A stretch of 64,000 nucleotides of DNA from Spirochaeta africana DSM 8902 (GCF_000242595.2 NC_017098.1:372001-436000), one strand, 5' to 3'; counted from the stretch's first letter, positions 1 through 64,000 are shown. Program-made: numbers and translations. The notes: generated by a model not told the origin, from the sequence alone.

Positions 1-250
1 GGTCGTCCTCATGTACATGCGGTACACCAAAGACTGCCACCAGGGCATCCCCGATGTACTTCTCTACGGTGCCGTCCTGGCGTTCAACGATTTCCCGATA
101 GGCCCCGAACACGCGCGACATGATGCTGTCGATCTCCTCCGGATCCAACTGTTCGGACAGCGCGGAGAACCCGTGCATGTCCGAGAAGAGTATGCTTACG
201 GTACGGCGCTCACCGTCACGAAGACTGTCAGTATCCGGCTGGGTAGTCAT
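1..250 (-). CDS. Class III adenylate/guanylate cyclase, catalytic domain (partial, 3' end outside window)
   Basis: Only the first 83 residues are in the window. The ATG at 248-250 opens a reading frame that reaches a class III cyclase fold after about 15 residues. The motif ILFSDMHGFSALSEQ matches the first metal-binding Asp segment, and EKYIGDALVAVFGVP matches the second Asp segment with the conserved GD..(V/M)A.FG. It would convert ATP or GTP to a cyclic nucleotide. The specificity residues lie outside the window. No membrane segment precedes the catalytic domain, so this is probably a cytosolic enzyme or one with C-terminal sensor domains. It starts 9 nt after the stop of the upstream hypothetical gene, with only a weak GGCGG-like ribosome site, so the two are probably co-transcribed. 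Confidence 0.85.
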   Translation of the reverse strand, partial: MTTQPDTDSLRDGERRTVSILFSDMHGFSALSEQLDPEEIDSIMSRVFGAYREIVERQDGTVEKYIGDALVAVFGVPHVHEDD

Positions 251-259
251 ACCGCCAGC

Positions 260-916
260 TTATATCAGCTGTCGCAGCTGATCGCGGATCTGCTGCACAG
301 CCTGGCCGTAATAGTCCTGCAGTTGATCGTTGGCCTGCTGGAGATATTTCTGGAATTCCGGGTCGGTGGCGGGGTCAAGGCTTACGCGCTGGCCGGTCTG
401 CTGGGCATAGGCCTCTGCCTTCTGCCGCATCCTCGGCTCGAACTGCTGCCGCAGATTGTCCAGCAGCTGCTGGCGCTCCTGCAGGTACTGGTCGAGTATC
501 TGGAATGCCTGCTGGAACAGCTGCTCTATCATGGCGGCGTTGCTGGATATCGCATATGCGGCCTGCCGTACCCGTTCCAGTGTGTCCCGGTAGGTCTCGT
601 CCTGCGGCAGGGTAATACCAGCCAGCAGCACCTCGGTCAGTCCCTCGCGAACCAGTTGCTGTTCATCCTCAGGATACTGCTTCAGCCGCTGCTGCAGCTC
701 GAGGCGGGCAGCCTCGATACCATCAGCCGGTTTTTTCAGTAGACCCTGCGGGCGATCCTCCGCGGGCAGCCCACCCTCCATAAGGGTCTGGTAGAACCAG
801 GCCAGCAACCGCTTTCCGTCCTGTCGGCGTTCATGAGCGGTCAGTTTTTGGGAGTCGCTGGCTACATTCTCGGTTCGCTCCAGGGCAAGTTCCAGTGCGC
901 TTTTTATTCGTGACAC
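260..916 (-). CDS. Conserved hypothetical, coiled-coil-rich protein
   Basis: A 218-residue protein of unknown function. It starts with GTG at 914-916, preceded by AAGGAG 8 nt upstream. The sequence is almost entirely helical: residues 1-60 are charged, and residues 100-218 are rich in Gln, Leu and Arg with heptad-like spacing. There is no signal peptide, membrane segment or recognisable catalytic motif. The N-terminus (SRIKSALELALERT) reminds me of spirochaete-specific conserved hypotheticals, but I cannot name the family with certainty. It lies directly upstream of the class III cyclase in the same direction, so a structural or regulatory partnership with that cyclase is possible. That is inference from position only. 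Confidence 0.75.
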   Translation of the reverse strand: MSRIKSALELALERTENVASDSQKLTAHERRQDGKRLLAWFYQTLMEGGLPAEDRPQGLLKKPADGIEAARLELQQRLKQYPEDEQQLVREGLTEVLLAGITLPQDETYRDTLERVRQAAYAISSNAAMIEQLFQQAFQILDQYLQERQQLLDNLRQQFEPRMRQKAEAYAQQTGQRVSLDPATDPEFQKYLQQANDQLQDYYGQAVQQIRDQLRQLI

Positions 917-1030
917 GCGATGCTCTCCTTGTGGTGTAATCCCCGGCGGCGCTGCGGGACTGTCGCCACAGCCCCCATAGCATGCACTGCCTGGGGTTAC
1001 AAAAATCAGTACTGTCCCAAATGTATATCG

Positions 1031-1624
1031 CTATGGGGCCTGAATCAAGTCGAGTTCAGTGCATACCATGTCCAGTGACTGATCGGTTTCGGTGGCGGGC
1101 AGGCTGTCGAAGATCTGCCGTGCAAAACATACCCCTGCTGTCAGGAACTGTGTGCGCTCTCGCCAGTAAGCCAGGTATTCATCGTAGTAGCCGCCGCCTC
1201 TGCCCAGCCGGACCCCGGCAGTGGTAAACCCGCGCCCCGGCGCCAGCAGCACCGTGTTGGTATCGGGCTCAAGGCGCACATCGGGCAGGCTGCGGGCGTT
1301 GCTGCCGCGAAGGCTGCCGGGGTCGAGCATCGGCGGCAGTTCACGGAAATACATCCGCGGCATGGGGCTCTCGTGGTGGATCAGTTCATCCGGGAGCGGG
1401 TATACCGGAAACCCGATCCGGATGCCGGCGGCTCGCAGCTCCCGGACCAGCGGGAGAATATCCGGCTCGTCGCGCAGCGGGCGGAACAGCAGTGCGGTTC
1501 GAGCCTGCCGCAGCTCCGGCATCTCCAGCAGTCTGCGGCAGATAAACCCGCTGGCAGCTACGCGATCATCGCTGCTCAGTGTCTGCAGTCGCTGGAATGC
1601 TTCAGCCCGAGCTGCTTGTTTCAT
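1031..1624 (-). CDS. 5-formyltetrahydrofolate cyclo-ligase family protein
   Basis: A 197-residue protein of the usual size for 5-formyl-THF cyclo-ligase (MTHFS), the cytosolic enzyme that uses ATP to turn 5-formyl-THF into 5,10-methenyl-THF and so salvages folate. The C-terminal half shows the family signature VLLAPGRGFTTAGVRLGRGG followed by GYYDEYL, which forms the ATP/phosphate-binding part. The N-terminal segment has the expected basic residues and a GFPVYP-like strand. The start ATG overlaps the stop codon of treY in an ATGA arrangement, so it should be translated by coupling after treY. There is no obvious metabolic link to trehalose; the pairing may simply reflect operon growth. Confidence 0.88.
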   Translation of the reverse strand: MKQAARAEAFQRLQTLSSDDRVAASGFICRRLLEMPELRQARTALLFRPLRDEPDILPLVRELRAAGIRIGFPVYPLPDELIHHESPMPRMYFRELPPMLDPGSLRGSNARSLPDVRLEPDTNTVLLAPGRGFTTAGVRLGRGGGYYDEYLAYWRERTQFLTAGVCFARQIFDSLPATETDQSLDMVCTELDLIQAP

Positions 1625-4533
1625 GTTTTCACCAGTACAGCTACCGGAAAATCGGCCAGGACCTCCGACACCATCAGGCTGGTGCCCTGCAGATCAGCCC
1701 CGGTCAGGCAGTTGTTCCAGTACCACGGGTGGTCAGTATCCTGGTCTGTCAGGTGGACGACGGTATCGCCCCAGCCGACCGGCAGCGGGAGATGGCTGTC
1801 CTGGATAAGCCCGGCTGTCTGAACCGGCACGATAACCACGATTTGCGTGTCTTGGTGCACCCGGCTGAACGCCAGCACGCGGTCGGCATGCTCACCGGTG
1901 GTTTCCAGCGGCAGGTAGTCTCCCGTGGCGAAGATGTCGGGGTAACAGCGCCGCAGCCCCAGGATACAGCGAATAACATGCAGCTTTACCTCCCCGCTGA
2001 CGGCGGTTTCCAGCAGCCAGCGGGCATGTTCGATACTGAGGTTATCCCGCTGCATGGCATCGATTCGTCTGCCGTAATCAACAGGGCGGCGATTGTCGGG
2101 GTCGACCAGGCTGTAGTCCCACATGTCGTTGCCCTGATAGATGTCCGGGACCCCCGGACTGGTGAGCTTGAGGGTTGTCTGCATCAGTCCGTTGACATAA
2201 CTGCCCGGGAGAATTCTACGAACGAAGCGCTGCAGGTCGTTCAGAAAAACGCTGCTTTGGTTCGGCGTAAGGATTTTTTCGATAAAGTCGTTCATCCCGT
2301 CCTCGTAGTCCTGATTTACGTTGGTCCAGCTGGTGAATATCTTGGCCTCACGGATGGATTTCTCCATGTACTGACGGATACGTGCAATATAGCCATCCAT
2401 GCACTCCGGGTCCTCCAGGTCAAGATTGACCGGAAAGGTGCCCACCAGGGTCTGATACAGAAAATACTCATCGCCGGGGCTGGGGGTCGGGCCATCATCG
2501 GTGATCCGCTTTTTCCGGGCATTCATGGTGGACCAACGCAGTACGGCCTCTGCCCATTCCTGATGCAGCTCACTGATCATGTTGATGCGTGCCCGGGTGT
2601 CCTCTCCGCGTTTGTGGTCGTGGGTTGCGCTGGTAATCATCGCGAACGGGTGGGTCTGCAGCCGGTGCTTCGCCTGGTAGTGGAAGGCCGAGACGGATGA
2701 GCCGAAATGATCGGGATGGCCACCGACCTCATTCATGCTGATCAGGCGCCCGAAACGATAAAACACCGTGTCTTCGATCGCCTTGGCCATAACCGGGCCG
2801 GTAAACTGCTGAGCTCCCATCACGATCTCCATCAGCAGTGATTTCCGGTACCCCTGACCCTTTTGCTGCAGCAGATCGGTTGTCAGTACATTGTAGAGGA
2901 AGTCATACACTGATTTGTCGGGGCCCTTGGATGCCTTCTTGGCCTTGGCAACAGCCCATTCCACATCGCGCCGTCCGTCCGGGTCGATGCCGCGCTCGGT
3001 TACATAGGACCGGTAAACCGGAAAGTAGGCAGAGATATCGGCAAAGGCCTGGCGCAGCCGGATCCGGGAGAAGTCCTGGGTTCGCCGGCTCTGTTTTGCC
3101 AGTCGGTTCAGCTTGTTGGCGATTACATTCAGTTCACTGGCCAGCGAGTCCTGCATAATCAGGTGTTTGGCTTCCACTATCATCTGTTCCAGGTCGACAC
3201 TGCGGCCGGTAAAGCTGCGGTACAGGTCGGTCAGCGGCTCCTCTGCATCATGGTTTACCTGCAGGCCATTCACGGTGTTCAGGAACTCGTAGCCGGTGGT
3301 GCCCGAGATAGCCCAGTCGGCACGGATGGTCTCATGTTTGGCCATTATCTTCTCGACCAGCACGTAGAATGGCTGATCCAGACGTGCCTCGGGGGCGTGA
3401 CAGGCCGTGTCGGGGTGGGCGCCGAGGGTTTCCACCCCGGAGAACGGGCTTTCAAACAGTGCATATGCGGCCCGGTCCTGCAGGCGCTCGAAATACTGGC
3501 GCGGGTCCCATAGTCCGTCGACATGATCAAGACGCAAGCCCTGCAGTTTTCCCTCCGATATCAGCCGGAAAATCAGCTGATGACTGATGTCAAACAGCTC
3601 AGGCTGCTCCATGCGAAGCGCCGCCAGATCGTTGATATCAAAAAACCGCCGGTAATTGATCTCGTTGGCTGCAACCCGCCAATAGGCCGGGCGATAGGCC
3701 TGCTTCTGGATCAGTGCATGGAGTGGGTCAAATGATCGTGGCTGTCCCGGGATGCCGTTCAGTCGGTCCAGGGCATGCTGAACGGCAGATTTTGCCTGTT
3801 CATCCTGACTGATCAGGGCAGAGAGTCGGCGCTTCAGGTCGTCTGCCTCGTTGCGCTTGAGGGTGTGCTGACGCAGGGATCTCCCCCCGGTGCCAATCTC
3901 CCGAAACTGTTTGGCATACGGCAGCAGCTTGTCACAGCGTTCACCGGCCAGGCGCAGGATCTCGCCGTAGTGACGCACCGCAATCGGAAAGCGATGCTGA
4001 TAGTACCACAGGCTGAAGCTCCCTTCGTGGTGATCGTAGGTCAGCACCAGCTCACCGTTCTCCAGGATTGTGCCGTATTGATCCCCCAGTACCGGCAGGA
4101 GAATCTTGCCCTTCACGGCGGCTTCCACCGGGTCCCAGTCTATGTCAAAGAACTTTGCAAACGGCGAGCTTTTTCCCCACTCCAGTACATCCAGCCACCA
4201 CTCGTTGTCATCGGACCCGACGCCCATGTGGTTCGGCACAAAGTCCATGATCAGCCCCATGCCGTGTTCATGCAGGGCACGGCACAGACCGGCAAAGCTT
4301 TCCTCGGTGCCGATCTCCGGATTGAAGCGGTTATGGTCTACTATGTCGTAGCCGTGGGTTGAACCGGGGCGTGCCAGCAACACCGGCGAGGCGTATATAT
4401 GGCTTGCACCAAGCTGGGCAAAATACGGCACCAGTTCTTGGGCGTCTGCAAAGGTAAACTCCTTGCGAAACTGCAGCCGGATGGTCGCGCGCGGATACGG
4501 TGGCGGGCCCTGATGGGAATTCAGCTGTTCCAT
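1621..4533 (-). CDS. treY: Malto-oligosyltrehalose synthase TreY
   Basis: A 970-residue protein, somewhat longer than many TreY proteins. It is a GH13-family intramolecular transglucosylase that turns the reducing end of maltodextrin into a trehalose unit. The N-terminus has the TreY landmarks ATIRLQFRKEFTF, ASPVLLARPGSTHGYD and FVPNHMG. The central part carries LRLDHVDGLWDPRQY, with the nucleophile Asp, and a FYVLVEKIM segment with the acid Glu. The C-terminus has the GVPDIYQGNDMWDYSLVDPD block typical of TreY. I chose the ATG at 4533 because AAGGAG lies 5 nt upstream and family homology begins there; a longer frame reaches back into treZ. The treZ stop is at 4535, so translation is coupled. 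No treX debranching gene is adjacent. Confidence 0.95.
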   Translation of the reverse strand: MEQLNSHQGPPPYPRATIRLQFRKEFTFADAQELVPYFAQLGASHIYASPVLLARPGSTHGYDIVDHNRFNPEIGTEESFAGLCRALHEHGMGLIMDFVPNHMGVGSDDNEWWLDVLEWGKSSPFAKFFDIDWDPVEAAVKGKILLPVLGDQYGTILENGELVLTYDHHEGSFSLWYYQHRFPIAVRHYGEILRLAGERCDKLLPYAKQFREIGTGGRSLRQHTLKRNEADDLKRRLSALISQDEQAKSAVQHALDRLNGIPGQPRSFDPLHALIQKQAYRPAYWRVAANEINYRRFFDINDLAALRMEQPELFDISHQLIFRLISEGKLQGLRLDHVDGLWDPRQYFERLQDRAAYALFESPFSGVETLGAHPDTACHAPEARLDQPFYVLVEKIMAKHETIRADWAISGTTGYEFLNTVNGLQVNHDAEEPLTDLYRSFTGRSVDLEQMIVEAKHLIMQDSLASELNVIANKLNRLAKQSRRTQDFSRIRLRQAFADISAYFPVYRSYVTERGIDPDGRRDVEWAVAKAKKASKGPDKSVYDFLYNVLTTDLLQQKGQGYRKSLLMEIVMGAQQFTGPVMAKAIEDTVFYRFGRLISMNEVGGHPDHFGSSVSAFHYQAKHRLQTHPFAMITSATHDHKRGEDTRARINMISELHQEWAEAVLRWSTMNARKKRITDDGPTPSPGDEYFLYQTLVGTFPVNLDLEDPECMDGYIARIRQYMEKSIREAKIFTSWTNVNQDYEDGMNDFIEKILTPNQSSVFLNDLQRFVRRILPGSYVNGLMQTTLKLTSPGVPDIYQGNDMWDYSLVDPDNRRPVDYGRRIDAMQRDNLSIEHARWLLETAVSGEVKLHVIRCILGLRRCYPDIFATGDYLPLETTGEHADRVLAFSRVHQDTQIVVIVPVQTAGLIQDSHLPLPVGWGDTVVHLTDQDTDHPWYWNNCLTGADLQGTSLMVSEVLADFPVAVLVKT

Positions 4534-4534
4534 G

Positions 4535-6376
4535 TTAACTCCTTGCGATCCAGGCTCGGGTGCAGTAGCCGGGGAGGGTCTGCCATTCTTCCTCGGTAAG
4601 GGCCGACTCGCGCCCGCAGGAACTCCACAGCATGCGGTATGCAGCGTGGTGCAGGGAGGTCGTGTGCAGGGCCTGGCTGCAGTCAACAGCCTGGTCGCCC
4701 AGGTTGACGGCCAGTGCCAGTGACGGGCTTCCGGCAGCGTGGAACACGCACAGCAGGGCCTGATCGCCTAACGGCAGGGCAGCAGCCTGGGAATGATGCC
4801 AGATCCCCTCCAGCAGCGGCACGATGTAGGTGCGACGCAGCTCCAGCAGGGCCTGCATCTCGCGCAGCTTTGACCGATGGGGTTCCTGTTCGCGCTCCTG
4901 CCAGTTCAGGCGCGAGGCGGCGCAGGTCTCCGGCGAGTTCGGGTCGGGGATCCTGGCTACCAGTGCCGGGTCGGAGAACTCGGGAAATTTGGCAAACTCC
5001 TGCCGGCGTCCGTTGCGAACCGCATCGGCCAGGTCTTCGCCAAAGTCACAGAAAAACTGGAACGGGGTGGAGGCCGACCATTCCTCGCCCATATACAGCA
5101 TGGGGGGCTGCGGAGCCAGCAGCAGTGCGGCATGGGCCGCTGCCACCGCTCGCGGATCGGCCAGTTCATGTATGCGTTCACCAAAGGCACGGTTGCCGGT
5201 CTGATCATGGTTTTGCAGGAAGTGGACAAACTGTGCCGCCGGCAGGCCGCTGCTGTCTTCCCCGCGAATCTCGCCATCTCGATATGGTGAGGGATCACCC
5301 TGATAAGCAAAGCCCTCGGTAAGGATGCGGCACAGCTGCTGCAGTGGCTGCGTGGCATAGTCCTGGTAATACCCGCCGGACTCCCCGGTCAGCAGGCTGT
5401 GGACCACATGATGATAATCGTCGTTCCATTGTGCTCGGTATGCCTCACCCAGATATCGTGCCTGGTTGGCATCATTTTCCAGAACCAGGTGGACATGGCG
5501 CTCCGGCGGCAGCTGCTCCCGTACCGTTCGTGCCAGCTCGAACAGAAAATGCTCCTCGCTGGTCTTGTCGTGTATTTCCTGTACCGCATCCAGGCGCAGG
5601 CCGTCAAAGCGGAATTCTTGGAGCCAGTACAGTGCATTCTGCACAAAGAAGGATCTGACCTCCGGTCTGGCGTAATCAATCGCCTGTCCCCAGGGTGTGG
5701 TGATACGGTCGGTGAAGAAATCCCTGGCATAGACATACAGGTAGTTGCCGTCGGGCCCGAAATGGTTATAGACGACATCCAGCATCACCATAATACCCAG
5801 GTTGTGGGCCTCATCAATCAGCCGCTTCAGATCTTCGGGGCTGCCATAGCTGGTGTCGGGAGCAAACTGCAGAACCCCGTCGTAGCCCCAGCTGTGCTGC
5901 CCGGGAAAGTCGGCAACCGGCATCAGCTCGATCGCAGTAATTCCCAGGTCAACCAGATAGGGAAGGCGTTCCCGCGCCCCGTCAAATGTGCCTTCGGGGC
6001 TGAAGGTGCCGATATGCAGCTCGTAGATAACAGCATCCTTCCAGGGGCGCCCGCGCCAGTCGGGAACCTGCCAGTCATAGGCGCGACAGGTCGGAATCAG
6101 GCTGGGCCCATGGACATCATCCTGCTGACGCCGCGACGCCGGATCCGGGACCAGCAGATCCTGGTTAATCCTGAATTGATAGGGCTGGCCGGGCTGGGTA
6201 TCCGGATCATGTGACCACGGCAGGGTCACCTGCCACCAGCCATCCTCTTTCGGCTGCATCGGAAGGATTCGCGAGGTAAGTGCCAGCTCTACCGTGTCGG
6301 CACTGGGTGCCCACAGCGAAAAACTGATCTCATCCTCGGATATCCGAGGACCGAACGGAAATGATGTAGATGTCAT
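4535..6376 (-). CDS. treZ: Malto-oligosyltrehalose trehalohydrolase TreZ
   Basis: A 613-residue GH13 enzyme that releases free trehalose from maltooligosyl-trehalose made by TreY. It starts with an N-terminal carbohydrate-binding-like domain (FSLWAPSADTVELAL), followed by the TIM barrel. GH13 motifs are visible: LDVVYNHFGPDGNYL (region I), FDGLRLDAVQEI (region II with the nucleophile Asp), HLVLENDAN (region III with the acid Glu) and FLQNHDQTGNRA (region IV). treZ, treY and the folate gene form a tight operon. Trehalose is a common osmolyte and stress protectant, which fits a halophilic or alkaliphilic spirochaete. The ATG at 6376 has no Shine-Dalgarno; a TACTAT hexamer sits 4 nt upstream, so the message may be leaderless. 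Confidence 0.95.
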   Translation of the reverse strand: MTSTSFPFGPRISEDEISFSLWAPSADTVELALTSRILPMQPKEDGWWQVTLPWSHDPDTQPGQPYQFRINQDLLVPDPASRRQQDDVHGPSLIPTCRAYDWQVPDWRGRPWKDAVIYELHIGTFSPEGTFDGARERLPYLVDLGITAIELMPVADFPGQHSWGYDGVLQFAPDTSYGSPEDLKRLIDEAHNLGIMVMLDVVYNHFGPDGNYLYVYARDFFTDRITTPWGQAIDYARPEVRSFFVQNALYWLQEFRFDGLRLDAVQEIHDKTSEEHFLFELARTVREQLPPERHVHLVLENDANQARYLGEAYRAQWNDDYHHVVHSLLTGESGGYYQDYATQPLQQLCRILTEGFAYQGDPSPYRDGEIRGEDSSGLPAAQFVHFLQNHDQTGNRAFGERIHELADPRAVAAAHAALLLAPQPPMLYMGEEWSASTPFQFFCDFGEDLADAVRNGRRQEFAKFPEFSDPALVARIPDPNSPETCAASRLNWQEREQEPHRSKLREMQALLELRRTYIVPLLEGIWHHSQAAALPLGDQALLCVFHAAGSPSLALAVNLGDQAVDCSQALHTTSLHHAAYRMLWSSCGRESALTEEEWQTLPGYCTRAWIARS

Positions 6377-6380
6377 ACAT

Positions 6381-6413
6381 ATAGTATCGGCGACATACCA
6401 GGGGGGGTGTCAA
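6381..6413 (-). promoter_or_regulatory. Candidate treZ promoter with a C7 tract in the spacer
   Basis: On the minus strand TTGACA (6408-6413) is followed by seven C (6401-6407) and then TACTAT (6381-6386), which ends 4 nt before the treZ ATG. The spacer is 21 bp, longer than the ideal 17. A shorter homopolymer would improve it, so the tract could modulate expression. The hexamers are seen directly; the function is inferred. Confidence 0.45.
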
Positions 6414-6435
6414 GTGCAGACGTGCTGCCGGCCGG

Positions 6436-7545
6436 TTAACGGTACGTGATGCTCAGCAGGCGATTGGCCATTACCAGCAGGCCAGCGTTAAAAAATTCAC
6501 AGCGGTTTCGTCCATTATGCTTGGCACGGTAGAGCGCCTGATCAGCCTCGGCAATCAGCTGTTTGCCACTGGTATCCGGGGGGAAACTGCAGTGGGTAAC
6601 CCCGATACTGACGGTTACCGACAGCTCTTTGTCCTGGTAGGTAAAGCTGGTGTCGGCAATTGATCTGCGCATGCGCTCTGCAACATCAAGGGCTGCCTGT
6701 TTGGAGCACTGGGTAAGCAGCACCAGAAACTCCTCGCCGCCATAGCGCGATACGATGTCTTCCTGACGCACCGCGGACTCGATCATCCGCGAGAGCTGAA
6801 AGAGGGCCCGGTCGCCAGCCAGATGTCCATAGCGATCGTTCAGCAGCTTGAAGTGATCTATGTCGATAGCCAGCAGGGCAAAGGCGTGATGGTGGCGACC
6901 AACCCGATTCATCTCTTCCTGCAGACGCCGCACAAAATAGCTGTGGTTATACAGGCGCGTCTTGAAGTCGGTAACCGAGCTGGTGTAGTGAATCACATTC
7001 TGCAGCCCGATCGAGGCGAACTCGAACAGCATTTCTATGTAGGTCAGTTCGTCGCTCGTGTAGTCGTCATCCAGGACCTTGCGGCCCAGTATGACGATCC
7101 CGTACAGACCGTTCAGGCCGTTCAGGGGAATTACCAGATCCGGGTTAAGCGGCTGCAGCGGTCCCGCTATTTCCGGGCGCTTCTGCATCAACTCCGTGAA
7201 ACTGGTGGTGCCAGACTGCGTGTCAAAAAAATCCCGGAAGGGATCTATCGTATCCAGCGCAATAGGGCAGCGGGCCGGTCGCAGGTTCTGAAAGCAGATA
7301 CTGCTGACGTTATCTGCATCGGATTCGTCCCGCAGAAACACTGCCAGATAACTCGGGATAAATCGCTGCACCAGACAAGATGCCAGATACCCGACCAGGT
7401 CCATCTCGCTGGTCTTGGTAAACAGTTCAAGCGACTGCGAGATAAGCTCTTCGTAGTTGTGGGCCTTTGCCTGGAATTCCTGCAGCTGCCCCAGCAGCCC
7501 GGAATCGGCAAGCGCAGAATATTCCCGCAGCGAATCGTGCTCCAT
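6436..7545 (-). CDS. GAF-like plus GGDEF diguanylate cyclase
   Basis: A cytosolic protein of 369 residues. Roughly residues 40-190 look like a GAF-type sensor (alternating strands, with a segment LVIPLNGLNGLYGIVILG). Residues 200-360 form a GGDEF domain that makes c-di-GMP from two GTP. The active loop reads SRYGGEEF, and the inhibitory-site RxxD (RQED) lies just before it, so product inhibition should work. I prefer the ATG at 7545 over a TTG nine codons upstream, because a TATACT hexamer lies exactly 7 nt before it and no Shine-Dalgarno supports either start. It is divergent from glnE and 59 bp upstream of treZ in the same direction. Confidence 0.9.
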   Translation of the reverse strand: MEHDSLREYSALADSGLLGQLQEFQAKAHNYEELISQSLELFTKTSEMDLVGYLASCLVQRFIPSYLAVFLRDESDADNVSSICFQNLRPARCPIALDTIDPFRDFFDTQSGTTSFTELMQKRPEIAGPLQPLNPDLVIPLNGLNGLYGIVILGRKVLDDDYTSDELTYIEMLFEFASIGLQNVIHYTSSVTDFKTRLYNHSYFVRRLQEEMNRVGRHHHAFALLAIDIDHFKLLNDRYGHLAGDRALFQLSRMIESAVRQEDIVSRYGGEEFLVLLTQCSKQAALDVAERMRRSIADTSFTYQDKELSVTVSIGVTHCSFPPDTSGKQLIAEADQALYRAKHNGRNRCEFFNAGLLVMANRLLSITYR

Positions 7546-7558
7546 ATACTGAAGTATA
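7545..7558. promoter_or_regulatory. Perfect 6+6 palindrome over the GGDEF gene -10
   Basis: The sequence TATACT-GA-AGTATA is an inverted repeat with 6-bp arms. Its right arm is the TATACT -10 element of the minus-strand GGDEF gene, and its left arm touches that gene's start codon. It lies 44 bp from the divergent glnE start. It could be an operator or may simply arise from the AT-rich promoter. Confidence 0.35.
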
Positions 7559-7601
7559 GAATAAACCGGCAATCAGGTGAATAGAGTTGTTGCAGGATGG
7601 C

Positions 7602-10600
7602 ATGGATATCACCTACCTTACAGCTATGAGCTATGCTGAACAGATACGCGCCGAACTACCGGATCGCTATTTTCACGGATTTTCTGCCGAGGAGCAGCAG
7701 CTGCATCGCAGCGCGCTTGAACAGCTGGGGCCTGACGGACTGGTGTCGGTGCGGGTTGACCCGCAGCCGATGGGCGCCAGCGGGATCGACAACGGGGCAG
7801 GCACCGGGGCCGACAATGGGGCCGGGGTTCGTATAACTGTTATCGCCTTTGACGTTCCGGGCTTGTTCGCGGTGCTTGCCGGTACACTCGCGGTGATGGG
7901 CTGCGACATAACCGCCGGCATCAGCTGTACCACCAGACCGGGATCCACCGACGGGTTTCGCCGGCTGGAAAGTCAGCGCCGCCGCATTATCGATGCCTTT
8001 AGCGGCAGCCTGGCGCCGGGACTGGACTACGAGGTCTGGGCGGTACAGTTTGAAACCCGGGTGCGGCGGGTGATAGAGCGTTTGAGCGAGGACCCGCAAA
8101 ACACCGAGGTCAGGAGCGAGCTGGTACAGTCAGTGGCAGAGGTGCTTGCCGACCGCAGCGGTGCCCGGCGGGCGGCCCTGCCGCCGGTGACAGCGTCGGT
8201 AGAGGTGCTGGAAAGTGGTACCCGTATCTCGATCACCTCCGCTGATACGCCGTTCTTTCTGTACTCGGCAGCTGGGGCCCTCAGTCTGCACGGGGTCTCG
8301 ATAGAAGGTGTGGAGATTCATACCCGGGATGGACAGGTCCAGGATGTGTTTGAGCTGGTTGACCGCTTTGGCCGCCCGATACGGGACAAGGACGAGCTTG
8401 ATCACCTGCGGTTCTCGCTGGTGTTCACCAAACAGTTTACCTATCAGCTCACCGAAGCGCCGGATCCGTTCTCCGCGCTGCAGCGTTTTGATCAGCTGAT
8501 GCAGGACTTGATGCGGGTGTCGCGTGACGCCGACATGCGGGATGCTCTGACAGATCCTGGCCTGCAGGAGGAGCTGGCGCGATTGCTGGGGGCCAGTGAT
8601 TTTCTCTGGGAGGATTTTATCCGGCGGCAGCAGGATCAGATTCTGCCAATGCTCAGCCGGGAATCACGCGGCCGGATTCTGAGTCTGGACGAGGCTCGTG
8701 TCGGGATGGAGTTGGACGAGGCCCTGGAGGATGTCAGCGACTACGACGAGCAGATCGACCGATTGAACGAGTTCAAGGATCGCGAGATCTTTCTTATTGA
8801 TATCGATCACATACTGCATCCGGATCTGGATTTCTTTTTCCTGAGCAGGCGGCTGGTCCGGCTTGCCGAGGAGGTTATCCGGGTGGCCCTGGAGCTTACC
8901 TATGATGCCTATGTCGCCCGCTACGGTGTCCCGCGTACCGCCGGGGGCATGGCAGTTCCGTATGCCGTTTTCGGGCTGGGAAAGCTGGGCGGTGAGGCCC
9001 TTGGGTATGCATCCGACCTGGAGGTTTTGTGCCTCTACGCCGACGCCGGCGAAACAGATGGGGCCGAACAGATATCCAATCGTATGTTTTTCGAGCGGAT
9101 GTTCAGCGATGCCCTGCGGGCGATTCGGGCCCGCAAGGAGGGGATCTTCCAGGTGGATCCCAGGCTGCGACCGCATGGCGAGGACGGTCCCTTGGCCTGT
9201 ACCCTCGACAGCTTTGTCTCGTACTATCAGCGCGGCGGCGGGGCACACAGCTACGAACGACTTGCCCTGATTCGCCTTCGCTGGATTGCCGGTGATCGGA
9301 CAATCGGGACACAGGTTGAGCGCTTGCGGGATGAACTGGTGTACCAGTCAGACAGTATCGACCTGCAGGAGATTCGCGAACTGCGCTCGAAGCAGCTGGT
9401 GCATAAATCCCGGGAGGAGCGCTACAACGCCAAGTTCAGTCCGGGTGCCCTGGTCGATATAGAGTACAACGTGCAGATCCTGCAGGTGGAGCATGCCGCG
9501 TCCTACCCGGCGCTGCGAACCCCGCGGCTGCATGAGGCTTTGAAAGGGCTGCGCCGTGCCGGTGCCCTGCAGCGTGAGGAGGCCCAGACCCTGGTTGATG
9601 CGTACCGCTTCTTCCGGCATCTGATAAACGGTCTGCGTATGCTCCGCGGTAATGCCCTGGATCTCTTCCTGCCGGACAAACAGTCGGTTGAGTTTGCGCA
9701 TCTTGCCCGGCGAATGGGGTACCGCGGCAGCGGTATCTCACCGGCCGAGAAGCTGTATGTCGAGTTCCAGCAGCGCTCTGCCGAGGTTCGCAGCATTATT
9801 GAGCGCCACCTCGGGCGCGGTGCCATTCCCGGCGACTTTGTGGGCAACGTGCTTGATCTGGTGCTGCGCAGCGATGTAGCGGAACAGGAGGCAGAGGCCT
9901 TTTTTGCCGGCCGCGGTTTTCACGAACCCCTGCGGGCCTGGAAGAGCATTCAGGCTCTGGACGGGTTTGCTTCGGACGGATTCCGGCGGCTGATTGTTCT
10001 GGCGTTTGACATCCTGGTGGATCAGCCCGATCCTGATCTGGCGCTGCTGCACTGGCGGCAGCTGGTCGAGCGGCTGGATGCCGGACAGCATTATGCAACC
10101 CTGGCAAGTCAGCCCAAGCGTATGGAGATACTGTTCGGATTGTTCGGGGTAAGCCGGTTCCTGTCGGATATCCTGATTCAGCACCCGGGCTTTTTTGACT
10201 GGGTGACCGAACCGGCAACCGTAGCCCGCGTCCGGAGCCTGGATGAGCTGACCTCAGCCTTGCGGCATGATGTGGAGACAGGGTTGGCTCAGGATCCACC
10301 GGTCTCTGCCCGTGATTCGCTGCGCTTGTTTCGCAAACGGGAGATGGTCCGTATCGGCACCCGGGATCTGCAGATTGCGGTTCCGCTCAAGTACACCCTT
10401 GCCGAGATCTCCAACCTTGCCCAGGCAGTAGTCGGAGTAGGGGTGGAGAACGTCTGGCAGCAGCGCGGACGGGTTGCCGGCGCTGCTCCTGGCAGTTCTG
10501 CAGCTGACCCCGATAACTTTTGCGTGCTGGCCTTTGGCAAGTTCGGCGGTGGCGAGCTGAACTACAGCTCCGACATCGATCTGGTCGCCATCTATCGTCC

Positions 10601-11429
10601 CTCGGGGGATACCCGCAGCGAGCTGGAGCAGCAGGAGTACACTGCAGTGGTCAGGGCAATCGTAGCCGAACTGAATGAATACACATCCGAGGGATATGCC
10701 TATCGAGTAGATCTACGGCTGCGACCGTTCGGAGCCTCCGGGGATGTGGTGTGGTCCCTGCCGCGGATACTCCAGTACTATCGACGGGATGCCTCGCTAT
10801 GGGAGTTTCAGGCCATGCTCAAGCTGCGACCAGTTGCCGGCAGCCTGGATCTGGGGGAGCAGTTTCTGTATCAGGTGCGCCAGATGCTGCCTGGGCCCGA
10901 TCGCAAGCAGGAAATCGTGCACACTATTAAAACCATGCGCGAGGAGGCCGTGCAGCAGTATCGCAGCAAACAGCTGCGATTGCGCCCGTCCACCGATGCT
11001 GCCTCCCGGAATCAGGCCCTGGCAGCAGCACTGGGCGAGCTGCCATCTACCGATATCAAAAACGGCACGGGTGGTATCCGTGACATCGAATTCCTGGTGC
11101 AGGGACTGCAGCTGCTGAATTGCTGCCGGTCCGAGGAAATCATGACCGGCAATACCCTGGAGGCACTGCGCAGACTGGCAAATGCCGGTGTGCTGCCCCA
11201 GGACAGTGCGGTGGCGCTGGCCGAGCATTATGTCTTTCTGCGTCGGCTGGAACATCTGCTGCAGATTTTCGAGGACCGTCAGGTACATGGCTTGCCCCCG
11301 GATGAGCGGGCACTGAGCAGGCTGGCGCGCAAATGTGCCGGCCCGCAGGCCGGTCCGGTTGAATTGCTGCAGCTGGTGGCGGGGCATATGGTCGATGTAC
11401 GTAGGTTATACGAAGATTTCCTACAATAA
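7602..11429 (+). CDS. glnE: GlnE-type glutamine synthetase adenylyltransferase with N-terminal ACT domains
   Basis: About 1275 residues, compared with about 950 for ordinary GlnE. Residues ~76-110 (VRITVIAFDVPGLFAVLAG) and ~206-262 (ISITSADTPFFLYSAAGALS) look like two ACT repeats, as at the C-terminus of GlnD. Next come two nucleotidyltransferase halves. The first (~457) reads GLGKLGGEALGYASDLEVL, the de-adenylylation half, with D-x-E in place of D-x-D. The second (~976) reads AFGKFGGGELNYSSDIDLV, the adenylylation half, with D-x-D intact. Each half has an RLRP block, and the C-terminal helical domain is typical. It should add or remove AMP on GlnA, which is encoded next and keeps the target Tyr. 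The start is uncertain (TTG 7587, ATG 7602 or ATG 7626); I chose 7602 for the AGGA just upstream. Confidence 0.88.
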   Translation: MDITYLTAMSYAEQIRAELPDRYFHGFSAEEQQLHRSALEQLGPDGLVSVRVDPQPMGASGIDNGAGTGADNGAGVRITVIAFDVPGLFAVLAGTLAVMGCDITAGISCTTRPGSTDGFRRLESQRRRIIDAFSGSLAPGLDYEVWAVQFETRVRRVIERLSEDPQNTEVRSELVQSVAEVLADRSGARRAALPPVTASVEVLESGTRISITSADTPFFLYSAAGALSLHGVSIEGVEIHTRDGQVQDVFELVDRFGRPIRDKDELDHLRFSLVFTKQFTYQLTEAPDPFSALQRFDQLMQDLMRVSRDADMRDALTDPGLQEELARLLGASDFLWEDFIRRQQDQILPMLSRESRGRILSLDEARVGMELDEALEDVSDYDEQIDRLNEFKDREIFLIDIDHILHPDLDFFFLSRRLVRLAEEVIRVALELTYDAYVARYGVPRTAGGMAVPYAVFGLGKLGGEALGYASDLEVLCLYADAGETDGAEQISNRMFFERMFSDALRAIRARKEGIFQVDPRLRPHGEDGPLACTLDSFVSYYQRGGGAHSYERLALIRLRWIAGDRTIGTQVERLRDELVYQSDSIDLQEIRELRSKQLVHKSREERYNAKFSPGALVDIEYNVQILQVEHAASYPALRTPRLHEALKGLRRAGALQREEAQTLVDAYRFFRHLINGLRMLRGNALDLFLPDKQSVEFAHLARRMGYRGSGISPAEKLYVEFQQRSAEVRSIIERHLGRGAIPGDFVGNVLDLVLRSDVAEQEAEAFFAGRGFHEPLRAWKSIQALDGFASDGFRRLIVLAFDILVDQPDPDLALLHWRQLVERLDAGQHYATLASQPKRMEILFGLFGVSRFLSDILIQHPGFFDWVTEPATVARVRSLDELTSALRHDVETGLAQDPPVSARDSLRLFRKREMVRIGTRDLQIAVPLKYTLAEISNLAQAVVGVGVENVWQQRGRVAGAAPGSSAADPDNFCVLAFGKFGGGELNYSSDIDLVAIYRPSGDTRSELEQQEYTAVVRAIVAELNEYTSEGYAYRVDLRLRPFGASGDVVWSLPRILQYYRRDASLWEFQAMLKLRPVAGSLDLGEQFLYQVRQMLPGPDRKQEIVHTIKTMREEAVQQYRSKQLRLRPSTDAASRNQALAAALGELPSTDIKNGTGGIRDIEFLVQGLQLLNCCRSEEIMTGNTLEALRRLANAGVLPQDSAVALAEHYVFLRRLEHLLQIFEDRQVHGLPPDERALSRLARKCAGPQAGPVELLQLVAGHMVDVRRLYEDFLQ

Positions 11430-11478
11430 TGTAGCCAAATAAAAAATACTTTACATTGTTGTATGTAACTACTATATT
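11421..11478 (+). promoter_or_regulatory. glnA promoter with two TACA-N4-TGTA operators
   Basis: A near-ideal promoter reads TTTACA (11450-11455), 17 bp, TATATT (11473-11478). Two palindromes of the form yTACA-N4-TGTAd occur: CTACAATAATGTAG (11421-11434, over the glnE stop codon) and TTACATTGTTGTAT (11451-11464, over the -35). Their centres are 30 bp apart, about three helical turns. The second also sits in the larger inverted repeat TTACAT-N6-ATGTAA (11451-11468). This suggests a dimeric repressor or activator acting on glnA. Confidence 0.6.
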
Positions 11479-11516
11479 TCCGGTAACACAACCACGGCAG
11501 GTATAAGGAGAGGATT

Positions 11517-12920
11517 ATGACTGCTCAGGAAATTATGAAGATGATTCGCGAGAACGATGTCAAGTACATCGACCTCCAGTTCGGCGATATGTTCGGCAGA
11601 CTGAACCACACAACCTTTTTGGCTAAAAACTTCGATGCTGATCAGATCGAAAGCGGTATTCCATTCGATGGATCTTCGATCCGTGCCTGGAAATCAATCG
11701 AGAAGTCCGACATGATCTTCCGACCGGATCCGCGAACCGCATTTATCGACCCCTTTCGCGAACAGACCACCCTGGTCATGTTTGGCGATATCTGGGAGCC
11801 GCGCACCAACGAACGCTATGATCGCGCGCCGCGCAACATCGCCCACAAGGCTGTTGAATACATGAAGAGCCTTGGGCTCGGCGACCAGATCTTTTTTGGT
11901 CCGGAACCCGAGTTCTTTATCTTTGACAGCGTGCGTGTTGGCACCAGCCCGCAGAGCTCGTTCTATGAGATCGAAACCATCGAGGGCCCCTGGACAATGG
12001 GCGAGGACGGACACAACCTGGGGCACAAAATCAAGCACAAGGCCGGGTACTTTCCCGCAACACCCCAGGATACCCAGATGGATCTGCGCTCCGAGATTAC
12101 CTCGCACATGGAGGATATGGGTATCACGGTATACCTGCATCACCATGAGGTCGGCACCGCACAGGGCGAGATCGGTATCAAGTTCGGCGACATTATTACT
12201 GCCGGGGACCTGGTACACAAGTACAAGTATGCTGTAAAGAATACCGCATACAAGTACGGCAAGACTGCAACCTTTATGCCCAAGCCGATGTTCATGGACA
12301 ACGGCAGCGGGATGCATGTCCATGCATCCATCTGGAAGGACGGCGAGAACCTGTTTGCCGGCGATGGCTATGCCAACCTGAGCCAGACCGCTCTGTATGC
12401 TATCGGCGGACTGTTAAAGCATGGTCGTGCCATACAGGCCTTTACCAACCCTACCGCCAACTCCTATCGGCGTCTGGTTCCGGGATATGAGGCCCCGGTC
12501 AAGCTGGCCTACAGTGCGACCAACCGTTCGGCTGCGGTTCGTATCCCGTATGTCGACAATGACAAGGCTCGTCGCTTCGAGTTCCGCTGTGGCGATGCCA
12601 GTGGTTCGGCCTATCTGAACTTTGCCGCAATGACCATGGCCATGATTGACGGCATCCGCAATAAAATCGATCCGGGCGCTGCCCTGGATAAAAACCTGTA
12701 CGATCTGCCGCCGGAAGAGGCTGCTGCTATCCCCAGCACCTGCCCGACCCTGGAAGAGGCAATCGACGAAATGCTGCGCGACAAAGACTGGCTGACAGCC
12801 GGTGATGTATTCACCGACGAGTTTATCGAGGCCTACGTCGGATATCGCCGCGAAGAGGAAGTCGAGCCGATCAAGCTGCAGCCGACTCCCCTTGAATTCG
12901 AGCTGTACTACGACGTGTAA
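11517..12920 (+). CDS. glnA: Glutamine synthetase type I (GSI-beta)
   Basis: A 467-residue enzyme of standard GSI length. It condenses ammonia and glutamate to glutamine with ATP in the cytosol as a dodecamer. Visible signatures include IPFDGSSIRAW, the metal and substrate block FFGPEPEFFIFD, the ATP-binding NGSGMHVHAS, and RRLVPGYEAPVKLAYSATNR. NLYDLPPEE near residue 394 is the adenylylation loop with its Tyr (E. coli Tyr397), so the enzyme is of the GlnE-controlled subtype. This agrees with the upstream adenylyltransferase gene. A strong AAGGAG Shine-Dalgarno lies just before the ATG. A promoter of its own and a terminator directly after the stop show that it can be expressed independently of glnE. 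Confidence 0.97.
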   Translation: MTAQEIMKMIRENDVKYIDLQFGDMFGRLNHTTFLAKNFDADQIESGIPFDGSSIRAWKSIEKSDMIFRPDPRTAFIDPFREQTTLVMFGDIWEPRTNERYDRAPRNIAHKAVEYMKSLGLGDQIFFGPEPEFFIFDSVRVGTSPQSSFYEIETIEGPWTMGEDGHNLGHKIKHKAGYFPATPQDTQMDLRSEITSHMEDMGITVYLHHHEVGTAQGEIGIKFGDIITAGDLVHKYKYAVKNTAYKYGKTATFMPKPMFMDNGSGMHVHASIWKDGENLFAGDGYANLSQTALYAIGGLLKHGRAIQAFTNPTANSYRRLVPGYEAPVKLAYSATNRSAAVRIPYVDNDKARRFEFRCGDASGSAYLNFAAMTMAMIDGIRNKIDPGAALDKNLYDLPPEEAAAIPSTCPTLEEAIDEMLRDKDWLTAGDVFTDEFIEAYVGYRREEEVEPIKLQPTPLEFELYYDV

Positions 12921-12950
12921 GCGTCGCAGGACATGGAGATCCTCACCTCC

Positions 12951-12984
12951 TGGCGGCCGTCCGAATGGGCGGTCGCCATTTTTT
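12951..12984 (+). terminator. Rho-independent terminator of glnA
   Basis: TGGCGGCCGTCC (12951-12962) pairs with GGGCGGTCGCCA (12967-12978) with two wobble pairs over a GAAT loop, followed by six T. It points in the direction of glnA and touches the stop codon of the convergent pilus operon. Confidence 0.85.
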
Positions 12985-13886
12985 CAGGGGGCTTCGATGG
13001 TGATGTTGATCTCGTCCTGATAGGTGCCGGCAGCAGGCAGTTCTGTATACGGGAGAATCTCCAGCTGCAGTGTATGAGTTCTGCCATTGCTTCCGGTTGG
13101 CGCCAGGCTGGCAGCAGCGGTGACAGGGGTTCCACTGGCAAGATCGACAGGGCTTCCGTCAAACCGGAATCTGTAGGCAACCGTGTCACCACTTATTGAT
13201 TCACGGAGGTTGGCAGCGTTTTGGCTCTGTACCAGAACGTTGTAGGGAGTATTGGCCAGTACCCCGAGATCTACCTGTTGTGCGGTGTGTGGCAGCAGGT
13301 TTTCAAAGTTCAGTTCATAGAATGTACTCCCACTGCCATACCCGCTGCCGGCAGGGGTGATCTGCATGTCGATTACCTCGTCCATATCGATTCTGAGGTT
13401 GATTATGCTGTCGTCTGCAAGCTGGCCAGTATCCTGGGTACCGATATACAGTTCAAGCACCGGGGAATCTTCGTAGCGTCCCGCCATTGGGAGCTGTCCC
13501 GGCAACAGTCGGAAAACAAGATCGTATTCCCGAACCTGCCATTGATTACCGGATGCCGGAAAACTCCCGTTGATACGGTAGCTGTCTGACAGCGGTTGCC
13601 CGGTGGCTGCATCCAGAATCTGGTACTCCAGCGAGGCGCTGCCCTGCTGATGTTGCGCAGACCGGATGCTACTGCCGGGTGAGACGGTAAGCGTATAGTC
13701 GGTAGCAGCTTGCCGATGACGAATAGTTACGGTACGGGTAATCTCTACCGGTGCGGAAACGCTGTAGTTGCCGGTGACAGGGCGACCTGGATTGCCACGA
13801 AACTCAAGTGTCTGTCCGGGAAGTGAGACCGCGGTAAGGAGCAAAGCCACGGTCAGTACTCCAGCGAGGGTACGGTTACTCAACAT
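12984..13886 (-). CDS. Chaperone-usher pilus tip subunit / putative adhesin
   Basis: A 300-residue exported protein, the last gene of the pilus operon. The ATG at 13886 has GGAGG 6 nt upstream and overlaps the usher stop by 11 bp. A signal peptide (TLAGVLTVALLLTAVSLPGQ) precedes two beta-rich halves. The C-terminus, AGTYQDEINITIEAP, closely matches the end of the major pilin (GSYQDTLTFTISAE), the beta-strand motif typical of spore-coat-U/CsuA-type pilins. A two-domain protein encoded after the usher is the position of CsuE-like tip adhesins in archaic chaperone-usher systems. I infer that the first half binds a ligand and the second half is the pilin domain that docks on the fibre. No specific receptor can be predicted. 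Confidence 0.75.
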   Translation of the reverse strand: MLSNRTLAGVLTVALLLTAVSLPGQTLEFRGNPGRPVTGNYSVSAPVEITRTVTIRHRQAATDYTLTVSPGSSIRSAQHQQGSASLEYQILDAATGQPLSDSYRINGSFPASGNQWQVREYDLVFRLLPGQLPMAGRYEDSPVLELYIGTQDTGQLADDSIINLRIDMDEVIDMQITPAGSGYGSGSTFYELNFENLLPHTAQQVDLGVLANTPYNVLVQSQNAANLRESISGDTVAYRFRFDGSPVDLASGTPVTAAASLAPTGSNGRTHTLQLEILPYTELPAAGTYQDEINITIEAP

Positions 13887-16440
13887 AAACTGCCTCCAGG
13901 TGATATCTGCCCGAGGCATCCTCGGGTATAGTGAAGGTGCCGCTTCTGCCATCGTTCAGCTCTATTCTGTACATTCCAGGAACCAGGTCATACAGCTCCA
14001 GCTCGCCCTGGCGGTTGGAGAAAAAGCGTTCGCCGTGCTCCGGGAGTGAGGGATGTACTGGGGATTCATAATGGAACACCCGACCTGCTGCCAGTGGCAG
14101 CAGATCTCCGCTGCTTTTCCGCAGTGAAGTCGCCAGGACAACCGTTGCGGGGGACCCGAGCATGATCCGGATACCTTGCTGTACTCCCGGCTGAATGATA
14201 AATCTATGGGTGCCAAAAGAATATCCCTCGGGGAGATCCGGCGCATCAGGATACAGGGAATAATATCCGTAGGGGCGAAGGTTGGATATAATCCCGGTTC
14301 CCCATGGCCAAATTCGGGTGTTTCCCCGCCCGGATTCGGTAGAGAGGCTTACCTGCTTGTCGTGAAATCCGGGATGCGGTACCGCTATGACAAATGCTCC
14401 GCGATTGGGGCGAGTTGCCGCAATCGCACCATCGGCATACGCCAGGCCGGTACCAAACCCGAGGTTTGCTTCCCGTACAGAGCCGTGTCCGGATTGATGC
14501 CGGCTCCAGCGACCACTCAAATCTCCTTCGAAAACTGATGACCGCAATCGCAGCGATGCACCCGCTGCTGGAGCCAAATGGCCTGGATCATCAGGACTGC
14601 TCAGCTGTGGGTTTTGCAGGTTGGTCGAGGCATAGATCGAGGTATCATGACCTTCGTACACCGGCATGCCCGCTGAAATAGCATTGCTGCCTTCCCTTAT
14701 ATCCTGATAAACGCTCACCGTGGGACGCCGGCCCTCTTCGGATCCTGGTGAGTAGCTATAGTGGATACCCAGGCGAGGTTCAGGCGGTGAATCAGGATAC
14801 ACCTGGACAGAACCGCGTATCGATAAATTTGCGCCGCGATCATGGCGGGAATAGGCGGTAAGTGATAACAGCACCATATCAGATGCGGGTTCACGTCTCA
14901 GACTACCGCGGATAGTCGCGGCTAGACCCAGGTTCGGGCTCAGATTCTGGCCAACACTGGTAAATATGGAGATGTGTTCCCGGTTCCCCGGGTTCTCAAT
15001 TGGTGACGGTGTCCTTAGCCGCGGGCCAAGCAACCGCGCCCCGGCATGTATTCGTGGAAGTTGTGGGTTGCCGGAGAACTGAAGTTGATACTCGAACTGA
15101 GCGGCTGTGTCTAGGTCCCAGTCGGCATCAAAATGGCTTGCTAGGGTGAGCTGCAGGTTTCCGGCCGGTGCGGCAATCAATCCTGTCAGGGAGGCCAGCT
15201 GCTCGTATCGGGAAGTCACCAGGCCGCTGCCAATCGTCACGCGTGGTGATATGCCATAGTGATAATTTCCGCCAACAACAGGAAAATCGGTGTGCTGCCG
15301 TAGTACACCAGCAGCGGCAGAAAATTGCTGTGTTCCTGGTGATAACAGGCTGGGAAAGCCAAAGCGTCGATGCTCATGCCGCTCGGTACGATTGAGGTCG
15401 TCGGTTATCTCGATTGTTACAGTTGTGCGTCCGGCCGGGAGAGGGATATCTTCTATACGGTACGGTCCTGCTTGCAGCTCAAGCTTGTCTACTTCCTGAT
15501 TATCGACCAGTATCCGGATGATAGACGGGCGCTGTAGAAAAATATCAATACTGCCCATGCTGCTGGTAACCTGGAACGGGGAAAGGCTGTCATCCCGCCG
15601 AATTGCAATACCGTACATCCGAGGAGCACCGGAGGTAATGCCGATCGGTGGTAGTGATACCGTGCCAGCATCGACGCTCAGTAGCCATGGGGGGTAATCA
15701 TAGCGCAGGTAGAGATCCTCGGCAGCAGCCGGAGCAGCGGTTGTTGAGTCAAGCACAGTGGAACCGTACAGATGCAGATAGCTGGTCAGCGGCTGGATCT
15801 CCCAGGTGAGCCCCGATGCCAACCCGACAGCCAGTGAATGCGTCTCGGTTTCTGCCGCTGAGTCATAGCGTATGCCTGCTGTTCCTTCTATATTCAGAAA
15901 ACTGCTGAGGATAGCCCCCGGGGTAAGCTGGTCAGTTGGCGGATAACTGCTTTGGTGTAACGAAACACCGGTGACTGGCTGGGTTCCTTGCTGAGGCCGG
16001 ATACGGAGCACGGCGTTTTCTTCGTCGAATACTACCGGTAAACCGGCATTATCAAGGTGTCGTAGAGGTATGAACTCTGGGTGATCGGGCAGTTGCTGGA
16101 GAATTTCCGGGAGGATGTAGTCCTCGAGGCTGGAAATAAGCGAGCTATGCACCGCATGCGGTGTGTACTCAACCGGATCAATCAGTATCGATACATCTCG
16201 GAGATAGGTATTGTGCAGGTAGACAGGCAGCTGTACGACCGCAGACTCTGCTGCTGCCAGTTGGTGATCAATCGCCGAAGTAAGGAGCAGTACGCTTGCG
16301 ATTAGCGTTGTAAGACACCAGCGGGTGTTAAGGCTTCTGGCAGGCCGAGGTCTTCTTAAAAATTTTTGGAGTTTATGTCGTCTGAGTGAGATAGCCGCAG
16401 TCAGATCAGGTTTGTCAATCCGGCAGAATGAGGCTGACAT
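13876..16440 (-). CDS. Outer-membrane usher of a chaperone-usher pilus
   Basis: About 854 residues, the usual usher size. A long basic n-region precedes the signal core CLTTLIASVLLLTSAIDHQ. After an N-terminal periplasmic domain, the middle shows the usher plug signature: IRILVDNQEVDKLELQAGPY, RIEDIPLPAGRTTVTIEI and FGFPSLLSPGTQQFSAAAGV. A long beta-barrel follows, then C-terminal beta-sandwich domains near 690-850 (GTHRFIIQPGVQQGIRIML). It would gate secretion and polymerisation of pilins across the outer membrane. The ATG at 16440 is chosen for its GGAGG 6 nt upstream; the gene overlaps the chaperone by 26 bp and the tip gene by 11 bp. Base composition looks lower in G+C than neighbouring regions, which hints at transfer. 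Confidence 0.88.
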   Translation of the reverse strand: MSASFCRIDKPDLTAAISLRRHKLQKFLRRPRPARSLNTRWCLTTLIASVLLLTSAIDHQLAAAESAVVQLPVYLHNTYLRDVSILIDPVEYTPHAVHSSLISSLEDYILPEILQQLPDHPEFIPLRHLDNAGLPVVFDEENAVLRIRPQQGTQPVTGVSLHQSSYPPTDQLTPGAILSSFLNIEGTAGIRYDSAAETETHSLAVGLASGLTWEIQPLTSYLHLYGSTVLDSTTAAPAAAEDLYLRYDYPPWLLSVDAGTVSLPPIGITSGAPRMYGIAIRRDDSLSPFQVTSSMGSIDIFLQRPSIIRILVDNQEVDKLELQAGPYRIEDIPLPAGRTTVTIEITDDLNRTERHEHRRFGFPSLLSPGTQQFSAAAGVLRQHTDFPVVGGNYHYGISPRVTIGSGLVTSRYEQLASLTGLIAAPAGNLQLTLASHFDADWDLDTAAQFEYQLQFSGNPQLPRIHAGARLLGPRLRTPSPIENPGNREHISIFTSVGQNLSPNLGLAATIRGSLRREPASDMVLLSLTAYSRHDRGANLSIRGSVQVYPDSPPEPRLGIHYSYSPGSEEGRRPTVSVYQDIREGSNAISAGMPVYEGHDTSIYASTNLQNPQLSSPDDPGHLAPAAGASLRLRSSVFEGDLSGRWSRHQSGHGSVREANLGFGTGLAYADGAIAATRPNRGAFVIAVPHPGFHDKQVSLSTESGRGNTRIWPWGTGIISNLRPYGYYSLYPDAPDLPEGYSFGTHRFIIQPGVQQGIRIMLGSPATVVLATSLRKSSGDLLPLAAGRVFHYESPVHPSLPEHGERFFSNRQGELELYDLVPGMYRIELNDGRSGTFTIPEDASGRYHLEAVYVE

Positions 16441-17149
16441 CAGTAACCTCCGAACTACTGGAATCGCTGATAGGGTAATCACGCCAGCTGCCAGCCAGCA
16501 GATTGGTGCCTGCCAAACCGGGTAGGTCTGCGGAGGTAAGCAGGGTAGACGAGCCATCAGCGTACTGCACGATCAGTTCAAGGCTGTTCAACAGGCGGTG
16601 TTGCGATCCGCTGTTGGAAATCCGTATCCTGGTCTCGCCGTTGGTGGCGTCGATCACTTCGGCATGAACATCCGCTTCTGCTCGTTCCGGTGTGACATAT
16701 ACCGCTGCGAGATAGCGGTACATGATGGTTATAACCCCGCCGGATTCTGGTGCGGCTTCATCCCCGGTAAGGTTTACCGGCAGCTGTTCGGCAAGAAGTC
16801 GGAATGCCTGTTCACTGTCAATCTCGGCTGGTCCAATCCATCGAACCCGAACGGTCCGACGTTCCCCAGGATCCAGTATAACCCTTCCAGGAAAAATGCT
16901 GAACAGATCATTTGCCGGTTCTCGCACCTCGCTGCCGTCGGGCTGCAGTTCCCTCGTATGCATACTGAGTTCTATCGCGATCGGCGAATTCCCCGGGTTA
17001 TGCAGCTGAAAGGTCTGTGAGCTCATTGAGCCGGAGGGCTCAAAATGTTGGGAAATTGGCTGTAAACTGAATCCAGGAAGCGAAACGGTCCTGCCAAAAA
17101 GCAGGACCGCGATCGCAACTGGCAGTATTTTTTGCCTGATGCTACCCAT
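16415..17149 (-). CDS. Periplasmic pilus chaperone (PapD-like)
   Basis: A 244-residue exported protein with a signal peptide (ILPVAIAVLLFGRTVSLPG). The N-terminal immunoglobulin domain reads FEPSGSMSSQTFQLHN, then IFPGRVILDPGERRTVRVRW, the F/G strands of PapD-like chaperones. A second beta-sandwich begins near ITIMYRYLAAVYVTP, the G1-like edge strand with a basic residue that would hold the pilin C-terminus. It would bind unfolded pilins in the periplasm by donor-strand complementation and deliver them to the usher. It starts 3 nt after the pilin stop, with no separate Shine-Dalgarno, so translation is coupled. The architecture is nearest to the archaic/alternate chaperones encoded with CsuA-type pilins. 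Confidence 0.87.
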   Translation of the reverse strand: MGSIRQKILPVAIAVLLFGRTVSLPGFSLQPISQHFEPSGSMSSQTFQLHNPGNSPIAIELSMHTRELQPDGSEVREPANDLFSIFPGRVILDPGERRTVRVRWIGPAEIDSEQAFRLLAEQLPVNLTGDEAAPESGGVITIMYRYLAAVYVTPERAEADVHAEVIDATNGETRIRISNSGSQHRLLNSLELIVQYADGSSTLLTSADLPGLAGTNLLAGSWRDYPISDSSSSEVTDVSLILPD

Positions 17150-17152
17150 GGA

Positions 17153-17641
17153 CTATTCTGCAGATATGGTGAAAGTCAGGGTGTCCTGATAGCTCCCCTC
17201 AGGGAGGATGTCCCCGCTGGTGGCATCACCAGTTCCGTGGCTGACCAGGACATCCCGGGAAAGCCCCTGGGCCGGGGTAACATTGCTGTTGCTTATCGAC
17301 CCCCCAGTGGTCAGATCAATCTGATTACCCGCGCCGTATTCGAGGGTGTATGGCAGGCTGCCCTGTCCGCTACTATGCTGCAACTCGCCGCCATTTGCAG
17401 ATGTAATGGTAATTTGATATCCGGTGGTGCTGTTGCTTCGCTCACGTACAGTGGCAATATGCACATCGGCAGCTGCATCAGACAGGTCCAGGGTTACTCC
17501 CAGGTCCTCTATTTGCAGTTCGGTAATAAGTGGCATGTTCCCGTTCACCTGCAACTGACCGGTGTCGCTCCATTGTGCATAGACTGGAACTGATGCTGCC
17601 AACAGGATAACTGCTGCACTGATTCGTTTTACATTCTTCAT
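17153..17641 (-). CDS. Major pilin of a chaperone-usher pilus
   Basis: A 162-residue secreted protein and first gene of the pilus operon. The signal peptide ISAAVILLAASVPVYAQ is followed by a mature domain of about 140 residues rich in Ser, Thr and Gly with alternating beta strands. The end, SYQDTLTFTISAE, matches the terminal strand motif of spore-coat-U/CsuA-B-like pilins. The cysteines often found in that family are absent, so the fold would rely on strand complementation only. AGGAGG sits 7 nt before the ATG. The promoter is strong and the gene comes first in the operon, as expected for the most abundant subunit. Confidence 0.78.
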   Translation of the reverse strand: MKNVKRISAAVILLAASVPVYAQWSDTGQLQVNGNMPLITELQIEDLGVTLDLSDAAADVHIATVRERSNSTTGYQITITSANGGELQHSSGQGSLPYTLEYGAGNQIDLTTGGSISNSNVTPAQGLSRDVLVSHGTGDATSGDILPEGSYQDTLTFTISAE

Positions 17642-17659
17642 ATGAACCTCCTAGTTCAT
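17642..17659 (-). promoter_or_regulatory. Shine-Dalgarno of the pilin gene in a hairpin loop
   Basis: On the minus strand ATGAAC and GTTCAT form a perfect 6-bp inverted repeat around TAGGAG, so the ribosome site lies in a 6-nt loop directly before the pilin ATG. This could make translation sensitive to RNA folding or to a bound factor. Confidence 0.5.
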
Positions 17660-17674
17660 CTTTTACCTGATCAA

Positions 17675-17703
17675 ATTATAACAAGTATTCCAGTCTATGG
17701 CAA
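17675..17703 (-). promoter_or_regulatory. Promoter of the pilus operon
   Basis: On the minus strand TTGCCA (17698-17703), a 17-bp spacer and a consensus TATAAT (17675-17680) lie 34 bp upstream of the pilin ATG. The 8-bp inverted repeat ACCTGATC (17665-17672) / GATCAGGT (17731-17738) flanks this promoter. Confidence 0.8.
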
Positions 17704-17761
17704 ATTCCGGTTCAGCATGGAATTCCCCCGGATCAGGTGGTAGGCTGTAGTCGGGGTAGTC

Positions 17762-18649
17762 ATGTGCAGGGCGTATTCTGACCTGGGATTTTGTGTGTGT
17801 GCCATCCTTCTGGTGCTGACCGGGTACCCGGCTGCAGCCAGGGATTATCCGGAGCCTCCGGAGGTCGCCAACCCGTTGTACCGGTATGAACCGGTCGGTT
17901 CAGCGGATGGTCCGCCGCTCCGCATTGCGGCAGGGTTTTTCGGCCGGTTCTGGTATGACCATGCCACCGTGAGCACCGGTGGCGAGGATGTATTCACCGT
18001 CGGTGTACAGGGATCTTCCCTGGCGCTGGCATGGCGGGATCGGCTGGTGCTCCAGCCACACTTCGCCAGTATCCTGGTAGTCGGTCCGGTGGCGGCGGAT
18101 GAACAGGCAGCAACGATCGCCGAATGGTGGATGAATGCTGTCCAGTATCAGTACGGGCTGCATGCTGCACACCGGAGCCGCTTCGGGGACCTGGTTGTCG
18201 GCTACCGGCGTACCAGCCTGCATCCCCTGCGCAAGGGCTACTCGGAGATCAGCCGGGACCAGTTTTTTGCCGGCTTGGGCCGTGATTTTGAGCCCTGGTA
18301 TCTCGCCGTCTACCTGCGGTACAGCGATCTGTGGGAGTTGTGGGAGAGTGGATTGCCGCAGCCGCGTAACAGGCTGGTTCTGGAGCTGCAGGCTGCTGCC
18401 GAGCACACCCTGAGGCGGGATCTGCAGGTATTTGCAGAACTCCAGCCGAGACTGCTGCTGAATCGCTACGGCCCGACCATGGAGTTGGAGCCAGTGGGCA
18501 GGGTCGGGGTGCGGGTTGGCTCGCAAGGTTCCCGGCTGGAGCTGTATCTGCATGGCTATCGCACCCACGACACAGAACAGCTGCGTGACCGGCGCTATGC
18601 TACAACGGTAATCGGGCTGGGCGTGGCGGCGGCCGGGCACGGAAAGTAA
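17762..18649 (+). CDS. Exported hypothetical protein, outer-membrane beta-barrel-like
   Basis: A 295-residue protein that I do not recognise. It has a signal peptide (LGFCVCAILLVLTGYPAAAR), then alternating hydrophobic/aromatic strands without any long hydrophobic helix. The ends of strands are rich in Tyr, Trp and Arg, for example YLAVYLRYSDLWELWESG and LELYLHGYRTHD. This pattern suits a small outer-membrane barrel of perhaps 10-12 strands. It is divergent from the pilus operon across a 120-bp gap, so it may share regulation or help anchor or modify the pilus, but that is only positional inference. The ribosome site is weak. Confidence 0.65.
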   Translation: MCRAYSDLGFCVCAILLVLTGYPAAARDYPEPPEVANPLYRYEPVGSADGPPLRIAAGFFGRFWYDHATVSTGGEDVFTVGVQGSSLALAWRDRLVLQPHFASILVVGPVAADEQAATIAEWWMNAVQYQYGLHAAHRSRFGDLVVGYRRTSLHPLRKGYSEISRDQFFAGLGRDFEPWYLAVYLRYSDLWELWESGLPQPRNRLVLELQAAAEHTLRRDLQVFAELQPRLLLNRYGPTMELEPVGRVGVRVGSQGSRLELYLHGYRTHDTEQLRDRRYATTVIGLGVAAAGHGK

Positions 18650-18655
18650 AAGGGT

Positions 18656-18694
18656 AAAAAAAACCCCCCGGAAATCCTACCAAAAACCGGGGGG
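18656..18694 (-). terminator. Strong rho-independent terminator (minus strand)
   Basis: An 8-bp CCCCCCGG/CCGGGGGG stem with a 15-nt loop is followed on the minus strand by eight T. It ends the candidate sRNA and any read-through from yidD. Confidence 0.85.
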
Positions 18695-18735
18695 GAGTGG
18701 GTTAGCAAAACCCACCGAGGAAACAATGAACTGCA
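18656..18735 (-). ncRNA. Candidate small RNA (~80 nt) with terminator
   Basis: Between the divergent-end genes, the minus strand carries a promoter, then a short two-hairpin transcript, then a perfect rho-independent terminator. Hairpin 1 is 18697-18703 paired with 18709-18715 (7 bp, 5-nt loop). The terminator stem is 18664-18671 with 18687-18694 (8 bp, all C-G), with eight U at 18663-18656. No open reading frame of note is inside. The promoter, structure and terminator make an independent sRNA more likely than a simple terminator for yidD, whose stop is 160 nt upstream. Confidence 0.55.
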
Positions 18736-18741
18736 CTTGTG

Positions 18742-18769
18742 AGTGTACACCGGTTTAATAGAAAAGCAA
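18742..18769 (-). promoter_or_regulatory. Candidate promoter of the small RNA
   Basis: The minus strand reads TTGCTT (18764-18769), 16 bp, TACACT (18742-18747). Transcription would start near 18735, just upstream of hairpin 1. Confidence 0.5.
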
Positions 18770-18897
18770 AGCGAAAAGTAAACTGTTTTAGCAGAATTTT
18801 AACGAAAGGCTGTCAGGTCACCTGCTGCCGGCACGTGTGCACGGTCGGGTTCTTCGGGAAGGTGCCGCATGGGAGCAAGACCCTGTCCGGGGGATGT

Positions 18898-19317
18898 TCA
18901 GGATCTTCGCCAGCGCCAGCGCTGCTTGAACTGCCGGAATATATCGGGCCAGCGGATGGTGTGCGGTACCGGGTCTGTGCCGCCGGTATACAAGGAGCCG
19001 ATGCAGCGGCCAATCCGCAGTATCCCGATGGCGACACCGCGCAGCAGACCATGTCGCAGTATGGCGCGTCTGGTGTATTCCGAGCAGCTGGGGGAATAAA
19101 TGCAGGACGGCGGCAGCCAGGGGCTGATAACCAGCTGGTAGAACCGGATCGGGAGAATCCACAGCTGGCGAATCCAGCCCTGGAGCCGCTGCCATAGCCG
19201 GGTCGGCGGTGATCCCTGCGGCGCTGCAGACCCCGGCATGGCATCCTGTTCTCCCGGTGCTGCCGCCTGCTCCCCTGGCACAGGATCCTGCTCGCTGTGG
19301 GGGGTGTCAGACTGCAT
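18898..19317 (-). CDS. yidD: YidD-family membrane protein insertion efficiency factor
   Basis: 139 residues; the conserved YidD core begins near residue 55: IRFYQLVISPWLPPSC, then SCSEYTRRAILRHG and a cluster ending GGTDPVP. The family is a small amphipathic inner-membrane-associated protein that helps YidC/Sec insert membrane proteins. The first ~45 residues are a Pro/Gln/Gly-rich extension that is not part of the family, so a start at an internal Met is possible. The gene overlaps the end of pepD by 11 bp. It is not next to rpmH/rnpA, its usual neighbours. Confidence 0.85.
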   Translation of the reverse strand: MQSDTPHSEQDPVPGEQAAAPGEQDAMPGSAAPQGSPPTRLWQRLQGWIRQLWILPIRFYQLVISPWLPPSCIYSPSCSEYTRRAILRHGLLRGVAIGILRIGRCIGSLYTGGTDPVPHTIRWPDIFRQFKQRWRWRRS

Positions 19318-20809
19318 ACGATTCCAGTAAATCGGCCGTGAACATCACAATCTTTTCCAGTGATGGCAGATGGAGTCGTTCATCCGGGCAGTGCGGGAAC
19401 TGTATGGTTGGCCCAATGGATATCATCTCCATTCCCGGTATCTTGGCCCCGATGATACCGCACTCCAGGCCGGCATGGATCGACTCGACCACAGGTTTGC
19501 TGCCAAATCGCTGCTGATATACCGAAACTGCATGCTGCAGCAGTTCCGAGGACGGGTCCGGCTCCCATGCCGGATAGCCATTGGGATTGATACTTTCTCC
19601 GCCCATCAGCTCGATGACGGCGCGGATCCGTTCGGTTATCGCGGTCAGCCCGGCAGGAACCGAGCTGCGCTGGCTGCACAGGATCTCTATCTGGCTCTCT
19701 GCCGTCCGGATTGTGGCAAGGTTACAGGAGGTTTCCACCAGGCCGTCCAGCCTGCCCGAGAGTTTTTCTACCCCATGCGGGATTGCCAGCAATCCGCGCA
19801 GCAGGGTATCGCGGGACTCCTGGTTCAGTGGCGGCAGGCCGGCCACGCTGCGAAGGCTTTCCCGGTAGTGCCCCGGGGCTGTTTCCCAGGGCAGCAGATC
19901 CAGGGTGATCCCGCTCTCTGTCGGAAAGTACTCGCCGCGAAACTCCTGCTGCAGACGATCAAGTATCGCGGTGATCTGTGCCGGATCTGCGGCGCTGTGG
20001 ATCAGGGCTGCGGCATCGCGAGGAATGGCGTTGTGGGCATTGCCGCCATGCAGTGCGGTAAGCGCAAAATCGGTGTCGGCGGCGCGCAGTTCCCAGAGAC
20101 AGCGGCCGAGCAGTCGGAGCGCATTGGCCCTGATCTGGTGTATTTCCACTCCCGAGTGGCCCCCAAGCAGTCCGCCAACCCTGAGCAGCATGCGCGAGGT
20201 GGCAGGGACGCTACCCTCCCGGGTGACCGGTACCGTAATGTTGCTGTCGATCCCGCCGGCACAGCCAATGGTGATGATACCTTCATCCTCGCTGTCGAGA
20301 TTGATCAGGATCTTGCCGCTTAGCAGTGCGGCATCCAGGTGGGTTGCACCAGTCAGGCCGGTTTCTTCCTCTACGGTCAGACAGATCTCGAGGGCCGGTC
20401 GTCTGATGTCGTTATCCTCGGCGAGTGCCAGTGCCAGGGCGATGGCAATGCCGTTGTCGGCGCCAAGGGTAGTGCCGTCGGCGGTGAGCCATTCACCGTC
20501 ATAGTGCAGGGGAATCGGATCGGCATCGAAATTGTGGGCGCTGTCAGGGTGCTTTTCACAGACCATATCCATGTGACCCTGCAGCACAATCGCCGGTGCA
20601 GCTTCACTGCCGGGGGCTGCTGGCACGTAGATAACCAGATTGCCAAAACCATCAACGGCGGTTTTCCATGATCTCTGGTCGGCATACGCAATCAACCAGT
20701 CGCGAATACGTGCTTCATCCTTGGAGGCTCGGGGTATCCGGGATATGCGGTGAAAGATTTCCAGTGTGTTGTGGGTAAGTGATTCCGGGTTATAGTTCTG
20801 TTTCTGCAT
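19307..20809 (-). CDS. pepD: Aminoacyl-histidine (cytosol non-specific) dipeptidase PepD
   Basis: A 500-residue M20-family zinc dipeptidase that cleaves Xaa-His and other dipeptides in the cytosol. Family motifs include IVLQGHMDMVCEKHPD with the first zinc His-x-Asp, TTLGADNGIAIA with the bridging Asp, LTVEEETGLTGA with the catalytic Glu pair, and a C-terminal SIHAGLECGI with another zinc His. The lid domain lies between about residues 205 and 390. The ATG at 20809 has no Shine-Dalgarno, but TACACT lies 6 nt upstream (20816-20821), so the transcript is probably leaderless. yidD follows with a small overlap. Confidence 0.95.
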   Translation of the reverse strand: MQKQNYNPESLTHNTLEIFHRISRIPRASKDEARIRDWLIAYADQRSWKTAVDGFGNLVIYVPAAPGSEAAPAIVLQGHMDMVCEKHPDSAHNFDADPIPLHYDGEWLTADGTTLGADNGIAIALALALAEDNDIRRPALEICLTVEEETGLTGATHLDAALLSGKILINLDSEDEGIITIGCAGGIDSNITVPVTREGSVPATSRMLLRVGGLLGGHSGVEIHQIRANALRLLGRCLWELRAADTDFALTALHGGNAHNAIPRDAAALIHSAADPAQITAILDRLQQEFRGEYFPTESGITLDLLPWETAPGHYRESLRSVAGLPPLNQESRDTLLRGLLAIPHGVEKLSGRLDGLVETSCNLATIRTAESQIEILCSQRSSVPAGLTAITERIRAVIELMGGESINPNGYPAWEPDPSSELLQHAVSVYQQRFGSKPVVESIHAGLECGIIGAKIPGMEMISIGPTIQFPHCPDERLHLPSLEKIVMFTADLLESYAV

Positions 20810-20815
20810 GCCTGC

Positions 20816-20821
20816 AGTGTA
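20816..20821 (-). promoter_or_regulatory. -10 element of pepD, 6 nt before the ATG
   Basis: TACACT on the minus strand is separated from the pepD ATG by GCAGGC. No good -35 is seen 17 bp upstream, so the call rests on the hexamer and its spacing. Confidence 0.4.
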
Positions 20822-20857
20822 GCAGGATGCAGAGATTATGAGTAGTCAGCGATTACT

Positions 20858-20931
20858 TGCCCCGGAGACGATTCGAACGTCCGACCTAGTGCTTAGGAGG
20901 CACTCGCTCTATCCTGCTGAGCTACCGGAGC
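20858..20931 (-). tRNA. tRNA-Arg (anticodon CCU)
   Basis: The 74-nt minus-strand sequence folds into a cloverleaf. Acceptor GCTCCGG pairs with CCGGGGC, the anticodon stem AGTGC/GCACT encloses the loop CTCCTAA with anticodon CCU (reads AGG), and the T arm carries GTTCGAATC. The discriminator is A and CCA is not encoded. Confidence 0.93.
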
Positions 20932-20942
20932 TGATTGCAGAA

Positions 20943-20971
20943 AGACTACCAATATGGCGTAAGGTTGTCAA
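20943..20971 (-). promoter_or_regulatory. Promoter of tRNA-Arg
   Basis: The minus strand has consensus TTGACA (20966-20971), 17 bp and TAGTCT (20943-20948), 12 bp upstream of the mature tRNA 5' end. Confidence 0.65.
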
Positions 20972-20984
20972 ACCACTGCACCGA

Positions 20985-21013
20985 TTGACATTGCATCGCC
21001 AGCTTCGTACTGT
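20985..21013 (+). promoter_or_regulatory. Promoter of the EIIA gene, leaderless geometry
   Basis: Consensus TTGACA (20985-20990), 17 bp, then TACTGT (21008-21013). Six nucleotides later the A of the ATG (21020) coincides with the expected transcription start. No ribosome site exists in between. Confidence 0.7.
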
Positions 21014-21019
21014 TAGTGA

Positions 21020-21478
21020 ATGAATCTGGTAGAACTGCTCACACCGGATCGTGTATGCCTGAACCTGCCTGGGAACAACAAACAGGAGATCATCCAGTCG
21101 TTGCTGGATCTGGCATGTGCCACCGGAAAGGTTTCTGACAAGGACGCTGCGCTGCACAGTGTTTTACAGCGTGAATCCCGTATGTCTACCGGGATGGAGT
21201 TCGGGGTAGCAATCCCGCACGGAAAAACAGATGCGGTAGCCGAGCTGCTGGCATTCCTGGCGCTCAAGCCGGAAGGGGTGGATTTTGATGCCCTGGACGG
21301 CAGCCGGTCCCGGATATTCCTGTTTACCCTGAGCCCCCTGGCTCGCAAGGGACCTCATGTGCAATTCCTGACGGATGTCAGCCGGCTGCTGACCCGCGCC
21401 GAACTGCGTGAGCAGCTGCTGACTGCCGAAACCCCGCAGCAGGCGGTGGATATTCTGCTCTCAGGGCTCCCTCGCTGA
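21020..21478 (+). CDS. PTS EIIA domain protein (PtsN/fructose type)
   Basis: A 152-residue single-domain EIIA of the mannitol/fructose/PtsN family. The phosphorylatable His lies in FGVAIPHGKTDAV near residue 69, preceded by the usual VLQRESRMSTGM segment. It accepts phosphate from HPr or NPr. With no EIIB/EIIC gene nearby, a regulatory PtsN-like role is more likely than sugar transport. The start codon has no Shine-Dalgarno and sits 6 nt after a -10 hexamer, so the mRNA is predicted to be leaderless. The 3' end overlaps the convergent GGDEF gene by 18 bp. Confidence 0.9.
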   Translation: MNLVELLTPDRVCLNLPGNNKQEIIQSLLDLACATGKVSDKDAALHSVLQRESRMSTGMEFGVAIPHGKTDAVAELLAFLALKPEGVDFDALDGSRSRIFLFTLSPLARKGPHVQFLTDVSRLLTRAELREQLLTAETPQQAVDILLSGLPR

Positions 21479-23068
21479 GGATTCGTATCGTACCGTATTG
21501 CGTCCAGCTGACTTGGCCTGATACAAGGCGGTGTCGGCCTGCTCCAGCACCTCGGATGGTTCTGCTGCGTAGGGAGGAATGCCGGCTACGCCGATCGATA
21601 CCCTGATCCGGATATCTCCAGCCTTGGGGTCATGATAGGGGCTGCCGGCGATCTTCTCCCGCAGGGCGTCCATCCTGGACACTGCGGTGGCAGCTTCAAT
21701 CCCGGGCATGACCAGCACAAACTCCTCACCGCCAAAGCGGAATATCAGGTCGCTGCGGCGCAGGGTTGTCCGCAGCAGATCGGCAAGGAATATCAGGATC
21801 CGGTCGCCCGCGGCATGCCCGTAGGTGTCATTCACCTGTTTGAAGTGATCAATGTCCAGCATCGCCAGGCTGAGCGAATAGCCCGAACGCTCTGCCAGGG
21901 CAAACTCACGCTCGATGGCCTCGTTCCAGAACCGTCGGTTATACAACTCGGTCAGCTCGTCGCGGATAGCCTGCTCCCGCAGCTGGTTTTGCAGCTGTTT
22001 TACCGTCTCCAGCCGCTGCTCGGCGCTGGAGACGGCCTCCTGCAGCCGGTGCTGGTCATGGATATGAACGCTGATATCCCGAAACACAACAGCGTAGACA
22101 TTGCGATTGCTGCTGCGCATTCGCGAGATGCTGGCCTCGATCCAGCGCTCCTCCTGATTGATTACGGCTGCAAAACTGTGATTGATATGTCCGGCAGACA
22201 TACCGGAGACCAGGTTATCCCACACGGGAAGAACCTGCTGGACCCGGAGATCGGACATATCGGTGAGGCTAAATGTCCGGCGAAAGCTGCGGTTGGCATC
22301 AATTATTTCTCCGTTGGACAGTGCAGTGACGATGGGATCGCGCAGGGTCTCGAACACCCAGCCCCGGGTTACCGGCACCAGCTCCCCGGTACCGTAGCGG
22401 CGGAATGCCAGAAAGAGCGCTGCCGCGGTTATGATCAGGCCGATTACCGTAAAGTCATGGGATACCTGCGTACTCTGGTGGGTCAGATAGATCAGGTTGG
22501 CGGTAATCGGCACGGCCCCGGCCGCCAGCATGATTCCTGCCTGTTTCCGGATCTCGCCGGGGCCTCGGCTCACCGCGTATATCAGCAGCATGGTACAGCC
22601 CAGCAGCAGCAGATACATGTAGCCGATATGTATCGGATACCATATCCCCGGTTCGAACCGGGCCAGCCCCACTGCGGACACCGAGGGATTCTCCCACAGG
22701 AGTTCATGCAGGGGGTTGGTGATGGCAATAAGCACGGTCGCAACCGGAATCATGGTCAGCAGGGGCAGGATCCATGCCGGCATGTGGCGGTAATGGAAAG
22801 CCAGCCCGTAAGCGATACTCAGCAGTCCGAGGACGCTGATCTGTATCCCCGAGTAGGCGATCGCTGCCCAGAGAAATGTACCCTCCGCAGTCGGGGTTAT
22901 CAGTTCAAACCCCTGAAACACCGACCACCATGCCAGTGCAAACGCCGTAATCGCCAGATTTCGCGACAGCGGCGAGGTGCGGTGGGTCAGCGAGGCGGTG
23001 GCGATATACCCGCTGATGAGTGCGCCGGCCCCATGCAGGGCAGCAAATATAAAAAGTACACTGGACAT
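21461..23068 (-). CDS. Membrane diguanylate cyclase with 7TM-type sensor, PAS and GGDEF domains
   Basis: About 535 residues. Residues 1-220 contain roughly seven hydrophobic helices, like the histidine-kinase N-terminal 7TM module. A PAS-like domain follows (~235-345, with VYAVVFRDISVHIHD), then a short coiled coil and a GGDEF domain (~375-530). The active loop is FRFGGEEF, with the inhibitory RxxD (RRSD) before it. It should make c-di-GMP in response to a membrane or redox cue. I chose the ATG at 23068 because it starts just before the first membrane helix; a TATAGC hexamer lies 4 nt upstream and no Shine-Dalgarno is present. A TTG ten codons earlier is less likely. Confidence 0.9.
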   Translation of the reverse strand: MSSVLFIFAALHGAGALISGYIATASLTHRTSPLSRNLAITAFALAWWSVFQGFELITPTAEGTFLWAAIAYSGIQISVLGLLSIAYGLAFHYRHMPAWILPLLTMIPVATVLIAITNPLHELLWENPSVSAVGLARFEPGIWYPIHIGYMYLLLLGCTMLLIYAVSRGPGEIRKQAGIMLAAGAVPITANLIYLTHQSTQVSHDFTVIGLIITAAALFLAFRRYGTGELVPVTRGWVFETLRDPIVTALSNGEIIDANRSFRRTFSLTDMSDLRVQQVLPVWDNLVSGMSAGHINHSFAAVINQEERWIEASISRMRSSNRNVYAVVFRDISVHIHDQHRLQEAVSSAEQRLETVKQLQNQLREQAIRDELTELYNRRFWNEAIEREFALAERSGYSLSLAMLDIDHFKQVNDTYGHAAGDRILIFLADLLRTTLRRSDLIFRFGGEEFVLVMPGIEAATAVSRMDALREKIAGSPYHDPKAGDIRIRVSIGVAGIPPYAAEPSEVLEQADTALYQAKSAGRNTVRYESSAREP

Positions 23069-23169
23069 ACCAGCTATAGAGTAGCTACAGCGGTCCAAAA
23101 GGGCAACCCTGGGGTGTGGCTACCCGGCGCAACGGCTGTGGCGGTTGTATCGGCTCTGTGGCGGTCGAT

Positions 23170-24642
23170 CTACCAGTTGACGGCCTCGGCAGGAATGTCG
23201 TCTGCCGGCAGCAATCCCTTGTCGCGCAGGAACAGAGTAAAGACATCCAGCAGGATCAGGTCTACCTTGGGCTGGTCAGCAACAAAGGCGGTGTACAGGG
23301 TTTCCAGCGCGTCTTTCGGCTCCATGGGTGCCCGGTAGCGCCGATTGGGATCGGTCAGCGAGTCGTAGATGTCGACTATCTCCAGCATCTTGGCGGGGAA
23401 ATAGGCGGGGGCCTGCAGTTTGCGAATCTCTTCCTTGTCGTAGGTTATAAGAAACGGGAACTTGCGCGGTTTTACCTGGGGATGCTGCTGATACAGCTGC
23501 TGCAGCAGTCGCCGAAAAATACCATAGCCGTCATTCGAACCATAGTATTCGTGGTGATACCCGGTAATCATGGAGACGGTATCCGAGTAACCGGTCTTGT
23601 TACGCAGCGCGGTATAGCCTACCTCTACATGACGTACTACCTTGGCTCGATCATAGCCATCCTCGCCTTCGTGATACTCGATGTCTTCAACCTTGCCGAT
23701 GTCGTGCACCAGAAACCCGATGGCATACTGATTGATCTCCGATTCCTGCAGGGCACGCATCCCCCCCTGAAAAACCCGCTCCAGGGTCAGGTGATCCTCA
23801 TGCAGGTGCGACAGCAGCGGGGTGTAGAATGGCTTGTAGCGGGATGTAAACCGGATCCGGATCTTGCCGACCAGATCCGATGTCAGGATCTCACGATTGT
23901 AGTACAGCATAAAGGCATACCCGAGCAGAAAAACCCGGGTCATGTGCTGGATTACTGTGCCGTTCGATTTGTCAGCCACCTGATCAAGCAGATCCTGATG
24001 GCACAGGTTGCCGTCGACCAGCAAGGCGGTGGTGTCGATCATCCGGTTGGTTGCCTCCACCATCTGATCGGTGTAGCGTCGGGCTTCCTCGTTGCTCATC
24101 TTGAGAGCCTCGAGGATGGTTGAGCGGTTGCTCAGTGCCCCATCGGCACCGACGTTGATCAATGCCTGGTGGGTCTCCTGCTGCTGGCGATCGGGGTTGC
24201 GTGCCAGGTGCTGGATGGTGGTGGTATGGGTATCCAGCAGGTCGACCCGTTCGGGCAGGGTCATGGCCTGTATGCGCTGCCAGGTCTCGTCAAAATTGGG
24301 GGCCGCAGCCAGGGTTCCCGGGCGTTTTTCCGTCGCCGCCGGTGCGGATGTGGTGTCTGGTTCATCGCTGCAGACGCATCCTTCTGCCGCAGAGGATGCA
24401 CCGGGTTTGCCTTTGGGTTGTACCCGCTCCAGGAGTTCCCGAGCACAGGGTTCGGCAACCAGAAAACGATAGGGCGACCGCGGGTTCTTGTAGAAATTGG
24501 GGTTGTTTCGGTGCAGTGAGCGTACCGGCATGGAGCGCTGCTTGCCGGATACCGCGTGCTCGGCAGTTACGGTATAACCTTCGTTGATCATTATCCTGAG
24601 AATGCGCGGATCTTTTGCTGCCAGTTCATCCAACGGGATCAT
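23170..24642 (-). CDS. HD-domain phosphohydrolase-like protein (c-di-GMP-related, unconfirmed)
   Basis: 490 residues. A variable Pro/Ala-rich linker near 90-115 separates an N-terminal domain from a C-terminal HD domain. The HD centre reads YAIGFLVHDIGKVEDIEY, with later VVRHVEVGYTAL and MITGYHHEYYG, and IVDIYDSLTDPNRRY near 440. This resembles the HD-GYP layout, but the canonical GYP loop is not clear, so phosphodiesterase activity on c-di-GMP is plausible rather than shown. The N-terminus (ILRIMINEGYTVTAEH) may be a sensor. Its direction is away from the AmmeMemoRadiSam operon. The start lies 2 nt after a TAAGGT stretch that could act as a ribosome site or -10. Confidence 0.8.
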   Translation of the reverse strand: MIPLDELAAKDPRILRIMINEGYTVTAEHAVSGKQRSMPVRSLHRNNPNFYKNPRSPYRFLVAEPCARELLERVQPKGKPGASSAAEGCVCSDEPDTTSAPAATEKRPGTLAAAPNFDETWQRIQAMTLPERVDLLDTHTTTIQHLARNPDRQQQETHQALINVGADGALSNRSTILEALKMSNEEARRYTDQMVEATNRMIDTTALLVDGNLCHQDLLDQVADKSNGTVIQHMTRVFLLGYAFMLYYNREILTSDLVGKIRIRFTSRYKPFYTPLLSHLHEDHLTLERVFQGGMRALQESEINQYAIGFLVHDIGKVEDIEYHEGEDGYDRAKVVRHVEVGYTALRNKTGYSDTVSMITGYHHEYYGSNDGYGIFRRLLQQLYQQHPQVKPRKFPFLITYDKEEIRKLQAPAYFPAKMLEIVDIYDSLTDPNRRYRAPMEPKDALETLYTAFVADQPKVDLILLDVFTLFLRDKGLLPADDIPAEAVNW

Positions 24643-24774
24643 ATACCTTACCTGATGAGATTATTTTGACGAATTGCTCGAGAAATTGCAAATATGGCTG
24701 GAGGTTTCTTAAAGAAAACGGCAGGGTTGGCGGATATGGCAGAGAGGAATTACACTGTAGACAAGGAGCGTGTC

Positions 24775-25779
24775 ATGCTGTGTGCACAGGAACTGCAGCA
24801 TAACAGCGAGGGTTCAGTCACCTGTCTGGCGTGTCAGCATCGCTGTCGAATAGCTGATGGTGCTGTCGGGATCTGCGGTGTGCGCGAAAATCGCGAGGGC
24901 CAGCTGGTTTCCCTGATGTACGGGCATCCGGCGGCGCAGCACCTGGACCCTATAGAGAAAAAACCGCTCTACCATGTGCTGCCGGGCACCCGTGTGCTGT
25001 CGGCAGGCACCCTGGGATGCAACATGAGCTGCCGCTGGTGCCAGAACTGCAGTATTGCCGCCCCGCCGCGGGGGGCAATAGCGCGCATGCAGCAGCAGCC
25101 GACCGTTTCCCCGCAGGAGCTGGTTGAACAGGCCTGCCGGAGCCAGGCCGCTGGCATCGCCTTTACCTATAACGAACCCACCGTCTGGATAGAGTACGCC
25201 CGCCATACCGCAGAGCTTGCCCGGCAGCGCGGGCTGGCGGGGTTGTGGGTGAGCAACGGCTATCTTACCCCCCAGGCATGGGACTATCTTTCGCCACACC
25301 TGACAGCAGCGAATATCGACCTCAAGGCATTCAGCGACCGTACCTGCCGGCGCTATTCCGGCAGCAGTCTCCAGCCGGTACTGGACTCGATTGTGCATCT
25401 GCACCGCCAGACCGAAGTCTGGGTGGAGGTTACCATGCTGATTATTCCCGGGGTAAACGACGATCCCCACGAGCTGCAGGCAGCCTTCGAATTTCTGGTC
25501 GGGCTTTCACCGCAGATACCGCTGCATCTGTCGGGGTTTCATCCGGCGCACCGTATGCAGGAACATCCGGCTACCAGCCGGATACAGCTGCTGCAGCTCG
25601 CCAGTCAGGCCAGACAGGCCGGCATACAGTTCGTGTATCTCGGGAATACCGGTGACACAATGGACATTTCCTGCCCGAGCTGCGGGCACACCGCGATCCA
25701 GAGGAATGAGTACCCGACGGACGGAAGCTGCCGTGCCTGTGGCAGCCCGCTGCCAGGGGTGTGGGAGGTCAGACAATGA
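24775..25779 (+). CDS. amrS: Radical SAM enzyme of the AmmeMemoRadiSam cluster (AmrS)
   Basis: 334 residues. The radical SAM cluster motif is TLGCNMSCRWCQNCS (C-x3-C-x2-C). An N-terminal pair of cysteine motifs (CLACQHRC, GICGV) is typical of AmrS, and the C-terminus has another CPSCGHTA...CRACG zinc-ribbon-like tail. The frame extends 27 codons upstream, but AAGGAG at 24763-24768 supports the ATG at 24775, which also matches where family homology begins. The product is a cytosolic [4Fe-4S] enzyme whose reaction is not established. It is the first gene of a three-gene set with Memo and AMMECR1, with an ATGA overlap to the next gene. Confidence 0.93.
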   Translation: MLCAQELQHNSEGSVTCLACQHRCRIADGAVGICGVRENREGQLVSLMYGHPAAQHLDPIEKKPLYHVLPGTRVLSAGTLGCNMSCRWCQNCSIAAPPRGAIARMQQQPTVSPQELVEQACRSQAAGIAFTYNEPTVWIEYARHTAELARQRGLAGLWVSNGYLTPQAWDYLSPHLTAANIDLKAFSDRTCRRYSGSSLQPVLDSIVHLHRQTEVWVEVTMLIIPGVNDDPHELQAAFEFLVGLSPQIPLHLSGFHPAHRMQEHPATSRIQLLQLASQARQAGIQFVYLGNTGDTMDISCPSCGHTAIQRNEYPTDGSCRACGSPLPGVWEVRQ

Positions 25780-26621
25780 TGGGCACATCTGTTCGTAATC
25801 CGGCAGTTGCCGGAAAGTTTTATCCCCGCAGTGCTGCCGAACTGGATCAGGTGGTCGCCGGACTGCTGACGCGGGCCAGCACGCGGCTGCAGGATGTCTC
25901 CGGTTTGCCGGATGCTGCCAACCGGACGGCCGGGACGGTGCGTGCCGTGATCGCCCCGCATGCCGGGTATATGTTCAGCGGCAGCATTGCGGCGCTGTCC
26001 TTTGCTGCAGCAGCGCAGTATCGTGATGCCCCGCCTCGCCGGGTGATCCTGCTGGGGCCGGCCCATTATGCCGCGGGGATTACCGTTGCCCTGCCGCAGG
26101 CTGACAGCTTTCGCACCCCGCTTGGCGACCATCCGGTAGACGGCGAGGCGATGCAGCGCCTGCTCCAAACCGGCCTGGCCGAGACCAACGGGGCCGCCCA
26201 CAGCGCCGAGCATTCGCTGGAGGTTATGCTGCCCTTTATTATGGCGGTGTGGGGCGCGCTGCCAATCCTGCCGCTGCTGTGCTCGCGCATCGCGCCGGAG
26301 CGGCTGGCAGAGATTCTGGTGGAGGAGATCGGCCCGGGTGACCTGCTGGTTGTGAGCAGTGACCTGAGCCATTTTCATCCGGCAGCAACCGCCGAGCAGC
26401 TGGATAATGCCCTGCTCGAAGCCTGGGAGCAGGGCGATCCCCACGGGGTGAGTCAGGGTGAAGCCTGCGGCAAGCTGCCGATACTGGCTTCGATGGCGCT
26501 GGCTCGCCAGCAGGGCTGGCGACACAGAGTGTTGGGCTATGCTCATTCCGGCGCGGCCGGTATCGGCAGCGAAAGCGTGGTGGGCTACGGAGCCGGGATG
26601 TATTATGCATCTTCAGAGTAA
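25776..26621 (+). CDS. AmmeMemoRadiSam system protein B (Memo-like dioxygenase fold)
   Basis: 281 residues. The Memo fold resembles class III extradiol dioxygenases. Conserved residues appear in order: His in VIAPHAGYMFSGS, His in LLGPAHYAAG, Glu in EHSLEVMLP, Asp/His in VVSSDLSHFHP and Cys in GEACGKLPI. These match the human MEMO1 active-site set, which binds metal. The ATG at 25776 overlaps the amrS stop (ATGA) and has GGAGG 7 nt upstream. The biochemical reaction is unknown. The protein is expected to act with AmrS and AMMECR1. Confidence 0.93.
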   Translation: MMGTSVRNPAVAGKFYPRSAAELDQVVAGLLTRASTRLQDVSGLPDAANRTAGTVRAVIAPHAGYMFSGSIAALSFAAAAQYRDAPPRRVILLGPAHYAAGITVALPQADSFRTPLGDHPVDGEAMQRLLQTGLAETNGAAHSAEHSLEVMLPFIMAVWGALPILPLLCSRIAPERLAEILVEEIGPGDLLVVSSDLSHFHPAATAEQLDNALLEAWEQGDPHGVSQGEACGKLPILASMALARQQGWRHRVLGYAHSGAAGIGSESVVGYGAGMYYASSE

Positions 26622-26633
26622 CGGAGGGGCACG

Positions 26634-27275
26634 ATGCCAGAGCAGCAGAAATCTCCCAGTGTAGTAACCGGGCACGAGGCAGCGGTGCTGCTGCAGATAG
26701 CCCGGGAAGCAGTACATCAGGTGGTGTGTTCGGGAGCCGTCAAGGCTGTCCCCGACGATCTGAAGCAGCAGACCGCCGAGGCAGCAGCATCCTGTCCCGG
26801 ACTGCAGCGCAAGGGGGCGGTGTTTGTCACCCTGACCCGCAGACAGGACAATGATCTGAGAGGCTGTATCGGCAGCCTTCATGCCCGGTATCCGCTGTGG
26901 GAGGATACGGTTGCCAATGCGGCGGCGGCCGCTCAGCGTGACCCCCGCTTTCCGCCGGTGCGCGAGGCCGAGCTGGCCGGACTGCAGCTGGAACTGTCGG
27001 TGCTGGGCCCGGCGCAGGAACTGGAGTACACCGGTCCAGAGGATCTGATCGCCCGGCTGCGGCCGGGGATCGACGGGGTGGTGCTGTCTCTGCGGGGACG
27101 CAGGGCAACCTTCCTGCCCCAGGTCTGGACGCGGCTGCCCAGACCCGAGCAGTTTCTGGGGCAGCTATGCCACAAGGCCGGGCTGTTCTCCGGGGCCTGG
27201 CGTCAGGAGCACCCGACGATCGCCGTGTACCAGGTTCAGTCAATCGGCCCGGAGCCCCTGGTAACCTCCCCTTAG
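26634..27275 (+). CDS. AmmeMemoRadiSam system protein A (AMMECR1 domain)
   Basis: 213 residues. The AMMECR1 signature NDLRGCIGSLHARYPLWEDT lies near residue 80. It is followed by the conserved block RDPRFPPVREAELAGL, and later GIDGVVLSLRGRRATFLPQV and FLGQLCHKAG. The protein is cytosolic and its function is unknown; human AMMECR1 is linked to Alport-related disease. The start follows GGAGGGGCACG. Its stop overlaps the convergent DUF1667 gene by 4 bp. It closes the conserved three-gene cluster. Confidence 0.93.
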   Translation: MPEQQKSPSVVTGHEAAVLLQIAREAVHQVVCSGAVKAVPDDLKQQTAEAAASCPGLQRKGAVFVTLTRRQDNDLRGCIGSLHARYPLWEDTVANAAAAAQRDPRFPPVREAELAGLQLELSVLGPAQELEYTGPEDLIARLRPGIDGVVLSLRGRRATFLPQVWTRLPRPEQFLGQLCHKAGLFSGAWRQEHPTIAVYQVQSIGPEPLVTSP

Positions 27276-27631
27276 ATGCTGTGTGAGGTGATCACATCCA
27301 CCCCGGTACCGGCCACATCGGCCTCGATCACCGACCCGATCGGCAGCGGGGCTTCCAGCTGGCGGTCATGCAGGTCCTGCAAGAGCTGGTCGATATGCTC
27401 AATCGGCAGTGCGGCGGTTGTTCGTACCGGAACCCGGGCCAGCAGCGGTGATCCACTGACCCGGCAGGTAGTGGTAACCATCCGCTTGGGAGAGAACCAT
27501 TCTTCCTGGGCATACACCTCGCCGCGCTTGCATTTGTTGCCGGAGACCGTAATCCCGTCTCCTTTCGGCGCAACGGTAAGGCGACAGCCGATCGGACAGG
27601 CGATACAAATCATTTCTTTTTTCTGACTCAT
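27272..27631 (-). CDS. DUF1667 protein of the glycerol-3-phosphate operon
   Basis: 119 residues. An N-terminal cysteine cluster reads MICIACPIGCRL and, further on, GNKCKRG, giving four cysteines in a C-x2-C-x3-C...C layout that likely binds iron-sulfur or zinc. This is the DUF1667 family, whose genes commonly follow glpA-like dehydrogenase and FAD reductase genes, as I recall from Thermotoga. It probably supports electron transfer from the dehydrogenase. Its ATG overlaps the stop of the reductase gene (ATGA), so translation is coupled. Confidence 0.88.
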   Translation of the reverse strand: MSQKKEMICIACPIGCRLTVAPKGDGITVSGNKCKRGEVYAQEEWFSPKRMVTTTCRVSGSPLLARVPVRTTAALPIEHIDQLLQDLHDRQLEAPLPIGSVIEADVAGTGVDVITSHSI

Positions 27632-28893
27632 TGCAGACGTACCTCCAGTACCGAATCCTTGCGAATCCTGGCCGGATCCAGCTTGAGTTTCTTCATGTTG
27701 ATCTCGATCATCTCCGAGGGCTGTACATGGGATTTTTTATACTCCTTGATAACCGCCGAGTCCATCAGAACCTGTACCACCGCATCGTTCTTGACGATCA
27801 TTGGCCGGAAGTAGATGATCTCGGGGCGTTCGGGGTTGTGCGCGGCGGGTGCGACATAGCGGATGTTTGCTCCCGGTTTGATGCGCACCTGCCGCGACGG
27901 CTGGTAGCCCTGCAGGTATTCGGCAACATGGGCCCCGGCTCGTCGCGACTCGGCCGATACAAAGTCGACCAGGTCATGCACATGCAGCACGTTTCCGCAG
28001 GAGAACAGTCCGGGTACCGTGGTCATCATCCGGCTGTCTACCATCGGACCGTTGGTCAGCGGATTGAGCTCGGCTCCCAGGGTGCGGGCCAGTTCATGTG
28101 AGGGGATCAGGCCGACCGACAGGAGCAGGGTGTCGCACTCGATCGAAAAGGTGGCATCGTGGTCGGGGCGTCCCCCCTCCAGCGGGGTGATGTCCACCGA
28201 TTCGACCCGCCGTTTCCCGTGTATCCCGGACACCACATGGCTCAGATACAGCGGGATATCGAAGTCATTCAGACACTGGGATATGTTGCGGGTGAGTCCC
28301 GACGGATAGGGCTGAATCTCGACTACCGCATGGACCTTGCAGCCGGACCAGGTCATGCGACGGGCCATGATCAGCCCGATATCTCCGGAACCGACGATAA
28401 CGATGTCCTTGCCGGGAAGGTAGCCTTCCAGATTGACCATCCGCTGTGCCAGCCCGGCGGTATAGACCCCGGCTGGTCTGGTTCCCGGGATGCGAATGCC
28501 TCCCCGGTTGCGCTCGCGACATCCGGTGGCCAGTACCACCGCCCGTGCCGAGAGCTGGAACATCCCTTCCCGGGGCGAGACACATACCGCCGTCTTGGCA
28601 TCGCTGGCGTCGCCGGACTCGCTCATGTCGATCACGGTGGTGTCACAGAACACATCGATGTTTTCCTGCGCCACCAGGTGTTCCCAGCGCTCGGCGTACT
28701 CCGGACCGGTCAGTTCCTCCTTGAACTCATGCAGCCCGAACCCGTTGTGGATACACTGCAGCAGGATCCCGCCCAGGACGGGGTCCCGCTCGATGATTGC
28801 GGTGCTGTAGCCGCGACGGGCGATCTCGGCAGCCGCCGACATGCCGGCGGCGCCGCCGCCGATTACGATTGCATCATAGCTCTGGTTACGCAT
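27628..28893 (-). CDS. NAD(P)/FAD-dependent oxidoreductase of the glycerol operon
   Basis: 421 residues. An N-terminal FAD-binding GGGAAGMSAAAEIARRG motif is followed by a second dinucleotide-binding site, IVGSGDIGLIMARRM, near 160. A C-terminal Cys-containing FSCGNVLHVHDLVDFVS block follows. The layout is that of pyridine-nucleotide disulphide oxidoreductases without a redox-active CxxxxC pair near the FAD site. In glycerol operons of this type it probably passes electrons from GlpA to a carrier. It overlaps glpA by 8 bp and DUF1667 by 4 bp. Confidence 0.88.
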   Translation of the reverse strand: MRNQSYDAIVIGGGAAGMSAAAEIARRGYSTAIIERDPVLGGILLQCIHNGFGLHEFKEELTGPEYAERWEHLVAQENIDVFCDTTVIDMSESGDASDAKTAVCVSPREGMFQLSARAVVLATGCRERNRGGIRIPGTRPAGVYTAGLAQRMVNLEGYLPGKDIVIVGSGDIGLIMARRMTWSGCKVHAVVEIQPYPSGLTRNISQCLNDFDIPLYLSHVVSGIHGKRRVESVDITPLEGGRPDHDATFSIECDTLLLSVGLIPSHELARTLGAELNPLTNGPMVDSRMMTTVPGLFSCGNVLHVHDLVDFVSAESRRAGAHVAEYLQGYQPSRQVRIKPGANIRYVAPAAHNPERPEIIYFRPMIVKNDAVVQVLMDSAVIKEYKKSHVQPSEMIEINMKKLKLDPARIRKDSVLEVRLQ

Positions 28894-30400
28894 CGCTGCC
28901 CTCCTGGCGACCGGTCAGTTCGCCCACAAAAACCTCGCTGCCGCGGCCCTGCTTGCTGACCCGGGTATACGGAATGCCGGCCTCCTGCTCGATGAGCTGG
29001 ATGATCCGGTGGGTACAGAAGCCTCCCTGGCAGCGCCCCATGCCGGCCCGGGAATAGAACTTTACCCCATCGAGTGTGGTATGGCCGGCCTGTATGGCTG
29101 CGGTAACCTCGGCTTCCGATACGGTCTCGCAGCGGCAGACCACCCGGCAGTAGGCCGGGTCCCGTTTGATGAGTTCCTCGGCCGCATAGGTGCCGGCATC
29201 ACGCAGGCGCGGGGTTTTTTCCAGGTACGGGTCGAAATTCTGCTTTTCGGTAAGCCGGCAGCCGGCCTTGTTCAGCAAGTCCTTTACGTACTCCCCGATT
29301 GCGGGTGCGGCGGTGAGCCCCGGCGACTGGATCCCGGCTACCTGGATCAGGCTGGGTGCCGTACTGCTGATGTCGATAAAAAAATCGCCATCCGGCAGCG
29401 CCGGCCGGAGGCCGGCAAAGCTGGTGATGATGTCACCGGCCGAGATCGAGGGCACCAGTCGCCGGGCGCTGTCAATGATCTGCTCCATTTTCTCGGCGGT
29501 AGTGGCGGTGTCTTCCTTGTCCAGGATGTCGTCGGCAGTGGGGCCAATCAGCACCGTTCCCTCGACCGTAGGAATGACCAGCATCCCCTTGGAGACCCGG
29601 GTGGGTACCGGGAACAGTACCCGTTTGGGAGCAGATTCGGTCCATCGATCCAGCAGGAAATATTCCCCCTTTCGCGGGGTTATGGAAAAATCTTCTCCAC
29701 CCAGAATGCGTGATACCTCGTCGGCATACACGCCGGCGGCGTTGATCACCCAGCGGGCAGTGATCTGTCCCCCGTCATGGGAATACAGGCGGTAACCGGT
29801 GCCGGCATCGGCCAGTGGACCGGCAGGCTGTGCCACCTGCTCGGCACGCACCAGCTCGAAATCCACCGCCACCTGCACCCCGTTCTTCTGGGCCGATTCC
29901 ACCATGGCAAACCCGAACCGGTACGGTTCGATTATTCCGCCGCCGGGCGCATGCAGTCCGCCCACCACATCCCGATGAATCTTCGGCTCCAGCTCCTGCA
30001 TCCGGTCGCGCGAGCACATCTCGATCCCGATGGCATGGTTGTCTACGCCCTGCTGGTAGAGATACTCGATATGCTTCAGCTCGTCCTCCTGCATGGCCGC
30101 AACCAGGATGCCGCAGCGCTCAAACGGAAAGTCCAGTTCCCGCTGCAGGCGGTCAAACATCAGGTTGCCGCGAATCTCGAGTCGGGTTTTCAGGTACTTC
30201 TGATTATGATGGAAGCCGCCGTGGATAATGCCGCTGTTGGCTTTTGAAGTACCAAAGCACACATCAGCCGCCTTCTCGACCAGGGCAACATCCAGCTGAT
30301 ACCGTGACAGTTCCCGGGCAATGGCGGCGCCGCTCACCCCGGCCCCGATAATGGCCACATCCACCGAGAGCGGGCTATGCTCGTCTATCTGCAGATACAT
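28886..30400 (-). CDS. glpA: Glycerol-3-phosphate dehydrogenase, GlpA type with C-terminal BFD-like domain
   Basis: 504 residues. The FAD-binding DAO domain opens with IIGAGVSGAAIARELSRYQ, and the mid-region has NSGIIHGGFHHNQKYLKTRL and ARWVINAAGVYADE. The C-terminal ~70 residues hold a BFD-like [2Fe-2S] module, VVCRCETVSEAEV and GMGRCQGGFCTHRI, with four Cys. It oxidises glycerol-3-phosphate to dihydroxyacetone phosphate. A strong AAGGAGGAAAC precedes the ATG, 33 bp after glpK. It is the anaerobic-type enzyme rather than GlpD, and distinct from the biosynthetic GpsA encoded at 36.7 kb. Confidence 0.92.
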   Translation of the reverse strand: MYLQIDEHSPLSVDVAIIGAGVSGAAIARELSRYQLDVALVEKAADVCFGTSKANSGIIHGGFHHNQKYLKTRLEIRGNLMFDRLQRELDFPFERCGILVAAMQEDELKHIEYLYQQGVDNHAIGIEMCSRDRMQELEPKIHRDVVGGLHAPGGGIIEPYRFGFAMVESAQKNGVQVAVDFELVRAEQVAQPAGPLADAGTGYRLYSHDGGQITARWVINAAGVYADEVSRILGGEDFSITPRKGEYFLLDRWTESAPKRVLFPVPTRVSKGMLVIPTVEGTVLIGPTADDILDKEDTATTAEKMEQIIDSARRLVPSISAGDIITSFAGLRPALPDGDFFIDISSTAPSLIQVAGIQSPGLTAAPAIGEYVKDLLNKAGCRLTEKQNFDPYLEKTPRLRDAGTYAAEELIKRDPAYCRVVCRCETVSEAEVTAAIQAGHTTLDGVKFYSRAGMGRCQGGFCTHRIIQLIEQEAGIPYTRVSKQGRGSEVFVGELTGRQEGSDA

Positions 30401-30433
30401 GTTTCCTCCTTGTTGGTTATCCGCTGCCGACGG

Positions 30434-31939
30434 CTACTCCGCCTGTTCGATCCAGCCTCTGGAGCGGTCGACAGCGCGTCGCCAGCCGCGATACAGCTCC
30501 TCTCGCTGGTCGGCGTCCATGGAGGGTTCGAATACCCGATCGATCTCGGTATGGGCCTGAATGTCCTTCAGATCCTTCCAGAAACCGGTCGCCAGCCCGG
30601 CCAGGAAGGCAGCCCCGCGGGCAGTGGTCTCGATTACTTTTGGGCGGATAACCGGAACCCCGAGGATGTCCGACTGATACTGCATGATAAAGTCATTGGC
30701 GCATGCCCCGCCGTCGGCCTTGAGTTCGCGCATCTCTATGCCGCTGTCGGTTGCCATGCACTCGGAAACATCGCGAACCTGATAGGCCAGACTCTCGAGG
30801 GTGGCGCGAATAATATGGTTCATGTTGGTGCCCCGGGTCATGCCGACGATAGTGCCGCGGGCATACATGTCCCAGTAGGGGGCCCCCAGGCCGGCAAAAG
30901 CCGGGATTACATACACCCCGCCGTTATCCGCCACCTTGGTGGCGAAATACTCACTGTCGCGAGCGTCGTGGATTACCTTGAGTTCATCGCGCAGCCACTG
31001 CACCGCTGCCCCGGTAATAAAGATACTCCCTTCCAGGGCATACTCGACGCCGCTGTCGGTTCCCCAGGCAATGGTGGTCAGCAGCCCGGTCTGGGAGGTG
31101 ATCGGTTCGCTGCCGGTATTCATCAATATAAAAGAGCCCGTGCCGTAGGTGTTCTTGGCCATGCCCTTCTGGAAGCATCCCTGCCCGAACAGGGCGGCCT
31201 GCTGGTCACCGGCCACCCCTGCAATCGGAATCTCGGCGGCGCCGAATGAGCGTACGTCGGTGGCCCCGAAGATCGAACTGGAGGGGCGGACCTCCGGCAG
31301 CATGGCCCGTGGTATGTTCAGGGCGGACAACAGCTCATCATCCCAGTCCAGGGTGTGAATATTGTACAGGAGTGTTCGCGAGGCGTTGGAGTAGTCCGTG
31401 GCATGTACCTTGCCGCGGGTCAGGTTCCAGATCAGCCAGGTGTCGACAGTGCCAAACAGGATCTCTCCCTTTTCGGCACGCGGGCGCAGTTCGGGGTTGT
31501 TTTCCAGGATCCAGGCAATCTTGGTGCCGCTAAAGTAGGAGTCGATTACCAGGCCGGTTTTCTGCCGGATGGTATCGGTCATTCCGTCCCGGCGCAGCTG
31601 CTCGCACAGACCGGCGGTGCGTTTATCCTGCCACACTATGGCGTTGTACACCGGCTTGCCGGTGTTCTTGTCCCATACTACGGCGGTTTCGCGCTGATTG
31701 GTGATACCGATGCCGGCGATCTGGTCGGGGCGTACCCCGAATTTCTCCAGCACCTGGCGGGCGACGCCGCTCTGGGTAGCCCAAATCTCCATGGGATCAT
31801 GTTCCACCCAACCTGGTTTGGGGTATATCTGCGGGAATTCCTGCTGGGCAGTGCCGGCCAGGTTGCCGTCGTGATCAAAAAGAATCGCGCGGGAGCTTGT
31901 CGTGCCGGCATCGAAGGCCAGGATGTAGCGTGTGTCCAT
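30434..31939 (-). CDS. glpK: Glycerol kinase
   Basis: A 501-residue FGGY-family kinase that phosphorylates glycerol with ATP, the entry step of glycerol use. Signatures are [17 protein letters not shown] at the N-terminus, [51 protein letters not shown] and [12 protein letters not shown]. It is first in a four-gene operon with glpA, the FAD reductase and DUF1667. AAGGAGGAACA precedes the ATG, and a promoter lies about 35 bp upstream. No glpF facilitator gene is visible here. Confidence 0.97.
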
Positions 31940-31973
31940 TGTTCCTCCTTCTTGCTGTAGGGACCTTTTTCTA

Positions 31974-32001
31974 TGCTAACCCCCGTTGGCCAATACTGCA
32001 A
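31974..32001 (-). promoter_or_regulatory. Promoter of the glycerol operon
   Basis: The minus strand reads TTGCAG (31996-32001), 16 bp, TAGCAT (31974-31979), about 35 bp before the glpK ATG. Confidence 0.5.
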
Positions 32002-32065
32002 CGACGAAGATTGATAAAATTTACCGACAGAAAGAAAATGCCGGGTGCATGCCGGATTCACCCGC

Positions 32066-32100
32066 AAAAAAAAGGCTGTGCGGAGGATGTCCGCACAGCC
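32066..32100 (-). terminator. Terminator of the DUF4168 gene
   Basis: The perfect 10-bp stem GGCTGTGCGG/CCGCACAGCC with a 7-nt loop is followed on the minus strand by eight T (32066-32073). It ends the DUF4168 transcript about 25 bp after its stop codon. Confidence 0.93.
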
Positions 32101-32124
32101 AGGAGGAGAACAAGCGGGTATCGC

Positions 32125-32610
32125 TTACTGTTGGTGGCTCTGGATTTCTTCCCAGAGTTCGGGATTCTGCTGGGCCACAGCTACGATGGAGTTAAAGGTT
32201 TCGACATCCAGGCCCTCGCTTTCGACAGCGTCGATCATCTGGGTCTGGGTGGTTTCCTCGGCGGCAACCAGGGCCTGAAAGGTTTCCTGGAATTCGGCCT
32301 CTTCTGAGGATGAAATATCCTCGGGCAGGGTCCCCTGGGTCTGGGTAAAGTGGGAGTGCAGCTCGTAGAAGCGCTCCGAGTCCATGCTGCCATTCTCGAT
32401 GATGTCATTCAATTCCTGCTGCATGCTGCTCTGGATGGTTTCTATCTCTACCAGTGCGGCAGCAAAGGCCTCGATTTCGGCGTCCGAGAAATCCTGTTCC
32501 GGCGGATCCTGGGCCGGAAACTGCTGGGCGCTCAGCGGCGCCGCCGCAAAGGCCAGTAAAACCATCAGTGAGATACCGATTGCCATAACGTGTTTGGTAT
32601 GATTCTTCAT
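32125..32610 (-). CDS. Exported DUF4168 protein
   Basis: 161 residues with a signal peptide (GISLMVLLAFAAAPLSAQ) and a mature, highly acidic, Gln/Glu-rich helical domain. The segments FSDAEIEAFAAALVEIETI and LDVETFNSIVAVAQQNPEL match the DUF4168 pattern, a family of periplasmic helical proteins of unknown role. AAAGGAGCTTAAA precedes the ATG, and its own strong terminator follows. A single-gene transcription unit with high acidity could point to an abundant periplasmic protein. Confidence 0.82.
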   Translation of the reverse strand: MKNHTKHVMAIGISLMVLLAFAAAPLSAQQFPAQDPPEQDFSDAEIEAFAAALVEIETIQSSMQQELNDIIENGSMDSERFYELHSHFTQTQGTLPEDISSSEEAEFQETFQALVAAEETTQTQMIDAVESEGLDVETFNSIVAVAQQNPELWEEIQSHQQ

Positions 32611-32705
32611 TTTAAGCTCCTTTCTCTTTCAGCCGTTGTTTGTTAGGCTGATGCTTGTGTATGTTTCCGAAGATAGACGGTCTACAACCAGAGGGATTCC
32701 GGGTC

Positions 32706-33644
32706 ATGTCAAGATTATGTAAAGAGCGGCGAGGAATACTGCGATGTATCTGGATGCTGCTGCTTGCGGGTGGTGTTGTATCGCTGGCGGCAGCACCCGC
32801 CGGGCAGCTGCTGCCGGAGTTTTTCAGTGTGGAGCAGACCCCGGAGCAGGTTGCCGGTAATCCGGTTCGCCTGACTATCCGGGAAGATTCCGATGCGGCA
32901 GCAGTCGAGGAGTGGCATTTTGATGCCGAGGGACGCCTGATCCGAAAAGAGATCCGGCAAGCCGGGTCACTGCCGCTGGTTACGCAGTATCTGTACTCGC
33001 CGGAAGGACGGCTGCGGGAATGGTTTCAGGAAGGGGTCGACGCACGCCGGTTATGGGGCTATCGACTGGAGTATGATGACCAGGGGCGGCTGCAGCGCAG
33101 CATCAGTGAAGGGCCCGGTGGCAGCATCGAGTACATCGAGCAGTTCCAGTATCATACCGATACCCGGCATGAGAGCGTTCTGTACAACTCGGTCGGGGAG
33201 CCGATGTGGCGGCGCGAGGTGGAGCGTCACGGCGAGCGACTGGAATGGCGGGTGCGACAGCCGAATGGCGAGTTGTTCTCCCAGGGGGGCAGGAAATATC
33301 GGGACGGCCTGCTGCAGCAGGAAGAGGTGCAGGACAGCGGCGGCTCGATTATTGAACAGATAGAGTACCAGTATGATGCCGAGGGGCGGCTTGTCCAGCG
33401 GGATATGCATGATGCCTCCGGGCTGATCCAGCGCAAGACGCACTCCTATATCAATGACACCCTGCAGTTTACCCGGATAGTCGACCCCCAGGATGACGGA
33501 GAATCGATCGAGCATGTGCTGACCCGAAAGGATAGCCATGGCAACTGGATTCAGCGTGTTACAACCAGGCTTTTCCGTGAGCAGGGAGCGGTGTCGGTAA
33601 TAGCGGCAGATACCCGGATCCGCGATATTGAGTATCAGGAGTAA
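32706..33644 (+). CDS. Exported YD-repeat-like protein upstream of a two-component system
   Basis: About 312 residues. The signal peptide is ILRCIWMLLLAGGVVSLAAA. The body repeats a motif with DAEGRLI, SPEGRLREW, YDDQGRLQR and YDAEGRLVQ spaced 35-50 residues apart, the hallmark of YD/RHS-like beta repeats that bind surfaces or carbohydrate. It is not long enough to be an RHS toxin. The start is uncertain: ATG 32661 would extend it by 15 residues, but the signal peptide fits the ATG at 32706. It ends 3 nt before the response regulator start, so the exported protein is encoded in one operon with the sensor pair and may feed it a signal. Confidence 0.7.
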   Translation: MSRLCKERRGILRCIWMLLLAGGVVSLAAAPAGQLLPEFFSVEQTPEQVAGNPVRLTIREDSDAAAVEEWHFDAEGRLIRKEIRQAGSLPLVTQYLYSPEGRLREWFQEGVDARRLWGYRLEYDDQGRLQRSISEGPGGSIEYIEQFQYHTDTRHESVLYNSVGEPMWRREVERHGERLEWRVRQPNGELFSQGGRKYRDGLLQQEEVQDSGGSIIEQIEYQYDAEGRLVQRDMHDASGLIQRKTHSYINDTLQFTRIVDPQDDGESIEHVLTRKDSHGNWIQRVTTRLFREQGAVSVIAADTRIRDIEYQE

Positions 33645-33647
33645 ACA

Positions 33648-34337
33648 ATGGCAGTAATTCTATTGGTAGAGGATAATCAGCACATCCGGGAAGCAGCGGC
33701 GGAGTTCCTGCGTCTGGAGGGACACACCGTCCAGGAGCTGGACACCGGGGCCGGCGTCCTGGATGCCGTACGGTCAGGGGGGATCGACCTGTTGATACTG
33801 GATGTAATGCTGCCAAAGGCGAGCGGGTTCGCCCTGGCGCGGGAGATTCGCGGGTTTTCCGGCGTGCCGATCGTGTTTCTGACCGCCAAGGACAGCGAAT
33901 CGGATCGCATTATCGGATTCGAACTGGGCGCAGACGACTATGTGGTCAAGCCGTTCTCTCCCAAGGAACTGGTGCTGCGCGTGCGGGCACTGCTGCGGCG
34001 GGTGCAGGATGATGGGCGTGATACCGGGCACATCCAGGGGTTTCGCCTGCAGAATCATCGCCTGGAGATCGATGGCACAGCACATCTGGTACGGCTGGAT
34101 ACACACCAGGTCGAGCTTACCTCGAGTGAATGGGAGATACTTCTGCATATCACCAGATATCCGGGACAGGTCTTTTCCCGTGAAGCCCTGCTGCGATCCT
34201 GTCTCGGCTACAGCGCCGACGGGATTACCCGTACCGTCGATACCCACATCGGGAATTTGCGCCAGAAACTGGGAGAGGCTGAATGGATTGAAACGGTTCG
34301 CGGGTATGGCTACCGGTTTGGCGGGGAGCCTGAGTGA
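33648..34337 (+). CDS. OmpR-family response regulator
   Basis: 229 residues. The receiver domain has LLVEDNQHIREA with the acidic pocket, the phosphorylated Asp in DLLILDVMLP and the Lys in VVKPFSPKEL. The C-terminal winged helix reads LTSSEWEILLHITRYPGQV, then VDTHIGNLRQKLG and IETVRGYGYRF. It would bind DNA after phosphorylation by the kinase encoded next. AGGAG lies 7 nt before the ATG. Its stop overlaps the kinase GTG start. Confidence 0.95.
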   Translation: MAVILLVEDNQHIREAAAEFLRLEGHTVQELDTGAGVLDAVRSGGIDLLILDVMLPKASGFALAREIRGFSGVPIVFLTAKDSESDRIIGFELGADDYVVKPFSPKELVLRVRALLRRVQDDGRDTGHIQGFRLQNHRLEIDGTAHLVRLDTHQVELTSSEWEILLHITRYPGQVFSREALLRSCLGYSADGITRTVDTHIGNLRQKLGEAEWIETVRGYGYRFGGEPE

Positions 34338-35698
34338 CCCGGCAGATTACCGTTCTTGGCTACAGCTTCCGTCTTATGCTGCTCTCGGTGCTTATTGTGG
34401 TGGTGGTCTTTGCGGCGATCATGTCGATGGCGCTGCAGCGAGCCATCAATGACTGGAACACCATCCGGAATCAGAACCTGCAGACCACGATCGGGGCAGC
34501 TATCGCCCAGAACTATCGGTTGGAGGGCAGCCTGAGTCCCGAGCTGCTGCAGCAGGTGTTGCGGCCAATGCTGAGTCCGACGGTGTATGTGGTGGTTGCC
34601 GATTCCGAGCGCAATCCCCTGTATGCCTTTGTACGCGGCGAGCGGGTTCCGCTGCATCCGGAGAGCACCCTGGACTCGGTGCTGCAGCAGGTTGCCGGTA
34701 CGGTAGCATTGCCGAATGTCCTGCTGGATGGGGACGAGATATTCGGCTACGTTGCTGCCGGGTCGCTGGGGTTTGCTTCCGATCCGCTGAATCTGCGGTT
34801 CCTGCGATCGCTCGGCTTTTTTCTGAGCCTGGGCGTCGGCCTGGCGATTGGCGTTGGTCTGCTGTCTGCCTTTCTGCTTTCCCGGATGCTGTCGAACCAC
34901 GCCCGTCGGGTGTCGGGATTCCTGGCCCGGATTGCTGCCGGAGAGCGGGATATCGAGCTCCCGGCTGAACGGGTACATGAGTTTCAGAATATTCTGGAAT
35001 CTGTGCGCGGCCTGCAGCAGCAGCTGAAGCGGGAAGAGGAGCTGCGGCGCCACTGGGCGCGAGATGTGGCCCATGATCTGCGTACCCCGATCACCGCTCT
35101 GCAGGCTCAGTTCGAGGCCATGCAGCAGGGGATCGTCCCTGCCACGGCCGAGCGACTGGCATCCCTGCGTCATGAGGTGGCGAGGATCGAGCGGCTGGTG
35201 CTTGATCTGCGTGCCCTGAATACCATGGAGGAGCCGCAGCATGAGCTGCACCCCGAATGGCTGGATGCCGAGGATTTCCTGCGGACGGCGATTGCCAGTT
35301 TTGGTGTCGGCACAGGGGCGGGGCGGTTTCGCCTTGCCTGCACGGTAGACAGGTTGTATGCAGACCCGCATGCCCTGCAGCGTGCAGTCATGAATCTGAT
35401 GCAGAACGCCGTGCAGCATGGCACCCCCGGTACGGATATCGGGATTGCGCTGCGGCCCACCGGGGCTTCCGACCCCTCGCTAATACTGGAGATATGCAAT
35501 GCCGGCGGGGTACCGGCACAGGATCTGCCTTATGTGTTTGAACGGTTGTACCGGGGCGAGGACTCGCGGACTACACCCGGCAGCGGACTGGGGCTCTCGA
35601 TAGCCAAGGCAATAATCGAACGTCATGGGGGTCGGATCGAGCTGGATTCGGATGGATCGGTTACCACTGTCACGGTGCTGCTACCGAACGGGGGCTAG
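34334..35698 (+). CDS. Membrane sensor histidine kinase
   Basis: 454 residues. Membrane helices lie at 10-35 and ~155-185, bracketing a periplasmic sensor of about 120 residues. A HAMP-like linker with FLARIAAGERDIELP follows. The HisKA domain is RDVAHDLRTPITALQ (His near 250), and the HATPase has NLMQNAVQHG, LPYVFERLYRG and TPGSGLGLSIAKAI. It uses a GTG start overlapping the regulator stop (GTGA). It is the third gene of the operon with the exported YD-like protein and OmpR-type regulator. The ligand is unknown. Confidence 0.93.
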   Translation: MTRQITVLGYSFRLMLLSVLIVVVVFAAIMSMALQRAINDWNTIRNQNLQTTIGAAIAQNYRLEGSLSPELLQQVLRPMLSPTVYVVVADSERNPLYAFVRGERVPLHPESTLDSVLQQVAGTVALPNVLLDGDEIFGYVAAGSLGFASDPLNLRFLRSLGFFLSLGVGLAIGVGLLSAFLLSRMLSNHARRVSGFLARIAAGERDIELPAERVHEFQNILESVRGLQQQLKREEELRRHWARDVAHDLRTPITALQAQFEAMQQGIVPATAERLASLRHEVARIERLVLDLRALNTMEEPQHELHPEWLDAEDFLRTAIASFGVGTGAGRFRLACTVDRLYADPHALQRAVMNLMQNAVQHGTPGTDIGIALRPTGASDPSLILEICNAGGVPAQDLPYVFERLYRGEDSRTTPGSGLGLSIAKAIIERHGGRIELDSDGSVTTVTVLLPNGG

Positions 35699-35761
35699 GA
35701 TTACCGGCGGCGCTAAAAAACTGTCAGGTAAAACCGGGGATCGATGCAGGCAGGAAAAACA

Positions 35762-35835
35762 AGGCGCCGGCCGGATTCGAACCGGCGAATAAAGGCTTTG
35801 CAGGCCTCCCCCTTGGACCACTTGGGTACGGCGCC
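35762..35835 (-). tRNA. tRNA-Cys (anticodon GCA)
   Basis: A 74-nt cloverleaf on the minus strand. Acceptor GGCGCCG pairs with CGGCGCC, the anticodon stem GAGGC/GCCTT encloses CTGCAAA with anticodon GCA, and the T arm CCGGTTCGAATCCGG is perfect. The discriminator is U; CCA is not encoded. Confidence 0.93.
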
Positions 35836-35847
35836 ATATGTCCGCTC

Positions 35848-35876
35848 AATATAGCGAAATCGTGCTGATGTGTAAA
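35848..35876 (-). promoter_or_regulatory. Promoter of tRNA-Cys
   Basis: TTTACA (35871-35876), 17 bp, TATATT (35848-35853) on the minus strand, 12 bp before the tRNA. Both hexamers are identical to those of the glnA promoter. Confidence 0.75.
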
Positions 35877-35908
35877 GCGTGCTGCATCGGATAATTCTGC
35901 ACGGTGTA

Positions 35909-35937
35909 TTGGCATATCGATGATGGTATGGCAGAAT
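35909..35937 (+). promoter_or_regulatory. Weak candidate promoter of the lipoprotein gene, leaderless geometry
   Basis: TTGGCA (35909-35914), 17 bp, CAGAAT (35932-35937), then 6 nt to the ATG at 35944. The -10 departs from consensus at the first base. Confidence 0.35.
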
Positions 35938-35943
35938 CCGGAT

Positions 35944-36324
35944 ATGAACAGAATATCACGAATTTGTATTGGCTGTATGGCAGTTGTACTGATAGCTGTC
36001 GCCGCAGGCTGTGCGTCGGCACCGGCTCAGCCGGCCGAACCGTTGGAGATCATGATTGATTCTGAAGGTCCGTTGGTCATTTACTGGACCAACCGTGCGT
36101 TCACCGGGGATTTTCACATTACCTGGTCGCTTGACTCTGATCCGGAATACCCGCCGCGATCGCAGGACTATGCCGTAACCCGAACCGCAGAACAGGATAT
36201 GGACTATGAGCTGGTCGGATTTGAAGGCCCGGGGTTCTACCATGTGCGGGTTGCTGCCGAGGTGGATGGCGAGGTGGTCTACTCCGATTCGCTGCAGCTG
36301 TATCTTGCCGGGGGTACCCCGTAG
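35944..36324 (+). CDS. Small lipoprotein of unknown function
   Basis: 126 residues. The signal sequence ends in a lipobox (VAAGC), so the mature protein is lipid-anchored after about 22 residues. The rest is a single beta-rich domain with ITWSLDSDPEYPPRSQDYAV and FYHVRVAAEVDGEVVYSDS, suggesting an immunoglobulin-like or fibronectin-like fold. I recognise no family. An alternative start at 35920 would put 8 residues before the signal and is less likely. The next gene starts inside its stop codon (TAGTG), so the pair is co-translated. Confidence 0.7.
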   Translation: MNRISRICIGCMAVVLIAVAAGCASAPAQPAEPLEIMIDSEGPLVIYWTNRAFTGDFHITWSLDSDPEYPPRSQDYAVTRTAEQDMDYELVGFEGPGFYHVRVAAEVDGEVVYSDSLQLYLAGGTP

Positions 36325-36680
36325 TGCTGTCGCGGGAGTACCAGCAGCAGATAATCGGGATTACCCAGCATCACCTGCAGCAGGTCGCCGCGGAGACACG
36401 TCAGGCATTTGCCGATGCCTGTCCCGCTCCGGTGCCCGGTCTGGAGATCTACGACGGTCTCCAGACACTGTACGGTATGGACGCGGTGCATCGCCTGACG
36501 GTGTTTTTTGTCGGTTTGTTTTCCGGCGAGATGGACAGCGGCAGCATTGCGGTTACCCAGGAAGAGTTTGATGCACTGGGGTGGCTGGTCTCCAATTTCG
36601 GGGACCAGCTCCCCGATGGACAGTCGCTGCAGGAATTGTACGATGCCCTGGCCAAGGCTGGGCCAGCGCAGGGCAACTGA
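36324..36680 (+). CDS. Small hypothetical protein
   Basis: 118 residues, GTG start overlapping the upstream lipoprotein stop by one base. It is acidic and helical, with VFFVGLFSGEMDSGSIAV in the middle. No signal peptide or family motif is seen. It ends 5 bp from the convergent gpsA. Translational coupling to the lipoprotein suggests a shared role, but nothing more can be said. Confidence 0.6.
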   Translation: MLSREYQQQIIGITQHHLQQVAAETRQAFADACPAPVPGLEIYDGLQTLYGMDAVHRLTVFFVGLFSGEMDSGSIAVTQEEFDALGWLVSNFGDQLPDGQSLQELYDALAKAGPAQGN

Positions 36681-36685
36681 CGCAG

Positions 36686-37747
36686 CTACTCGCTGCGCCC
36701 GCTCAGTATCAGCTCGACCGCGTTGTCCGGATCGGCTTCGCGGTTGAGTATCTTGTATACACCAGCCGAGACCGGCATTTTCAGCCCGCGCTGCTGGATC
36801 ACGGTCCAGGCTGCCCGGGCGGCAACCGCACCCTCTGGCAGGTATCCCAGGCCGGTAATGTCGGCGATAAGTGCATCGATATCCGCATACGGTGCCAGCT
36901 TGTTCTCCAGAATGATCTCCCGGCCGAAACGCCGGTTGCGCCCATACTGGCTGCGGCAGGTCACATCCAGGTCGCCGACCCCGGCAATGCTGGTAAAGGT
37001 TTCGGGATGGGTAGAACCCAGTGCCATTCCCATGGTCTGTATCTCGTTCAACCCGGCTGCCAGCAGCAGGGACTCGGTATTATCACCAACGATCCCGCCG
37101 CTGCGCTCATACAGTGCATCCAGCATCCCGAATGCAATGGCAACTACGTTCTTCATGGCACCGCAGACCTGTACGCCGATGGTATCCAGCGATGAAAACA
37201 CCTTCAGGGTCGGCGAGTTCAGCAGGTTCCGGAACAGAATGCTTTTCTTGGGGTTCTGTGATGCGCTGATCAATCCGGTCAGCTTGCCCTGGGCAACCTC
37301 CTCGGCATGGCTCGGGCCGGATATATAGGTCAGGTTGCCCTTGTAGAAACCGGGCAGATAGTCCTCGAGTGTCTCTACGATCAGCCGTGTTCCCCGCGGG
37401 GTGGTGATAAATCCCTTTGTCAGAATCCCGATGCTGGTGCGACCCTCGGCTATCGCCGGCACGGTTACGATCGAGCGAATGGTGGGCAGGGTGAACAGCG
37501 ACGGGGTCGCGATGATCAGGTAGTCCTTGTCCGCGGCAACCGCCGTCAGATCGGTGTCTGCGGTGACGCTGTCAGGCAGGGTGAATCCCGGCAGATAGCG
37601 ATCGTTGCTGTGCTGGCGGGTAATGCTGTCAGCCACCTCCTGCTCGTATGACCAGATGGTTACCGAAACCCCTTTATCTCCCAGTATCTTTGCGATGGCA
37701 GTGCCCCAGGCACCTGCGCCAATAATACCGACATGATGTGTACTCAT
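36686..37747 (-). CDS. gpsA: Glycerol-3-phosphate dehydrogenase [NAD(P)+], biosynthetic
   Basis: 353 residues. The NAD(P)-binding IIGAGAWGTAIAKILGDKG opens the protein, then GILTKGFITTPRGTRL, the substrate block LTYISGPSHAEEVAQG, and the Lys-containing CGAMKNVVAIAFGMLD. It makes sn-glycerol-3-phosphate from dihydroxyacetone phosphate for phospholipid synthesis, the opposite direction to GlpA at 28.9 kb. The ATG overlaps the pepF stop (ATGA). It is the third gene of the ndk-pepF-gpsA unit. Confidence 0.96.
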   Translation of the reverse strand: MSTHHVGIIGAGAWGTAIAKILGDKGVSVTIWSYEQEVADSITRQHSNDRYLPGFTLPDSVTADTDLTAVAADKDYLIIATPSLFTLPTIRSIVTVPAIAEGRTSIGILTKGFITTPRGTRLIVETLEDYLPGFYKGNLTYISGPSHAEEVAQGKLTGLISASQNPKKSILFRNLLNSPTLKVFSSLDTIGVQVCGAMKNVVAIAFGMLDALYERSGGIVGDNTESLLLAAGLNEIQTMGMALGSTHPETFTSIAGVGDLDVTCRSQYGRNRRFGREIILENKLAPYADIDALIADITGLGYLPEGAVAARAAWTVIQQRGLKMPVSAGVYKILNREADPDNAVELILSGRSE

Positions 37748-39552
37748 GGATGTCCTCCTTGTTGATCGAAACGATCGATGTAGTGGCCGATCAGCTGCAG
37801 ACTGTCCAGCCAGAAATCCGGCGACTCGATGTCTATGCCGGCATGCCTGCCGACCTCGGCTGCGTTCATGCGTCCGGTCGCGCGCAGAATCTCGCGATAG
37901 CGGGCAGGAAACCCTTCAGGTTGGTGACGGTACTGCTGGTACAGCCCCAACCCGAACAGCAGGCCGAATGCATACGGGAAATTATAGAACGAAAGCCCGG
38001 GAATATAATAGTGGCCTTTTACCGCCCACATGTACGGATGCAGGCTTTCTGGATCCAGGCCGGGACCGTAGCAGCGCCGCTGTGCCTCCTGCATGATGCT
38101 GCAGAGCTCCTGGACACCCAGCTCGCCGCTCGCCCGGCGCTGGAACACCTCGCGCTCAAAGTAATAGCGGGACAGGATGTCTACCACCATCTGGGTGGTC
38201 TCCTGCAGGAAATGCTCGATCAGCGGCAGCTGCTGTGTTTCGGTGGCATCCTGCAGCCGGGACTCGAAGATCAGGGTTTCGCAAAAGATGCTGGCGGTCT
38301 CGGCAAGGGTCATGGGGTAATCGGCAAGGACCGGCGGCAGATCCCTGAGTACCTGGCTATGGTAGGCATGCCCCAGCTCATGGGCGATGGTGGAGACATC
38401 ACTGAATGAGCCCTCGAAGTTGCAGAGGATTCTGCTGCAGCCGGATTTCGGCAGATCGATACAGAAGGCGCCCCCCACCTTGCCGGGGCGAGGTTCGGCA
38501 TCGACCCAGCCGGCAGTCAGGGCGGTGCGGGCCAGTCCGCCAAGCTCGGCGGAGAATCCGGTGAATTCATCAATAATAAAGCGGCAGGCATCGGGGTAGC
38601 TCCAGCGGGTGGTCTCGGCGGCCACCGGGGCAAACAGGTCATAGAAGGCCAGCCCGGGCAGATCCAGAATCCGTGCCTTGGTCTGCAGGTAGCGATGAAA
38701 CTGCGGCAGGCTGTGCTCCATAGCGGTGATCATTGCATCGAGTGCCGCCGGTGTAATCCGTGCCTGCTGCAGAGCCGGTTCCAGCGGATCCTGATACCCG
38801 CGACGCTGCAGCAGGGTCAGACTGCTGCCCTTTACCCCGTTCAGCGCCGCCGCCAGGGGTACGGCTGCGGTCTCCCAGGCAGCCAGTTCGGCCTCGTAGG
38901 CCAGCTGACGGGTGAGGCGGTCGCGGTTGTGCGCCATGTTGCGCAGCTGTACCACGGTGCAGCTTGTAGCGGAGCCATCGGGACCCGGCAGGCTGCCGGA
39001 CAGGGTAGAGCTGAGCTGCTCCTGCAGCCGGCTCCAGGCCTCTGCCCCGGAGCGCTGCAGATCCGCCGCCAGATCCTCTTCTGCCGGGCTCAGCTGATAC
39101 CCTTGCAGCAGCTGCTGCTCCTCCAGGTAGAAGCGGAAATCCTGCAGCCGCGGGGTAACACGATAGAGCTCTGGCAGCTGCGCTGATATGTCGGCGATAA
39201 TGTTCCGAAACCGTACGCAGATATTCTGAAAGGGCAGGGCTGCAAGCTCGATACGGTTCAGCAGTCGGGTATATTCAGGGTTGTCGGCAGCGGCACTGAA
39301 CATACAGTACCCGTAGGACTCCAGGTTTTCCAGCAGGATGCGACAGTCGTTCATGGTATCGATCAGCGCCAGCAGTGCGTGGTGATCAGGCTGCCCGGTC
39401 TCGGCAGTCTCGAGCAGCTGCTGCAGCTGCGATATCAATGCCTGGTAATCGTGCAGATCCTGCAGAAATGCCGGAGACTGCTGGTCGGGATAGATCGAGG
39501 ACATATCCCACTGCGGAGGTGCGGTCGGCAGATTACCAGAACCAGTACTCAT
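37744..39552 (-). CDS. pepF: Oligoendopeptidase F family metallopeptidase (M3B)
   Basis: 602 residues. The zinc motif is IAHELGHAYHSQVL (HExxH), with the downstream Glu in the helix LAETASIFCETLIF. The PepF N-terminal helices and a substrate-gating segment (WAVKGHYYIPGLSFYNFPYA) are present. It is a cytosolic peptidase that trims oligopeptides of about 7-17 residues. The ATG at 39552 (MSTGSGNL) is chosen; six extra residues upstream lack support. It overlaps ndk by 20 bp and gpsA by 4 bp. Confidence 0.93.
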   Translation of the reverse strand: MSTGSGNLPTAPPQWDMSSIYPDQQSPAFLQDLHDYQALISQLQQLLETAETGQPDHHALLALIDTMNDCRILLENLESYGYCMFSAAADNPEYTRLLNRIELAALPFQNICVRFRNIIADISAQLPELYRVTPRLQDFRFYLEEQQLLQGYQLSPAEEDLAADLQRSGAEAWSRLQEQLSSTLSGSLPGPDGSATSCTVVQLRNMAHNRDRLTRQLAYEAELAAWETAAVPLAAALNGVKGSSLTLLQRRGYQDPLEPALQQARITPAALDAMITAMEHSLPQFHRYLQTKARILDLPGLAFYDLFAPVAAETTRWSYPDACRFIIDEFTGFSAELGGLARTALTAGWVDAEPRPGKVGGAFCIDLPKSGCSRILCNFEGSFSDVSTIAHELGHAYHSQVLRDLPPVLADYPMTLAETASIFCETLIFESRLQDATETQQLPLIEHFLQETTQMVVDILSRYYFEREVFQRRASGELGVQELCSIMQEAQRRCYGPGLDPESLHPYMWAVKGHYYIPGLSFYNFPYAFGLLFGLGLYQQYRHQPEGFPARYREILRATGRMNAAEVGRHAGIDIESPDFWLDSLQLIGHYIDRFDQQGGHP

Positions 39553-39985
39553 TCTGATCCTCGTAGGCAAAGAGTTCCTCGGGCTGGAAGAAACGCTCGA
39601 TCTCCTCGCGGGCGGTGTCCGGGGAGTCTGAGGAATGGATGATATTCTTGCGAGTCAGCAAGGCGTAATCGCCGCGGATGGTGCCGGGAGGGGCAGTCTC
39701 GGACTCGGTCGGGCCGCACAGCGCCCGCAGTGCCGCCACCGCATTGTAGCCCTCCAGCACCAGGGCCAGCATCGGTCCGGAGGTCATATACTCCTCCAGG
39801 GCCGGGAAAAAGCTGCGCTCCTGCAGATGGGCATAGTGACGGCGACACAGTTCCGCATCCATACGCATCATCTTGCAGGCCACGATGCGCAGGCCCTTCC
39901 GCTCCAGGCGCGACAGAATCTCCCCGACCTGGCGTCGCTGCAGGATGCCGGGCTTGATCATACAGAATGTTTGTTCGGTACTCAT
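39533..39985 (-). CDS. ndk: Nucleoside diphosphate kinase
   Basis: 150 residues. Typical Ndk motifs are TFCMIKPGILQRRQVGEI, MLALVLEGYNAV and the active-site block TIRGDYALLTRKNIIHSSDS with the phosphorylated His. Compared with the usual NxxHGSDS, Gly is replaced by Ser. It equilibrates NTPs and NDPs through a phospho-His. The frame extends upstream, but the family begins at this ATG. GACAAT lies 7 nt before the ATG and there is no Shine-Dalgarno, so it is probably leaderless. Confidence 0.93.
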   Translation of the reverse strand: MSTEQTFCMIKPGILQRRQVGEILSRLERKGLRIVACKMMRMDAELCRRHYAHLQERSFFPALEEYMTSGPMLALVLEGYNAVAALRALCGPTESETAPPGTIRGDYALLTRKNIIHSSDSPDTAREEIERFFQPEELFAYEDQNEYWFW

Positions 39986-39992
39986 GCTGGTC

Positions 39993-40048
39993 ATTGTCAC
40001 CCAAAATCCCGGCAACCGCAAGACAGGGCTGTCAGGCTGCGCTATACT
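39993..40048. promoter_or_regulatory. Divergent ndk/MFS promoters, both leaderless-type
   Basis: For ndk (minus strand), TTGCGG (40016-40021), 17 bp and GACAAT (39993-39998) lie 7 nt before the ATG. For the MFS gene (plus strand), AAGACA (40020-40025), 17 bp and TATACT (40043-40048) lie 7 nt before its ATG. The two -35 elements overlap by 2 bp, so polymerases may compete. Confidence 0.5.
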
Positions 40049-40055
40049 CGCCATC

Positions 40056-41294
40056 ATGCAACGTTTTCTGGTTCCCCGTCTGTGTGTCATGTACTTTTTG
40101 CAGTGTTTTGCCATGGGGGCGGTAGTACCGATTTTCAGCCTGTATCTGCGCAACGATCTGGGATTCAGCGGCAGTCAGACCGGGCTGATCCTGTCGATGG
40201 CCGCGGTTTCCGCCTTTGTTTCGCCGCTTGTCTGGGCAGTGGTGGTAGACCGTGTGGTCAGTGCCGAACGGCTGCTGGCGCTGTCGCATGCCGCCGGGGC
40301 GGCGATCATGTTTGGCCTGAGTCAGGTACAGGATTTCCGACTGGTGCTGGGGGGGTACTTGCTGTACATGGTCTGCCTGGGGCCGACCATTCCCCTTACC
40401 AACACCGTGGTGTTCGGGCATCTGCAGGAACGCGGGGGAGGGGAGTTCGGGCGCATACGGGTGTTCGGCACCCTTGGCTGGATTGTCGTAGCCTGGTTTT
40501 TCAGTTTTTTCTGGCTGGCCCGGGTGGATTCCGCCGGTTTTGTAGATGCCCTGCGGGTATCGGCAGCGGCCTCGGCAGTGATGTTCCTGTGGTCCCTGAG
40601 TATTCCCCGGCGCCGCGAGATACATCCCGGCAGCCTTTCCCAGCTGATACCGCGAGCGGCGGTACAGGTGGTTCTGAAACCCCAGGTGCTGACGGTCGGG
40701 ATTGCAATGCTGCTGATTGCCGCACTGGATCGTATCTATGTGTATGGCGGCAGCCCGCTGCTGGCAGCCCTCGGGGTGCCCAGTCAGGCGATTATGCCTA
40801 TCCTGAGCCTGGGGCAGGTGCCGGAGTTGTTTGCCCTGTTCTTTCTGGGCAGTCTGGTGCGACGCTGGGGCTATCGGCGGATGGTAATGCTGGGGATCGG
40901 CTTTCAGCTGTTCCGCTTTACCGCCTTTCTGCTGGGGGGTATCCTCCCGCTGCCGCTGGTGGTTGCCGGGTTCAGCGTGCACGGACTTACCTATGCCTTC
41001 GGGATTGCCCTGTGTTCGATGTTTGCCGACGCCCACTGCGCACCCGAGAACCGCGGCGGGGTGCATCAGCTGCTGGAGCTGATGAGTTTCGGGTTTGGCA
41101 ATATTATAGGCAACGTCGGTGCCGGGGTTCTGGCCGAGGTCGGAGAGCCGCTGGGCACTACCGGGTTCGAGGTTCTGTACGGGGTCGCCCTGGCGGTGGG
41201 CATCACCGCACTGGTGCTGGTTCGGCTGCGCATGCCGGATGCATCTCCGGTGGTCGAACCCGAGCCCACCGAGACGAATACCTGCAGCCGCTAA
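40056..41294 (+). CDS. Major facilitator superfamily transporter
   Basis: 413 residues with about 12 hydrophobic helices. The N-terminal half opens with the helix MYFLQCFAMGAVVPIFSLY. The loop GEFGRIRVFGTLGWIVVAW between helices 4 and 5 is typical of the nucleoside/maltose-like MFS_1-like group. The substrate cannot be inferred. The frame reaches further upstream, but a TATACT at 40043-40048 and homology support the ATG at 40056. It converges on the symporter operon. Confidence 0.9.
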   Translation: MQRFLVPRLCVMYFLQCFAMGAVVPIFSLYLRNDLGFSGSQTGLILSMAAVSAFVSPLVWAVVVDRVVSAERLLALSHAAGAAIMFGLSQVQDFRLVLGGYLLYMVCLGPTIPLTNTVVFGHLQERGGGEFGRIRVFGTLGWIVVAWFFSFFWLARVDSAGFVDALRVSAAASAVMFLWSLSIPRRREIHPGSLSQLIPRAAVQVVLKPQVLTVGIAMLLIAALDRIYVYGGSPLLAALGVPSQAIMPILSLGQVPELFALFFLGSLVRRWGYRRMVMLGIGFQLFRFTAFLLGGILPLPLVVAGFSVHGLTYAFGIALCSMFADAHCAPENRGGVHQLLELMSFGFGNIIGNVGAGVLAEVGEPLGTTGFEVLYGVALAVGITALVLVRLRMPDASPVVEPEPTETNTCSR

Positions 41295-41300
41295 GCGGCA

Positions 41301-41702
41301 TCAGAATACGCTGGCGTCGACCTCGGCATCCTCCTGGGAGCCCTCGATGCGGATAAACACCCGGTTCGGCAGGCAGATAAGCCACTCACCACCGCGATCG
41401 ATCCAGCCGTCGCGCACACAGATCTGCAGTGGGCCGGGGTCCTCGACTACCCGCACCCGCCGATCCTCGATCACCACCACGGTACGGCCAAGCGGGCCCT
41501 CAAACTCCAGTACCCGATCCTCGTCCAGCGAGTACAGCAGCGACCTCCCCTCGGCCTGGATGGCCACCGTCGATGACTCCCCGTACCGGGCCTGTGCCAG
41601 CATGGTTGCCCCTGCCGAAAGCCCGATGGCCAATGCCAGGGCAACCCAGTCAAAGGGGCGCATGCTCTTGATGGTTTCGACGGCGATTTGCCGGATAGAC
41701 AT
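41301..41702 (-). CDS. NusG-domain-II-type membrane-anchored protein
   Basis: 133 residues. One membrane helix (VALALAIGLSAGATMLA) near residue 22 is followed by a compact beta domain ending ICVRDGWIDRGGEWLICLP and NRVFIRIEG, the NusG domain II pattern also seen as a stand-alone exported domain. The ATG at 41702 starts 2 nt after the symporter stop, with GGAG 6 nt upstream in the symporter coding sequence. The role is unknown. It may assist an electron-transport or cofactor-related process, as in other organisms with this fold. Confidence 0.8.
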   Translation of the reverse strand: MSIRQIAVETIKSMRPFDWVALALAIGLSAGATMLAQARYGESSTVAIQAEGRSLLYSLDEDRVLEFEGPLGRTVVVIEDRRVRVVEDPGPLQICVRDGWIDRGGEWLICLPNRVFIRIEGSQEDAEVDASVF

Positions 41703-41704
41703 GG

Positions 41705-43180
41705 TTAGCTCCGTTTTCGCCGGGTAAATCCGGCCGCCTGCAGATCCTGCCGCAGGTGATCCAGCCACTCAGCGGCATTGGCCGGAGGGCTGGTGAATCG
41801 ACTGACAATCATCAGCAGCAGGGTGCTCAGTCCCAGTCCCCAGACCGGCGGCCAGATCCCCCAGGGATACCAGCCGCTTATGTACAGACCGGCAGTCAGC
41901 AGCCCGGCGGCAATCATGGACACCATAGCACCGGCTGCGGTTACCCGCTTCCAGAAAAACACCGCGACTATGGTCGGGGCCATCACCAGCAGTCCCCCGC
42001 TGGACATGCTGGACAGCACGGTAATCAGCCCGGGCCGCAGCGCGGCGAACCCGGTGCCGGCCAGCAGCAGGATAACCATGCCGAGCTTGCCGATTGTACG
42101 TTCCCGGCGATCGGAGATATCGGGCTTGAAGATTCGCACCACGTCCCGCGACAGCAGGGAGCTCAGGGTGAGTATCAGCGAGCCAAGTGTGCTGGTTGCT
42201 GCCGCAAAGATCCCCAGAAACATGATAAGGCCGATACCGGCCGGGATCCTGCTCAGCAGTACCGGCATGGCACTGTCGGGGTTCTCCAGCCCCGGCAGCA
42301 GGGCCGCTGCCTGATAGCCAAAGAGTATCGAAATGACGGTGTAGATGCCGCCGAACACCGAGAAGTACATGATCATCCGGCGCAGGCTGCGCGGCGAGTC
42401 GGGTACATACATCCGCTGGGAAACCTGGGGATTGGTCAATGCAAAGAAGGCCCACGGCAGGGTAAGCCCGATAAACAGGTTCGGATCCCAGGTAAGCTGC
42501 AGCAGCTCTGCATGGCTGCGCTCTATCGTGCGGGCAAACTCAAGGGGTGAACCGAAGTACCGGAACGCGATGTACAGCAGTGCGGTCAGGCTGGTAATCA
42601 GCATGGTCATTGCCTGCAGGGCATCGGTCCAGGCGACCGATCGCATCCCGGCCCACAGCGCACTGACCCCGGCAAGCACCGCCATTACGAGTACCCCGGC
42701 CATAAACGGCACATCACCGCCGGTCAGCCCCTCGACCAGGAACCCGGCACCCATCATTTGGACCGCCGAGTAGGGGATCAGCATCACAAACGAGATGATT
42801 GCGGCGGTGAGCGCGACACCATTGTGCTGCAAGCGGTTCGCCAGCAGTTCGGGCGGGGTGACATGTGCAAAGCGACGCCCGACCACAAAGAAGCGCGGCC
42901 CGAACACCACCAGCAGCAACACCGTGCACAGCAGATAGGTCATCTCGAAGCCGTAGGCGCCTACCCCGCTGCTATAGGTCAGGCCGACCAGACCGACCAG
43001 CATAAAAGCGCTGTAGGTGGTGGCGGCATAGGTCATGCCGGATACAAACCCCTTGATGCGCCGCCCGCCGATAAAAAATTCGGCAGCACCGCCGCGCAGA
43101 TCACGACCGGCCCGTACCGCAACCAGCAGGGTAACGAGTGTCCAGGCAGCCATGGCGCCCCAGATCAGCCACTGGTTCAT
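41705..43180 (-). CDS. Sodium:solute symporter (SSS family)
   Basis: 491 residues with about 13 membrane helices. SSS markers are GGRRIKGFVSGMTYAATTYS, LVGLTYSSGVGAYG and the helix LGIFAAATSTLGSLILTLSS. The substrate is unknown; pantothenate/proline/acetate transporters share this pattern. The ATG overlaps the stop of the small upstream membrane protein (ATGA), and the NusG-II gene follows at once. Sodium-coupled uptake suits a saline or alkaline habitat. Confidence 0.92.
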   Translation of the reverse strand: MNQWLIWGAMAAWTLVTLLVAVRAGRDLRGGAAEFFIGGRRIKGFVSGMTYAATTYSAFMLVGLVGLTYSSGVGAYGFEMTYLLCTVLLLVVFGPRFFVVGRRFAHVTPPELLANRLQHNGVALTAAIISFVMLIPYSAVQMMGAGFLVEGLTGGDVPFMAGVLVMAVLAGVSALWAGMRSVAWTDALQAMTMLITSLTALLYIAFRYFGSPLEFARTIERSHAELLQLTWDPNLFIGLTLPWAFFALTNPQVSQRMYVPDSPRSLRRMIMYFSVFGGIYTVISILFGYQAAALLPGLENPDSAMPVLLSRIPAGIGLIMFLGIFAAATSTLGSLILTLSSLLSRDVVRIFKPDISDRRERTIGKLGMVILLLAGTGFAALRPGLITVLSSMSSGGLLVMAPTIVAVFFWKRVTAAGAMVSMIAAGLLTAGLYISGWYPWGIWPPVWGLGLSTLLLMIVSRFTSPPANAAEWLDHLRQDLQAAGFTRRKRS

Positions 43181-43386
43181 ACGGGCTCCTTGTCTGGCTC
43201 GTCGTCTGCAGGTGTGCCCCACTGCCGGGTATGCTGCCAGGCCCACAGCAGCACGCCGCCGGTCAGTACTGTCCAGAACAGAAACGAGGCATCAAAGCGC
43301 CCGCGCTCGGCGAGCAGCAGGTAGGGTACCAGGACATTGGCTGACAGCAGCAGTCCCCACAGCACTGCTCGGTAGATTGGTCTCAC
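43177..43386 (-). CDS. Small membrane partner of the sodium:solute symporter
   Basis: 69 residues, GTG start with GGAGG 6 nt upstream. Two membrane helices (AVLWGLLLSANVLVPYLLLA and FLFWTVLTGGVLLWAWQ) are followed by an acidic tail. Small two-helix proteins encoded just before SSS transporters are known (YhdT/DUF3311-like), and this looks like one. It is translationally coupled to the symporter by ATGA and probably assists its assembly or activity. Confidence 0.85.
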   Translation of the reverse strand: MRPIYRAVLWGLLLSANVLVPYLLLAERGRFDASFLFWTVLTGGVLLWAWQHTRQWGTPADDEPDKEPV

Positions 43387-43522
43387 TCAGCACCTCCGGA
43401 TGGATGATGTGCGCCAGTATAGTGATATTCTGACTAAACCTGTAGGGGGTTGTGCAGCTTTTTTCCTGTGCTGCAGCGGCTGGCGGTTGTCACAGACACA
43501 GCTCATCTGGATACTGTCGGGC

Positions 43523-44272
43523 ATGCAGGGATTCAATGCACCGATGACACAGTCGGTACAGCGGTTTGTAAAACAGGTGGGCAAGGCTATCAACACCCAT
43601 GGCCTGATCAAGGCTGGTGATCGGGTGTTGATGGGGATCAGCGGCGGCAAGGACTCACTGTCTATGGCCTACGCCCTGGCCTCTCGCCGCAAGTGGCTGC
43701 CGGTACAGTATGATCTGCAGGCAGTTATGGTACAGTGGCGCGAGCATCCCATCCCCGACCAGGAGCTCGAACAGCTGGACCGGTTTTTCGCCGAGATCGA
43801 GGTCCCGTTCCGGCGCATCCCTATGACCATGCGCCCCCCGTCCTTCAAGGGGGAGTTCAACTGCTACCTCTGTGCCCGCAATCGCAAGCGTGTCCTGTTC
43901 GAACTGGCCCGTGAGGAGGGCTGGAACAAGATCGCCTTCGGACATCATATGGATGACATTGTCGAGACCACCCTGATGAACATGGTGGTTCAGGGGCGCT
44001 ACGCCACCATGAAGGTAGATCAGGAGTTCTTTGACGGATTACTGCGGGTGATACGCCCCCTGTGCAGTGTGCGTGAGTCGATGGTCGCGCGGGCAGCCGG
44101 ATCGCTGGGGCTGCCGGTGATGGGCATCGACTGTCCGCTCAAAGAGGTGAACCTGCGCAAGGACATCAAGCGGATCGTCGGCGAACTTTCCGAGGTTCAC
44201 CGCTACGCACGCGAGAATATTATCCGCTCGCTATCGAATATCGATCTGGAGTATCTGCCCGCGCAATCTTGA
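43523..44272 (+). CDS. TtcA/TilS-like PP-loop ATPase (probable tRNA 2-thiolation)
   Basis: About 249 residues. The PP-loop is VLMGISGGKDSLSMAYAL. A Cys pair in EFNCYLCARNRKRVL and FGHHMDDIVETTLMNM match TtcA, which puts sulfur on C32 of tRNA with a [4Fe-4S] cluster. A later PLKEVNLRKDIKR is also typical. The frame extends 41 codons upstream, but TACTGT 5 nt before the ATG at 43523 supports a leaderless start there; ATG at 43544 is an alternative. tRNA-Leu follows on the same strand, with its -35 over the stop codon of this gene. Confidence 0.83.
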   Translation: MQGFNAPMTQSVQRFVKQVGKAINTHGLIKAGDRVLMGISGGKDSLSMAYALASRRKWLPVQYDLQAVMVQWREHPIPDQELEQLDRFFAEIEVPFRRIPMTMRPPSFKGEFNCYLCARNRKRVLFELAREEGWNKIAFGHHMDDIVETTLMNMVVQGRYATMKVDQEFFDGLLRVIRPLCSVRESMVARAAGSLGLPVMGIDCPLKEVNLRKDIKRIVGELSEVHRYARENIIRSLSNIDLEYLPAQS

Positions 44273-44297
44273 CACCGCCCTGCCGGGCAGGTATCCT
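44269..44297 (+). promoter_or_regulatory. Promoter of tRNA-Leu
   Basis: TTGACA (44269-44274, overlapping the TtcA-like stop), 17 bp, TATCCT (44292-44297), 10 bp before the tRNA 5' end. Confidence 0.75.
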
Positions 44298-44307
44298 GAC
44301 CGAAATT

Positions 44308-44391
44308 GCCGGCGTGGCGGAATTGGTAGACGCAGCAGACTCAAAATCTGCCGCCCGCAAGGGTGTATCGGTTCAAGTCCGATCGCCGGTA
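44308..44391 (+). tRNA. tRNA-Leu (anticodon CAA)
   Basis: An 84-nt class II tRNA. Acceptor GCCGGCG pairs with CGCCGGT (a G-U at the end). The anticodon stem GCAGA/TCTGC encloses CTCAAAA with anticodon CAA (reads UUG). A variable arm follows, and the T arm is ATCGG-TTCAAGT-CCGAT. Discriminator A, no CCA. Confidence 0.93.
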
Positions 44392-44398
44392 GTTATAA

Positions 44399-44530
44399 GT
44401 CCTGTCAGGACACTAATTTAAGTGTTGCCACCGGAATAACCGGCGTGACGCGTATCTCAAGACTCGAGACTGTAGCATGCAACTGTAGCATGGAGGTTTC
44501 GAAGAGGGGACGTCTGCGCCGGTTTTCTTT
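44399..44530 (+). other. Structured non-coding stretch after tRNA-Leu
   Basis: No reading frame. GTCCTG-T-CAGGAC (44399-44411) and CACT-N6-AGTG (44411-44424) make two small hairpins. CCGGCG (44440-44445) can pair with CGCCGG (44516-44521) and enclose about 70 nt with the direct repeat ACTGTAGCATG at 44469-44479 and 44482-44492. A 5-bp stem CATGC/GCATG with a 7-nt loop lies inside. TTTTCTTT follows at 44522. It may be a tRNA trailer with terminator, or an RNA element. I do not recognise a known riboswitch or RNA class. Confidence 0.45.
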
Positions 44531-44830
44531 ATTTCCCCGCTGATGCTTGCACGCAGAGTTCCCGCACGATTGTCTGTAAATTAATTCCTTGTTAATTGCT
44601 TAATCGGCATCTCTGATCTCCAATTAGTGTTTTTTGTTTTTATCAAATTCCCCCTTACTGACGGATCGGGGAAGCAAAAATCGTTGCGCTACGCCTGCAA
44701 AACCCGAACAGAGTGATTATAATCATGTGCAAGAGATCATGGTTAAACTGGCAGAAGTACCTGGTGAGATTTTTGATAGGTACAGCCAGTACATGGCAGG
44801 TGGCTATATGCGAACCAACTGGAGCAGTTA
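44531..44830 (+). other. Gene-free AT-rich region before the Cache-GGDEF gene
   Basis: About 300 bp that is AT-rich compared with the surroundings. Short frames inside lack ribosome sites and family similarity. I see no clear promoter, terminator or repeat. Confidence 0.5.
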
Positions 44831-46327
44831 GTGATAGGCAACCGCCTTTTTTCAATTATCAGCGTAACAGTAATCCTGGGATTTGTAATCCTCACTGGTT
44901 TTCAGGCGTTGCAAGAAGGTGTGCGGACACGCGATTTTATTCGCGATCATGAGATGCGGCCACTTGGTATGGCTCTGGCTGCCAACCTTGATCGCACGGC
45001 CGCATACTATCATCAGGTCGGGCAAGAGTTGCTGCGAGACGGTTTTTTGCGTGACTGGATAATTAGTGGGGAACAGGATGAAAAGGAATTACGGAATTTC
45101 CTGGAGGCGATACGTTCCCGATATGGCATGATGGATGCAAGTATCGTAAGTAATCTGACAGAGACCTATTACGGTACAGACGGCAGGACGCTTGTTCTCG
45201 ACCCATCAAACCAGGAACGTGATGGATGGTATTATCTGTACAGGGATATGCTGGTTGAGACCAATATTGACTCCTGGTATTTCCCGGAGAAAGATAAGGT
45301 AGGAATCTGGATCAATGTACCGATCCTGGCCGCAGATGGAAGTTTCCTGGGGGTGACTGGTGGCGGGGTGCTATCCGAGGAGTTTACCGAGACCCTGTAC
45401 GCATTTGGTACATTACCCGGAATCAATGTTTATATGGCGCGCCAAGATGGCCAGCTGGTGTATGCCAGTGATACACACTTACTGCAAAGCGGTACCAACA
45501 TTGATGACCTGTGGAAGTATTCGGTGCGGGAACTGTTGGCAGATGCTCATCCGGATCATTATGTATTACGAGAACCTCAGGGAATAAACGGACCGATTCT
45601 GTGGATCAGCTATTCCGAAGACTGGAATACCTATATGGTGCTGGAAAAAACTGGCGAGGTGGTATTTTCTCGCATACGCACTACAGCGGTCAGCAGTATA
45701 ATTGCCGGGAGTCTGCTCACTATCTCATTTTCCTTCCTTACTTTAGTGATAGTTCGGGTAGCCAGGAAACGGATTCGACAGCAAACACTGGAATTGGAAA
45801 TCCTTGCTGGGCAGGATGCTTTGACCAGCCTGAGTAATCGCCTGCGGTTCAACGATATTATTCTTGATGAACTGGATCGGATTGGTCGTACAGGCGAAGA
45901 CTCGTGTCTCGTGCTGCTGGATCTTGATAGCTTTAAGTCCATCAATGATACCTATGGACATCCGACAGGAGATGCAGTTCTGATTAAGATAGCAGGTGTA
46001 ATCAGAGATAACTTGAGAAAGACCGATTATGCTGCTCGCTTTGGAGGTGAAGAATTCGCTCTGTTATTGCCTGGCACAGATCTTGACGGTGCTTGGAAGG
46101 TAGCAGAGAAGATTCGCCTCGCGATCACCATGTGCAAATTTGACGGCGAGGCCAGCCTTGTTTCAATCACGGCAAGCTTCGGAGTAGCATCACTCGACAA
46201 AGACCGCGCTTCTGACACGCGTGAGTTGCTGCATCAGGTGTACTCCAGAGCCGACAAGGCATTATATCGAGCAAAAGATAACGGAAAGAACCGTGTCGAG
46301 CTTTCTACGCGGGAAATAAAAAGCTGA
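44831..46327 (+). CDS. Cache-sensor diguanylate cyclase
   Basis: 498 residues. A membrane helix at ~8-28 is followed by an extracytoplasmic domain of about 250 residues resembling dCache (ADGSFLGVTGGGVLSEEFTE, IWINVPIL). A second helix near 285-305 precedes a GGDEF domain from ~330. The active loop is ARFGGEEFALLLPG and the inhibitory RxxD is RKTD. It would make c-di-GMP in response to an external small molecule. GTG start with GGAG 6 nt upstream. The G+C content and codon use look lower than in neighbouring genes, and it follows a tRNA gene, which suggests acquisition by transfer. Confidence 0.9.
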   Translation: MIGNRLFSIISVTVILGFVILTGFQALQEGVRTRDFIRDHEMRPLGMALAANLDRTAAYYHQVGQELLRDGFLRDWIISGEQDEKELRNFLEAIRSRYGMMDASIVSNLTETYYGTDGRTLVLDPSNQERDGWYYLYRDMLVETNIDSWYFPEKDKVGIWINVPILAADGSFLGVTGGGVLSEEFTETLYAFGTLPGINVYMARQDGQLVYASDTHLLQSGTNIDDLWKYSVRELLADAHPDHYVLREPQGINGPILWISYSEDWNTYMVLEKTGEVVFSRIRTTAVSSIIAGSLLTISFSFLTLVIVRVARKRIRQQTLELEILAGQDALTSLSNRLRFNDIILDELDRIGRTGEDSCLVLLDLDSFKSINDTYGHPTGDAVLIKIAGVIRDNLRKTDYAARFGGEEFALLLPGTDLDGAWKVAEKIRLAITMCKFDGEASLVSITASFGVASLDKDRASDTRELLHQVYSRADKALYRAKDNGKNRVELSTREIKS

Positions 46328-46445
46328 ATCAGGTAATCCTGTGGCATTGCATGGGAAGAACTGATCACCGCACCCGCTGCCCGATTTGAGATCCTCTGTA
46401 AGCTGATCTATACTTGTATATGGAGAAAGGTAACAGGAGGTATAT

Positions 46446-46991
46446 ATGGCGATTCGACTGGAGGACTCTACCGGTAAAACGGTAGCCAATCCGACGGCGC
46501 AGCAGGTGCGTGACACCGTCGGGCGGATTGGCGGTGATCTGGACCATTGTATCCTGGAGCTGGCAGACGGCGGCTTTCTGCAGACTGCAGGCAGCCGCGG
46601 GCAGCTGTTTATCGAGTACGGCGACCAGACCGGCAGTCTGCAGGAAGCCGAGCGAAATTACGACAATGAATCTGCCGGGGACGTGTTTGTGCTGGCCATG
46701 CGCAGCCCGGCTGAAGCACTGGCGCAGCTGGGGGTCGACGGTGTCGGCGCTGGTCAGTCAGGGAGTCGGGCGCGCGCGGCGGGAGCAACTGGTACTGCTG
46801 GCGCAAGTGGTGCCGCCAGCGCAGCGGCCGGAATAACTGGTTCCGACGCAGCCGGTGCTGCCAGCCGAGCTTCGCTCAAGGACACCATCCTGTCGACCGC
46901 AAAGCAGCAGGCCTCTCGCGAGGTGCAGTTTACCCTGCGGCGGTTCATCCGGCGGGCCGTTGGCATGGTGCTGGGCAAGCGACGCTTCTGA
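46446..46991 (+). CDS. Hypothetical protein with compact N-terminal domain and basic tail
   Basis: 181 residues. An AGGAGGTATAT site precedes the ATG. Residues 1-85 form a small alpha/beta domain (DHCILELADGGFLQTAGSRG, LFIEYGDQTGSLQEAERN) that faintly recalls Imm1-like immunity folds; this is only impression-level. Residues ~95-140 are a low-complexity Ala/Gly/Ser/Thr linker, and the last 40 residues are helical and very basic (REVQFTLRRFIRRAVGMVLG), possibly membrane- or nucleic-acid-binding. No toxin gene lies nearby. It converges on the ABC-F gene. Confidence 0.65.
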   Translation: MAIRLEDSTGKTVANPTAQQVRDTVGRIGGDLDHCILELADGGFLQTAGSRGQLFIEYGDQTGSLQEAERNYDNESAGDVFVLAMRSPAEALAQLGVDGVGAGQSGSRARAAGATGTAGASGAASAAAGITGSDAAGAASRASLKDTILSTAKQQASREVQFTLRRFIRRAVGMVLGKRRF

Positions 46992-46995
46992 GTGT

Positions 46996-48621
46996 TCAGG
47001 AGGCGGCAGTCGCGGGACTGCGTGCCTCCAGATAATACTGGTAGTCGCCCTCGTATATGCGCATCCGGCCATGGTCGATCTCGAACACCCGGTTCACCAG
47101 ATGCTGGAGAAACCAGCGGTCATGGCTGACAATCATGATGGTTCCCTCAAAGCGCTGCAGGGCGTCCAGCAGCACCTCGCGGCTGGTGATGTCCAGGTGG
47201 TTGGTGGGTTCATCCAGCACCAGAAAGTTCACTGGCTGGGCCAGGATGCAGGCCAGTATCACCCGGCTTTTCTCACCGCCGGACAGCACCGAGATTTTTT
47301 TGTCGCTTTCATCCCCGGAGAACTGGAACGAACCCAGGATGCTCTTGATGGTGCCGATTGGTGCCAGCGGCAGCCGCTGCTGGACCTCCTCGAGGATGGT
47401 GTTGTCCGGGTTCAGTACGTCCCCCGAGTACTGGCTGAAGTAGCCAACCTGTACCCCGGCACCAAGCTGGCTGCTGCCCTGGCTTGGGGCGGTTTGGCCG
47501 GTCAGGACCTTCAGCAGGGTTGATTTACCGGCGCCATTGATGCCGGTCACTGCGATCCGGTTGGTGCGTTCCACCACCCCGCTGATCCCGCTGAACACCG
47601 GATGGCTGCCGCCGCCCGGTAGCTCCCAGGCCTTGCCCAGGTCCTCCATAGTTGCCACGACATCGCCGCTGCGCTGGATCGGCGGCCACTCGATCTTCAT
47701 GGTTTTCGGATCCGGGGGCACCACGATGCGCTCGATCTTTTCCAGGTTTTTGACCCGTGACTGTACCTGGGCTGCGTGTGATGCCCGGGCGGCGAAGCGG
47801 GCGATAAACTCTTCTTCCTTGGCCAGCATTGCCTGTTGCCGGCGCTGGGCGGCAATGAGCTGTTCGCGGCGGATCTCGCGCTCCTGCAGGTAAAAGTCGT
47901 AGTCGCCACTGTAGGTGGTGATGGTGCCCCCGGCAACCTCGACGGTGCGGGTGCAGATGCGGGTCATAAAGGCCCGGTCATGGCTGGTCATTACCACCGC
48001 GCCGGCAAACTGTTTGAGCCATTCCTCCAGCCACAGGATAGACTCGATATCCAGGTGATTGGTCGGTTCGTCGATCAGCAGTACATCGGGATTCAGCAGC
48101 AGGATCTTGGCCAGCGCGATGCGCATCTTCCACCCCCCGGAGAAGGTCTCGACTGCGTCCTGCCAGCGATCCGGGCCGATGCCAAGCCCGCTCAGGATCG
48201 ACTCGGCGCTGTTTTCCAGGTCGTAGCCGCCGCGATGGGCAAACTCCATCTGCAGTTCGCCGTAGCGGTCCATCTCGGCCTCGCTGAGGGGTTCCCCCTC
48301 TGACATGCGTTGTTCCAGTTCGGCGATTTGCCGACCCATCTCGGCCAGGCGCCCGGCGCCCGACAGCACCTCGTCGATCACGCTGCGGCCGGCCATCTCC
48401 CCGGTTTCCTGGGAGAAATAGCCGATGACCGGCGATCCTTCCAGAATCACCTGCCCCTCGTCCGGGGTTTCCTCGCCGGTGATCAGCCGAAAGACGCTGG
48501 TCTTGCCGGCTCCGTTGGGGCCAACCAGCCCGATCTTGTCGCCGGAGCGCACCAGCATCGAGGCATTGGCAAACAGGCAGCGATCGCCATAGGAGAGACG
48601 GGTTTTGGAAAGCTTGATCAT
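46996..48621 (-). CDS. ABC-F family ATP-binding protein
   Basis: 541 residues, two ABC domains without membrane segments. First domain: IGLVGPNGAGKTSVFRLI, FSGGWKMRIALAKILL, VLLIDEPTNHLD. A long charged linker (~230-290, IRREQLIAAQRRQQAMLAKE) follows. Second domain: AVTGINGAGKSTLLKVL, SVLSGGEKSRVILACI, LVLDEPTNHLDI. Such proteins bind the ribosomal E site and aid translation or antibiotic resistance. The ATG at 48621 matches homology; the upstream extension does not. It lies 43 bp after the penicillin-binding protein in the same direction. Confidence 0.93.
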   Translation of the reverse strand: MIKLSKTRLSYGDRCLFANASMLVRSGDKIGLVGPNGAGKTSVFRLITGEETPDEGQVILEGSPVIGYFSQETGEMAGRSVIDEVLSGAGRLAEMGRQIAELEQRMSEGEPLSEAEMDRYGELQMEFAHRGGYDLENSAESILSGLGIGPDRWQDAVETFSGGWKMRIALAKILLLNPDVLLIDEPTNHLDIESILWLEEWLKQFAGAVVMTSHDRAFMTRICTRTVEVAGGTITTYSGDYDFYLQEREIRREQLIAAQRRQQAMLAKEEEFIARFAARASHAAQVQSRVKNLEKIERIVVPPDPKTMKIEWPPIQRSGDVVATMEDLGKAWELPGGGSHPVFSGISGVVERTNRIAVTGINGAGKSTLLKVLTGQTAPSQGSSQLGAGVQVGYFSQYSGDVLNPDNTILEEVQQRLPLAPIGTIKSILGSFQFSGDESDKKISVLSGGEKSRVILACILAQPVNFLVLDEPTNHLDITSREVLLDALQRFEGTIMIVSHDRWFLQHLVNRVFEIDHGRMRIYEGDYQYYLEARSPATAAS

Positions 48622-48664
48622 AGGGGTGTCCTTGCGGGGGAGGTTGGTGGCTATTCTCGACACA

Positions 48665-51112
48665 TCAGGGCGGTGTGTCAATCGGGCTGCCAGAAAGGCC
48701 GCCCTGGGGCAGGTTCAGGATCCCCGCAGCGGCACCGAGCGGTATTGGCTGCTGTATTCGGGTGGCTGTTTGCAACTGGATACCATGCGGATCCGACGGC
48801 AGTCCGGTTTCGGGGTCGATGTGCTGTACCGGCTCTCCGGCCGCTGGCTTGTAGGTGCCGGTAAAGCTCTCTCCGTCCGGAAATACTGTTGCATCCGATC
48901 CCAATGGAATACGTGCGGCACCGAATCGATAACCTGGTCGATCAGGATCGAAATCCGCGGGCAGAAACCTGGGGGCTGGCAAGGGATCTTCTCGATCGGG
49001 CAGCAGCCTGTCGGCATCGTCGTACAGTAATGCCAGCGGGCGGTCCTCCGGCAGGGAAATCTGCGGGGGCAGTCTTGGCACTGCCGAGGGCTGTGGCGCT
49101 GCAGTAAACTCAGGCGACCCTGTGGTTTCATCCAGGGTCCCGGTAAATCGATGCTGATCGATCTGCTGCAGTCCCTCTGGCGGTTCCCAGGGGTCAAAGG
49201 TGCTGTCCTCTGCTGATTCCCGGGAGTCAAGGTAGTGTTCCATCAGGCGTCCCCACAGCTGGGAGGCATGCACGCCAGTCAGTTCGTGATGGCTGTTGTA
49301 CTGCATCGGTTTGCTCCGGTCATCACCCAGCCATACCGAACCGACCAGCTCCCGGGTGTATCCGGTAAACCAGGCATCGGTGTTATCATCGCTGGTACCG
49401 GTTTTTCCGGCAGCGGTGTGGTCTGTCAGTCTGGCCATGGTCCCGGTGCCGCGCTCGACAGCAGTACGCAGCATATCGGAGATCAGAAATGCCTCTGCCT
49501 CTGTCAGTATCGACTCACGGCGATGCTCGAGTGTACTGTCCGCTGCCGAATAAAGGGTGTTGTCGCTGCGGTCGGCGATGCGCACCACCGCGTGTGGTGG
49601 CACGCGATATCCACCGGTAGCAAAGACGCTGTAGGCGGCGGCCATCTCCAGTGGGGTTACCCCCTCGGTCAGCCCGCCCAGAGCGAAGGAGTAATGCTCA
49701 GCCTCTCCGTCATCCTCGTGCAGGGTGGAAAACCCGAAATCCTCCACGACCGAGCGCAGCTCCGGGATGCCGATATCACGTGCAATCCGCACGGCAGGAA
49801 CATTCATCGATCGTTCCAGTGCGGTACGGTAGCTGACCAGGCCGCGGTAGACGTCGTCGAAGTTGCGTGGCCACACTTCGTACCGGTCTTCGGTTTTTTC
49901 CTCGTATACGGGGAGGTCGTTTACTATCATACCGGGGTGATCTCCGCGCTTGATCGCGGCTGAATAGACAAAGGGTTTGAATGCCGAACCGGGTTGGCGG
50001 GGAGAATACAGTGCCCGGTTGAATTCACTGCTGCCGCGCCCGCCAATCATGGCGCGGATCCCACCGGATTCTGCATCCAGCAGAACGATAGCTGCCTGGG
50101 GCTGTTCGTCGGCATACTCGCTGCCGGTTTCCCGGGAGCTGTCGGCACTGCCGTCTGTTGGCAGGATGCCGTCATCAATCATGGACTGCAGAGCCTGCTC
50201 GGCAGCCTGATGTGCATCTGGGTCAAGGGTGGTGTAGACATGCAGCTGGGATTGCGGACTGTCGCCAAACAGCTGTTCAACCTGCCGATACACATAGTCG
50301 ATAAAATAGAATTCCGAGCCCAGTGCCTCCCGCCGGTCCAACACCTCCAGATCGGCATCCAGGGCTGCATCCCGTTCGCCCTGACTGATGTATCCCATAT
50401 CATACATGCTGTGCAGAACGGTGGCGCGGCGACGACGGGCGATCTCGGGATGGGCTGCAGGGGTATAGTACGCTGGTGAGCGGGGAATACCAGCCAGCAT
50501 GGCTGCCTGATGCAGTTCCAGCTCGGCTACATCCTGATCAAAATAGCGCCGGGCGGCAGCTGCTGCACCATGACTGCCTGAGCCGAAGTAGACATGGTTC
50601 AGGTAGAGCTCCAGTATCTCGGCTTTGCTATAGCGCTGCTCGAGACGAAGCGCGATATAGGCCTCCTGGATCTTCCGCTGCAGGGTCTGCTCCCGGCCCA
50701 GAAACAGCGTCCGCGCCAGCTGTTGGGTAAGGGTGCTGCCGCCTTGCACCACCGACATGTTGCGCAAATTCGCCAGTGCAGCCCGGAGAATGGCATTGGG
50801 ATCAATGCCCCAGTGCTCAAAAAACCGGCGATCCTCTACCGCAATGATGGCGTCAACAAGTGCGGCTGGCATCCGTGGCAATGGGGTGAACCTGCCCTCG
50901 GTCAGCTCGATCTCGTCCTCGTTTGTATCGTACAGCACAATGTCAGGGCCAGGGTCGTCAGCCAGATCAATTTCCGGGGCTTCCAGCAGAGCTGCGACAA
51001 GAAAAATACCAATGCCGGCCAGAACAACTCCGGTAGCTGTATAGACCACCCGCAGGATGCCGGCAGCTGCCGGAGAGATGGTGTTGTGGTTCCCTCTGGG
51101 TCGATTTCCCAT
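48665..51112 (-). CDS. Bifunctional penicillin-binding protein (PBP1 type)
   Basis: 815 residues. One membrane helix (~20-42) is followed by the GT51 transglycosylase with IIAVEDRRFFEHWGIDP, GGSTLTQQLARTLFL and the region up to AAMLAGIPRSPAYYTP. The transpeptidase has RQPGSAFKPFVYS (SxxK near residue 376), SMNVPAV (the SxN) and AGKTGTSDDNTDAWFTGYT (KTG near 569). The C-terminal ~170 residues are a Pro/Asp-rich tail. It polymerises and crosslinks peptidoglycan in the periplasm. The start ATG has no clear ribosome site; AAAGG lies only 1 nt before it. Confidence 0.95.
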   Translation of the reverse strand: MGNRPRGNHNTISPAAAGILRVVYTATGVVLAGIGIFLVAALLEAPEIDLADDPGPDIVLYDTNEDEIELTEGRFTPLPRMPAALVDAIIAVEDRRFFEHWGIDPNAILRAALANLRNMSVVQGGSTLTQQLARTLFLGREQTLQRKIQEAYIALRLEQRYSKAEILELYLNHVYFGSGSHGAAAAARRYFDQDVAELELHQAAMLAGIPRSPAYYTPAAHPEIARRRRATVLHSMYDMGYISQGERDAALDADLEVLDRREALGSEFYFIDYVYRQVEQLFGDSPQSQLHVYTTLDPDAHQAAEQALQSMIDDGILPTDGSADSSRETGSEYADEQPQAAIVLLDAESGGIRAMIGGRGSSEFNRALYSPRQPGSAFKPFVYSAAIKRGDHPGMIVNDLPVYEEKTEDRYEVWPRNFDDVYRGLVSYRTALERSMNVPAVRIARDIGIPELRSVVEDFGFSTLHEDDGEAEHYSFALGGLTEGVTPLEMAAAYSVFATGGYRVPPHAVVRIADRSDNTLYSAADSTLEHRRESILTEAEAFLISDMLRTAVERGTGTMARLTDHTAAGKTGTSDDNTDAWFTGYTRELVGSVWLGDDRSKPMQYNSHHELTGVHASQLWGRLMEHYLDSRESAEDSTFDPWEPPEGLQQIDQHRFTGTLDETTGSPEFTAAPQPSAVPRLPPQISLPEDRPLALLYDDADRLLPDREDPLPAPRFLPADFDPDRPGYRFGAARIPLGSDATVFPDGESFTGTYKPAAGEPVQHIDPETGLPSDPHGIQLQTATRIQQPIPLGAAAGILNLPQGGLSGSPIDTPP

Positions 51113-51180
51113 ACCTTTGCAACCGATGAGGACGCCGGGTGGTTACGTGATTGTATGCCCGGGAAAACATCGCACGGGCT

Positions 51181-51210
51181 TTGACGACCCTGCCAGGTCG
51201 TTAGTAGGTT
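51181..51210 (+). promoter_or_regulatory. Candidate promoter of the HtrA-like protease
   Basis: TTGACG (51181-51186), 18 bp, TAGGTT (51205-51210), about 20 bp upstream of the ATG and ahead of AAGGAG. Confidence 0.45.
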
Positions 51211-51229
51211 GATACAAAGGAGCGTGAGT

Positions 51230-52741
51230 ATGATTCAGACAACCTGGAAGCAGCGATTTATTATGCTGGCTGCAGTGTTTGCCGTCTTTGTTGCCGGATT
51301 GGTGTTCGGGGCGGTGCTGCTGCGCTCTGGCAGTAGCAATTCTGGCCCGTACCAGCAGGTGAGCGGTTCGCAGGAAGTGGGGGGCACCCGGATCGAACAG
51401 TCCGTGCGCCCACTCCCGGAAGCCGAGGATGGTTCCTTTGCCCAGGTAGCCGAGCAGGTCCTGCCGACTGTGGTAGAGGTAAGCGTGGTTGCCATGGTGG
51501 AGCAGCAGAGCCCCTCGAATATGTTCGAGTTTTTCTTTGGCCCCCGTCAGGATCAACCTCGACGGGAGTTCGAGCGTCCCGGCCTGGGGTCGGGGGTTAT
51601 TGTACGTCACACCGGTAGTGATGTGTATGTGCTAACCAACAATCATGTTGTTGGCGAGGCTGACGAGATCGAGGTCGGGCTGTATGACGGTCGCAGCTAT
51701 GAGGCAGAACTGGTGGGTGGTGATGAGCGGACCGACCTGGCGTTGCTGCGGTTCACCTCTACTGGCGATATCCCGGTGGCAGATCTTGGCAGCAGCGATG
51801 ACCTGCGCGTGGGGGACTGGGTCCTGGCAATCGGGAACCCCTTCGGTTTCCATTCCACCGTAACCGCGGGTATTGTCAGTGCCACCGGTCGGCGGGCACA
51901 GCAGGCCGGTGCCGGCCTGCCGGAGCTGACAGATTTTATCCAGACTGATGCGGCAATCAACCCCGGCAACTCCGGTGGGGCTCTGGTGAATATGCAGGGC
52001 GAGGTCGTTGGCATCAATACCTGGATTGTTGGCGGGCAGACTGGCGGGAGTGTCGGGCTCGGATTTGCAATCCCGATGAGTCAGGCGATCGGGGCAATAG
52101 ACCAGTTTATCGAGCAGGGACGGATCGTGTATGGCTGGCTGGGTGTCAGCATAGCAGATGCCTCTGCCGATGCTCTGCCAAGCCTGGCCGAGGATCTTGG
52201 TATACTTGATCGCAGCGGCTCACTGATTCTGAATGTGTATCGGGGTGCGCCGGCAGCTGAACACGGTTTACTGCCCGGGGATTACGTTATCGGGATCGAT
52301 GATGCAGCGATTGGTGATACCCTGGACTTCCAGCGAGTGGTGGGCTCGATTCCTCCAGGTGAATCGCGGGTCTTCCGGATTGTTCGCGATGGCAGCGAAC
52401 AGACAGTAGAGATAACCATTGAGGAGCGTGCACCCGAAGATCAGCTGACAGATGCAGGCGACATCTGGCCGGGGGTAACCGTGCTGCCGCTGGATGATGA
52501 TCTGCGCCGGGAAACCCGGATTCCCGACTCGGTCGACGGGGTGGTGGTTGCTGCGGTACCGCAGAACAGCCCGGCGGCAGCCGCCGGGATCCGTCCGGGG
52601 GATGTAGTCACCCGTGTAGACGGCGCCGAGGTTGCCACTGCCCGGGAGTTTTACCGACTGCTCGCCGATGCCGGGGCGCGACTTGAGCTCACGGTCGCCC
52701 GACGGGATGCCGAGGTGGATATCCGGTTGCCGGGGCTGTAG
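51230..52741 (+). CDS. HtrA/Do-type periplasmic serine protease
   Basis: 503 residues. An N-terminal membrane anchor (FIMLAAVFAVFVAGLVFGAV) leads to a trypsin-like domain with the triad His in VLTNNHVVGEAD (~140), Asp in ERTDLALLRF (~168) and Ser in NPGNSGGALVN (~246). Two PDZ domains follow (~290-380 and ~425-495, the second with GVVVAAVPQNSPAAAAGIRP). It degrades misfolded envelope proteins. AAGGAG lies 8 nt upstream; an earlier frame start at 51209 is not supported. The caspase-like lipoprotein follows 22 bp later, probably in the same operon. Confidence 0.95.
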   Translation: MIQTTWKQRFIMLAAVFAVFVAGLVFGAVLLRSGSSNSGPYQQVSGSQEVGGTRIEQSVRPLPEAEDGSFAQVAEQVLPTVVEVSVVAMVEQQSPSNMFEFFFGPRQDQPRREFERPGLGSGVIVRHTGSDVYVLTNNHVVGEADEIEVGLYDGRSYEAELVGGDERTDLALLRFTSTGDIPVADLGSSDDLRVGDWVLAIGNPFGFHSTVTAGIVSATGRRAQQAGAGLPELTDFIQTDAAINPGNSGGALVNMQGEVVGINTWIVGGQTGGSVGLGFAIPMSQAIGAIDQFIEQGRIVYGWLGVSIADASADALPSLAEDLGILDRSGSLILNVYRGAPAAEHGLLPGDYVIGIDDAAIGDTLDFQRVVGSIPPGESRVFRIVRDGSEQTVEITIEERAPEDQLTDAGDIWPGVTVLPLDDDLRRETRIPDSVDGVVVAAVPQNSPAAAAGIRPGDVVTRVDGAEVATAREFYRLLADAGARLELTVARRDAEVDIRLPGL

Positions 52742-52763
52742 CAGCTGAAATCAGGAGGTTGAT

Positions 52764-53450
52764 ATGGGAACAGGCAGAAAACTGGTCTGCAGCAGCGGAT
52801 GGGCAGTTGTGCTGGCGGCACTGGTACTTGCTGTATCGGGCTGTCGAACGGTTGCGCATCAGCCGGATCGGACCGAGTGGCACGCGGTACTCATAGGTGT
52901 GAAGGATTCGGTGTCTGTCGGGCAGATGGCTGAACTCCTTGCTGAACGCGGGGTCTCGGCAGAGAATATCCGCCAGTTTACCGATCCGATCGAGGCAGCA
53001 GATGCCCTGGCAGCGATGGAACGGGATTTCCACGAGGCCGTCCTGGTGTATATCGGGTTTTCGGCGTACCCGTCCCGGCTGACCGAGCCGCTTGATACCG
53101 CACTGGGAACCACCCCGGCGGTTATACTGGCAGATGGCGACGTCTCGGGAGCCGCCCTTGTGGGTTCACAACCCGAAAAGGCTACCCTGCGATCCCCCTA
53201 CCGGGTAATCCTGACTGCAGCCGATGCGGAACAGGCTGCCGAGCGCACCCCGGATGACCTGCAGACGCGCTGGTTCAGCGAGCTGGCAGAGCTTGTGTCA
53301 GGGTACGAAGTCCTGACCTGGCGTGAGGTTGCCGCTGGCATCCAGCGGAGCTTTCGTGATTCTGCGACCCGGCCGCAGCACTGGGTTCCTGGCAGTATCT
53401 CGGTGGTGCTGGATTCACTGCTGGCGGGCGATACGGACATGACAGATTGA
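52764..53450 (+). CDS. Lipoprotein with degenerate caspase-like domain
   Basis: 228 residues. The signal peptide ends in a lipobox (LAVSGC). The mature part follows the caspase p20 pattern: HAVLIGVKDSVSVGQMAELL, AERGVSAENIRQFTD, ADALAAMERDFHEAVLVYIG. The strand that normally carries the catalytic His (..FSGHG) reads YIGFSAYPSR, and the Cys strand reads VILADGDVSGA, so both catalytic residues are missing. It is therefore a probable pseudo-enzyme, perhaps a scaffold or inhibitor. AGGAGG precedes the ATG. It lies directly after the HtrA protease, so an envelope stress role is possible. Confidence 0.65.
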   Translation: MGTGRKLVCSSGWAVVLAALVLAVSGCRTVAHQPDRTEWHAVLIGVKDSVSVGQMAELLAERGVSAENIRQFTDPIEAADALAAMERDFHEAVLVYIGFSAYPSRLTEPLDTALGTTPAVILADGDVSGAALVGSQPEKATLRSPYRVILTAADAEQAAERTPDDLQTRWFSELAELVSGYEVLTWREVAAGIQRSFRDSATRPQHWVPGSISVVLDSLLAGDTDMTD

Positions 53451-53490
53451 GCATACATGCCGGCAGCCGCCGCTGACCGGCCTGGTGCGG

Positions 53491-53991
53491 CTAACTTGCG
53501 TGCCAGGCCTCGGCAACCGCATGGACCACAGCCTCGATGTCCCTGCCGCTGCAGTCGATTATCACATCGGCTGCTTCCCGATAGCGGGGCTCGCGCTCGG
53601 CGAACACCCCCTGCAGATTCTGGCCGGGACCCATGGCAATCCCGCGGTCGGCCAGGTTGGTTACCCGCCGTTCAATCTCGTCTGTTGGTACCGACAGATA
53701 CACCACCAGGCCGCCCTTTCCCAGCGAACTGACCGCTGCGGGTCGCATTACGGCGCTGCCGCCGGTGCTGACTACTGTGTCCGTCAGATCCAGCGATCCG
53801 AGTATCTCACCCTCTATATCCAGAAACTCGTCGATGCCCTCTTCCTGGATGATCTCCGGCAGCAGCCTGCCGGCGGCCTGCTGGATGATGACATCGGTGT
53901 CTACAAAATCCATGCCCAGTACCTTGGCGGCCAGTACCCCGACGGTACTCTTGCCGGCTCCCGGCATTCCGATCAGAACCAAGTTGCTCAT
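53491..53991 (-). CDS. Shikimate kinase-like protein (substrate Arg not conserved)
   Basis: 166 residues. The P-loop GMPGAGKST (8-16), DTD (31-33), TGGSAVMRP (76-84) and the lid FAEREPRYREAAD match shikimate kinase in order and spacing. However, the Arg that follows Phe in the shikimate-binding FRxxE motif is missing: here it is FLDIE at 56-60. GGG is GGS. It may phosphorylate another substrate or have lost the reaction. AGGAGG lies upstream of the ATG. No other aromatic pathway gene is near. Confidence 0.8.
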   Translation of the reverse strand: MSNLVLIGMPGAGKSTVGVLAAKVLGMDFVDTDVIIQQAAGRLLPEIIQEEGIDEFLDIEGEILGSLDLTDTVVSTGGSAVMRPAAVSSLGKGGLVVYLSVPTDEIERRVTNLADRGIAMGPGQNLQGVFAEREPRYREAADVIIDCSGRDIEAVVHAVAEAWHAS

Positions 53992-54067
53992 TCCGGCCTC
54001 CTGTTGGCTGCAGTATACGCATCAGAACCGGTTTCTGTCATCATGTCAGTGATCACGATGTCAACAA

Positions 54068-54928
54068 TCAGGCGGAGACCCCGGGGCATATCGCCTGGTG
54101 CTGCGGACCCAAAGGACACTCCCCGCACAGCGGCTTGGTGCGGCAAAACTCCACTGCATGTCGGACCAAAAGGGCGTGGTACTCATTGAACAGCCGGGTG
54201 TCAGCCTCCAGCCGGGCCGAGAACCATGCCTGCAGCAGGCGGTAGCGTGCCCGGTGGGGATCTATCGGGCTGGCGGGTGGATGTCCGGTACTGCCGGTGT
54301 CCGGGGATTCGGCCGGTGGCAGGCCATCGGGATACAGCCGGGCCAGAATGCGCCTGGTGTAGGCGTCGATGACAAATACCGGTTTGCCGCAGGCATACAG
54401 CAGGATACAGTCGGCGGTCTCCGGGCCGATCCCCCAGATCTCCAGCAGCCGTTCGCGCCCCGGGCTGCTATCCTGCGGGATGCCATATCCTGCGGGCGAC
54501 TGCATTACCGTGCCTGTGGTGACCGGTCGGGTATAATCCGGTCCGGTGGTATCCAGCCAGGACTCCTCAATGCAGGCTGCGGCCAGCAGCTTGAGTTTTC
54601 GTGCCTTCTGGTTATAGTAGCCCGAGGAACGGATCAGCATGGCAAGCTCATCAACCGGCAGGGATGCTATATGTTCCGGTGAGAAGACCCCGGCAGTCCG
54701 CAGCTGCGCCAGCGCGCGCTCTACATTGCTCCAGCTGGTGTTCTGGGTCAGAACTGCCCCCACCATGATCTCCCAGCGATATTCCGGTTGTGTCGGTACC
54801 GCCAGGTGGTTCCGCTGGATGTCGGGACTGCGGCCGGCTATCGGCCACCAGTCCTGGGGGCCGTGAATCCGGTACAGCAGGGTAAATAGTTGTGACGGGC
54901 CGGCTGGGGCTGATGCGGTTTTCTGCAT
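54068..54928 (-). CDS. Endonuclease III-like HhH-GPD DNA glycosylase
   Basis: 286 residues. VGAVLTQNTSWSNVERAL, the hairpin LLEIWGIGPETADCILLYA and the catalytic Asp in VFVIDAYTRRIL are typical of the HhH-GPD superfamily. The Lys of EndoIII is replaced by Glu in GIGPETAD, so it should act as a monofunctional glycosylase, near the MagIII type. A Cys cluster (CRTKPLCGECP...C) near the C-terminus fits an iron-sulfur loop, with a longer final spacing than usual. TACAGT lies 6 nt before the ATG without a Shine-Dalgarno. Confidence 0.83.
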   Translation of the reverse strand: MQKTASAPAGPSQLFTLLYRIHGPQDWWPIAGRSPDIQRNHLAVPTQPEYRWEIMVGAVLTQNTSWSNVERALAQLRTAGVFSPEHIASLPVDELAMLIRSSGYYNQKARKLKLLAAACIEESWLDTTGPDYTRPVTTGTVMQSPAGYGIPQDSSPGRERLLEIWGIGPETADCILLYACGKPVFVIDAYTRRILARLYPDGLPPAESPDTGSTGHPPASPIDPHRARYRLLQAWFSARLEADTRLFNEYHALLVRHAVEFCRTKPLCGECPLGPQHQAICPGVSA

Positions 54929-54934
54929 CCTGCA

Positions 54935-54965
54935 ACTGTACAACAGCCGGGCTGGGGGCTACAAT
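54935..54965. promoter_or_regulatory. Overlapping divergent promoters of the glycosylase and HD-GYP genes
   Basis: For the minus-strand glycosylase, TTGTAG (54959-54964), 18 bp and TACAGT (54935-54940) lie 6 nt before the ATG. For the plus-strand HD-GYP gene, TGTACA (54937-54942), 17 bp and TACAAT (54960-54965) end 10 nt before its ATG. Each -10 lies over the other's -35. Confidence 0.45.
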
Positions 54966-54975
54966 AACCAGGTAG

Positions 54976-56751
54976 ATGCAGAGTTTTTTTTTGCGAATTG
55001 ACAGAATTATTGGTGCCGGGATCCTGCTTGTCCTGGTTTTGGGACTGTTCGGGATCGGGTATCTGGTGCTGGGGATTCAGGGCATCCGCCTGGGCGATCA
55101 GCACCGCACCGTCCTGGCAGCGGTCAACAGCGGGGTGAGCTATCTGAATCGCCTGCAGACTGAGTATCCCGATACGCAGGTGGAGTCAGCCGTTGCAGAT
55201 GCCGAGCTGCAGCGGCGCTATGTGGCGATCCAGCAGGCCCTGGACGATCAGCTGCGGGCGTATTCCCGGATCGCGGTGCCGGAACCTCCCCGGCTGCCCT
55301 TTACCCCGGATGATCTGCAGCAGGCGGTGGCCGCCCTGGGGGCGGTTGCGCGCCAGGCGGGACAGGTCTACCAGACGGTACGTAATCGTATCTTTTACTT
55401 CTCGCTGGGGCTGTCCATGACCGGGTTCGGTATTATGCTGGCGACCCTGCTGCTTGCCCTGCGGTTCCGGTCCTACAGCAGGCAGTTTTTCCGGTATATC
55501 ATGGACGGCGGGCAGCGCCTGCAGCAGGTTGTTACCCATGAACAGCTGGCTGACTGGCGGAAATGTCCCCGATGGCAGGAAGGCGAAGACTACCGGCAGC
55601 TGGTGGACAATCTGATCGGGGTGGTCCAGCAGGAGCGATCACTCAGTGAGACCATGCCCTCGATTTCACTGGAGGAGTTTCTGCCGATGCTGCAGGGACT
55701 GATCGAGCCGATAGTCGGATTCGAACGTATCGCCTTTGCGTTCATCGACAGAAGCGAGAATGTTATTGCCGAGAGCGCCATAACCACCGTCGACAAGGTC
55801 TTCCTGGAACCCGGATTTGTGCAGCCGCTGCATGAGACAACCCTGGGTGAGCTGGCTGCGTCGGGGCGTCCGCGGATCATTCACGACCTGACACAGCATT
55901 ATCAGGAAATCCATCAGTCGCGGGCGACCGAGCTCATTCTGCAGGAGGGGATGCAGTCCAGCATGACTTTGCCGTTTATGTTCAATGGCACCTGTATCGG
56001 GTTTCTGTTTCTCTCCAGCAGCGTTCGCGGACAGTTCAGCGAGGAGCACATGCAGGCGGTCAATCGCATCCTGCAGATCTATAAGCAGTCGCTGTACTAT
56101 CAATATCTGCTGCAGCAGGTGCTGGCTGAGACCTCAGAGGCGTTTGTGCGCCTTATGGAGAAGAAAGACAATGAAACCTCGCTGCATATCCTGCGCATGG
56201 CACGCTACTCGCACCTGATTGCCCGTGAGTATCTGCGGCAGCATCCCGGGGAACAGGCTCCCCGATTTATCCGGGAGATACTCTGGTTTGCACCACTGCA
56301 TGACATCGGCAAGATCGGGGTTCCCGACAGTATTCTGCTGAAACCCGGCAGCCTGAGCGATCAGGAATTTGCCACGATGAGAGAGCATGTAGATCTGGGC
56401 GTGGAGGTGATCGAGGGGATGCGGCGCGGGATCAACCGGGTACTCGATATGAACCTGCTGCGAACCGCCATTGACCTGGTCGCGGCCCATCACGAGAAAT
56501 TCGACGGCACCGGTTATCCCAACCGGCTGAAAGGTGAGGATATCCCCCTGGCCGGACGGATTGTAGCTGCCGCGGATGTCTTTGATGCCCTGACCAGCCG
56601 ACGCCCGTACAAGGACGCCTGGCCGGTCGATCAGGCCCTGCAGGTGATGCGCAGTGAAAGCGGGAGCCACTTCTGTCCGAAGGTGATCGCTGCCCTTGAG
56701 GCCGCCCTGCCGCAAATCCTGGAGGTGTATGAGCGCTACAAGGAGGTGTAG
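54976..56751 (+). CDS. HD-GYP c-di-GMP phosphodiesterase with GAF and membrane sensor
   Basis: 591 residues. Two membrane helices (~10-32 and ~140-160) bracket a short extracytoplasmic domain. A GAF domain spans ~220-370 (VGFERIAFAFIDRSENVI, SMTLPFMFNGTCIGFLFL). The HD-GYP domain follows with LHDIGKIGVPDSILLKPG, REHVDLGVEVIEG and VAAHHEKFDGTGYPNRLKG, all metal ligands and the GYP motif intact. It should hydrolyse c-di-GMP and so oppose the three GGDEF enzymes in the window. Confidence 0.94.
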   Translation: MQSFFLRIDRIIGAGILLVLVLGLFGIGYLVLGIQGIRLGDQHRTVLAAVNSGVSYLNRLQTEYPDTQVESAVADAELQRRYVAIQQALDDQLRAYSRIAVPEPPRLPFTPDDLQQAVAALGAVARQAGQVYQTVRNRIFYFSLGLSMTGFGIMLATLLLALRFRSYSRQFFRYIMDGGQRLQQVVTHEQLADWRKCPRWQEGEDYRQLVDNLIGVVQQERSLSETMPSISLEEFLPMLQGLIEPIVGFERIAFAFIDRSENVIAESAITTVDKVFLEPGFVQPLHETTLGELAASGRPRIIHDLTQHYQEIHQSRATELILQEGMQSSMTLPFMFNGTCIGFLFLSSSVRGQFSEEHMQAVNRILQIYKQSLYYQYLLQQVLAETSEAFVRLMEKKDNETSLHILRMARYSHLIAREYLRQHPGEQAPRFIREILWFAPLHDIGKIGVPDSILLKPGSLSDQEFATMREHVDLGVEVIEGMRRGINRVLDMNLLRTAIDLVAAHHEKFDGTGYPNRLKGEDIPLAGRIVAAADVFDALTSRRPYKDAWPVDQALQVMRSESGSHFCPKVIAALEAALPQILEVYERYKEV

Positions 56752-56771
56752 CGCTCACGGTTCCCTTCGCA

Positions 56772-59450
56772 CTATCGGCGCAGCTGCCGGGTCAGGAATT
56801 TTTCGGTCTCGACTATCACAAATACCCCGAATCCGGCGGCGGCTATAAGACCCCAGGCAGCAGCCGGGATCGGTGCGGTACCGAACAAGGGCTGCATGAA
56901 CGGCAGGTAGGTGAACCCCAGCTGCAGCAGTACCAGTGCGCCCATCAACATAAACGAGATCGGATTGTTCAGGATGGTCCGGGTAAGGCTGCTGCCGTGC
57001 AGTCGCCGTACGCTCAGCAGATAGAAGGTGTGGGCAATTACCAGGGTGTTAACCGCTATGGTGCGTGCGGTTTCCAGTTGACCCCCGGCCCAGCCAAAAC
57101 GATAGACCAGACTGAAGGCCCCCAGCGTCAGGCCACCGCTTAAAAGCGATACAAAGATGATGCGCCACAGGAACTCCGGACCGAGTATTGCCTCGTTGGC
57201 ACCACGCGGGGGGCGCTGCATAACCGCCTGCTCCATGGGTTCTACCGTAAGGGCCAGAGCCAGGGTTACTGCCGATACCATATTGACCCATAGGATCTGT
57301 ACCGGACTGATCGGCAATGTCATCCCCAGCAGCATGCCGGCGATAATCACCATAGCCTCGGCGCCGTTTGCCGGCAGCAGAAAGGTGATGGTCTTTTTTA
57401 TGTTGTCATAAATCGTGCGCCCTTCCTCGACGGCATGGATAATCGAGGCAAAGTTGTCATCGGTCAGCACCATCTCGGCGGCCTCTTTGGTTACCTCGGT
57501 ACCCTTGATCCCCATGGCAATACCGATATCCGCTCGCTTGAGCGCGGGGGCATCGTTCACCCCGTCGCCGGTCATCCCGGCCAGCAGGCCGTTCTTCTGC
57601 AGTGCCTGAACCAGCTGCAGCTTGTGCTCGGGATTGGTGCGCACAAACACACTGTGACTGCGCACTACCTCCAGCAGATCGTCGTCGCTCATCTGTGACA
57701 GCTCGGCCCCGGATACCGGTTCGGCCTCGGTATCGATGCCGAGCTGACTGGCTATGGCATGGGCGGTTATCGCATGATCCCCGGTAATCATGATTACCCG
57801 GATCCCGGCCTCTTTCGCCTCGGCAATGGCATCGATTACTTCATCGCGGGGGGGATCGATAATGCCGGTAAGCCCGAGCAGGGTAAAGTCTGCACCAAGG
57901 CTGTCATGCTCAATACCTTCAAGGGAATCTGCAGACTTGATCGCACAGGCGATTACCCGGTGACCCCGTCCGGCGGTCTCCTCCATGCGCGATAGCCACC
58001 TGTCCCGCTGCAGCTTGCGTGGTCCGTCGGCAGCAAGCTCCTGCGAGCAGAGCTCGAGAATTTTCTCGGGGGCGCCTTTCAGGAATATAACCCGCGAATC
58101 ATCCAGCTGATTCAGGGTTGCCATGTACTTGTGCTCCGACTCGAACGGGATAGTATTAATGCGCTCAGGGCGGAAGTCATGCATGTCGGCCTTGCCGGCC
58201 AGCGCCACCAGGGCACCCTCGGTCGGGCTGCCCTCGAGCTGCCAGGTTCCGTCCTGCGATTGCTGGATGTCGGCATTGTTACAGGCCCGGGCACACTGCA
58301 GCAGCTGCTGTAATGCCTGGTTGTCTGTCGGGCTAATCTCCCGGTCGTTTTCCGCAGTGGTTATGGTGCCCTCCGGTGCGTAGCCGGAGCCGCCCACCGC
58401 GTAGTCCTGCTCGGCAGTGAGAATCTCCTTTACCGTCATCTCGTTGCGGGTAAGGGTGCCGGTCTTGTCGGAGCAGATTACGCTGACCGCACCGAGGGTT
58501 TCGACCGACGGCAGCCGCCGGATAATAGCATGGCGGCGAGCCATTCGCTGAACCCCCAGTGCCAGGGTTATGGTCAGGATGGCCGGCAGTCCCTCGGGGA
58601 TCATCGCTACCACGATCGAGATCGCCGCCAGGAAGAGTTCCTCCAGTTCGTAGTCCCGGGCAAAATAGCCGAACGCAAAAAAGCCGGCGGCCAGCACCAG
58701 GATCGCCCCGGACAGCAGTGTGCCGAAGCGGTCAATCTTGCGCAGCAGCGGGGTGGTCTTTTCCTCCACCTCGGCAATCATCTGGTTGATGCGTCCAATC
58801 TCGGCGTGCTCGCCGGTGGCGATGATTACCCCGGTAGCCTCACCATAGCTCACGGTTGTTCCCGAATAGCCCATGTTGGTCCGGTCGCCTAATACCGACT
58901 GTGCATCCACCGGCTCGGTCTGCTTTTCTACCTCGGTGGATTCACCGGTCAACGCAGACTCCTCAACCCGCAGGTTCTTGACCCGCAGCAGACGTATGTC
59001 TGCCGGGATCTTGTCGCCTGACTGCAACTGCACCACATCACCAGGAACCAGCTCCTCGGCATCGAGTGTCTGACGCTTCCCGCCGCGTATAGCCCGAGCT
59101 TCCAGCGAGAGCATGTTCTTTATGCCCTCCAGCGCCTTTTCGGCCTTGCCCTCCTGGATAAAGCTCACCAGCACGTTCACCATGACCACAGCCAGGATTA
59201 CCGCAGTCTCGATCCATTCACCCATCGCCCCGGCAATTACTGCAGCTGCCAGCAGCAGATAGATCAGGACGTTGTGAAACTGCAGCAGAAACCGCAGCAG
59301 CGGTCCGCGCTTTTTTCCTTCCGGCAGGCGATTGGGGCCATAGTCCTGCAGCCGCTGGCCGGCAGTCTCGGGGCTCAGCCCCTGTTCCGGATCGGTCTCC
59401 AGATTCTGTATAACCTCTTCGGTCTTCATGGTATGCCACTGTGTACTCAT
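56772..59450 (-). CDS. P-type cation-transporting ATPase (IIA-like, ion uncertain)
   Basis: 892 residues. The phosphorylation site is VICSDKTGTLTRNEMTV, actuator TGESTEVEKQTEPV, hinge TGDGVNDAPALKRADIGIAMG and TM4 MIPEGLPAILTITLALGVQR, as in Ca-ATPases. In TM6, however, the usual Asp of N..TDG (or N..MDG) is replaced: LWVNMVSAVTLALALTVEP has Ala. This departs from classical Ca2+ pumps and leaves the ion open. TATCGT lies 6 nt before the ATG with TTGACC 17 bp further up, a leaderless geometry. Confidence 0.92.
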   Translation of the reverse strand: MSTQWHTMKTEEVIQNLETDPEQGLSPETAGQRLQDYGPNRLPEGKKRGPLLRFLLQFHNVLIYLLLAAAVIAGAMGEWIETAVILAVVMVNVLVSFIQEGKAEKALEGIKNMLSLEARAIRGGKRQTLDAEELVPGDVVQLQSGDKIPADIRLLRVKNLRVEESALTGESTEVEKQTEPVDAQSVLGDRTNMGYSGTTVSYGEATGVIIATGEHAEIGRINQMIAEVEEKTTPLLRKIDRFGTLLSGAILVLAAGFFAFGYFARDYELEELFLAAISIVVAMIPEGLPAILTITLALGVQRMARRHAIIRRLPSVETLGAVSVICSDKTGTLTRNEMTVKEILTAEQDYAVGGSGYAPEGTITTAENDREISPTDNQALQQLLQCARACNNADIQQSQDGTWQLEGSPTEGALVALAGKADMHDFRPERINTIPFESEHKYMATLNQLDDSRVIFLKGAPEKILELCSQELAADGPRKLQRDRWLSRMEETAGRGHRVIACAIKSADSLEGIEHDSLGADFTLLGLTGIIDPPRDEVIDAIAEAKEAGIRVIMITGDHAITAHAIASQLGIDTEAEPVSGAELSQMSDDDLLEVVRSHSVFVRTNPEHKLQLVQALQKNGLLAGMTGDGVNDAPALKRADIGIAMGIKGTEVTKEAAEMVLTDDNFASIIHAVEEGRTIYDNIKKTITFLLPANGAEAMVIIAGMLLGMTLPISPVQILWVNMVSAVTLALALTVEPMEQAVMQRPPRGANEAILGPEFLWRIIFVSLLSGGLTLGAFSLVYRFGWAGGQLETARTIAVNTLVIAHTFYLLSVRRLHGSSLTRTILNNPISFMLMGALVLLQLGFTYLPFMQPLFGTAPIPAAAWGLIAAAGFGVFVIVETEKFLTRQLRR

Positions 59451-59456
59451 ACGGTA

Positions 59457-59485
59457 ACGATACGACCGTTATATCGGGAGGTCAA
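59457..59485 (-). promoter_or_regulatory. Promoter of the P-type ATPase gene, leaderless geometry
   Basis: TTGACC (59480-59485), 17 bp, TATCGT (59457-59462), then 6 nt to the ATG on the minus strand. Confidence 0.6.
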
Positions 59486-59559
59486 TACGTGGGCGCAGGT
59501 AAATCCGGCTGCGCAGCGTTCTGGTAGACGCCCCGGGTAACTGACTGGTATAGTAAACT

Positions 59560-60414
59560 ATGCCAAGAATAGGAGCCCATGTATCCGCCGCTGGCGGCGC
59601 CCACAAGGCTGTGGAGCGTGCCCATGCGATCGGTGCTGACTGTGTGCAGGTTTTTTCGGGAAGCCCCAGAGGCTGGAAGCGCAAGCCCATTGACCAGGTG
59701 GATGCTGCCGCCGTTTTTGCGGCACAGCAGGCAACCGGGATCAACCCGGTGGTGACCCACGCCCTGTATCTGACCAACCTTGCCAGCGAAAATCCGGAAC
59801 AGGTGCAGAAGACCATCGATGCGATTGTATATGATCTCGAGTTTGATGCCCTGCTTGGCGGCAGTGGTGTGGTGGTGCATCTGGGCAGCCACCAGGGACG
59901 CGGCTGGGAGACGGTGCGCGATCAGACTGCCGATGCCATGGCACAGATCCTGGAACGGGCTCCCCGCAACGGCACCTTTCTTATGGAAAACTCGGCCGGC
60001 CAGCAGGGCAAGCTTTCCAGCAACCTTGAGGAGTTGCGCTGGCTGCTGGATCGCCTGCAGGCTCCGAACCTTGGCTGGTGCTTTGACACCTGCCATGCCC
60101 ATGCCGCAGGGCTGTACATGGGGGATCCGGCTGATGCAGGCGCCCGCCGTTCAGCGATTACCGAAATTGATCGGCTGCAGCTTTGGGATACGCTCAAGGT
60201 GATCCATGTGAATGACAGCCGCGATCCCTTCGACAGCGGACGCGACCGTCATGCCAACCTGGGCGAGGGGCAGATACCGGCTGAAGACCTTCGCTGTTTT
60301 TTGCGCCGGCCGGAGCTGCAGAAACTGCCGTTTATCCTGGAGGTGCCGGGGTTTGCCGGCGAGGGGCCGGATGCCGAGAATATCCGCCGGCTGCGGGAGC
60401 TGGCGGAGGGGTGA
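59560..60414 (+). CDS. nfo: Deoxyribonuclease IV (endonuclease IV)
   Basis: 284 residues. RIGAHVSAAGGAHKAVERA opens the barrel, with QVFSGSPRGWKRK, VVHLGSHQGRGW, ENSAGQQGK, LGWCFDTCHAHAAG, HVNDSRDPFDSGRDRHANLG and ILEVPGF supplying the zinc ligands. It cuts DNA 5' to abasic sites. An extended -10 TGG-TATAGT (59549-59554) lies 5 nt before the ATG and no Shine-Dalgarno is present. A gap of about 110 bp separates it from the divergent ATPase. Confidence 0.96.
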   Translation: MPRIGAHVSAAGGAHKAVERAHAIGADCVQVFSGSPRGWKRKPIDQVDAAAVFAAQQATGINPVVTHALYLTNLASENPEQVQKTIDAIVYDLEFDALLGGSGVVVHLGSHQGRGWETVRDQTADAMAQILERAPRNGTFLMENSAGQQGKLSSNLEELRWLLDRLQAPNLGWCFDTCHAHAAGLYMGDPADAGARRSAITEIDRLQLWDTLKVIHVNDSRDPFDSGRDRHANLGEGQIPAEDLRCFLRRPELQKLPFILEVPGFAGEGPDAENIRRLRELAEG

Positions 60415-60429
60415 AGGTCGGACGTGTCG

Positions 60430-60762
60430 TTATCCGATCAGTTCTTGCAGCTGGTCGGCGTCGAAACCGACCATAGCCTTTGGCTGTTTGCGGATGATCG
60501 GGGTTCGCAGCAGCTCCGGATGTTCCAGGAGTTCTTCCCGTGGATCATACTCCATCCAGGCCATGCCGCGCTTCTGAAATGCCTTGCTCTCCTCATCCAT
60601 CAGCAGGTGGTGCCCGCCGATCGAAGCGGCAACGCTGTCAAGTTCTCTGGGGCTCATTGCCTTTTGGGTCAGGTCGACAAACTGGTAATCGATCCCGCGC
60701 TCCTTCAGAAAGCGCTCGGCCTTCTGGGTCTGTTTGCATTTTCTGGTTCCAAATATCTGCAT
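60430..60762 (-). CDS. ArsC/Spx-family protein
   Basis: 110 residues with a thioredoxin-like fold. IFGTRKCKQTQKAERFLKER has a single active-site Cys near residue 9, ERGIDYQFVDL continues the family pattern, and RTPIIRKQPKAMVGFD is the conserved C-terminal region. Like YffB/Spx relatives it lacks the arsenate reductase partner Cys. TACACT lies 6 nt before the ATG with no Shine-Dalgarno. The gene converges on nfo with 15 bp between the stops. Confidence 0.87.
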   Translation of the reverse strand: MQIFGTRKCKQTQKAERFLKERGIDYQFVDLTQKAMSPRELDSVAASIGGHHLLMDEESKAFQKRGMAWMEYDPREELLEHPELLRTPIIRKQPKAMVGFDADQLQELIG

Positions 60763-60789
60763 GGCTACAGTGTAGCAATCAGTGCCGGG

Positions 60790-62127
60790 TTAGGCCATAT
60801 CCAGGGGCAGATTGAAGCTGAAACTTGAGCCCTGTCCCTCGCGGCTTGCCACCGAGAGCTGTCCGCCCAGGCGTTCGATAAAATCGTGGCAGAGGATCAG
60901 TCCGAGGCCGCTGCCAATGCTGCCGCTGGCAATGCCGTCTATGCTGCTGCCGGAGGTCGCCGCAATGGTCTGTTTGTCCAGGTCAAACAGGCTGGACAAC
61001 AGCCCGGCAGACATGCCGCTGCCGCTGTCCTGACAGGTAATGCGCACCTCATTGCTGTGCTGCTGGACGGCGAGCCGGATATTGCCCCCGCCGGGTGTGT
61101 GTTTCAGTGCATTGGACAGCAGATTGCGCACGATGGTATCCAGCATATGCGGATCGGTGCGGATCTCCAGATGGGCCGGGCAGTTCAGCTGCAGCGAGAT
61201 ATTACTCTGGCGGGCAGCAACCGCGTAGGTATCGATGTTCTTCTGCAGCGCGGTTTGCAGATTAACCGGAACAGCCTCGACCCGGATCATGCCCTGCTGG
61301 GACTGCGACCAGGTCAGCAGGTTCTCCAGGAGCTGGTAGAGCATCTCGGCGGAGATATGCAGGCTGTGAATTATCTTGTCCAGCTGGGTTTGGGTCAGAT
61401 GGTCGCGCTCGTCGGCAAGATACTGGGTCAATCCCAGAAAGCCACTGAGCGGGGAGCGCAGGTCATGGCTGACTATGGATAAAAAGCGATCCCTGGTTGC
61501 AACCGCCTCCTCGAGACTGGCGTTTTGCTGTCGTATCTGCTGTTCCTGCTGCAGCCGGATGCGGGTGCTGCGCCACAGGGTGCCGGACAGCAGCATGCCT
61601 AGGCCGGCGGCAGTGATCCCGTTCACCTGATTGGAAAGTACTACTGCAGGGTTGGCCTGAAACAGGGGGATCAGGAAGGCGAACACGGCAAATGCAGCCA
61701 GGTGATAGATGGCAGCCGGTAGGGCAGGGATGGTCAGCAGCAGACCGGCAACCACATTCCCCACCAGAAACGGGGTGATGGCCGAGGTCACCAGCTGGTC
61801 AAACGCGGCGATGGCGCTGCCGATCAGCAGAATAGCCAGATAGATGCTGTGGCTCAGCAGCGGTATCCCCCGTCCACCGCTGCCCTGTATGCGCAGTCGC
61901 CAGGCTGCGGTCCCCCAGACAGCGAACAGCAGCATCATGACAGTATGGGCGGATATGATCAGCAGCTGCCATTGCCGGGTAACCGACGGGTCAGTCTCGA
62001 GCCGCAGCAGGAACACCGCTACATGGACGGCACTCACCACGCCCCCGATGCGGGCTGCCGCAATTATCCGCCCGCTGTTGCGGTCGTTCAGCTCTGGTTG
62101 GATTGATTCGGTCGGCTGCCTCTGCAT
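60790..62127 (-). CDS. Membrane sensor histidine kinase
   Basis: 445 residues. Six or so membrane helices (residues 25-185) are followed by a coiled coil and HisKA LSIVSHDLRSPLSGFLG (His near 217). The HATPase has NLLSNALKHTPGGG, SGSGMSAGLLSSLFD and GSGLGLILCHDFIERLGG. No response regulator gene is adjacent, so it is an orphan kinase. TATGAT lies 6 nt before the ATG, with no Shine-Dalgarno. It is divergent from ychF. Confidence 0.93.
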   Translation of the reverse strand: MQRQPTESIQPELNDRNSGRIIAAARIGGVVSAVHVAVFLLRLETDPSVTRQWQLLIISAHTVMMLLFAVWGTAAWRLRIQGSGGRGIPLLSHSIYLAILLIGSAIAAFDQLVTSAITPFLVGNVVAGLLLTIPALPAAIYHLAAFAVFAFLIPLFQANPAVVLSNQVNGITAAGLGMLLSGTLWRSTRIRLQQEQQIRQQNASLEEAVATRDRFLSIVSHDLRSPLSGFLGLTQYLADERDHLTQTQLDKIIHSLHISAEMLYQLLENLLTWSQSQQGMIRVEAVPVNLQTALQKNIDTYAVAARQSNISLQLNCPAHLEIRTDPHMLDTIVRNLLSNALKHTPGGGNIRLAVQQHSNEVRITCQDSGSGMSAGLLSSLFDLDKQTIAATSGSSIDGIASGSIGSGLGLILCHDFIERLGGQLSVASREGQGSSFSFNLPLDMA

Positions 62128-62133
62128 GCGCTA

Positions 62134-62139
62134 ATCATA
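62134..62139 (-). promoter_or_regulatory. -10 element of the histidine kinase, 6 nt before the ATG
   Basis: TATGAT on the minus strand, then TAGCGC, then the ATG. The -35 17 bp upstream (ATGCAA) is weak. Confidence 0.4.
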
Positions 62140-62156
62140 ACCGATCAGCGCCGATA

Positions 62157-62185
62157 TTGCATCCATATCCGCTCCCGGATATACT
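62157..62185 (+). promoter_or_regulatory. Promoter of ychF, leaderless geometry
   Basis: TTGCAT (62157-62162), 17 bp, TATACT (62180-62185), then CCTCCA and the ATG at 62192. No purine-rich ribosome site is present. Confidence 0.65.
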
Positions 62186-62191
62186 CCTCCA

Positions 62192-63301
62192 ATGGCATTA
62201 AACTGTGGAATCGTCGGTCTGCCGAATGTCGGCAAGTCGACCCTGTTTTCGGCACTTACCTCCGCCCCGGCCGAGGCGGCAAACTATCCGTTCTGTACCA
62301 TCGACCCCAACAAAGGGATTGTAGATGTTCCCGATCCCCGCCTGGCCAAGATCACCGAGTTCATCCAGCCCAAAAAGGTAATCCCGGCTATATGTGAATT
62401 CCTGGATATTGCCGGTCTGGTAGAGGGAGCCAGCAAGGGCGAAGGACTGGGCAACCAGTTCCTGGCTCATATCCGCGAGACCGGGATAATTGCACATGTG
62501 GTGCGCTGCTTCGATGACCCTGATGTGGTACATGTTGCCGGCAGTGTTGATCCGGTCCGGGATATTGAGACCATTAACGTGGAGCTGGCTCTGGCCGACC
62601 TGGAGACCGTCGAGAAGCGGCTGACGCGTACCGAGCGCGAGACGCGATCGAACGATCGTGATGCCGCCAAGAAGGCCCAGGGTATGCTTCCGCTGCTGCA
62701 GCGCCTGAAGGACGGGTTGTCCCAGGGCACCCCTGCACGTACCCTGGGGTTCACCGATGATGAGCTGGAACTCATGCGGGACCTGCATCTTATTACCCTG
62801 AAACGCACCTTGTACGTTTGCAACGTGGATGAGGGCGGCCTGGAGGGGGACAACCCGCTGGTAGCACAGGTAGAAAAGGTGGCTGCCGGTGAGGATGCCG
62901 AGGTGATCCGTATCTGCGGTCAGCTGGAGGCGGAAATTGCTGCCCTGGAAACCCCCGAGGAGCGCGCCGAGTTCCTGGCCGAGGCGGGTCTGGAGCAGTC
63001 GGGACTGGATCGGCTGATCCATGCTGCGTATCACCTGATGGGACTGCACACCTATTTTACCGCTGGCGAGAAAGAGGTGCGTGCCTGGACCATCCCGCAG
63101 GGGGCCGCAGCACCCCAGGCTGCCGGGGTAATCCACAGCGATTTCGAGCGCGGGTTTATTGCGGCCGAGACCTTCCACTACGACGATCTGCTGGCGCTTG
63201 GCAGCAAGCAGAAGGTGCGTGAAGCCGGAAAGCTCAGGATCGAGGGCAAGAACTACATCGTGAAGGACGGGGACATTATTGAATTCAGATTCAATGTCTG
63301 A
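62192..63301 (+). CDS. ychF: Redox-regulated ATPase YchF (Obg-like)
   Basis: 369 residues. The P-loop is GIVGLPNVGKSTLFSALT, followed by EAANYPFCTIDPNKGIV, the G3 region FLDIAGLVEGASKGEGLG and a C-terminal TGS domain with YFTAGEKEVRAWTIPQG and DIIEFRFNV. The usual NKxD is NVDE, the YchF feature that shifts preference to ATP. It binds ribosomes and affects the stress response. The stop region overlaps the MATE start by 8 bp. Confidence 0.97.
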   Translation: MALNCGIVGLPNVGKSTLFSALTSAPAEAANYPFCTIDPNKGIVDVPDPRLAKITEFIQPKKVIPAICEFLDIAGLVEGASKGEGLGNQFLAHIRETGIIAHVVRCFDDPDVVHVAGSVDPVRDIETINVELALADLETVEKRLTRTERETRSNDRDAAKKAQGMLPLLQRLKDGLSQGTPARTLGFTDDELELMRDLHLITLKRTLYVCNVDEGGLEGDNPLVAQVEKVAAGEDAEVIRICGQLEAEIAALETPEERAEFLAEAGLEQSGLDRLIHAAYHLMGLHTYFTAGEKEVRAWTIPQGAAAPQAAGVIHSDFERGFIAAETFHYDDLLALGSKQKVREAGKLRIEGKNYIVKDGDIIEFRFNV

Positions 63302-64000
63302 CCGCCTGACGATGCTGCGCGAAGGGCCGGTAGCGTCTACCCTCTTCAAGCTGTCGGCACCGGCCATTGCCGGCATGGTAGTGATTGCGCTGTACAACGT
63401 TGCCGATACCTTTTTTGTAAGTCTGCTGCGCGACACCACCGCGGTAGCCGCCACCGGGATAGTCTTTCCGATGTTTCAGCTGGCCGGCGCTGTCGGGCTG
63501 ACCTTCGGCATGGGCGCTGCAAGCGTGATCAGCCGCCGTCTTGGCGAGGGGCGCCACGACAAGGCGCATCAGGCCGCCGCTACCGCCCTCTACTCTGCAG
63601 TTGTTATCGGTGGGCTGGTTTCGGCTGCCGGTGCCATTGGAATCCGGCCGCTGCTGCTGGTTTTCGGGGCTACCGAGACCGTCATGGAGCAGGCGGTACT
63701 GTACGGCCGGATCATCATCGGCGGCTCGGTATTTCTGATGGTAAACATGACTACCAACAATCTGCTGCGATCCGAGGGGGCCGCTCTGTACAGCAGCATG
63801 GGGCAGATTCTTGGTGCAGTGCTGAACATCGCCCTGGATCCGGTATTTATCTTTGTGTTTGACATGGGTATTACCGGGGCGGCGGTGGCCACGGTTATTG
63901 CCCAGGCCTGTTCAACGCTGTTTTTACTGGGGTTCTACTTTCGCCAGCGCGGTACCCTCCAGCCGCTGAATCTGCGTCATGTCCGGCTCCGGCTGGCTAC
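63294..64000 (+). CDS. MATE family efflux transporter (partial, 3' end outside window)
   Basis: The first 235 residues are present. The opening REGPVASTLFKLSAPAIAGM, then the helix VVIALYNVADTFFVS and GAASVISRRLGEGRHDKAHQ are typical of the MATE family, which exports drugs or metabolites with Na+ or H+. Six or seven helices are visible. The ATG lies inside the last codons of ychF (overlap ATGTCTGA), so translation is coupled. Substrate unknown. Confidence 0.9.
   Translation, partial: MSDRLTMLREGPVASTLFKLSAPAIAGMVVIALYNVADTFFVSLLRDTTAVAATGIVFPMFQLAGAVGLTFGMGAASVISRRLGEGRHDKAHQAAATALYSAVVIGGLVSAAGAIGIRPLLLVFGATETVMEQAVLYGRIIIGGSVFLMVNMTTNNLLRSEGAALYSSMGQILGAVLNIALDPVFIFVFDMGITGAAVATVIAQACSTLFLLGFYFRQRGTLQPLNLRHVRLRLA

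Follow-up and report, generated by a model that had tools for sequence, protein, structure and literature searches.

The genome of Spirochaeta africana DSM 8902 carries a four-gene locus that, with a probability of about 0.9, encodes a minimal, self-contained chaperone–usher pilus of the non-classical kind. The locus lies in the window, by which is meant the whole 64,000-nucleotide stretch of DNA that was analysed, and it is a real, compact chaperone–usher operon, complete with four genes, from a widespread, uncharacterized branch of these systems. This is as a preliminary description of the same DNA had proposed: all four genes were found on the minus strand at 12984–17641, in the order and place that it gave, with domain and profile homology for the chaperone, the usher and the tip.

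Organization of the operon and its host

The features of the operon and its borders are as follows.

11517–12920, plus strand: glnA, convergent with the operon and bounding its tip-gene side
12951–12978, plus strand: terminator-like hairpin in the interval between the convergent glnA and tip genes (consensus match only)
12984–13886, minus strand: two-domain tip subunit, 300 aa
13876–16440, minus strand: usher, 854 aa from the ATG at 16440
16415–17149, minus strand: chaperone, 244 aa
17153–17641, minus strand: pilin, 162 aa
17675–17703, minus strand: promoter-like site TTGCCA-17-TATAAT with TG before it (consensus match only)

The spacing agrees with the overlapping genes described earlier: the pilin and chaperone genes are separated by 3 nt, the chaperone and usher genes overlap by 26 nt, and the usher and tip genes by 11 nt. 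The longest usher frame begins at 16557; the ATG at 16440, which gives the 26-nt overlap, is the likelier start, the true start being uncertain. The promoter expected ahead of the operon is represented by a site directly upstream of the pilin gene that has 11 of 12 consensus matches. It is the sole such match in 5 kb, a region in which shuffled sequences average 3.7 sites by chance, and it is therefore informative by its position and not by its existence. The terminator-like hairpin is followed by a T run on the plus strand alone. The arrangement of the four genes is far beyond chance, because the identical pilin–chaperone–usher–tip layout is conserved in about 20 complete loci of relatives.

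The host genome is a single contig of 3,285,855 bp, in which no second pilin, chaperone, usher or tip was found; each is present as a single copy, and all are at this operon. The host had been described as spirochaete-like, and a proteobacterial origin was considered as the alternative. The genome encodes FlaA, the sheath protein of the periplasmic flagellum, which 14 control genomes lack; the host is a free-living spirochaete rather than a proteobacterium. It also encodes Omp85 proteins, one of which is adjoined by a TamB-type protein, so that machinery for usher insertion (Omp85, TamB) is present.

The usher and the chaperone

The homology of the usher to FimD and PapC is secure by family profile. 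Alone, the protein scores 21 bits against PF00577, under the cut-off of 27.1, whereas a profile of the 24-member family is positive and aligns to FimD (3.5e-13) and PapC (1.8e-10), the matches covering the greater part of the barrel and plug. With FimD, some 137 positions at the start of this profile and some 90 at its end remain unaligned. Residues 298–353 match the E-set/plug region of TcfC, and the C-terminal domain of many ushers of the family matches CarboxypepD_reg, a beta-sandwich. An AlphaFold model of the usher, built from a three-sequence alignment, has a pLDDT of 33; ushers of the pathway have a 24-strand barrel with plug, NTD and CTDs, and for the barrel, the NTD and the CTDs of this one, as predicted, the support comes from sequence.

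By its profile matches and conserved residues the chaperone is a PapD-like, periplasmic protein of the non-classical type. It matches PapD_N at 28.8 bits (cut-off 23, E=1.4e-6), and for the profile of the 26-member chaperone family the best solved relative is CsuC (5.5e-6), followed by EcpB and, weakly, CfaA. Non-classical chaperones (archaic and alternative) are defined by Arg89, which is absent from classical ones, and in them the anchor for the subunit C-terminus is completed by Tyr196 of D2, with Arg174 helping (PMC4654587). The equivalent of CsuC Arg89 (R117) is kept in all 26 spirochaete chaperones, as is that of Pro59 (P87), the superfamily-invariant proline. The sequence alignment places Asn at the position of Tyr196 in 25 of the 26 (N216 here), and Ile, Leu or Val at that of Arg174 in most of them; Tyr occupies the former position in EcpB and in 8/8 archaic chaperones. 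The archaic two-domain carboxylate anchor (Tyr196/Arg174) thus appears not to be kept in the spirochaete proteins, in which the function of Tyr196 may have been taken over by Asn.

The pilin and the tip subunit

The pilin has a signal peptide ending ...VYA-Q, a donor-strand-like motif (L30-x-V32-x-G34-x-M36) and the C-terminus G-x-Y-x-D-T-L-T-F-T-I. All 24 pilins of the family share [LIV]-x-[LIV]-x-[GA]-x-[VMI] at residues 30–36, one ambiguous residue apart, with columns 30, 32 and 36 hydrophobic in 96–100% and Gly or Ala at 34. This alternation is that expected of a donor strand, and it is similar to the donor strand of FimA (V-x-F-x-G-x-V). No Pfam or NCBIfam match to the pilin was found, and no direct match to SCPU (Pfam) among the pilins of the family. 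Pilins of the pathway combine an N-terminal donor strand with an incomplete Ig fold. Modelled by itself, the pilin gave a moderately confident structure (pLDDT 63) whose best matches in a fold search were almost all chaperone–usher pilins (CfaB, CsuE, CsuA/B, PsaA and CupE), CfaB being the best. With signal peptides included, hhalign aligned the pilin profile to archaic SCPU pilins with a probability of 96 (E 1.3e-9). Archaic pilins have a conserved disulphide, which in CupE1 is C41–C85 (PMC10104325), and two Cys were invariant in the 8 archaic pilins that were compared; cysteine is absent from the mature pilin in 24/24 spirochaete proteins, this one included, and so the archaic disulphide is lacking.

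The tip subunit is predicted to be a protein of two domains, an SCPU/CsuE-like N-domain and a pilin-like C-domain. It matches PF05229 (SCPU) at 26.1 bits, which is over the cut-off, 19 of the 23 tips of relatives also match SCPU, and its best solved relatives are CsuE, CupE1 and CsuA/B. The two-domain architecture follows from the match of the pilin profile to the C-terminal residues 209–299 (6e-17).

Distribution among spirochaetes

A tblastn search with the usher gave matches in 25 of the 61 related genomes; within the order, 46 genomes were sampled and 23 had a match. The family profile recovered the usher family in 37 of 393 Spirochaetota genomes, all of one class; the Pfam usher model found 8 among the same 393, with 2 over its cut-off, and the family is largely missed by standard gene annotation in spirochaetes. 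A scan of a collection returned two named relatives from spirochaetes and a single one from proteobacteria; it used a close three-sequence alignment, since the broader alignment had no stretch that was conserved enough. Families within the class differ in their operons. In f29 and f34 signal peptides are ordinary, and f29 has several pilins. In f16 all 20 full-length ushers (1041–1307 aa) carry 1 to 7 predicted transmembrane segments at the N-terminus, together with an acidic or proline-rich linker of 70–250 residues, the usher gene lying directly after the chaperone gene in most loci. Their sequences suggest that the f16 ushers, unlike the usher of this operon, are tethered to the inner membrane.

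The preliminary description knew of no characterized example from spirochaetes. This stands in so far as no papers on chaperone–usher pili in Spirochaeta or Sphaerochaeta were found in the open literature; it needs amending in that spirochaete ushers are already on record in a table, a 2016 survey of outer-membrane pores listing Spirochaetae for the usher family TC 1.B.11 (PMC4827864); neither an operon nor a pilus was found described. Archaic systems have been listed from Proteobacteria, Cyanobacteria and Deinococcus-Thermus (PMC4654587, PMC10104325).

Relationship to known chaperone–usher systems

Two usher trees were built, an initial one with 69 sequences and a more careful one with 44, and they agree; part of the reference set, which came from plasmids and E. 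coli, had been selected by similarity, and the trees include some long branches. In the 44-usher tree the spirochaete ushers form one clade (support 97/98), the nearest usher to that of the operon being from another Spirochaetales genome, and this clade groups (98/96) with a set of ushers here called lineage X, apart from the CsuD-type. Classical ushers (100/100) and those of the Ecp/CS1 type (100/99) form two further branches, both apart from the spirochaete and X group. The chaperone tree agrees with that of the ushers, with weak support.

Members of lineage X, which has the nearest ushers outside the spirochaetes, were found in Vibrio, Photobacterium, Novosphingobium, Sphingobium, Qipengyuania, Niveispirillum, Indioceanicola and Leptolyngbya, with operons on plasmids of Vibrio, Photobacterium, Novosphingobium, Qipengyuania, Sphingobium and Leptolyngbya. 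The genes are annotated as usher or hypothetical proteins, and no characterization of them was found. The spirochaete usher profile scores lineage X at 395–544 bits versus 71–227 for the CsuD-type, and hhalign gave a probability of 99 (E 4e-18, signal peptides included) between the spirochaete and lineage-X pilins. Most lineage X operons have the order pilin–chaperone–usher–300-aa tip, and the chaperones of Leptolyngbya and Qipengyuania also carry the Asn. They differ from the spirochaete operons in that their pilins often contain cysteines, and in that two chaperones occur in Vibrio and Photobacterium, most of them with no equivalent of Arg89.

The preliminary description had likened the operon to archaic Csu systems, and the likeness holds in part. 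The Csu (Acinetobacter) and CupE (Pseudomonas) operons have the same order of pilin, chaperone, usher and tip, as do archaic operons of Mesorhizobium and Caballeronia, and they share with the spirochaete operon an SCPU-like two-domain tip, a predicted N-terminal donor strand and a non-classical chaperone with equivalents of Pro59 and Arg89. It could be argued from this order, from the tip and from the best match of the chaperone profile being CsuC that the locus is a plain archaic (sigma, Csu-type) operon, a CsuC/CsuD member acquired from proteobacteria, and forcing the CsuD-type, lineage X and spirochaete ushers into one group was not rejected (p-AU 0.197), so that a deep place for the spirochaete ushers inside a broad archaic group is possible. 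Even so, we regard a plain Csu-type origin as unlikely. A group of CsuD-type and spirochaete ushers without lineage X was rejected (p-AU 0.0015), the spirochaete ushers are one clade that, with lineage X, is split from the CsuD-type, and the usher appears to lie outside the CsuD branch, on another deep one. The residues differ too, with Asn and hydrophobic residues in place of the Tyr196/Arg174 anchor of D2, and a pilin that has neither the conserved cysteines nor a Pfam SCPU match; the spirochaete operon moreover has one pilin and no adaptors. Membership of the Csu type in the narrow sense is rejected on the tree, the AU test and these residues.

Base composition had been taken as a hint of transfer. 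The operon is indeed lower in G+C than its surroundings (54.9% versus 59.5% in the rest of the window), but it is normal for the genome, for which twenty 20-kb stretches gave a mean of 57.3% and an sd of 4.1% (z = -0.6 for the operon). The GC3 of the four genes is mildly low, at the 6th–10th percentile. Among 17 relatives, the G+C content of the operon exceeds that of its flanks by 1.5 points on average. Recent transfer is not supported by composition, and a recent transfer from proteobacteria was rejected on the genome-wide z, on the operons of relatives, whose G+C does not fall below that of the flanking DNA, and on the nearest usher being from Spirochaetales.

The other known systems are more distant. 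Alternative (alpha) systems such as Ecp and CS1/CFA-I have a non-classical chaperone of the Arg89 type, and CfaB, the best fold match, is one of their pilins, yet their ushers are on a separate branch and they have no SCPU-type tip. With the classical type 1 (Fim) and P (Pap) pili the operon would share the general donor-strand mechanism, and its usher aligns to theirs by profile; it differs in the usher branch and in the non-classical Arg of the chaperone. Tentatively, and at a little under even odds, the spirochaete systems, together with those related to them in Cyanobacteria and in certain alpha- and gamma-proteobacteria, may constitute a fourth main chaperone–usher branch, besides the classical, alternative and Csu-type archaic ones. 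It would be marked by a re-wired anchor (Arg + Asn for Arg + Tyr/Arg) and, in spirochaetes, by disulphide-free pilins, and would include one spirochaete family in which transmembrane helices and a long, acidic or proline-rich linker attach the ushers to the inner membrane.

Proposed assembly and function

For a non-classical pilus, assembly would proceed as follows. The four proteins would be exported by Sec, after which the chaperone would lend each subunit a beta-strand, with the C-terminal carboxylate of the subunit anchored via Arg117, and pass it on to the outer-membrane usher. At the usher, each incoming pilin would insert its N-terminal strand (L-x-V-x-G-x-M) into the previous subunit in place of the chaperone strand. 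The tip would be the first to exit; the first pilin would cap its pilin-like C-domain, and its SCPU-like N-domain would be displayed as an adhesin. The single pilin would then polymerize into a thin fibre, as in Csu and CupE pili, probably serving for attachment to surfaces, mats or other cells. Assembly, fibre shape and adhesion are inferred, and fibre formation and adhesion are proposed by analogy with Csu and CupE (PMC9452303, PMC10104325).

A product that is secreted or on the surface but is not a fibre, such as a capsule-like coat or short tip-only structures, seems improbable. It is generally known that some classical chaperone–usher systems make amorphous or very thin polymers, and the operon has a single pilin without adaptors; on the other hand, the pilin carries its own donor-strand motif and so could polymerize, and archaic pili of similar layout are thin zigzag fibres (PMC9452303, PMC10104325), a zigzag fibre with a clinch contact being a mark of the Csu type. 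Least probable is that the operon has decayed or fallen silent: the patchy spread within the order and the mildly low GC3 would fit such a remnant, but the four frames are intact and tightly packed, with conserved motifs and a promoter-like site, and damaged frames are uncommon among the family's members (an in-frame TGA in one usher).

Implications

Spirochaetes are known for their periplasmic flagella and unusual envelope. The non-classical operon family is conserved in several families of the class, with most members under the Pfam cut-off, which would mean that a surface-adhesion organelle of the phylum has been overlooked. The spirochaete chaperone and pilin appear to break two rules that were drawn from Csu and CupE, and family f16 raises the question of how an outer-membrane usher may work with its N-terminus held in the inner membrane.

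Surroundings of the operon in the window

Upstream of the chaperone-usher pilus operon lie two frames, the first of which has no Pfam match:

17762-18649, plus strand: frame of 295 aa with a signal peptide, divergent to the operon
18898-19317, minus strand: frame with a Cys motif resembling that of YidD, as judged by eye

Elsewhere in the window (40001-46000), the AT skew is strong and reverses its sign (-0.33 at 40-41 kb vs +0.24 at 42-43 kb), and G+C falls to 0.48-0.52 at 44-46 kb, adjoining a tRNA-Leu gene.

Variant loci in other genomes

In lineage X, which holds the nearest ushers outside the spirochaetes, plasmid operons of Photobacterium and Vibrio carry two chaperone genes side by side:

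L114:976-2449: paired chaperone genes
L115:2016-3406: paired chaperone genes

The equivalent of CsuC Arg89, which marks non-classical chaperones, is missing in three of these four proteins. Within the spirochaete class, family f29 has several pilin- or tip-like genes in array at three chaperone-usher loci (L158, L159 and L161), with two chaperone genes at L159. The usher of another relative (L015/L045, G044:C363) is divided by an in-frame TGA, and is perhaps a decayed copy or a sequencing error.

The usher frames of family f16 (L056, L073, L075 and L077-L093) are 1041-1307 aa long and begin with one to seven predicted TM segments, followed by an acidic/Pro-rich, TonB-like linker of 70-250 residues. 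No export signal other than the N-terminal TM segments was found in these frames, and the f16 ushers are apparently tethered in the inner membrane.
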